From a virus, in IMG/VR virus record IMGVR_UViG_3300025127_000169, positions 1 to 29,990 of that record: DNA of 29,990 nt. One strand, 5' to 3'. Positions 1-29,990 of the stretch are shown in pieces. The translations under genes and the position numbers were made by a program. A model generated the notes under the pieces. The model saw only the letters and a list, made by a program, of their open reading frames with translations, did not search any database and had not been told where the DNA came from. Within the stretch, counting starts at the first letter, position 1. Every line of letters starts with the position of its first letter.

Positions 1-5
1 ACGGT

Positions 6-3000
6 ATGTTTAGAAATCTAAACAAGAAACCGTTTGTAAAAACTTGTTTTGCCTACATTGGTAATCCATATGATGAAACTGTGCCAGATAGCGTTAGAGC
101 AAAATTTTATCCTATAACTTACAATAAGTTTATTCACTATGGTGGGTACATTACAAAGCCAGGATATTTTTTGCCAGAAAACAGTACCGAGCAGAAAACA
201 GAGCAAGAAATAAGATCATCAAATATTAAAAATGCGTATAAAGACATATTATCTGATTTTAGTGATGTTTCTGTTTATCCTGAAGATCCAGATAAGTTTT
301 TAGAAGAAACTGAATGGTTTGAGCCCGTGCACATTGGTATGATACTTAAAGAATCAAGCAGCACTAACGCTTTTACAAAAATACAAAAACGCGCAAAAGA
401 TGCAATTGTACAGGCATATGCTGATTATCTTGGCTTTGCCGCGTCTGAAGCAGAATTTACAGATTATGAAGGCATTGTCGGATCGCTTTCTACAGAGGAA
501 AAAGAAGCATTGGCAGAAAAAATAACTTCTGATTATGTTAACGAAGATATTAAGCCAGCATATATGAAAGATTTGGTTGTTACAACTGATGACTTGCTTA
601 GAATCAACAGAAAAGGTGGGACGCTCGGGCCTTTGCAGGGTCCCAAAAGGGTTGGCCTAGGCCTCAAAAGACAGCGCTATACAGCCAAAGTTTATCCATT
701 AGATACTAAATTAAGAGATATTAATGGTAATGGTAATCGTTGGTACGCTTTAATGTCTTATTTTACAGGGGTTCTTATGGAAAACCGAGGAGGGGGCTTT
801 AGAGAGTGGGGCGGATCAACTATTCAAGACAACGATGGCGACACTAACGATATTTTGATAATCAATGACGACGATGCTGCTAGCCGATACGACTTGGACC
901 GCGAAACCCTAAATGGAGATCCAATCTTGACTGATACACAATTTCCAGTTTGCATTCCAAGTGGAAGCATACCAAGTGAAGAAGCTGTTAACGCTGCAGA
1001 TAATACTTATAGACGGTATTCTAAAATATCACCCGGCTTTATTAGGCTTATTGAGCTGCTAGCAGATAAAAGTGCTTTAGAAACAATTAACGCGAGAATA
1101 AGACACAGACCTGGCCAAAGAAAGGTTCATCACTGGATGAACGCCTTTATGGAGCTGACTGTTGCTGAAGCTTTAGGATTAACAGACGATCGTCTAAGCG
1201 AGTTGTTTCCTAATTTTAATTCGCTAGATGGTGTAAAAGGAGTTGTTTTTGCCGAGCGTGGAGGCGAAGTTAGTGTTGCTAATGAAGACTCTTCGTTCTT
1301 AACTATTGATTCCGAAGACAGCGAAGAGGCCACTCTTGGTCAAGATGACGATAATCTAGCAAAATACCAAAAATATCAAATATTACCGATGTATATTGCC
1401 TTTGACCAAGTTTTTATACCAGAAAATCATCCATTAGCCTTGACCGGTCAAGATATGTATGACTTTTTTGCTTTAAACAACGACCCAGTTAATAAAGAAA
1501 TGCTTGATCGTTTGCAGAGTAGTACAGAGTTTGACCAAAACCTTGGGTTTACGTCAGCCGTTAAAGCCTTGCCACCAGCACTAGGAAGTGATGCTAGCCT
1601 GTTTCCAGAAAGAATTATAAGTGATAATTTAGAAACTCATAAATTTGATGCTGACGTCATTAAGGTTAATATGCCGTTTACATCTGCAAAGTTAAATTCT
1701 AATGGCACCAGCGCAGGTTTAGACGTTCAGTCGGTCGCAGCATTGTTTACACAAGATTTTAATTATCAAGACATAATTGATCAGTATGTTAATTTTGAGG
1801 CCCTTGTAGAAGAGACCGTGAAACAAGACGACTTGCTATATCAAAATGTCGGCGCTCCTCTACAAAACAACATAAATTTGCAGCTTGATTCTGTGCGCAA
1901 TGTTTCTAAAATTGCAAAAGCAGTGATTAGGCCTAGCCAACAAGGAAGCACACCACCTAATATTATTGACTCTCCAAGCAAGATAGCAAGTCAAAAATTT
2001 AATTTTGATTTAGCTAAGCCTTTGCCGCAAGACTTACAAAGTCTTATTAATAATCTATATGCGGATTCGTCTGGTCCGATTAGCCAGAGAATTGTTTCTG
2101 AATACAACACAGAAACAGATTTAGGAATTCAAAAAGGATACAATTCATTTAACTTTAAAGCACAGATTTTTGGTAAACTTTTATCACAAAAAATTGATAG
2201 TCTTCTTAATCAATACAAAGACAGCAATCAAGCTGGTCTTAGCGAAATAGAAAAAAGCCAACTTAAAGTTGCTTTTGCTGATTATTGCTATCCTGCATTG
2301 CAATCTGCTTATATACATCAGTCGTTTTCTAGACTGAAAGACTCTCGCCTGCAATACAGAAAAGGTATGCGAAATTTATGGAAAAAAATCTTAAGAGTTA
2401 AAGGGTTTAACAAAAATTCTGATCCAGAGTGCGTTAATCCTTTAACAGAAAGCACTGCCTTGTCTAACGAAGAATTACAAAATACTGAAACAGACTTCTT
2501 TAACATAGCTAATGTAAAGCAAAGAATACTAGACTATTATCAAAAATCAGTTTGCAGAGACGTGTATGAGGACAACACACCAGAGCAGAACGCTGGAAGG
2601 ATTGCTTTGCTCCAAGGCACATTGATAATGATGGTGAAGATTTTTACCTTAGAAGCTTGTTTTAGTGGCGTTATAGCTTGGGACAGCTACGACATAGCTG
2701 ATGTTATAGAGTCTGAGCTGTTAATTAATATAATCATAAACAACATCCAAAATGAATTGCCAGAGGGCATCAGTATGGAGCTGATTACAAGCATGGCAAC
2801 AGAGGTCATTAAAAAAGATGAAGGATTATCTGACGTTGAGTTTGCAGCAAAACGTGGCGAACAGAGTGGTCTAGAGTATCTAATTCGTAAAGAAGCAAAG
2901 AGTATTGAGAGAGCAATAGAGGGTGACAAAACGCTTGATCTAGGCCCAGGAGCTAGGTCAAATGTTGGTATATTCAGAAATAGAAACGCTCTGACAACAG

Positions 3001-6000
3001 ATTTAATACTGAGTGTGCTTAAGTCATCAGACCAAGATTTTGAACAGGAATATGTTACCAAAATTAAGCTTGATTTACTTGATGAAGAAGTAGGCTCTGA
3101 CACAAAAGCAGAAATATATCAAAAATTTGGTGTTGAGCCTCCACAGGAACTTTTAGACGTTCCTGTAATACCAGATGATGAGCAGCTACTTCAGCAAGCA
3201 ATTGCTGCAGGGCATCTTCCAGAAGACGCAACATTGATTGTGCTACCAGAAGAAGTCAAGTTTCCAATTTATCCAGTTGCAGATACGCTTGATTTTACCA
3301 ATCCATTTACAATCCTTGTGTATACAATTACTCAGTTTAACAAGCAGCCATCACCAACTACGCCCCCTCTTGACCCTGATGATGCTAATGATAATAGCAT
3401 TATTGGAGATGCTATAAATAAATCAGCTGAGGAGTATGATTTAACATACCAACATTTGCAAACATTGCTTCAGCAGCAAGTAGCGTTAAACGCTGTGTAT
3501 GGTGGCTTAATTCAGCCTCCTGCTGAGGTTCAAATAAAAATACAACAACTAGATAAGGAAATCGCGCGCTACAATATTTTCTTACAAATATTACAATCTA
3601 AAATTAATTTTTATGATCAGTATCAAGACTCAAGCAGCGATACGTTTAAAACTTTTCAGTTAAAATACTTTGCAGCAAATTATGCTTTTCAGCAAAGACA
3701 AAAACTTCAAAATGCAGCTGCAGAGCAAAACTTGATTTTAGATTCTTATCGTCAACAATATGAGTTAGCCCAGCAGTATCCACTGGTGCAAAATCAAGCA
3801 ATAGAAAAAGAAAATCAACAAAAACTAGAGCAATTACAAGTAGAGCTAGATAAAGTTTCTAGTCCTCAAGCGTTTAAGGCTATTTTTGAGGCAACAGATG
3901 TAGATTTTGCTACAGATGTTCGCTTTGAGACAAACATATATACAATGAATTATGGCAGAGGACAAAAAGAGAAAGATATTTTTATTGCAGCTGAGCAGGG
4001 ATTTTTAGAACCAACTCTGCAGATGAATGAACAAAACCTGTTTGATCAAAAAACCGAACAGGATGTTTCAGATATTCTACATAAAAATAATAGAAACTTC
4101 TTTCACTCTTTACCAGTTAGAGGCAGGTATATTACTGGTATACACTATCCTCAAGCTAGCGCAATACAACAGCTGAGAGTAGCTTCTGGAAATGGATTTT
4201 TTGATCTGCCATTTTCTTTTGATAACAAGTCTGCTGAAACAAGTGATTTTAAAAATATAACTGCGATACAACGCGATATTTTAGGCTTATCACATTCCTT
4301 TACAAAAGAAAACTTTTGTGAAACAACATTCGGAACAAAACAAAATGCTAAATTAGGAAATGTTTTATTCCAGCCATATGTTAGATTGGTTGATACTACA
4401 CCAGAAGAAAGAGCAGAGATGACAATAGACATATATCAAACTATTGACACTGACTCTACTGGCAAGCCTTGTGAGCCAAAGTTGGTTAAGTTTACTTTTG
4501 ATGCATCAGATTACGAAGAAGTCTTCCAGCAGATTGATGCCAAGCGCAACTATAACAATAATGTGTTTGGATGTGAGATGCGAGAGTACGTGCCGATATC
4601 TGCTTGGAGCTATTTTTATAATGAAATATTTATGAAAACTTTATTGTCTTACCCGACACATCAGCAATCTGGCTTGAATCCACTACACGAGTTATATAAG
4701 AAATATGGTTTCACACTTATGTTTAAGAAACATAACTTTGGCTTAAGATTGTCATATACAATACCAGCAGAGATTATTAACAACCGCTTGGGCGCCAACT
4801 TTGATTTAACGTCAAAGCTTGATGAAATATTAGGCCAGTCGCCTGACTCTGGAACACCATCTTCCTTAGGAACAAGGTTGTCAAAGGCAATATTATCACA
4901 ACGACCTTACGGATTGTTTGACTCGCAAAGCAAAGCTTCCAATCCAAATATATTTGATTTTAATGGATATGAAGTTTTAGATGAACTTAGCATCCCAATT
5001 ACAGAGGTTGAGCAAGAGCTAACAATAAACGAAGGTCAAAATACTTTCTCTATTGAAGGCCAAGAATACAATCTAGATAGCTTAGGCCATTGGAATCAAG
5101 ATACATTATCAATTGACTTTGCTTCACAGCTAGCGGAAGAAGACAACATTGACAAATTAAAGCACTTAGTCAATAATCCGCACCAATTTTTCTATAAAAA
5201 TCTTTCTCAAACTTTAGTAGACAGAATGAAGGATAGTGCAGAGTTTAAATTAATGTACGATTATATGTTCCCAATGAAGACATACATGGGTCTAGGCTTT
5301 ATCTATGCTGGCGAAGGCTTGACAAAATTCATACCAAAACCAACAGATATTCTAGATGAGTCTAAGAGAACTATTTTTATGGCGATGGTAAACTTATTAA
5401 ATTCAAACGATTATACATTTTTACCAGACGTTTTAGCTAATCAATCTGAGGCTTTAGCTATTAGAAACTTAGGAGGCACAACAGGTAAAGATCCTGATAT
5501 GACCAAAGAGATCTTAAAAATTATATATGAAACAATGTTTTTAGTTCTTAAAAACTTTGTTGAGATAACAGATCCGGCTGTGATTATCGCTAAGAGAATA
5601 ATTGATGCAACAAACGCTATTGTTACAGCAGCTTTGGCCGCAGTTGAGACTGGCTTAAATACAGCTAAAGCTGCTTTAAACGGCGCCAAGCTAGCACAGA
5701 AAAACTTACAGCAGCAAGTTGGTATGCAGGTCACTAGCGCGGCATCAATAGCCAACGCATTAAAAAATACTTTAGCTTTTCCAGCAGATCCAGAAGACGC
5801 TAACTCACCATTGGTAAAAGATTTAATTACCATAGATATTGAAGGCGAAGATCCTGAACAATGGACAGTTGAGTACGATGATAGGTTAAAGCCTAGCTCC
5901 GTTGAGGTAGTTGCTAATGATGAAGGCGAGGCAATTGGTGAAGTTAGCGTTGCTGGAGGTGAGTACTTTGAGAAGCTGCCAGGTGAAAATAAAACAGCGC

Positions 6001-6374
6001 TTTCATCATTCTTGGCAAAACTAGAAGAACTTAATGATTTAATCAGCGAATATGAAGAAGTCACAGTAAAACTTAAAGAAATTAATGAGAAGCTGGAAGA
6101 GATTCTAAAAGAAATAGAAATTTTTCACAGAAAAGCAAAAAATACAATGAAAGAGATATTCCAATCTCCGTACCTTTTACCTGCTCTGTGGGGCGCCCTG
6201 CTTCCATCAATGACCCCATATTTTGGTGGCCTTGTGCCTCCCCCAATTGTTATTGGCCCACCAAGCACCGTGCCTGGTATGATTTATATCGCGTTACTAC
6301 TTATAGATGCAGCAGAAGAAAAGATACACGATGATGTATTTAGCCCAGAAGATCCTTGCATAGAGGAGTTGTAG
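6..6374 (+). CDS. Giant phage structural protein of unknown role, probably 5'-truncated by the window edge
   Basis: The reading frame is open from the left edge to TAG at 6372-6374. The first ATG (position 6) has only five bases before it, so no ribosome binding site can be judged. It is probably an internal Met, with the true start upstream. At least 2122 residues are present. Visible features are an Arg/Gly-rich patch around residues 200-265, an Asp-rich stretch near 274-300, a long Gln/Glu/Leu-rich predicted coiled coil at about 1140-1290, an Ala-rich helix at about 1861-1918, a second Glu/Lys coiled coil at about 2001-2050, and a hydrophobic Pro-rich C-terminus at about 2051-2105 (it includes VPPPIVIGPPSTVPGM). 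There is no signal peptide and no enzyme motif. Lying just upstream of gp25, it is most likely a baseplate, hub-associated or fibre component. A tape-measure role is less likely, because the helical parts are confined to segments. Virion role is inferred from context; the exact function is unknown. Confidence 0.8.
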   Translation: MFRNLNKKPFVKTCFAYIGNPYDETVPDSVRAKFYPITYNKFIHYGGYITKPGYFLPENSTEQKTEQEIRSSNIKNAYKDILSDFSDVSVYPEDPDKFLEETEWFEPVHIGMILKESSSTNAFTKIQKRAKDAIVQAYADYLGFAASEAEFTDYEGIVGSLSTEEKEALAEKITSDYVNEDIKPAYMKDLVVTTDDLLRINRKGGTLGPLQGPKRVGLGLKRQRYTAKVYPLDTKLRDINGNGNRWYALMSYFTGVLMENRGGGFREWGGSTIQDNDGDTNDILIINDDDAASRYDLDRETLNGDPILTDTQFPVCIPSGSIPSEEAVNAADNTYRRYSKISPGFIRLIELLADKSALETINARIRHRPGQRKVHHWMNAFMELTVAEALGLTDDRLSELFPNFNSLDGVKGVVFAERGGEVSVANEDSSFLTIDSEDSEEATLGQDDDNLAKYQKYQILPMYIAFDQVFIPENHPLALTGQDMYDFFALNNDPVNKEMLDRLQSSTEFDQNLGFTSAVKALPPALGSDASLFPERIISDNLETHKFDADVIKVNMPFTSAKLNSNGTSAGLDVQSVAALFTQDFNYQDIIDQYVNFEALVEETVKQDDLLYQNVGAPLQNNINLQLDSVRNVSKIAKAVIRPSQQGSTPPNIIDSPSKIASQKFNFDLAKPLPQDLQSLINNLYADSSGPISQRIVSEYNTETDLGIQKGYNSFNFKAQIFGKLLSQKIDSLLNQYKDSNQAGLSEIEKSQLKVAFADYCYPALQSAYIHQSFSRLKDSRLQYRKGMRNLWKKILRVKGFNKNSDPECVNPLTESTALSNEELQNTETDFFNIANVKQRILDYYQKSVCRDVYEDNTPEQNAGRIALLQGTLIMMVKIFTLEACFSGVIAWDSYDIADVIESELLINIIINNIQNELPEGISMELITSMATEVIKKDEGLSDVEFAAKRGEQSGLEYLIRKEAKSIERAIEGDKTLDLGPGARSNVGIFRNRNALTTDLILSVLKSSDQDFEQEYVTKIKLDLLDEEVGSDTKAEIYQKFGVEPPQELLDVPVIPDDEQLLQQAIAAGHLPEDATLIVLPEEVKFPIYPVADTLDFTNPFTILVYTITQFNKQPSPTTPPLDPDDANDNSIIGDAINKSAEEYDLTYQHLQTLLQQQVALNAVYGGLIQPPAEVQIKIQQLDKEIARYNIFLQILQSKINFYDQYQDSSSDTFKTFQLKYFAANYAFQQRQKLQNAAAEQNLILDSYRQQYELAQQYPLVQNQAIEKENQQKLEQLQVELDKVSSPQAFKAIFEATDVDFATDVRFETNIYTMNYGRGQKEKDIFIAAEQGFLEPTLQMNEQNLFDQKTEQDVSDILHKNNRNFFHSLPVRGRYITGIHYPQASAIQQLRVASGNGFFDLPFSFDNKSAETSDFKNITAIQRDILGLSHSFTKENFCETTFGTKQNAKLGNVLFQPYVRLVDTTPEERAEMTIDIYQTIDTDSTGKPCEPKLVKFTFDASDYEEVFQQIDAKRNYNNNVFGCEMREYVPISAWSYFYNEIFMKTLLSYPTHQQSGLNPLHELYKKYGFTLMFKKHNFGLRLSYTIPAEIINNRLGANFDLTSKLDEILGQSPDSGTPSSLGTRLSKAILSQRPYGLFDSQSKASNPNIFDFNGYEVLDELSIPITEVEQELTINEGQNTFSIEGQEYNLDSLGHWNQDTLSIDFASQLAEEDNIDKLKHLVNNPHQFFYKNLSQTLVDRMKDSAEFKLMYDYMFPMKTYMGLGFIYAGEGLTKFIPKPTDILDESKRTIFMAMVNLLNSNDYTFLPDVLANQSEALAIRNLGGTTGKDPDMTKEILKIIYETMFLVLKNFVEITDPAVIIAKRIIDATNAIVTAALAAVETGLNTAKAALNGAKLAQKNLQQQVGMQVTSAASIANALKNTLAFPADPEDANSPLVKDLITIDIEGEDPEQWTVEYDDRLKPSSVEVVANDEGEAIGEVSVAGGEYFEKLPGENKTALSSFLAKLEELNDLISEYEEVTVKLKEINEKLEEILKEIEIFHRKAKNTMKEIFQSPYLLPALWGALLPSMTPYFGGLVPPPIVIGPPSTVPGMIYIALLLIDAAEEKIHDDVFSPEDPCIEEL

Positions 6375-6384
6375 GAATAAAAAA

Positions 6385-6783
6385 ATGAAAGGAATAGGCC
6401 CACAACTACCATTTGAAATAAGCGACACCGATGGTGCATACCATCTTATAAAAGAATATAAAGACGAAATAAAACAAAATTTTAAAAATCTTCTTTTAAC
6501 CTCGCCGGGTGAAAGAATGATGAACCCTGATTTCGGGGTTGGATTAAGGCAGTTTCTTTTTAATCCTAGTGTGCAGGTCGTTCCAGCTGTTAAAACTAGA
6601 ATACAGAGTCAGGTACAAAAGTATTTACCGTTTATAAGAATAGACAAGATAGATATAAAACCGATTGACGCTAGAGGGCTTTTTGATGAAGATTCGCAAA
6701 TTTTATCTATTGAGATTATTTATGGAGTACCCAGTTTAAATTTAAACACCAGTATTATACTCTCTACAGAGGAAACAAATTAA
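6385..6783 (+). CDS. 25: Baseplate wedge protein, T4 gp25-like
   Basis: This 132-residue protein has the same length as T4 gp25. It carries the family hallmark LLLTSPGERMMNPDFGVGLR around residues 37-56: an extended helix followed by the PGER and NPxFG core that corresponds to the EPR motif of the gp25/IraD family. The family is structurally lysozyme-like in name only. Its known role is to form part of the inner baseplate wedge next to the gp6-gp7 core, contacting the first sheath layer, and it is a marker of contractile injection machines. The ATG follows the preceding stop by ten bases, with AGGAA overlapping that stop (6373-6377) at good spacing. Only three bases separate it from the gp6-like gene downstream, consistent with co-assembly. 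The functional call is strong. Confidence 0.95.
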   Translation: MKGIGPQLPFEISDTDGAYHLIKEYKDEIKQNFKNLLLTSPGERMMNPDFGVGLRQFLFNPSVQVVPAVKTRIQSQVQKYLPFIRIDKIDIKPIDARGLFDEDSQILSIEIIYGVPSLNLNTSIILSTEETN

Positions 6784-6786
6784 TAA

Positions 6787-8580
6787 ATGAGCAAAAAAGA
6801 GAAAAAAATAATCAATTATACATCGCGAGAGTTTTCAACCATAAAACAGTCTTTAGTTGACTATGCAAAAAGATATTATCCAGACAATTTCAAAGATTTT
6901 TCTGAGGCGTCTTTTGGTTCTTTGATGCTTGATACTGTGTCTTATATGGGTGATGTGCTCTCTTTTTATTTAGATTATCAAACAAATGAGTCTTTTTTAG
7001 ATACAGCGATTGAATATGACAATGTATTGAGACTAGGAGAGCAAGTTGGATATAAAGAAAAGCTAAAATCCAATTCATTTGGCTTAGTTTCTTTTTATAT
7101 ATTGGTTCCGGTAACTGCCGCAGGCCTTCCAGACACAGACTACTTACCAATATTAGGAAAGGGCACCCAGCTTACGTCTAACTCAGGACAAGTATTTACT
7201 TTAATTGACGATATTGATTTTGCTGCATCAAGAAACGAGGTTGTACCAGCGACAAGCAATACCGGCGACGGTCAAGTTACAGCATATGCAGTAAAAGCAT
7301 ATGGTAGAGTTATGTCTGGAATTGAAGAGACTGAGCTTATTACAGTTGGCTCATTTACTAGATTTTTAACTGTTGAGTTAGCAGATAGTAATATTACAGA
7401 GATAGTATCAGTTGTTGACTCGGAAGGTCATGAGTACTTTGAGGTTGATTACTTATCACAGGATACTATATTTAGATCTGTAGCTAACAAAGATGATGCC
7501 ACAAGAGAGTTGGTACCCAGCGTTATGGTTTCTACTTCTGTACCAAGAAGGTTTGTTACGACCAACAAGAACGGCGTGATCACTTTAAAGTTTGGCCATG
7601 GTTCAGAGTCCAGCTTAAAAACAGACAACCTAACTCATCCATCAAACGTAGTTTTACAAATGCATGGTAAAGATTACGAGCAAGACACAAGCTTTGATCC
7701 TTCGGACCTTGTTAAGTCTGATAAATTTGGAGTTGCGCCTGAGAATACAACTTTAAGAATTATTTATAGGAAAAACACTTCTGACAGCTCCAATGTAGCT
7801 ACAAATGGGCTAACAAACATATTAAATCCAATTTTTATATTCAAGCCAGCAGCAACGGTTAGCACAAAAATTGATTTTGTTCGTAACGGCCTAGAGTGCG
7901 TTAATGAAGAGCCAATAACTGGTGATACGTCCTTACCAACAGTTGGCGAACTTAAACAAAGAATAAATGATGTTTTTGCCTCTCAAAACAGAGCAGTTAC
8001 AGCTAGCGACTATGAGGCCCTTGTTTATAGAATGCCGGCAAAATTTGGTCAAGTAAAGAGAATTAGCATTTTAAGAGACCAAGACTCTTTTAAAAGAAAT
8101 TTAAATATGTATTTGCTGGCTGAGGATCCAGATGGAAATTTCTCAGTGGCCAGCCAGATTCTTAAAAATAATGTTAAGACTTGGCTTAATAATTATAGAA
8201 TGCTAAATGACACTATTGATATTATTGACCCAAAGATAATAAACATTCAAATTAACTTTACAGCAGTTGTAGATTACGAGCAAGATAAATTTGAAGCTCT
8301 AAACATCGCAATTACAGAAATACAAGAAATGTTTGCACAAAAATTAGACATTGGACAGCCAGTTTACATTACTAAAATTTATGATGTTTTAAACAATCTA
8401 GATGAAATTGTTGATGTTGTAAATGTTAAAATTACTAATAAGTCTGGTGGTACTTATTCTGATGATAGTATTAATTTAAATCAATATATCTCAGCGGATG
8501 GTAGAATTTTATACGCACCTGAAAATGTAGTTTACGAATTAAAATTTCCTAATTCAGATATTAAAGGAACAGTTAGATAA
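6787..8580 (+). CDS. 6: Baseplate wedge protein, T4 gp6-like / baseplate J family
   Basis: The protein has 597 residues, close to the size of T4 gp6 (about 660). Its N-terminus has the typical gp6-like segment: YTSREF at residues 11-16, then a Tyr-rich helix region with KDFSEASFGSLMLDTVSYMG and SFYLDYQ to about residue 75. A central ITLKFGHGSES stretch near residue 265 matches the FGxG turn of baseplate J-type proteins. Residues 391-415 (NRAVTASDYEALVYR) open the conserved C-terminal half that ends in ITNKSGG. In T4, gp6 dimers form the ring that links adjacent wedges and is central to sheath-contraction triggering. The same role inside the virion is inferred here. AGAGGA at 6768-6773 serves as a somewhat distant ribosome binding site. 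The stop overlaps the next start by one base. Confidence 0.93.
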   Translation: MSKKEKKIINYTSREFSTIKQSLVDYAKRYYPDNFKDFSEASFGSLMLDTVSYMGDVLSFYLDYQTNESFLDTAIEYDNVLRLGEQVGYKEKLKSNSFGLVSFYILVPVTAAGLPDTDYLPILGKGTQLTSNSGQVFTLIDDIDFAASRNEVVPATSNTGDGQVTAYAVKAYGRVMSGIEETELITVGSFTRFLTVELADSNITEIVSVVDSEGHEYFEVDYLSQDTIFRSVANKDDATRELVPSVMVSTSVPRRFVTTNKNGVITLKFGHGSESSLKTDNLTHPSNVVLQMHGKDYEQDTSFDPSDLVKSDKFGVAPENTTLRIIYRKNTSDSSNVATNGLTNILNPIFIFKPAATVSTKIDFVRNGLECVNEEPITGDTSLPTVGELKQRINDVFASQNRAVTASDYEALVYRMPAKFGQVKRISILRDQDSFKRNLNMYLLAEDPDGNFSVASQILKNNVKTWLNNYRMLNDTIDIIDPKIINIQINFTAVVDYEQDKFEALNIAITEIQEMFAQKLDIGQPVYITKIYDVLNNLDEIVDVVNVKITNKSGGTYSDDSINLNQYISADGRILYAPENVVYELKFPNSDIKGTVR

Positions 8581-10103
8581 TGGCTATAAAAAGATATACA
8601 GCGACAAAAGATAACACGATTACAAACGCATTTGGTGTTGGTTTATCTACAAGAGCAACAGGCTCAAATATGGGCGCCTCTGATATACTAGAGATCTTTT
8701 CAATTTATGGCCAGCAGCAAACAACCTCTTCTGCAGCGACAGGCTCTGTTGAGCTTTCTAGGCTTTTAGTTGAGTTTCCCGTCAGTACAATATCTGCCAA
8801 TAGAGCAGCAAATCTAATTCCAGCATCTGGAAGCGTTAACTTTTTTCTGCGTATGTTTAATGCGCGGCATTCTGAGCAACTAGCAAAGGATATTACTGTT
8901 AATGTTTTAGCAGTGTCGCAGTCTTGGCAAGAGGGAACTGGGCTAGATATGGTTTCTTACACTGACACAACCAGAGACTCAATAGATGGCTCAAACTGGA
9001 CTAATAGAGAGAGGTCAGCAGCTTGGGGCAAGCCAGGTGGAGAGTATCACTCTTCTTCTTATACCGCTGGTCAAACAATGCCAAACTATACTTTTACTTT
9101 TACTGATGGTTACGAAGATCTAGAACTGGATGTTACAGCTGTTGTGGAAGAGTGGATCGCAGGTACGCAACCAAACTACGGTTTTGGAGTGTTTTTAACT
9201 TCTAGTCAAGAGGGCTACCTATCTAATTCTTCCGGCTTAGATTCTGGTCCGAGCTTGCACAATCCAGCCGGCGCAAAAAGAAGCTATTATACTAAAAAGT
9301 TTTTTTCTAGATCTAGTGAGTTTTTCTTTAAAAAACCTGTAATTGAGGCCCGTTGGGATTCTAGAATTGCAGATGATAGAGGTAATTTTTATGCTAGTTC
9401 TTCAATAGCTAGTGGAGCAGATAATTTAAACAATCTGTATCTTTATAATTATATAAGGGGTCGTCTAGCTGATATACCACGCACTGAAGTAGTTTCTCTT
9501 AAGTTGTATGCTAGCTCTAATTCATCACCTACCGGCAACGCTCTTGCTACTGCAATTGCGTCAAAACTGCAAACTGGAATATACAAAGCTCAAATAGCTA
9601 TTGACACTACAGCTAGTGTCCTACATGATGTATGGTCTGGCTCAATTGGTGGTGAGTATAAAACTGGGTCAATTTCTGTCAAAAGCTTTAATGATGAAAA
9701 TGTCTTGCTCGCTAACGCCTACCCTAGGTTTACAAGCGCAATTACAAATTTAAAACCAAAATATGTAAAAAATGAGCAAGCTAGATTGAGAGTTTTTTCT
9801 AGGGAGATAGGAAAGGCACCAACTTTGTACACCGTTGCAACTTCTGATATACAACCTGCTATTATCCAAAGCGCTTCGTTTGAAGTATTAAGAATGTTAG
9901 ATGAACACACCGTCATAAACAACTCTACGGGAAGCTCTACTTACCACACATATTTATCATATGATAACTCTGGCAGCTACTTTGATTTAGATATGTCTCT
10001 GCTGGAGCCAGGATATATGTATGGGATTAGACTTTCTTATCACGTAGCAGGAGACTGGAGAGAACAAGAAGAAGTGTTCAAATTTAGAGTTGAAGATAAT
10101 TAA
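8580..10103 (+). CDS. Virion protein with DNRLRE/CBM96-like jelly-roll domain
   Basis: The protein has 507 residues. Its N-terminal half reads like a DNRLRE-type (CBM96-like) beta jelly-roll. It has an opening TATKDNTITNAF with NMG, the RLLVEFPVSTI strand at about residues 59-70 (family pattern RxLlxFdl), a VNVLAVSQSWQEGTGLD strand and turn, and VTAVVEEWIAG with PNYGFGVFL at about 184-205, matching the usual DVTdlVqxWlsGxxxNyG. The C-terminal half, from KPVIEARWDSRIADDRGNFY at about residue 252, is a second predicted beta-rich region that I do not recognise outside phage relatives. No catalytic residues are evident. It starts at an ATG overlapping the gp6-like stop by one base, with AAGGA at 8564-8568. 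Placement between gp6-like and gp7-like genes suggests a baseplate-attached, surface-exposed, possibly glycan-binding component. That role is inference. Confidence 0.8.
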   Translation: MAIKRYTATKDNTITNAFGVGLSTRATGSNMGASDILEIFSIYGQQQTTSSAATGSVELSRLLVEFPVSTISANRAANLIPASGSVNFFLRMFNARHSEQLAKDITVNVLAVSQSWQEGTGLDMVSYTDTTRDSIDGSNWTNRERSAAWGKPGGEYHSSSYTAGQTMPNYTFTFTDGYEDLELDVTAVVEEWIAGTQPNYGFGVFLTSSQEGYLSNSSGLDSGPSLHNPAGAKRSYYTKKFFSRSSEFFFKKPVIEARWDSRIADDRGNFYASSSIASGADNLNNLYLYNYIRGRLADIPRTEVVSLKLYASSNSSPTGNALATAIASKLQTGIYKAQIAIDTTASVLHDVWSGSIGGEYKTGSISVKSFNDENVLLANAYPRFTSAITNLKPKYVKNEQARLRVFSREIGKAPTLYTVATSDIQPAIIQSASFEVLRMLDEHTVINNSTGSSTYHTYLSYDNSGSYFDLDMSLLEPGYMYGIRLSYHVAGDWREQEEVFKFRVEDN

Positions 10104-10129
10104 TATTATAGAGTTACTGGACAAATTTA

Positions 10130-13100
10130 ATGAGCACTAAAGATCTATTTAATAAAGGCTATTCTCTTAAGTTTTTAAAAAACAAAACTCGCAATGATTT
10201 GCGTGAAGATTTAGAGTCACATCGCTTCGTGAATGCATATTCATCAAAGCGAGCACGGTTCTTGCCGAGTTTAGATTTCACAACTGCTTCTAATTTTGCA
10301 CGCTTTGGCCTCGCAGAAGAATATTACGAAACATCAATTAAAAGAATTTATCAAACATATCCGTATGATGGCTCACAAGCAGAAAGAACAGAGTGGGAAA
10401 ATGATAGCACATACTTAGACCTTTTTATATTTGAGAACGAATACCCAAGGACTAATGGTTTTGTAACTTTTAATAGTAGTTCACATAGTACAATAGGTAC
10501 GGTTGCAAACAATGTTTATAGCAGCTCTGCTCCGCAATATGTTGAGTTTGTTGGTGGCCCACACGCTGACCCTGGAGGTGACTTTAAAAGCGATCCGGCT
10601 GCAGGTCCATCCCAACCTGGTATATCAAAAGCAAATATTTACGATACAGACTTTCGACGCGTAAACAATCTAGAGATCGATCCATCTTTTGGCAACACTG
10701 TAGAGTTTTGGATGAAAAAAGATGGCTGGGTATCAACTGTTTCTCCACGTCACGAGACTGTTTTTCACACCACGCCACACGGTGCAACTGGAGGCGCTTA
10801 CGGAGAATATCAGCTATATGTGAGAGGCACAACTGCGGGCAGCATCTTTCTTAAGATAAGCTCAGGATCAACAGACATAACAAACACTTTTGACACTGGC
10901 TTAGCAAACATAGCAGACTCAAAATGGCATCATTATGCATTTACATCTAAAACCAGCGGCTCAGCGACTGAGTTAAATTTTTATGTTGATGGCGTACACA
11001 AGTCCAAAGTTTTTAACGTCAGCACTATTAATACAGTTACAGGAGCAATGCAAGGCGCCATCGGTGCTCTTGCTGGCCAACTAAGCTCCTCTGCTGGAGG
11101 TCAATATGCAGCTGCAGGTTGGGGAAATATTACCTCTGCTTCTTTTGACGAGTTCAGATTTTGGAAAAAAGAAAGAAATGCTCAACAAATAGGAAGAAAT
11201 TGGCGTGCCCAAATAGCTGGTGGAACAAACACTGACAATATAAAGTATGACGATGAGCAAAACTTTGTTGACTTGGGAGTGTACTATAAATTTAATGAAG
11301 GTGTTACAGGCGATGCTAGTATTGATGCGTCTGTATTAGACTATTCTGGCAGAATAACAAATGGCACATATGTTAATTATAGCAGCACAACATCTAGAAA
11401 TACAGGATCTGCTATAGTAAACTCTGGCACTGAAACATCAGAATTCAAAGATCCTATCATATATTCTTCTCATCCTAGTGTATCTGCTTTACTTGAGGCT
11501 AAAATATTAGAGGGGCGCCAGCACGATCATCAAAATCCAGCTTCTATATACCGGTCATTACCAGGATGGATAGCGGAAGAAGATGAAGAAAAATCAAAGC
11601 ATCTTAAGTACTTAACTCAAATTATAGCTAGCTTTTTTGATGATACATACTTGCAGATGCAGGCGCTCCCAGCTTTAAAAAATATAAATTATCCAGATGA
11701 CAATTTGTATGAAAAACCTCTTCCATTCGCTGAGAGGTTGTTAGATCACAGAGGTTTTGACCCACCAGAACTTTTTGCGCACGCTTCAGCTCTCGCAAAA
11801 TATCTTGAGCGTGACGAAAAAAGACTTTTTGAGAAAAAACTTTACGAAGTTAAAAATATCATTTATCAAAATATCTACAATAACTTAAGTCACATACAAA
11901 AAACAAAAGGCACATTTAAATCATTAAGAAACTTTTTACGTTGTTTTGGCGTTGACGAAGAGTTAATCAAGCTTAATATTTACGCCAACGATGATGAATA
12001 CGAATTTAAAGACAACTTTACCAATACTGCAGTAAGAAAAAGATATTTAGATTTTGATGATCTAGAAACAAGGTTAGCTGCAACAGGTAAGTATGACAAA
12101 TCTTTTACAGCAACAGCTTATCAGGTAACTTCATCTATTGATTCTAACTCACTTTCTTACATACCAGCAATCACTGCTACACAAATGTCAGGTGCAGCAT
12201 TTACTTTAGAGGCGGAAGTTTATTTTCCAAAAAGAAGTATTGTTGGTGATGATAACTTTTTATTATATGGCTCTGATGAAGTGTCCTTGTTCGGCCTTGA
12301 GGCCGTTAACGCCTCGAATACAAATTACACATATGCTACAGATAATAAAATTAACTTTAATATTATCGCTACAAAGCCAGATGATGATAAAAGAAACGTA
12401 AAATTTAAAATTGCAACATCTGGCTCGTCGCCAATTTTAGCCAACTTAACAAATGATAATTCTTATCGCGCTGTTTACGATAATCAAAAGTGGAACTTAG
12501 CGTTTAGGTTAAGGCCAACAAAACAAGATTTAGCTAATTTGGTTGATGAAAGTCTATTGCCGGCAGCAACAGCTTACACTTATGAGCTTTATGGTGTCAA
12601 TTATGTGTCAAACATACAGCAAGAAGAGTTCACTCTTTCTGGCACAATGAGCTTGTCTGATGCAGCTAAGTTTTTTACTTCTAACAAAAGAGTTTTTGCT
12701 GGTGCAAAAAGAACAAACTTTACTGGATCAGTTGAGAGAAAGTCTGATGTTAAGGTTTCATCTGTTAGATTTTGGCTAGATTATCTTGAGGATGAGACAA
12801 TTCGTGCGCACGGAAAAGATGCGACTTCTTATGGTGCTTTGCATCCATATAAGAATTCTAATTTCGCTGTTACTAACGACGGGCTTTTTAATAAAAAAAT
12901 ACCTCAGATAGAGACTTTAGTTTTCCACTGGTCTTTAGATAATGTTACTGGTTCTGATGCCTCTGGTCAAATGTTCATACATGACACCACATCTGGATCT
13001 GCATCAGATGTTGCCAATAAACGATATGGCTGGTTTAGTGATGTGAGTAAAAGAAGTTATCCTGCGCAAGGAGACTTTTTTGTATCTGCTTCTGCTCAGC

Positions 13101-16100
13101 GAGATCAGGCTATTGACGTTGAGTTTGTGCAAACTGCAAAGCAAAAATTACCAGAAGTTGTTAACAGTGATGATATGGTCAAGGTGTTAAACAAGCAAGA
13201 TGACGTGCTGTTTACAAGAGATACAACATACGTACAACACTTGTTGTCTGTTGAAAAAAGTATGTATCAGATTATGTCTGAGCAAATGTTAAGAATGTTT
13301 GCAACTATAATAGATTTTAATAACATAGTCGGTGAAGCAGCTAACAGATATAGGCCAGAATACAAGGCCTTATCAAAACTAAGAAGTTTATTTTTTGAAA
13401 AAGTAGAGAACCAGCCTGATTTAGAAAAATTTATTGAATATTTTAAATGGATTGATGACGCTATTGGAACAATGATTACACAATTAATACCTGCCTCATC
13501 TAATACAGTAGAGCTTTTACGAAATATGGTTGAGAGTCATATTTTAGAACGCAACAAATATTGGAACAAGTTACCAACATTAGAAAATAAAGTGCCACAG
13601 CCAGTGCTGTCAACTCATGGTATAGAAGAGCTAAAATATAATTGGAGGCTTGGCCACGCGCCAGTTAACGCTAATCAAAACACAAACCAGAACACCAATT
13701 GCTTATGGTGGAAACAAAGAGCAGAAAGGAATGATGCTCTGACCTCTGGTGATGCTGGTGTTGATGCCGACAAAAATGTAATATTAAAAACGTATATAAC
13801 AGAAATCTCATCATCATCAGCCACATTAAAAAAGTCGGATGGTACAAAATATGGAGAAAGCTACTATTCAAATCGCTCTCTTCGCCGCTTGATTGACTTA
13901 GAAACTAATCGCTCTATTAAATTAAAAGGCGGTGGCAACTCACAGTTAACTAATAAACATGATTTTTACAAGAACGTGATTAAGTGGGCTAGTGACGATG
14001 ATTTTATTTTCTTGGATGTTGATAACGAAATACAGAAAACCGATTGTGATGACAAGGTTATTCCTGATGAAATAAATAAAAAACGTTTCAATATTAACGC
14101 GCTAACAATGCTAGCTGGAGAAATAGCAGATTCTAAAGCAGATGGTTCTGGTTTAAATGATCAGAAAGCAACAGATGGAAAAGGAAGTCGTTTACTTCCA
14201 TTCAGCATTTTCTCTTCGTCCGTTGACACAGGTTATCAGAAAGCCTATTCTAGCCAGTTTAAAATCGATTTTACGAACATACACGAGGATAAGTATGGAT
14301 TAGACGCTGAAGTGCCTTTACAGGGGCCATTCTCGCAGAAATACGTCGGCGGTATGCAACATCGTCACGTCAAGCTCAATCAAGGATCTGATGGGCAGCT
14401 AACAAGACCAGAGGGTTGGCATCTGCAGTCTTTTTTAAATTTGTCTCCTGATTCAGAAACTATTTTTAGTGAAACATTTTCTGCTGCAACTACCACTGCA
14501 ACAACAGATGTTAATATATTAAGCTTGCCAGTTGGCTCAACCTCTCCCGAGCCTAGTCCATATGAATATTGGAGGAACGGAGTTGGGACAGATAATTCAT
14601 GGACATTTTTAGAAGGGCCAACACCAACTGCCGGCACAGGTCCCGCTAGCGGAAAATATGCATATTGCGAGGTTTTGCCATCAAAAGTTGGTCAGACATT
14701 TGGTTTAGTAACTCCTTTAGTAGATCTTACAGAAGTCGACGAAGGTTGTAGAGTTGATCTCTCTTTCCGATACCACATGCATGGCTTGCATATTGGTAAT
14801 TTAAAGGTGCAAGCTAGTGCATATAAGAACTTTTCTAGAGGCGTGCACGATCTTGTTGTCCAGTGGCCTACATTTCAGAGTACCGTAATCGCTGGCCAGC
14901 AGCACCTAAATTCTAGTGATTCTTTTAATACTGCAACCGTTTCAACCGAAACTAGTCTTGGCGCAGGTCTTGCCCCTTTTATAGGTAGAAGATTTTATAT
15001 TAGATTTTTGTATACTGCTGGTATTACTCATTTAGGTGATATCGCAATTGACTCTATTAATATTATTAAAAATGCTTTCGGAGCTAGTGCCCCTCAAGAC
15101 TCATTTAAGCTTATGCACCCAACATATGACAATCATAATCGTCCATATGCAACTATGATGAGAACAGAGTTTGCAAAAAGACCAGTTAACATTAAAAATA
15201 TACATATGACTGGCTCTTCACCTACGCAAGCTGGCAACTTTTTAGATCGCTATGAATACATTAATACTGTGTCTCCCGAAGCAAATGATCCTTGGTTTGT
15301 TAAAAATTCAGATCAGCTGCAATCATCAACACCAGAGCTATTACGCTCAGGTGGTAGAATACAGGATGTGCTTGGATTGATACCTGGCACTGTAAGAACT
15401 CAGCTAGGATACAAAGATTTTACATTACCAAATCGATCTTTTATTAGTGGCTCAGTGAAAAATAGAACAAGAATAAAAACAAGATTTAGCTCACCTGGTG
15501 GTTTTGAGACTTTATCGCGTGGATTTTTAGATCCAGCACACGAAACATATTCAGCTTATAACGAAATTAATTTTAGAAATTTATCTTCTAGAACAGTGCT
15601 TAACACGCAACTACAGGCTCATCAAGGTAAATTTGGAGTCAGCAGCCATACAAATGGTATAGCCGCAACAGTCAGAGTTGTCGTCGCTGACGGCGACGCT
15701 GCAATTGGTATGACAGAACAAAAGCATATAACATTAACCTCAACAGACGGAACCACAAAAAGATATGTGATCACAGATTCTAATTCTGATGGAGACACTG
15801 CTACGGGAACTATCCTGTCAGATGCAGATAACACAGACACAGGCACATCAACAGCAGGCCCTACTGAAGACGGCGCTATAGCAATAAGTCTAGATTTGTC
15901 TAGCGGCAGGCAAAATAATTTCTTAGTTGAGTTTAAAAAAGCAGTTGAGCATTCAAACGGACATGCTGGAAAAATAAAAGTATCTTCAGTCCCAGCTCTT
16001 GCTGACGGTGCACAATTTGTCTTGCTAACACAAGCTGTCGTTGGGAAGAAAGGTAATACTGCGATCACAGTTAATATACCTAACGTTACAGTAACTAATT

Positions 16101-16375
16101 CTAACTTGTTTACTGGTGGCACGAATCCAACAGCTAGAGTGTTTGGCGTTGAGGCAAGGGGCACAATAAACTCAAATAATTATCTTCTAACAGGCGACGC
16201 ATCCAGACATAAATATCATAGAAATAATATTGAGAGAATTGAGTTCATAGGCGACGATCCTTTGTCGCTAGCTGCAACATTTGTTACGGCATCTTCTTTT
16301 GATAATGCCTTTGTTTCTCATATGATACCGAGAACAGATCAGCAAACAAGATGGATTACAGCATCAATAATTTAA
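10130..16375 (+). CDS. Giant composite baseplate/adhesion protein: LamG-like, gp7/gpI-like, MAM-like and inserted module
   Basis: The protein has 2081 residues. Domain order as read: an N-terminal segment with IKRIYQTYPYDGS (about 73-85); a LamG/concanavalin-like domain at about 189-391 (NTVEFWMKKDGW, DSKWHHYAFT, FYVDG, FDEFRFWKKERN); a helical segment at about 487-620 ending in IQKTKGTFKSLRNFLRCFGV, typical of tail protein I/gp7-like wedge proteins; a second beta-sandwich-like region at about 689-935 with VRFWLDYLEDETIRAHGKD; a helical block at about 1040-1123; a MAM-like domain at about 1446-1646; a region with KRPVNIKNIHMTGSS; and a small beta-rich module at about 1845-1997. It ends with SHMIPRTDQQTRWITAS. 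An in-frame TAG at 10109-10111 blocks any earlier start. Ribosome binding before the ATG is weak (26-base gap, no clear AGGAG). Inferred role: enlarged wedge protein with peripheral adhesion domains. The virion call is firm, the exact gp7 equivalence moderate. Confidence 0.82.
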   Translation: MSTKDLFNKGYSLKFLKNKTRNDLREDLESHRFVNAYSSKRARFLPSLDFTTASNFARFGLAEEYYETSIKRIYQTYPYDGSQAERTEWENDSTYLDLFIFENEYPRTNGFVTFNSSSHSTIGTVANNVYSSSAPQYVEFVGGPHADPGGDFKSDPAAGPSQPGISKANIYDTDFRRVNNLEIDPSFGNTVEFWMKKDGWVSTVSPRHETVFHTTPHGATGGAYGEYQLYVRGTTAGSIFLKISSGSTDITNTFDTGLANIADSKWHHYAFTSKTSGSATELNFYVDGVHKSKVFNVSTINTVTGAMQGAIGALAGQLSSSAGGQYAAAGWGNITSASFDEFRFWKKERNAQQIGRNWRAQIAGGTNTDNIKYDDEQNFVDLGVYYKFNEGVTGDASIDASVLDYSGRITNGTYVNYSSTTSRNTGSAIVNSGTETSEFKDPIIYSSHPSVSALLEAKILEGRQHDHQNPASIYRSLPGWIAEEDEEKSKHLKYLTQIIASFFDDTYLQMQALPALKNINYPDDNLYEKPLPFAERLLDHRGFDPPELFAHASALAKYLERDEKRLFEKKLYEVKNIIYQNIYNNLSHIQKTKGTFKSLRNFLRCFGVDEELIKLNIYANDDEYEFKDNFTNTAVRKRYLDFDDLETRLAATGKYDKSFTATAYQVTSSIDSNSLSYIPAITATQMSGAAFTLEAEVYFPKRSIVGDDNFLLYGSDEVSLFGLEAVNASNTNYTYATDNKINFNIIATKPDDDKRNVKFKIATSGSSPILANLTNDNSYRAVYDNQKWNLAFRLRPTKQDLANLVDESLLPAATAYTYELYGVNYVSNIQQEEFTLSGTMSLSDAAKFFTSNKRVFAGAKRTNFTGSVERKSDVKVSSVRFWLDYLEDETIRAHGKDATSYGALHPYKNSNFAVTNDGLFNKKIPQIETLVFHWSLDNVTGSDASGQMFIHDTTSGSASDVANKRYGWFSDVSKRSYPAQGDFFVSASAQRDQAIDVEFVQTAKQKLPEVVNSDDMVKVLNKQDDVLFTRDTTYVQHLLSVEKSMYQIMSEQMLRMFATIIDFNNIVGEAANRYRPEYKALSKLRSLFFEKVENQPDLEKFIEYFKWIDDAIGTMITQLIPASSNTVELLRNMVESHILERNKYWNKLPTLENKVPQPVLSTHGIEELKYNWRLGHAPVNANQNTNQNTNCLWWKQRAERNDALTSGDAGVDADKNVILKTYITEISSSSATLKKSDGTKYGESYYSNRSLRRLIDLETNRSIKLKGGGNSQLTNKHDFYKNVIKWASDDDFIFLDVDNEIQKTDCDDKVIPDEINKKRFNINALTMLAGEIADSKADGSGLNDQKATDGKGSRLLPFSIFSSSVDTGYQKAYSSQFKIDFTNIHEDKYGLDAEVPLQGPFSQKYVGGMQHRHVKLNQGSDGQLTRPEGWHLQSFLNLSPDSETIFSETFSAATTTATTDVNILSLPVGSTSPEPSPYEYWRNGVGTDNSWTFLEGPTPTAGTGPASGKYAYCEVLPSKVGQTFGLVTPLVDLTEVDEGCRVDLSFRYHMHGLHIGNLKVQASAYKNFSRGVHDLVVQWPTFQSTVIAGQQHLNSSDSFNTATVSTETSLGAGLAPFIGRRFYIRFLYTAGITHLGDIAIDSINIIKNAFGASAPQDSFKLMHPTYDNHNRPYATMMRTEFAKRPVNIKNIHMTGSSPTQAGNFLDRYEYINTVSPEANDPWFVKNSDQLQSSTPELLRSGGRIQDVLGLIPGTVRTQLGYKDFTLPNRSFISGSVKNRTRIKTRFSSPGGFETLSRGFLDPAHETYSAYNEINFRNLSSRTVLNTQLQAHQGKFGVSSHTNGIAATVRVVVADGDAAIGMTEQKHITLTSTDGTTKRYVITDSNSDGDTATGTILSDADNTDTGTSTAGPTEDGAIAISLDLSSGRQNNFLVEFKKAVEHSNGHAGKIKVSSVPALADGAQFVLLTQAVVGKKGNTAITVNIPNVTVTNSNLFTGGTNPTARVFGVEARGTINSNNYLLTGDASRHKYHRNNIERIEFIGDDPLSLAATFVTASSFDNAFVSHMIPRTDQQTRWITASII
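10694..11302 (+). other. LamG / concanavalin A-like domain (residues ~189-391)
   Basis: This lies within the 2081-residue protein. The signature is the series EFWMKKDG, a central SKWHHYAFTSK, then ELNFYVDG and the terminal SASFDEFRFWKKERNAQQIG, followed by VYYKFNEG. This is the classical LamG strand pattern (W-HH-a-t, n-YvDG, deiRiWn-aRt). Phage LamG domains are usually placed on tail or baseplate surfaces and may bind glycans. No ligand can be inferred here. Confidence 0.8.
14465..15067 (+). other. MAM-like domain (residues ~1446-1646)
   Basis: This lies within the 2081-residue protein. The order of motifs follows the meprin/A5/mu (MAM) domain: an opening FSETF, then NSWTFLEGPTPTAGTGPASG, KYAYCEV, FGLVTPLVDLT, CRVDLSFRYHMHGLHIGNL, then VVQWPTF, RRFYIRFLYTAG and a closing GDIAIDSINI. 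The FRYHMHG-IGNL and GDIAIDxI cores are the most diagnostic. Only two cysteines are evident, fewer than in many animal MAM domains. Its function in the virion is unknown, with adhesion a reasonable guess. Confidence 0.7.
15662..16120 (+). other. Inserted beta-rich phage structural module (residues ~1845-1997)
   Basis: This lies near the end of the 2081-residue protein. The pattern is an opening strand, then ITLTSTDGTTKRYVI, an acidic loop with DSNSDGD, a helix LVEFKKAVEHSNGHAGKIKV, and LLTQAVVGKKGNTAITV ending in FTGG. I recall very similar modules (TDGT-Y, helix, G-I, LTQ-G-GNT-I, FTGG) recurring in different marine phage structural proteins. It therefore looks like a movable domain set into the C-terminal region. 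Confidence 0.6.
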
Positions 16376-16411
16376 AAAATAATCTAATTATATGATAGGA
16401 TTGAGGTAATT

Positions 16412-19400
16412 ATGGCTTTAAGTGGATCATTAAATTTTATAACGGCTAGCTTAACAGGATCAGCCAATATCAAAGTTGACTTTGTTGGCTTAAATACACT
16501 GATCAACGAGCCTATCACCGCGTCGTCTAACACGCTAGGATATCCTGCTGGTCCAGCAACTACAATATATTTTAATTCTGCTATAGAATCAATGGCAGGA
16601 ACTCAGCCTAACCAAATTAATAGTTTACTGCTGCACAGAAATGGTCCCTACCAGCACCCCTCTTGGAAGCAAATTAGCGGCGATGATCATCCAGTGGCTC
16701 GTCATTTAAGACTTCACAATACGATGTCTATTGAGATAAATAATCCACGGCCTACTGATGCTAACAGCATATACAAGTTTAAAGACAATCGTACTAATTT
16801 TGACCGTTTGATAGGCGAGGAAAAACAAAGAGTTTTGCTTGAAGAGGACATATATCAATTGGGCTTTCTTGGCGCCAAGGTTAAATACAATAACGCAACA
16901 CTTAGGCACTATTATGAACCAAGCCTAATTACAAAGTATAAGCCTTTTAGATATTCTATTAATACAAATGATGGTCGCGAGCTGGTCGGCGTGCAGGCAA
17001 TGACAAACCAAATGCATTTTTTCACAAATGATGATTTAAATGCAGGGTTAAATTTGTCGTCTGGAAATCCTTTAACCGGCACAGTAAAAAATTATTTTGA
17101 TAAAAGAAAGCAGCAGTATTATAAACTTTTTCATAGTGCTAAATCTGCAGGTGCTTTTAATTTTATTTATTCTGAGCGTTTGTTTCCAAGAGAGATTAAT
17201 GCGTACAGAGCTTTTAAGCTGCAAAGACCAAATTTTGAAGAAGTTGCGGGCACTGGATCAAATGGCTATGATAGAACTTGGGGCGAACAACGTTTATTTT
17301 GGAATTCCAATCAGTCTAAAGAAGGAGGCCCAGTCCGCAATGCTGTATCAGATGGTACCTCGCGACTAAGAACTAATAATGTAGCAAAAAATTCTTTGGG
17401 ACTTTTACAGGATGTAAATTACAAAAAACTAGGCGGCGATCGAAGAACTATAGTAGAAGTTCTATCTCAAGATGCAATTACTAATGACGGACTATTGTCT
17501 AAAAATCTATTCAACCCCAATAATCCAGCATCATTTAATGCGCGTTTAAGATATGCTGTAAATGGATTTGTTTTTAATCAACAAAACAATCTCACTGGCG
17601 CTTCGTCAGCACCGATTGTTCACTCTCAAGACACCCGAACTCGCAATAGAGCTTTTGTTCAACATCTAGAATTTCAGCCTAATGAGATAAGTCTATTAAG
17701 CGCTTGGCCGCTAGATCCAAGGCAAGATATTTATGATCAATCGATTTCTTATTTAACTTCTTCTATCGGCGGTAGAGGAAAAATGCTTGGCTTAACGCCA
17801 CATACCGCCCGCGAAAACACAACAGTCAATCCTGGTGTCGATTATTTTCTGCCTACGATTAGTGCTTCAGCTCCAGTAGCCTACGCCACTACTTTTGGTC
17901 TTATATTGACTGGTACCGCTGGAGAGCTTGTATACAGCACAAAACCAACTATATTCTTTTACGCGACTGCCACGGGCGGAGGAGGAACTCCAACCTTTTC
18001 GGCGCCCTCAGGACCTGCAAGAGATTTTGTTGACGGCTATACACTTACCATGGCGTCTGCTCAATATCATAGGCACGCACATCCTTACAATTCTCCTTTT
18101 TATGCGACAGACAAAATTAGAGGACAACAGCCAAATTATGACACATATTCTGATTTTTCTAGTTTAATTAAAGAATCTGGCCGCGATCATTCTATTGTTC
18201 CAGAATTTAACATAACAGAGCATCTTGATAATTATACAGAAAGGCTTAATTTAAATTCAAATTTAGATAAAAATGTTTTCTCAACAAGAACTAAATCTGC
18301 TACTAATATTGACGAACGCAAGAGAATTTTGTTCTTGCCACAAAATATTACTTTTGATCCCTCTAAGAGTAGAACAAAATTAAATTTTCTTACATTAGAA
18401 GGCGCGGATATTACCTCTAGTGCTGAAATAGAAAGTTTCACGACAGTCACGGGGGCCGTGCTCTTCACACCACTAGGGCCTTTGTTTGAGTATGATGATA
18501 TGGAGGGCTTTAAAACTATAAAGTCTAACCATGGTTACCACCACAAGCGACTTACGGGCTCTGTTAAATTTAATCAAAAATATTCTCACACTGATACGTT
18601 AGATAATTTTTCTCATCTAATGCAACAAAAAGAAGGGTTTGCAGACAACCAAGACACAATTCCAAGCGAAATTATAATTAGATGCCACGCAGTTAAAAAA
18701 GCTAGAGTTAAAAATGGTTTTTATCCTGTTGCTAGGACTTTGCAAATATCTAAAGATTTTAATGATGCATTTTTTGATGCTAGCAAGATGTCTAATGAGT
18801 CGATTCCAAGGCCTTTTCTTCCTCTACCTAACAATGATAATAATGTAACTAGTTCTTTGGCGAAGCAAACATTGATAGAGCCGTTGTTTGCTCCTGGCTT
18901 GCTATACAACTCAATTAAATCTGGCATTGCAGTGGATTGGCCCATATACAAAAACTTGGACACCCAACTCGGCACATCTCCTGTAAGAATGCCAATGTAT
19001 TATGCCCCCTTAACCTTCATATCAAGCTCAGGTGGCACAGGACACACAGGCGCCACCGGTCGACCTCATACAGATGAAAGAGTAAATTCAACCGCTAGTT
19101 CAAGCTTTAATTATGGCGGATTTCAAATGATGGGATCATCACGCTGCATACCAGCTATTTTAAATAATACGCCTACTACCAGATTGCCTTTTAGGGCTTT
19201 ATATGATTTTGCAGAACTTGATAAAATATATACAACAGATGCTATATATTTGCCTACTGATTTTATAGATTTAGACAGAGCTTTTATTACCCAGAATGGG
19301 GCTGGTCCTCTGTTCACGCCAGGTCTGTTTTCAAGACCACAAAGTGCAAATTCACATCATCCCGGCTATGCAATTCCTGGAAGAGAGACCGATACAATTC

Positions 19401-22102
19401 TTAACCACCCTGGAGCTTTAATTCCCAACGAAGGATATTTTACAGGAGAACTGCAAGGAAAAAATCCCCGAGCATATAGGTATTTTTCATCAATTAATAA
19501 TTATTTGTCTGAAACAATGAGATTTTTCTTGGCAGATGTTGAAGCATCAGATGTTTCAATTCCAGGTTTAAAATTGCCTGTTGTGCTACCTGAAGGTCTA
19601 GAAAATGAATCTGATAGCGAAAATTTAACCGTTAAAAACTTAGAGCTTGAAAAACCATACTTAATGAGTGTTAAGTTGACAATGGGTTCGCGACAGGTTA
19701 TGTGTGAAGGCCCACGACGCGCAGGCATACCAAGAAACTCCGATAACTTTTATGCCGGGGCAACAATGCGCGGCGCTTTGTACGGCCCACCAATTGAAGT
19801 TGTGCCCCATTCAGCATCTGCAGTTGGCAGTACATTCTATCCATATGGTCTAGATACTATAGGAGCAGCAGGAATTGACTTTACAGGCTCTAATCCTCCT
19901 GATTTAAGAGTCCGCACACATACTGGCACAGACGCCCACCAAAGTGATTTTGACTCGTATTTTATGTTCAATCTACAAGACCCTGCTTATCAAGCGTATA
20001 CGCCACCTTATTTTTATGGTGATAGTAGTTTTGTGTTTAGATATGTTCCAGATAACGCTGGTGATTCTAGCTTTAGAGAAGTTTGGGAAGAAACAAAAAC
20101 AAAGAACTCTTTTTACTATGAACAATATGACACAGGCACTGGTTCGTTCGGCAATCTAACAGGAAACGACGCCAACGCGCTTTGTCTGTTTTTGCCGGCA
20201 ACATCATCAGTTTCTTCTGGTTCTTTAACGAGAATGAAAATTGACGCAAGCTTAGAGTTTTCAGACGCTTTTGATGTGTCAAGAATAGGAGTGCCAAGTG
20301 ATAAGTTTTCTTCAGCCTACGTGGCGCCATGGTGGGTTTGTCCAGTGTTGGATTTTTCTTCCTCTTACGCTGCAGTTTACACTGGCTCAACAAATGACTT
20401 AATTGCAAATCAAGGTGATGAATTTTTAGGAGAAAATACAAAATTTTATTCATCAATTCAAAATATATATCACGATATTACAACTGGAAAAGGAATGTGG
20501 GGTGGCTATGGCACCGACCCTTATAATCTTGATGCTCTTAAAGTAGTTGCAGCTGCAGATCCAGCTATTAGTTCTGACGCATTAAATTCAGAAAAAGGTA
20601 TTTATATTTCAATTAGTGACGACTTGTCAAGTCGAAGAAAAGCTCCAGCTGCAGCATCTTCTATTGGATCTGCTGACGCTCCACCAACTAGTGATATTAA
20701 TGGCTTTTTTATAGAAGCAGATAGCACAGGAAAAGCAGTTATTGAACAAACCGGAAGTTTATCAGAAAAATTAGGTTTTAGTGACGCAAAAATACCAATT
20801 GGTAGAATAGCAAATAGAAAAAATGTTTCTGAGGCAATAGTCATAATACCGTATTTAGAAAATAAAGTTCGAATAGCTTCATCATTGCAGTCATCATTTA
20901 AATCTGGATTTCCACTGCACGCTACTGACTCGGAATTAATAAGTCAAAGTGAGAGAGGCGGATTTGAAGCCTTTGACTTGTTTGATTTTTCAGACGAGTC
21001 AGGTGTGACTGATATAGTATGGGGCGAGGGCAGCGCTGTTGTGCCTGGTGGCGAACTTTACACAACAAGAGAGATAATACCAGGAAAGCATTTTTTACCC
21101 ATACACAAAACATTGTTTGAAAATGTTTTAAGTATGCTAGCAGCTAAAAAGTATGTTAAGCCAGATGCAATTCAGAATTACCATGGTCTTTCTAGCAACG
21201 CCGATGGCGAAATTCAAAATGTTTTAAAAACTGATGTAGGTAAAATGATTGCCAATTTAATTGGCTATGATTCAGGCGGTGAAATTTTATCTGGATTGAC
21301 AAATACAGGCTATCAATTGCCACCAGAGTTAGATTTTATTTATAATTCAAGTGTTAAGCCGTTTCAAATGATTGTTTTGCCTTTTAACCAAACGCTTGAC
21401 AATCAAGATCTTATCGATATTTACCAAGGTGTGCCTCCAGAGATTGCTAGAAAAATAGAAAAAGATGTACAAGAAATAGTTTTAAAAACTTCTGGAATTA
21501 GCAATCTTGACGAAGCTACGTGGATGCCATCTATACCGCTTGAGAGTACAAGCTACAGAAGGGATCTAGAATTTATTAACGAATTAAATAACATAATACA
21601 AGCGCACATGCAAGCCAACCCAGGGTCGCCATTCGCCTTTAACTCTCTTGATACTTTTAAAGAGCAAGCTGCTGCAGCAGTGGCAGGTAATGTATACAAT
21701 TTAGACAGTGTGCCTTTAGATAATATAGGCCTGGAGTCGTTTTTAGTTTCGCCATATTCAATTATTAATAGTGAAAAGATGCAAGATTATATAAACTTAG
21801 ACAACTCTGTTGGTCTAGAGCACATAGCCACATCAAGAGATTTTTATAGTAAATTAAAATTTATGGTATTTAAAGTAAAGCAAAGAGGTATTAAAAACTA
21901 TAAGCAGTATAGATCAAAGCAAATATCCGGTGCAATTCGTAAAAAATATGAAGATTCCTCTGGATATTCTAGAAAGGTTAAACAAACTGAAGTGCTAGAT
22001 AATGTAAAATATTCTGAAGTTTACGGGTCTAATTGGCCTTACGACTTTTTGTCTTTGATTGAGACAATAAAAATTGATATAGATATAAAGGTTGACAGCT
22101 AG
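16412..22102 (+). CDS. Giant virion structural protein, unknown fold
   Basis: The protein has 1896 residues and I do not recognise a named domain. Near the N-terminus (about 71-100) is LLLHRNGPYQHPSWKQISG with DDHPVARHLR. I recall close variants of this motif in large structural proteins of uncultured marine phages. A Gly/Thr/Ser-rich stretch at about 470-540 looks like an inserted loop or small beta domain. Further conserved-looking blocks are HPYNSPFYATDKIRG (near 555), KPFQMIVLPFNQTL (about 1649), a basic segment KVKQRGIKNYKQYRSKQ (about 1820) and the end NWPYDFLSLIETIKID. There is no signal peptide, coiled coil or enzyme motif. The ATG has GAGGT at 16403-16407 (4-base spacing) and AGGA at 16397-16400 (11-base spacing). 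It shares its stop base with the next GTG start. It is likely a peripheral baseplate or fibre protein partnering the 2081-residue protein upstream; this is inference from context. Confidence 0.8.
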   Translation: MALSGSLNFITASLTGSANIKVDFVGLNTLINEPITASSNTLGYPAGPATTIYFNSAIESMAGTQPNQINSLLLHRNGPYQHPSWKQISGDDHPVARHLRLHNTMSIEINNPRPTDANSIYKFKDNRTNFDRLIGEEKQRVLLEEDIYQLGFLGAKVKYNNATLRHYYEPSLITKYKPFRYSINTNDGRELVGVQAMTNQMHFFTNDDLNAGLNLSSGNPLTGTVKNYFDKRKQQYYKLFHSAKSAGAFNFIYSERLFPREINAYRAFKLQRPNFEEVAGTGSNGYDRTWGEQRLFWNSNQSKEGGPVRNAVSDGTSRLRTNNVAKNSLGLLQDVNYKKLGGDRRTIVEVLSQDAITNDGLLSKNLFNPNNPASFNARLRYAVNGFVFNQQNNLTGASSAPIVHSQDTRTRNRAFVQHLEFQPNEISLLSAWPLDPRQDIYDQSISYLTSSIGGRGKMLGLTPHTARENTTVNPGVDYFLPTISASAPVAYATTFGLILTGTAGELVYSTKPTIFFYATATGGGGTPTFSAPSGPARDFVDGYTLTMASAQYHRHAHPYNSPFYATDKIRGQQPNYDTYSDFSSLIKESGRDHSIVPEFNITEHLDNYTERLNLNSNLDKNVFSTRTKSATNIDERKRILFLPQNITFDPSKSRTKLNFLTLEGADITSSAEIESFTTVTGAVLFTPLGPLFEYDDMEGFKTIKSNHGYHHKRLTGSVKFNQKYSHTDTLDNFSHLMQQKEGFADNQDTIPSEIIIRCHAVKKARVKNGFYPVARTLQISKDFNDAFFDASKMSNESIPRPFLPLPNNDNNVTSSLAKQTLIEPLFAPGLLYNSIKSGIAVDWPIYKNLDTQLGTSPVRMPMYYAPLTFISSSGGTGHTGATGRPHTDERVNSTASSSFNYGGFQMMGSSRCIPAILNNTPTTRLPFRALYDFAELDKIYTTDAIYLPTDFIDLDRAFITQNGAGPLFTPGLFSRPQSANSHHPGYAIPGRETDTILNHPGALIPNEGYFTGELQGKNPRAYRYFSSINNYLSETMRFFLADVEASDVSIPGLKLPVVLPEGLENESDSENLTVKNLELEKPYLMSVKLTMGSRQVMCEGPRRAGIPRNSDNFYAGATMRGALYGPPIEVVPHSASAVGSTFYPYGLDTIGAAGIDFTGSNPPDLRVRTHTGTDAHQSDFDSYFMFNLQDPAYQAYTPPYFYGDSSFVFRYVPDNAGDSSFREVWEETKTKNSFYYEQYDTGTGSFGNLTGNDANALCLFLPATSSVSSGSLTRMKIDASLEFSDAFDVSRIGVPSDKFSSAYVAPWWVCPVLDFSSSYAAVYTGSTNDLIANQGDEFLGENTKFYSSIQNIYHDITTGKGMWGGYGTDPYNLDALKVVAAADPAISSDALNSEKGIYISISDDLSSRRKAPAAASSIGSADAPPTSDINGFFIEADSTGKAVIEQTGSLSEKLGFSDAKIPIGRIANRKNVSEAIVIIPYLENKVRIASSLQSSFKSGFPLHATDSELISQSERGGFEAFDLFDFSDESGVTDIVWGEGSAVVPGGELYTTREIIPGKHFLPIHKTLFENVLSMLAAKKYVKPDAIQNYHGLSSNADGEIQNVLKTDVGKMIANLIGYDSGGEILSGLTNTGYQLPPELDFIYNSSVKPFQMIVLPFNQTLDNQDLIDIYQGVPPEIARKIEKDVQEIVLKTSGISNLDEATWMPSIPLESTSYRRDLEFINELNNIIQAHMQANPGSPFAFNSLDTFKEQAAAAVAGNVYNLDSVPLDNIGLESFLVSPYSIINSEKMQDYINLDNSVGLEHIATSRDFYSKLKFMVFKVKQRGIKNYKQYRSKQISGAIRKKYEDSSGYSRKVKQTEVLDNVKYSEVYGSNWPYDFLSLIETIKIDIDIKVDS
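22087..22092 (+). promoter_or_regulatory. Ribosome binding site AAAGGT supporting the GTG start at 22102
   Basis: AAAGGT sits nine bases before a GTG that overlaps the upstream TAG stop (TAGTG). This decides the start of the 335-residue gene. No ATG gives the conserved N-terminus, and the overlap matches the one-base coupling seen at three other junctions in this window. Confidence 0.6.
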
Positions 22103-23109
22103 TGGAATTTTTTGATAAAAAAGAAGAAGTTATAGATTTAAAGCTTACTCAGTATGGCAGGCATCTCTTAGCCAAAGGTAAGTTTAGCCCAAAATACTAT
22201 TCTTTTTTTGACGATAATGTTTTGTATGACTCCAGTAAAGCCGGCATTAGCGAATTGCAGAATGATTCGGAAAAGCGAATCCGCGAAACACCAACTATGA
22301 AAACACAAATAAGCATTTCTTCTTTAGACAAGCAGTTTGCAAACCAGTATACACAAGTGTTTGTAACCGGAGAGGCTCAAGTTGGAGATGAAACACTGCA
22401 AAGAACACCTGAAAAAAATTATTATCTGCCGTCACCAATGGGTATGAGCGATGTTAACTCAGAGTTTGCTCCTTCTTGGTCTGTTAGATATCTTAATGGA
22501 TCTTTAAGCGGGTCTGTAAAAAATATTAATTTAAATGAGAAAAATGGTGGAAATCAAAAAGTTTTTATTCCACAGTTAGATAGCCACGTTATTGTTAAGG
22601 TTGATGGTTTTGATCCTCAAGATCAGCTTTTGGAAGATGAATTTGAGCAAGGGCCTTTTCTTGCTGATTATGAAATCGTTTCCGAAGAAAAAGACTTATT
22701 TATTTTATTAAAAGTATCCGAAAACAATAGTTTTTTTCAGAAGAAAAATTTTGATATTGAAGTATTTGAGATAGAAGAAGAAAACCAGAATGGCACTGTA
22801 ATAGAAACACTTAGGCCTCTTCGCTTTCCTGAGCAGCAGGAAGTTTTATCTGCAACCGGCATTGTGACTGAAGAGGCTGATTTTGATCCTGAAACAGATC
22901 CAAATTATGTTGACTATTATCTAGATATACTGATTGATGAAGAGATTGACCAAGAGTTAGTTTGCGAGCTGGATCCAGATGTTGACCAGACACTTGGCGT
23001 GTTCGCTGATCCAAGAACACAAGAGTGTCAAGATATTATTAATAAAAGAAAGAAAGCAGTATTTAATATATACGAGGATGAAGCCGACATACCAGGAGAA
23101 ATCTGTTAA
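22102..23109 (+). CDS. Conserved phage structural protein with acidic C-terminal tail (GTG start)
   Basis: The protein has 335 residues and starts at GTG, one base inside the preceding TAG. The N-terminus MEFFDKKEEVIDLKLTQYGR, followed by LLAKGKF, PKYYSFFDDN and LYDSSKAGI, resembles a short family that I recall next to giant structural genes in marine myoviruses. The middle (about 130-220) is predicted beta-rich. The last 90 residues are strongly acidic (for example EEADFDPETDPNYVDYYLD) and contain three cysteines, one of them the final residue. No enzyme motif is visible. The beginning is loosely like the first codons of the gene at 29962 (hydrophobic residues, then D-[KN]-x-[EG]), which might mark a shared tail or baseplate fold. 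AGGAGAA at its end (23094-23100) serves the next gene, and the two genes overlap by one base. Function unknown. Confidence 0.78.
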   Translation: MEFFDKKEEVIDLKLTQYGRHLLAKGKFSPKYYSFFDDNVLYDSSKAGISELQNDSEKRIRETPTMKTQISISSLDKQFANQYTQVFVTGEAQVGDETLQRTPEKNYYLPSPMGMSDVNSEFAPSWSVRYLNGSLSGSVKNINLNEKNGGNQKVFIPQLDSHVIVKVDGFDPQDQLLEDEFEQGPFLADYEIVSEEKDLFILLKVSENNSFFQKKNFDIEVFEIEEENQNGTVIETLRPLRFPEQQEVLSATGIVTEEADFDPETDPNYVDYYLDILIDEEIDQELVCELDPDVDQTLGVFADPRTQECQDIINKRKKAVFNIYEDEADIPGEIC

Positions 23110-26100
23110 TGGCCACAGTAGAAGATTTAGTAACAGGTGCGGGTTTTTTGCCACATGTTTACTGTAGAAAAGTTATTCTAGAAAACTCCTCTGCTGAGGG
23201 TGACAACGACTCAAATCTAGTCAATGTAACTTTGCAGCTTGAGGTTTATCAAAAAGTCAGTAACTTAACTGAGTCTAATTGGTTGAATAGCTTAAACATA
23301 CTTGGCAAGAACATAATGGACTCAATGTATATACAGGTCATACCGTTCACAGGCACTGCGAATATTGCGAAACTAAAAGCTAGCACTAAACCGCCGACAC
23401 AAAATTACACACAAAATGTGTACTCTGCAAATTTATTTCTAGAAGATGGATATCTTCCAAGAATCAAGAGCGCCTCCATTGGCAGCATCACAGCTAATAT
23501 AGCAGAAAATTTTGTTTACCTAAGTAAGGATGATATAACATCTAAACAATTTAAAAGATATCAACTGTCTAATTCATCTTTGTTGGGAAACATATCTTCT
23601 GCAGACGCAATTGCAGATGGTATCGCGAACGGTCAAATCCGCGAAGAAATAAAATATGGCGAAGCTTATTATGTAATACCTTTTCAGACAACGCATCAAT
23701 TTGATCCAACATCTTCTGGAAACTTAGGATTTTTGTTTTATACTCTTTTGGACGTTAGAGAGTTTATGGTTGATACAGGTGTGGTTGATTCAGTTGATTT
23801 TAACACCGATGAAATACTAGAGAGTGCTATTATAGAGGGGCCGGTTAACACCGAGATTGTCTATGAAAGTGGTCAACCGTCCACGACAAGAGAGGCTTTT
23901 GTGTTGCCAGATGGCAGAGTTTGGGACGGTTCAGTGCACCTGCACGCCTCTGGCATAAATCCTGACGCCAATGGCTATGCAGGAGACGGGACTTTTGGTG
24001 AAAACAAAGGATGGATGACGGGCCAGCAGCATCAACCTGGTGCCGATCAGCCAAAATTATCTCTTGTTTTGGCTTCCAACAATAAATTGCAAGACTTTAC
24101 TTCATCTGCAAAAGGATCTTTAGCTGATGGTGTTTTGGGATTAGGGCAAGATACAGTAGTAAAAAGCCTCAACGCTGCACAAAACAACGCAGTCTCTGAC
24201 TTTCTGTCACCATTTGACAAGCTAAGCAAGAAGTATGTTTCAAAATTTGGTCCTTTAAATGGTCAGTCCAGCGCTCTTCGCCCTTTGACATCCGGCGCTA
24301 AATATTATGACAATGATTCTGAGTTTTCAAAACTTTATGTTAACAGAGATAGAGACAACAACGCACGCGGTTTGTTTTTTATTGATATGATACAGTTCGC
24401 ATATAACAATTCAGAGCTTTTTGCTATGTTATTTGATGGTGTGTACAATGCGTCATCTGATACGACTGAAAATAGAATGCCAGAATTGGTAGAAAATATT
24501 TTAAATCGTTCTAAAATCTTACAACTAAAACTTAATAGACGCCGTATCCAGCGTGACATAATAGGCAATCGTCCAGAAACTTTTGGCAATGATACAATAT
24601 ACGAGGAAGCACCTAGGATGGTGGGTCGTATATACGATTTAGATCAATATGGCACGCCAAACCAAACAACAGGAATTACAGAAGTAGATATGGGACAACA
24701 ATATCTGCAAAGATACTTTACTTTTACAGATTTTGAGGTGGGAAATTATTCAGCTGGTCTTTATGAATATTCTATTGATATAGAATTTAACGATGGCAGT
24801 TATGACTATGTTCGTAGCTTGATGATTGATTTAGTGAGCGCCTTAAGAGACATGGAAGTTTATTATGAACTGTCTATTGGCTCATACGCAAAAAACGTTT
24901 TTGATACAAGAAGTTCTGTCGCTGGCCTTTCAACAGAAAATGTAAAGTTTAAAAGATCTAGCCCTTATTATCAGAATGGTGCTTTCCACGCAGAATTTTA
25001 TGCACCAAATGGGGCAGCTAACAAAGCTTTTAGCGGCACTAAACCTTGGGAAAATATCTTACAGCAGCTGCAAAGATTGCAAGATATATTTAACATTGTG
25101 AACTCTCAAGGCAAGCGCTTTAATTTACAAGATTTGTTTCCTCTTATAGAGCCACAATATGGCTCGCCAGAAGGCATCGCGGCAGTTATTGACATAGCTG
25201 ACTCAGCGTTGACAACACTTCAATCAATATTGTCAATTCAGAAAACATTAACAAGCACAGGCACTGAACTCACAACAAAAAGCCATCTAAACGAACAAAG
25301 TCTTAATGATTTAGGATTGCCTGTGACGTCTCCAACAATATCAACCATACAAGACAGTCATGCGTTTTACAACTTGTTTGAGGCAACAACAGAAGACAAT
25401 ACCTATATAGATTACCTTTCTTTGCCTGATCAGCAGTCTTATTATTTTAACGGCTTAAAAAGATTGAATAGAGATAGTTTTACAACTAGAGCACGATTAG
25501 ACGTGGCAAAATTCTCGCCTAATGCTCGCGGTGAAGCATTTAATCAGAATATTGCAGATGCAGTAAGTTTTCCCATTGGGACTTATGCTACCACGGCTTA
25601 TACATTTTTAACACCCTCAGTTATACAATACGCTGCTGGCTCAAAAGTTTATAGATACGATTCTTTTTCGCCGAACGCTGTGCAGTATCTTTCTTCTGGT
25701 GACACAGCTGATGCTCCAAACCCAACAGATCAACTTTATTCACAAAAGTTTTTTGATTTTGTTAATAATAAGCAAATTTACATATCAATGTTGAACTACA
25801 ATATGAACTATAGAAGCACAAGAGATCTTGATTCTTCAGTTCAGCTTGAGTTCCCTGTGCTTAATTCTACATTAAATCAAGAGGGGAATAAATATAAATT
25901 CTTGCCGGATGAGGATGTTAATGAAGACGAGCTAAAAATTCGTGAAGGATACAAAAACTTGTTTGAGGATGTTGGCTTGCAACTGCATACAATGCAAAAC
26001 GCAAAAACTCTTTATGGCGATAATTTTATTAAACGTCCAGGAGTTACAAAAGCTGCAAAACCAACAATTTATCCATTAATAGTACAAGAAGAATATTCTG

Positions 26101-27008
26101 ATTCTACAGCGCTAACACAAGACGTATACCAGAAAATATTATATGATGGAAAACAAACTTTGATTGAAGCACCTGATATGAAAAAACTAAAGCCTGTCAC
26201 TGACTTTCAGGCTATAGCTCAAGAAGCTTTAGACGAACTTGATTTAGGCTCTGCTGATTATGCTCAGTTTATTATTGGTGCACCCATAGCTTATAAGTTT
26301 ATGTTCGGTGACAATACGCAACCACAGATGGCTTCTTTAAACCAGATATATGAGCTAACTTTAGACGGAGTGTTATCTGGCGCCCCAGCAGATAATTTGC
26401 CTATTATTCTGTTTAACTATGGTATGTATATGAAAATAGAGGTATACATACCATCAATTACCTATTCTGGCAACCGCCCAGCTGCTAAAGATGATGAACC
26501 GTCTTGGCGATCAATAACTGAACAGGATATAAATAATTTAGTTAACACAAGCAAATTATTCTGTAGAATGGTACCTGTGTATGATGATGCCCTTAACAAT
26601 ATTTTCTTGCCTTATATTGACAGATACTTTATATTAGATGTCAACGCACCTGGAGGCCGCACAGTTCTTGCCGGCACTGCTTTAGAAGGCGCTGTGACAC
26701 AGACCAAAGTTTCTAGTTATGGTGCATTTGATCAGGTGCTAGCAAAGCAACCAACTACTGAGCAACAAAAAACTACAAAACAATTTGGCTCAGTTGATTG
26801 GGACAAGCAAGACGATCAAAAATCTTTAGGCCAGCAAACTACTATCGCTTTCAGTGGACCGCCTCAAGCCACTCCTACACCTTCTGCAGCCTCTAGCCCA
26901 GCACCTGCAGTTTCTGTTGGTCCACCTGCTGCAGTCAGCACTGCACCATCAGCAGCCCCTGCAGCAACGTCAACGGGCGGATACTCAGGTGGGGGAGGTA
27001 GCTACTAA
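23109..27008 (+). CDS. Large virion structural protein with His/Trp/Gly motif and Pro/Ala/Ser-rich tail
   Basis: The protein has 1299 residues. The N-terminal region (about 1-245) includes LPHVYCRKVILEN, LVNVTLQLEVYQ and YGEAYYVIPFQTTHQFDP, and looks beta-rich. Residues 262-308 carry a striking conserved-looking motif: EAFVLPDGRVWDGSVHLHAS, then GWMTGQQH, with histidines 277, 279 and 308 and tryptophans 272 and 302. Long mixed helix and beta regions follow, with YEYSIDIEFNDGSYDYVRSL near 555. The last 50 residues are low-complexity Pro/Ala/Ser/Thr ending in GGYSGGGGSY, probably a flexible linker or exposed tail. The ATG overlaps the previous stop (TAATG) and is preceded by AGGAG at 23094-23098. 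No enzyme family is recognised; metal binding by the His motif is speculation. Inferred role: tail or baseplate structural protein. Confidence 0.8.
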   Translation: MATVEDLVTGAGFLPHVYCRKVILENSSAEGDNDSNLVNVTLQLEVYQKVSNLTESNWLNSLNILGKNIMDSMYIQVIPFTGTANIAKLKASTKPPTQNYTQNVYSANLFLEDGYLPRIKSASIGSITANIAENFVYLSKDDITSKQFKRYQLSNSSLLGNISSADAIADGIANGQIREEIKYGEAYYVIPFQTTHQFDPTSSGNLGFLFYTLLDVREFMVDTGVVDSVDFNTDEILESAIIEGPVNTEIVYESGQPSTTREAFVLPDGRVWDGSVHLHASGINPDANGYAGDGTFGENKGWMTGQQHQPGADQPKLSLVLASNNKLQDFTSSAKGSLADGVLGLGQDTVVKSLNAAQNNAVSDFLSPFDKLSKKYVSKFGPLNGQSSALRPLTSGAKYYDNDSEFSKLYVNRDRDNNARGLFFIDMIQFAYNNSELFAMLFDGVYNASSDTTENRMPELVENILNRSKILQLKLNRRRIQRDIIGNRPETFGNDTIYEEAPRMVGRIYDLDQYGTPNQTTGITEVDMGQQYLQRYFTFTDFEVGNYSAGLYEYSIDIEFNDGSYDYVRSLMIDLVSALRDMEVYYELSIGSYAKNVFDTRSSVAGLSTENVKFKRSSPYYQNGAFHAEFYAPNGAANKAFSGTKPWENILQQLQRLQDIFNIVNSQGKRFNLQDLFPLIEPQYGSPEGIAAVIDIADSALTTLQSILSIQKTLTSTGTELTTKSHLNEQSLNDLGLPVTSPTISTIQDSHAFYNLFEATTEDNTYIDYLSLPDQQSYYFNGLKRLNRDSFTTRARLDVAKFSPNARGEAFNQNIADAVSFPIGTYATTAYTFLTPSVIQYAAGSKVYRYDSFSPNAVQYLSSGDTADAPNPTDQLYSQKFFDFVNNKQIYISMLNYNMNYRSTRDLDSSVQLEFPVLNSTLNQEGNKYKFLPDEDVNEDELKIREGYKNLFEDVGLQLHTMQNAKTLYGDNFIKRPGVTKAAKPTIYPLIVQEEYSDSTALTQDVYQKILYDGKQTLIEAPDMKKLKPVTDFQAIAQEALDELDLGSADYAQFIIGAPIAYKFMFGDNTQPQMASLNQIYELTLDGVLSGAPADNLPIILFNYGMYMKIEVYIPSITYSGNRPAAKDDEPSWRSITEQDINNLVNTSKLFCRMVPVYDDALNNIFLPYIDRYFILDVNAPGGRTVLAGTALEGAVTQTKVSSYGAFDQVLAKQPTTEQQKTTKQFGSVDWDKQDDQKSLGQQTTIAFSGPPQATPTPSAASSPAPAVSVGPPAAVSTAPSAAPAATSTGGYSGGGGSY
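26994..26999 (+). promoter_or_regulatory. Strong ribosome binding site GGAGGT inside the Gly-rich end of the upstream gene
   Basis: GGAGGT lies eight bases before the ATG at 27008, a near-perfect Shine-Dalgarno site. It is formed by the glycine codons that encode the GGGG tail of the 1299-residue protein, so the C-terminal peptide and the initiation signal share the same bases. Confidence 0.75.
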
Positions 27009-29902
27009 TGACTAGCAAGTTAACAGGAAAAAGAAAAGAAGTTTTTAACTCCGGTGTGTTTTTTAATTCTGCAAGATCAGCAGAAAATAATAACAAACTA
27101 TCAGATGAGATAGCAATCAATCAACTTGATGCGCAATACTTTAATACGCCAGTTGACCCAACGCAGCCGGAAAAAAATACTGACAAAGCTAGAATTGCTG
27201 TGGGATTAAACTTTGATTACGTTGATGGCCAGTTAGTAAAAACAAGAGAACCTGCGCAGCTGTTTTCTAATTCTCAAATCAATGTTGATTTTTGTGATCC
27301 TCCTGGCATAGAGGAACATGGGGAAGTAAGTACTCGCGAGCTGGTTGTATTTGTTGCAGAAACACAAGACACAGAAAAGAATTTTCAGGACTCTTTTAAC
27401 AATTGGCTAGCATATGTAAAAGCAGGTGTAGATGTTGCTGGCACGCAGTCAGAGCCGCTGATCAAACCAGAAGTTGAGTTTTACGATTTATATTACGAAT
27501 CAGCATCACCTTTCACGCCTCAAGAAATTATGTCTAAGCAGCCAGTTGGCAAAGCTTTCTATGCAGATTTTGAAACATATTATAACGAGGCTGTTGACAG
27601 CAAGCAATACGAAGACACCCTAAGCTCTAGGCCAGACATGAACAATTCACTGCCTAGCTTGTATGGCTTCGTGCGGTTCTTGAACAATGAAGTACTTGAG
27701 GGTGGCGACTTCGCTATGCTAAATAATCTTATAGATGAAATAGACAATTGGTATACTGGCGATGGAACAACCCTAACGCAAACTAGAAGCGATGTTTATA
27801 CTGAGCTTTTTAACAAATACCCACTGGAGACACTGATTACTTTATACGGCTTTCTTACAAGATGGAAAGTTGATCAAAACACAGGCGAAGCTACGTTTAC
27901 AAGCATTAATGAAAATCAGATTTTACAAAGAATTTTAAATTTTGATTCACAAAACATTAATAAAAATGCTTTGTTTGAGGATTATATAGATGCATATGCA
28001 AACGTTTTGTCGTTTAAGGCCACGCCACTACAACCTGATGCAACGCCGCTTTCTAACGATTTGCTTAATAGAATCACCGCTTTGGAACGCGCCTTGACTC
28101 GTGTCGCTTTCAGCCCAAATTTTGTTAAAATCGCAGACAAAATTAATAAGTACAAAGACAACTTTCCATATTACTTTCGGCTTGAGTTTACCGCAGAGCT
28201 AAACACCTCAATCGGTGATTTGCTGCGTGACTATTTATTGACTCGCTTTTTCTCTCGCGTAATGTTGTTAAAATCTTTTACGCCTTATGATGATGCATTG
28301 GCTGCGAGCGATCCACTTTATGCTCAGGAGCGCTTGGTTTATGGCACGCCTCAGATTGGAGGTTCGTTTATCACCCCTTGGGACAAGCAGCAAATTAATT
28401 TTTATGATTACTATTCTGAAAACACATTTGTTGATTTAGCTTCTGCAGAAATACAAAGTAGCGCGAACACATTGCTCCCTGCTCAGCCGCGTGCTAGTGC
28501 TGATATGCTTTCTTTATTAAACACTTTGGCCGGCGATCCGATATCTGAACATTTAACAATAGACGAGCTTACGTTCTTTTCAGCCGCATCTGACATAAGA
28601 AATAATATGGTCTTTATCAGAGACGATTTCAACGATCCTATTAACTTAAACGAAGATAAGAATATCATATATCAAAAACTTGTTGGAGCTGCGCTTAAGG
28701 TGCAAGTGTTGCAAAAGTACAAAGAAGTTCGTAGAACATATGAAGATATTGTTACAGGCAAGCCGGCATACACAGAAGATCTTTTCTATAAAATTGTAAA
28801 GTATAAAAAGCAAGGCAACAATTTTGTGCCGCTACAATATATTCTGATACCTAACACATCTGATTTGGATATTGCTGAGTATGTTGACACACAATTAAAA
28901 TATTCTAAAACAGATGATGATGTATACAAATATGAAGTATATGCACAGAGAATTGTGTTTGGCTCAACATACAAGTATTTTTGGACACAAGAGGACAACA
29001 GCACCGACCCTGTTATAAACCAGCAGTATGAAAAGTTACTAGCGCAGCCTGTAGAAGATCCTAAGATTAGTGCTGCTAGTTTGGAAACATTTTATGATAA
29101 TAATGGTCTTGCAGGCATAAATGGTCAAGCAAAAAATGAAGGCTATCAATTCAGTGCTAAAGTTGTTGTGCAGGTAGATCCCTTAATTAAGATTGTTGAG
29201 GATAAAATTATAACAACACCTGATATTATGATTATGGATGTGCCTCCGGTGCCACCTAGTGTAGACATTGTACCTTATTACGCTGTTAATAACAGGCTCA
29301 AGTTTTTATTATTTGGATCTTCAGATCGTTATAGGCAACTACCTGTTTCTATTTTAGATAGCGATACAGCAGCTTTTGAAAAAATATTGGCTGCTCAAGT
29401 GTCCCCAGACGGTTTAGTTGAGTTTGGTTCTGATGATCCTGTGCAGAGATTTCAAATATTTAGAATTAAAAATAGACCAACGTCTTATGCTGATTTTGAT
29501 TTGTATAACACTTTTGATGGTAATATTTTTGAAGAAAAGATACTGCCTAACACAAAATACTATTATACCTTTAGAGCCGTTGATATTCGTGGTAACATAT
29601 CAAATCCATCACCTGTTTACGAAGTAGAGTTAATTGATGAAAAAGGAGCTGTTAAGCCACTTATAAGGGTTGTTGATATAGAGCCAAAAGTACCTCAAAA
29701 GAAGTTTAGAGAGGTGCAAAAATACTTGTACATTAAACCTAGCTTGCAGCAACTTTACAGTACTTCAGCTGATAATATAGACAGCGCATTCTCAGACGAA
29801 ACGACTAAGAAAAAATACAAAATCCGCCTGACTTCTAAATCAAGTGGTAAAAAAATAGATTTAAATTTGTCGTTTCAGAAAAAACAAGAAACAAATTCAT
29901 AG
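27008..29902 (+). CDS. Virion structural protein with FN3-like C-terminal region
   Basis: The protein has 964 residues. The first 60 are polar with RKEVFNSGVFFNSARSAE. Then comes GLNFDYVDGQLVKTREPAQL and a mainly helical middle (about 120-480) rich in Tyr, Phe and Asp. Towards the C-terminus, KYEVYAQRIVFGSTYKYFW (about 639-658) looks like the last strands of a fibronectin type III-like sandwich. About residues 745-875 form a clearer FN3-like unit: PPVPPSVDIVPYY, FQIFRIKNRPTSYADF, then LPNTKYYYTFRAVDIRGNIS and NPSPVYEVEL. The end is basic (KKKYKIRLTSKSSGKKIDLN). No catalytic motif is seen. It starts by a one-base overlap with the preceding gene under a strong Shine-Dalgarno and is followed by the only sizeable intergenic gap. 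Likely an exposed tail or baseplate component; the precise role is unknown. Confidence 0.8.
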   Translation: MTSKLTGKRKEVFNSGVFFNSARSAENNNKLSDEIAINQLDAQYFNTPVDPTQPEKNTDKARIAVGLNFDYVDGQLVKTREPAQLFSNSQINVDFCDPPGIEEHGEVSTRELVVFVAETQDTEKNFQDSFNNWLAYVKAGVDVAGTQSEPLIKPEVEFYDLYYESASPFTPQEIMSKQPVGKAFYADFETYYNEAVDSKQYEDTLSSRPDMNNSLPSLYGFVRFLNNEVLEGGDFAMLNNLIDEIDNWYTGDGTTLTQTRSDVYTELFNKYPLETLITLYGFLTRWKVDQNTGEATFTSINENQILQRILNFDSQNINKNALFEDYIDAYANVLSFKATPLQPDATPLSNDLLNRITALERALTRVAFSPNFVKIADKINKYKDNFPYYFRLEFTAELNTSIGDLLRDYLLTRFFSRVMLLKSFTPYDDALAASDPLYAQERLVYGTPQIGGSFITPWDKQQINFYDYYSENTFVDLASAEIQSSANTLLPAQPRASADMLSLLNTLAGDPISEHLTIDELTFFSAASDIRNNMVFIRDDFNDPINLNEDKNIIYQKLVGAALKVQVLQKYKEVRRTYEDIVTGKPAYTEDLFYKIVKYKKQGNNFVPLQYILIPNTSDLDIAEYVDTQLKYSKTDDDVYKYEVYAQRIVFGSTYKYFWTQEDNSTDPVINQQYEKLLAQPVEDPKISAASLETFYDNNGLAGINGQAKNEGYQFSAKVVVQVDPLIKIVEDKIITTPDIMIMDVPPVPPSVDIVPYYAVNNRLKFLLFGSSDRYRQLPVSILDSDTAAFEKILAAQVSPDGLVEFGSDDPVQRFQIFRIKNRPTSYADFDLYNTFDGNIFEEKILPNTKYYYTFRAVDIRGNISNPSPVYEVELIDEKGAVKPLIRVVDIEPKVPQKKFREVQKYLYIKPSLQQLYSTSADNIDSAFSDETTKKKYKIRLTSKSSGKKIDLNLSFQKKQETNS

Positions 29903-29961
29903 TTTACAATTAAAAGAAAATTAAAATTATATTACTATTTAACATATGAGGAGTTATACAT
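29903..29961 (+). promoter_or_regulatory. AT-rich 59-base gap, possible promoter for the next gene
   Basis: This is the longest non-coding stretch in the window. It holds TTTACA (29903-29908) and TATATT (29928-29933), 19 bases apart, which is a loose sigma70-like pair with overlong spacing. No T4-type late box (TATAAATA) and no hairpin followed by a T-run is visible. A promoter here is possible but weakly supported. Any start would leave a very short leader before the ribosome binding site. Confidence 0.25.
29948..29953 (+). promoter_or_regulatory. Ribosome binding site GAGGAG for the gene starting at 29962
   Basis: GAGGAG is placed eight bases before the ATG at 29962. An earlier ATG at 29946 overlaps this site and lies in another frame, so the 29962 start is preferred. 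Confidence 0.75.
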
Positions 29962-29990
29962 ATGGCTTTTTTAGATAATTCTGGCGATAT
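29962..29990 (+). CDS. Start of a further gene, cut by the right edge
   Basis: Only nine codons are present (MAFLDNSGD, then a partial Ile-like codon). The strong ribosome binding site and the 59-base gap before it support a real start. From memory, proteins opening this way in marine myoviruses are short structural proteins continuing with a VLTDxGR-like motif, which would be comparable to the LTQYGR of the 335-residue gene. The window ends before this can be seen, so the product is left unnamed. Confidence 0.6.

Follow-up and report, generated by a model that had tools for sequence, protein, structure and literature searches.

A 2081-residue open reading frame beside baseplate genes raises the question of whether a phage can build adhesion-type domains into the baseplate wedge itself instead of leaving such domains to fibres of their own. 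The frame lies in a 30-kb virus fragment (29,990 nucleotides, the whole of which is called the window here), and a sequence-only reading had proposed that it encodes a gp7/gpI-like wedge protein enlarged by a LamG-like domain, a second beta-sandwich, a MAM-like domain and a small inserted module. It is a real gene, as that reading assumed, because more than 100 homologues are found in IMG/VR, where at least 110 stretches encode relatives. We consider it likely that the product is a gpI/gp7-type wedge arm with lectin-like, putative host-contact domains (Table 1).

Table 1. Coordinates of the 2081-aa protein, its parts and the neighbouring genes in the window.
Feature	Residues	Position	Strand	Basis
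gp25 (sheath initiator / baseplate wedge)		6385..6783	+	PF04965, E=1.7e-13
gp6/J-type wedge protein		6787..8580	+	phrog_6, E=5e-21; phrog_219; PF04865 below cut-off
507-aa beta protein		8580..10103	+	weak disaggregatase-repeat/CBM96-like match; invariably follows gp6 and precedes the 2081-aa gene
Candidate baseplate wedge protein (gpI/gp7 position), 2081 aa		10130..16375	+	ORF, homologues and locus order
N-terminal helical segment	1-104	10130..10441	+	family conservation; AF2 helices from residue ~31
N-terminal LamG	105-440 (Pfam core 186-354)	10442..11449	+	PF13385; AF2; Foldseek neurexin/pentraxin
Helical wedge core, part 1 (candidate)	446-622	11465..11995	+	hhalign 97-98% to immuto, Mel-JY01 and LR756508 proteins; gpI/TIGR02242-like motif
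KTKGTFKSLRNFLRCFGV motif	591-608	11900..11953	+	invariant K591, K593, G594
Second beta-sandwich, LamG-like by fold only	630-1006	12017..13147	+	AF2/Foldseek; separates helical parts 1 and 2
Helical wedge core, part 2 (candidate)	1038-1150	13241..13579	+	hhalign LR756508 94%, Mel-JY01 78%, immuto family 90%
MAM-like domain	1440-1660	14447..15109	+	PF00629; only in the window's clade
Conserved C-terminal segment	1661-1865	15110..15724	+	found in 57 loci
Insertion slot A, ~136-aa module	1866-2001	15725..16132	+	absent from most close relatives
Conserved C-terminal end (DNAFVSHMIPRTDQQTRWITASII) with insertion slot B	slot near 2052	16133..16375	+	slot empty in the window protein
Next ORF, 1896 aa		16412..22102	+	a gene of its own in the window; most distant relatives have it in one ORF with the 10130 homologue

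Locus, virus group and gene boundaries

The genes of the window run from a big protein through gp25, the gp6-type protein, the 507-aa protein and the 2081-aa protein to proteins of 1896, 335, 1299 and 964 aa. The order gp25, gp6, 507-type beta protein, 2081-aa homologue is the same in every one of the 70 viral loci that extend far enough upstream to be judged, which supports a place beside gp25 and gp6, and it recurs in Flavobacterium phage immuto, Microcystis phage Mel-JY01 and the 484-kb metagenomic phage LR756508, two of which have one small additional ORF. The 507-type protein measures 476-969 aa among relatives, its middle segment varying in length, and is homologous to 369-420-aa proteins of these three phages. 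The 2122-aa ORF upstream of gp25 (6-6374) is conserved in the window's clade and has no significant match in Pfam or PHROG.

Of the five long relatives (104-193 kb), four encode a terminase and a major capsid protein of the T4-type Gp23 kind (E 1e-59 to 1e-71). With gp25 and gp6 adjacent, this marks a baseplate locus of T4-type myovirus kind. The cyanophage gene psbA was looked for in the five long relatives and is absent from all of them. The nearest capsids among isolates and records are those of Mel-JY01, Rhodothermus phage RM378, LR756508 and immuto, and the nearest gp6 proteins those of immuto, Mel-JY01 and LR756508; taken with Gp23 and the terminase, these affinities place the window's virus group, as far as sequence comparison goes, among distant T4-type myoviruses. 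The 2081-aa protein itself has no relative among INPHARED phages by tblastn (E 1e-5), nor do its MAM region and small module match there when searched in the same way. Three proteins of uncultured marine viruses in BFVD (A0A1B1IWQ4, A0A516LBS1 and A0A0F7L9Z0) belong to the same family, with 28-38% identity over the first ~1195 residues, and carry no assigned function. Relatives of the viral locus also occur in metagenome-assembled genomes called WOR-3, Poseidoniales, Maricaulis and Flavobacteriales (L218, CP070664.1; L215; L216; L219). Viral contigs that were binned together with host genomes, or assembled into them, are the probable explanation, and a host assignment from these genomes was rejected, since the matches fall in unrelated bins.

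The boundaries of the unit call for separate comment. Homologues of the 2081-aa protein and of the next ORF, in which no known domain was found, form one ORF in 28 of the 48 proteins classified in the tree, the complete ones mostly 2,900-3,700 aa long. In one of the fused relatives (3550 aa; L039, 10001-20650) the C-terminal half includes a Reelin subrepeat-B domain (E=1.6e-10). The giant single protein could thus be the true unit and the 2081-residue length a lineage-specific split, a possibility that we rate a little below an even chance: the window's clade (17 rows, support 100/99) has separate genes in each of its 16 judgeable members, the next start codon lying ~36-72 nt after the stop where this was checked. 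Four further split cases are scattered over the tree and may be sequencing errors. Readthrough into the next ORF in a shared frame was rejected because the spacer holds a second stop and the frames differ in L003, L005, L023 and L027. The matter bears on where the protein ends, not on what it does.

The helical core and its gpI-type motif

The most conserved 20-residue block in an alignment of 49 family members falls at residues 581-600 (NIYNNL..I.KSKGT.K..R). The helical segment noticed in the sequence-only reading is therefore present and is the best-conserved part of the family, its motif lying two residues earlier, at 591-608, than the 593-610 originally given. A profile of residues 440-640 matched the proteins encoded at the same place in immuto (1265 aa), Mel-JY01 (1336 aa) and LR756508 (1400 aa) with 97-98% hhalign probability, and the second helical part (1000-1200) matched these three at 46-94% and a deeper immuto profile at 90%. 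The 19 immuto-type, Mel-JY01 and LR756508 proteins all have the KGT motif. Immuto (NC_055915) gp109 and its Mel-JY01 counterpart thus occupy the same place after gp25, gp6 and the beta protein and share the KTKGT helical core, but they lack the N-terminal LamG and the MAM, and their N- and C-terminal domains are unrelated to those of the window protein. Mel-JY01 and LR756508 also carry a domain between the helical parts, which in the Mel-JY01 protein sits where the inserted sandwich does; immuto gp109 has no sandwich. An AF2 model of residues 440-645 alone was poor (pLDDT 58) and returned no Foldseek match, and the core profile found only chance matches among PDB sequences, none of them to a solved baseplate protein.

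Similarity to P2 gpI is confined to this motif. Scans with NCBIfam, which used two separate alignments of related families (49 and 15 members), matched TIGR02242, a phage tail protein domain, in more members than any other family (14/49, best E 0.0045; 7/15, best E 0.019); TIGR01634 (P2 gpI) also appears, below its curated cut-off (4/49 members, best E 0.11), and PF09684 (tail_P2_I) is absent from the records of five relatives. A profile built from 23 gpI proteins aligns motif to motif with the marine family (p ~0.001-0.002, whether or not the immuto set is added to it) and with the immuto set by itself (p 0.009), and true profiles score 25-31 against ~9-14 for reversed gpI profiles. In this alignment the stretch with the invariant K591, K593 and G594 lies on gpI profile positions 76-115, as befits a conserved KGT helical motif, and when the gpI model was run against 1046 ORFs the majority of the best-ranked ones belonged to the 2081-aa family, the match falling on the motif in almost every case. 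A profile of five TIGR02242 sequences alone gave no match to the marine family and p=0.006 with the immuto set. The similarity is short (~27-45 aa) and under every family cut-off, so that the gpI likeness of the family, one short motif below all cut-offs, is suggestive rather than conclusive.

The window gene resembles that of P2 gpI in its place close after J/gp6 and in the xKGT...G helical motif; it does not follow gp6/J directly, as the 507-aa beta protein intervenes, and gpI differs in being 176 aa long and free of adhesion domains. T4 gp7 is likewise encoded after gp6 and is large and multidomain, but it has no detectable sequence relation to the window protein: hhalign gave no significant match between gp7 and the family profiles. 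The gp7/gpI-like assignment made from the sequence alone accordingly is supported for its gpI-type KGT motif, the one consistently gpI-like place in the locus, and fails for a T4 gp7 profile match. The accompanying remark on size holds, gp7 being about half as long (1032 aa), with the Pfam domains Gp7_helical, Gp7_5th and Gp7_6th and neither LamG nor MAM.

Short, sub-threshold gpI similarity and an unmatched T4 gp7 speak for a rival reading, in which the 2081-aa protein would be a peripheral baseplate or fibre protein (gp8/gp10/BW3-like) encoded beside gp6, its KGT coincidental and its helices a fibre-attachment bundle; the shuffling of its C-terminal domains is typical of fibres too. We regard this as unlikely, given that the motif is the most conserved block of the family and is present in every distant syntenic homologue, and that no other ORF in the loci is as consistently gpI-like.

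Adhesion-type domains and C-terminal slots

The LamG-like domain claimed near the N-terminus was confirmed by PF13385 at ~186-354 (E=1.3e-10, 42.1 bits against a gathering cut-off of 27.6), which is also found there in 29 of 33 relatives at E<=0.01. The AF2 model of residues 1-1195 has a mean pLDDT of 72, with the sandwiches mostly at 85-95, and matches LG domains of neurexin, laminin and pentraxin in Foldseek. Residues 630-1006 are confidently modelled as all-beta, so the predicted second sandwich-like region is there, and have no match above gathering score in Pfam, PF13385 included. In the PDB, the model of residues 1-1195 as a whole is best matched by a two-domain neurexin LNS2-LNS3 fragment, aligned over 795 columns, which suggests that the modelled second sandwich is LamG-like as well, an identity resting on fold only.

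The MAM-like domain passes narrowly. With the slice as the only input, PF00629 reaches 27.3 bits at residues 1481-1567 (cut-off 26.4); in the full-length scan it falls to 20.8 bits, below the cut-off, which makes the assignment borderline. A search of the whole protein against Pfam and PHROGs returned nothing beyond a weak MAM match. The small inserted module also proved to be as described, at residues ~1866-2001 and lacking in most close relatives, and a relative of it is found elsewhere, at 2219-2362, in L067/L043. In scans of C-terminal stretches, slot B is filled by PF13385 (LamG_3) in L023, L027 and L028, with E down to 9e-44. The family core thus consists of the helical wedge parts, the N-terminal LamG and the inserted sandwich; the MAM belongs to the window's clade alone, and the two C-terminal slots are empty or filled, in some cases with LamG, depending on the virus. 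The sequences compared show directly where the gene lies, which domains it encodes, what is conserved and that modules are exchanged.

Proposed place in the wedge and possible function

Wedge membership, geometry and ligand binding we infer. By position and motif, the 2081-aa protein would be the third wedge component (in the place of P2 gpI / T4 gp7) of a T4-type contractile tail. The helical parts 446-622 and 1038-1150 are proposed to join two copies of gp6 in the wedge, on the pattern of further contractile tails, for example XM1 with (gp16)2-gp17 (PMC10457771), and to hold the periphery. The chain would then present a LamG before the first helical part, a LamG-like sandwich between the parts, and the MAM-like domain and exchangeable modules after them, with the LamG, MAM and slot domains projecting from the wedge, most likely facing outward. 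There they may recognise glycans or proteins on the cell surface, so that the phage makes first contact or orients itself, or they may offer fibres a surface on which to dock.

Adhesion-type domains do lie in the same chain as the candidate wedge core, as had been claimed; the exclusion of separate fibres that came with this claim goes too far. Because a CBM96-like protein is encoded before the 2081-aa gene and uncharacterised proteins of 1896, 1299 and 964 aa after it, separate fibres may well exist besides it.

LamG folds can also be purely structural. The added domains of a wedge protein could accordingly serve for stiffening, as a cage or for fibre docking and have no host ligand, a reading that we incline against although it is quite possible. 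The N-terminal LamG occurs throughout the family and is well conserved, which a typical receptor-binding part would not be, and in contractile injection systems fibres dock through gp7-like parts (PMC8894135). The C-terminal modules, on the other side, are swapped between close relatives, which fits changing ligands, and the CBMs in the wedge protein of Bacillus phage Vp4 do bind cells (PMC11406892).

The principle of adhesion domains in the wedge is already known from a few other contractile tails, as the Vp4 CBMs and the LamG domains noted earlier on virion components of jumbo phages (PMC7824862) attest. In Vp4 the wedge protein Gp119 (BW3) carries CBMs that are missing from its Deep-Blue homologue and decorates or binds host cells (PMC11406892), and AlgoCIS Alg11 contributes two CBMs to the spike cage (PMC8894135). 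As proposed for the 2081-aa protein, both have carbohydrate-binding folds inside a wedge protein, but the CBM folds are others than LamG/MAM, and the wedge scaffold or placement differs. No description of the LamG/MAM combination, of an insertion inside the helical core or of the C-terminal slots was found in the literature searched.

The preferred reading of a wedge arm with host-contact domains can be extended, tentatively, to a wider statement: widespread uncultivated T4-type marine phages might build lectin domains for host contact into the wedge arm and vary them in C-terminal slots of fixed position, many lineages having wedge and periphery in a single polypeptide of 3,000-3,700 aa. If this is correct, a principle so far demonstrated in Vp4, and proposed for one marine contractile injection system, would extend to marine T4-type phages, and the wedge arm of an abundant uncultured group would be a modular adhesion platform, whose modules would help to predict host range from metagenomes. 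With lectin domains in the wedge arm, binding could couple mechanically to wedge rearrangement and sheath contraction, which would give a direct link from binding to the contraction trigger.
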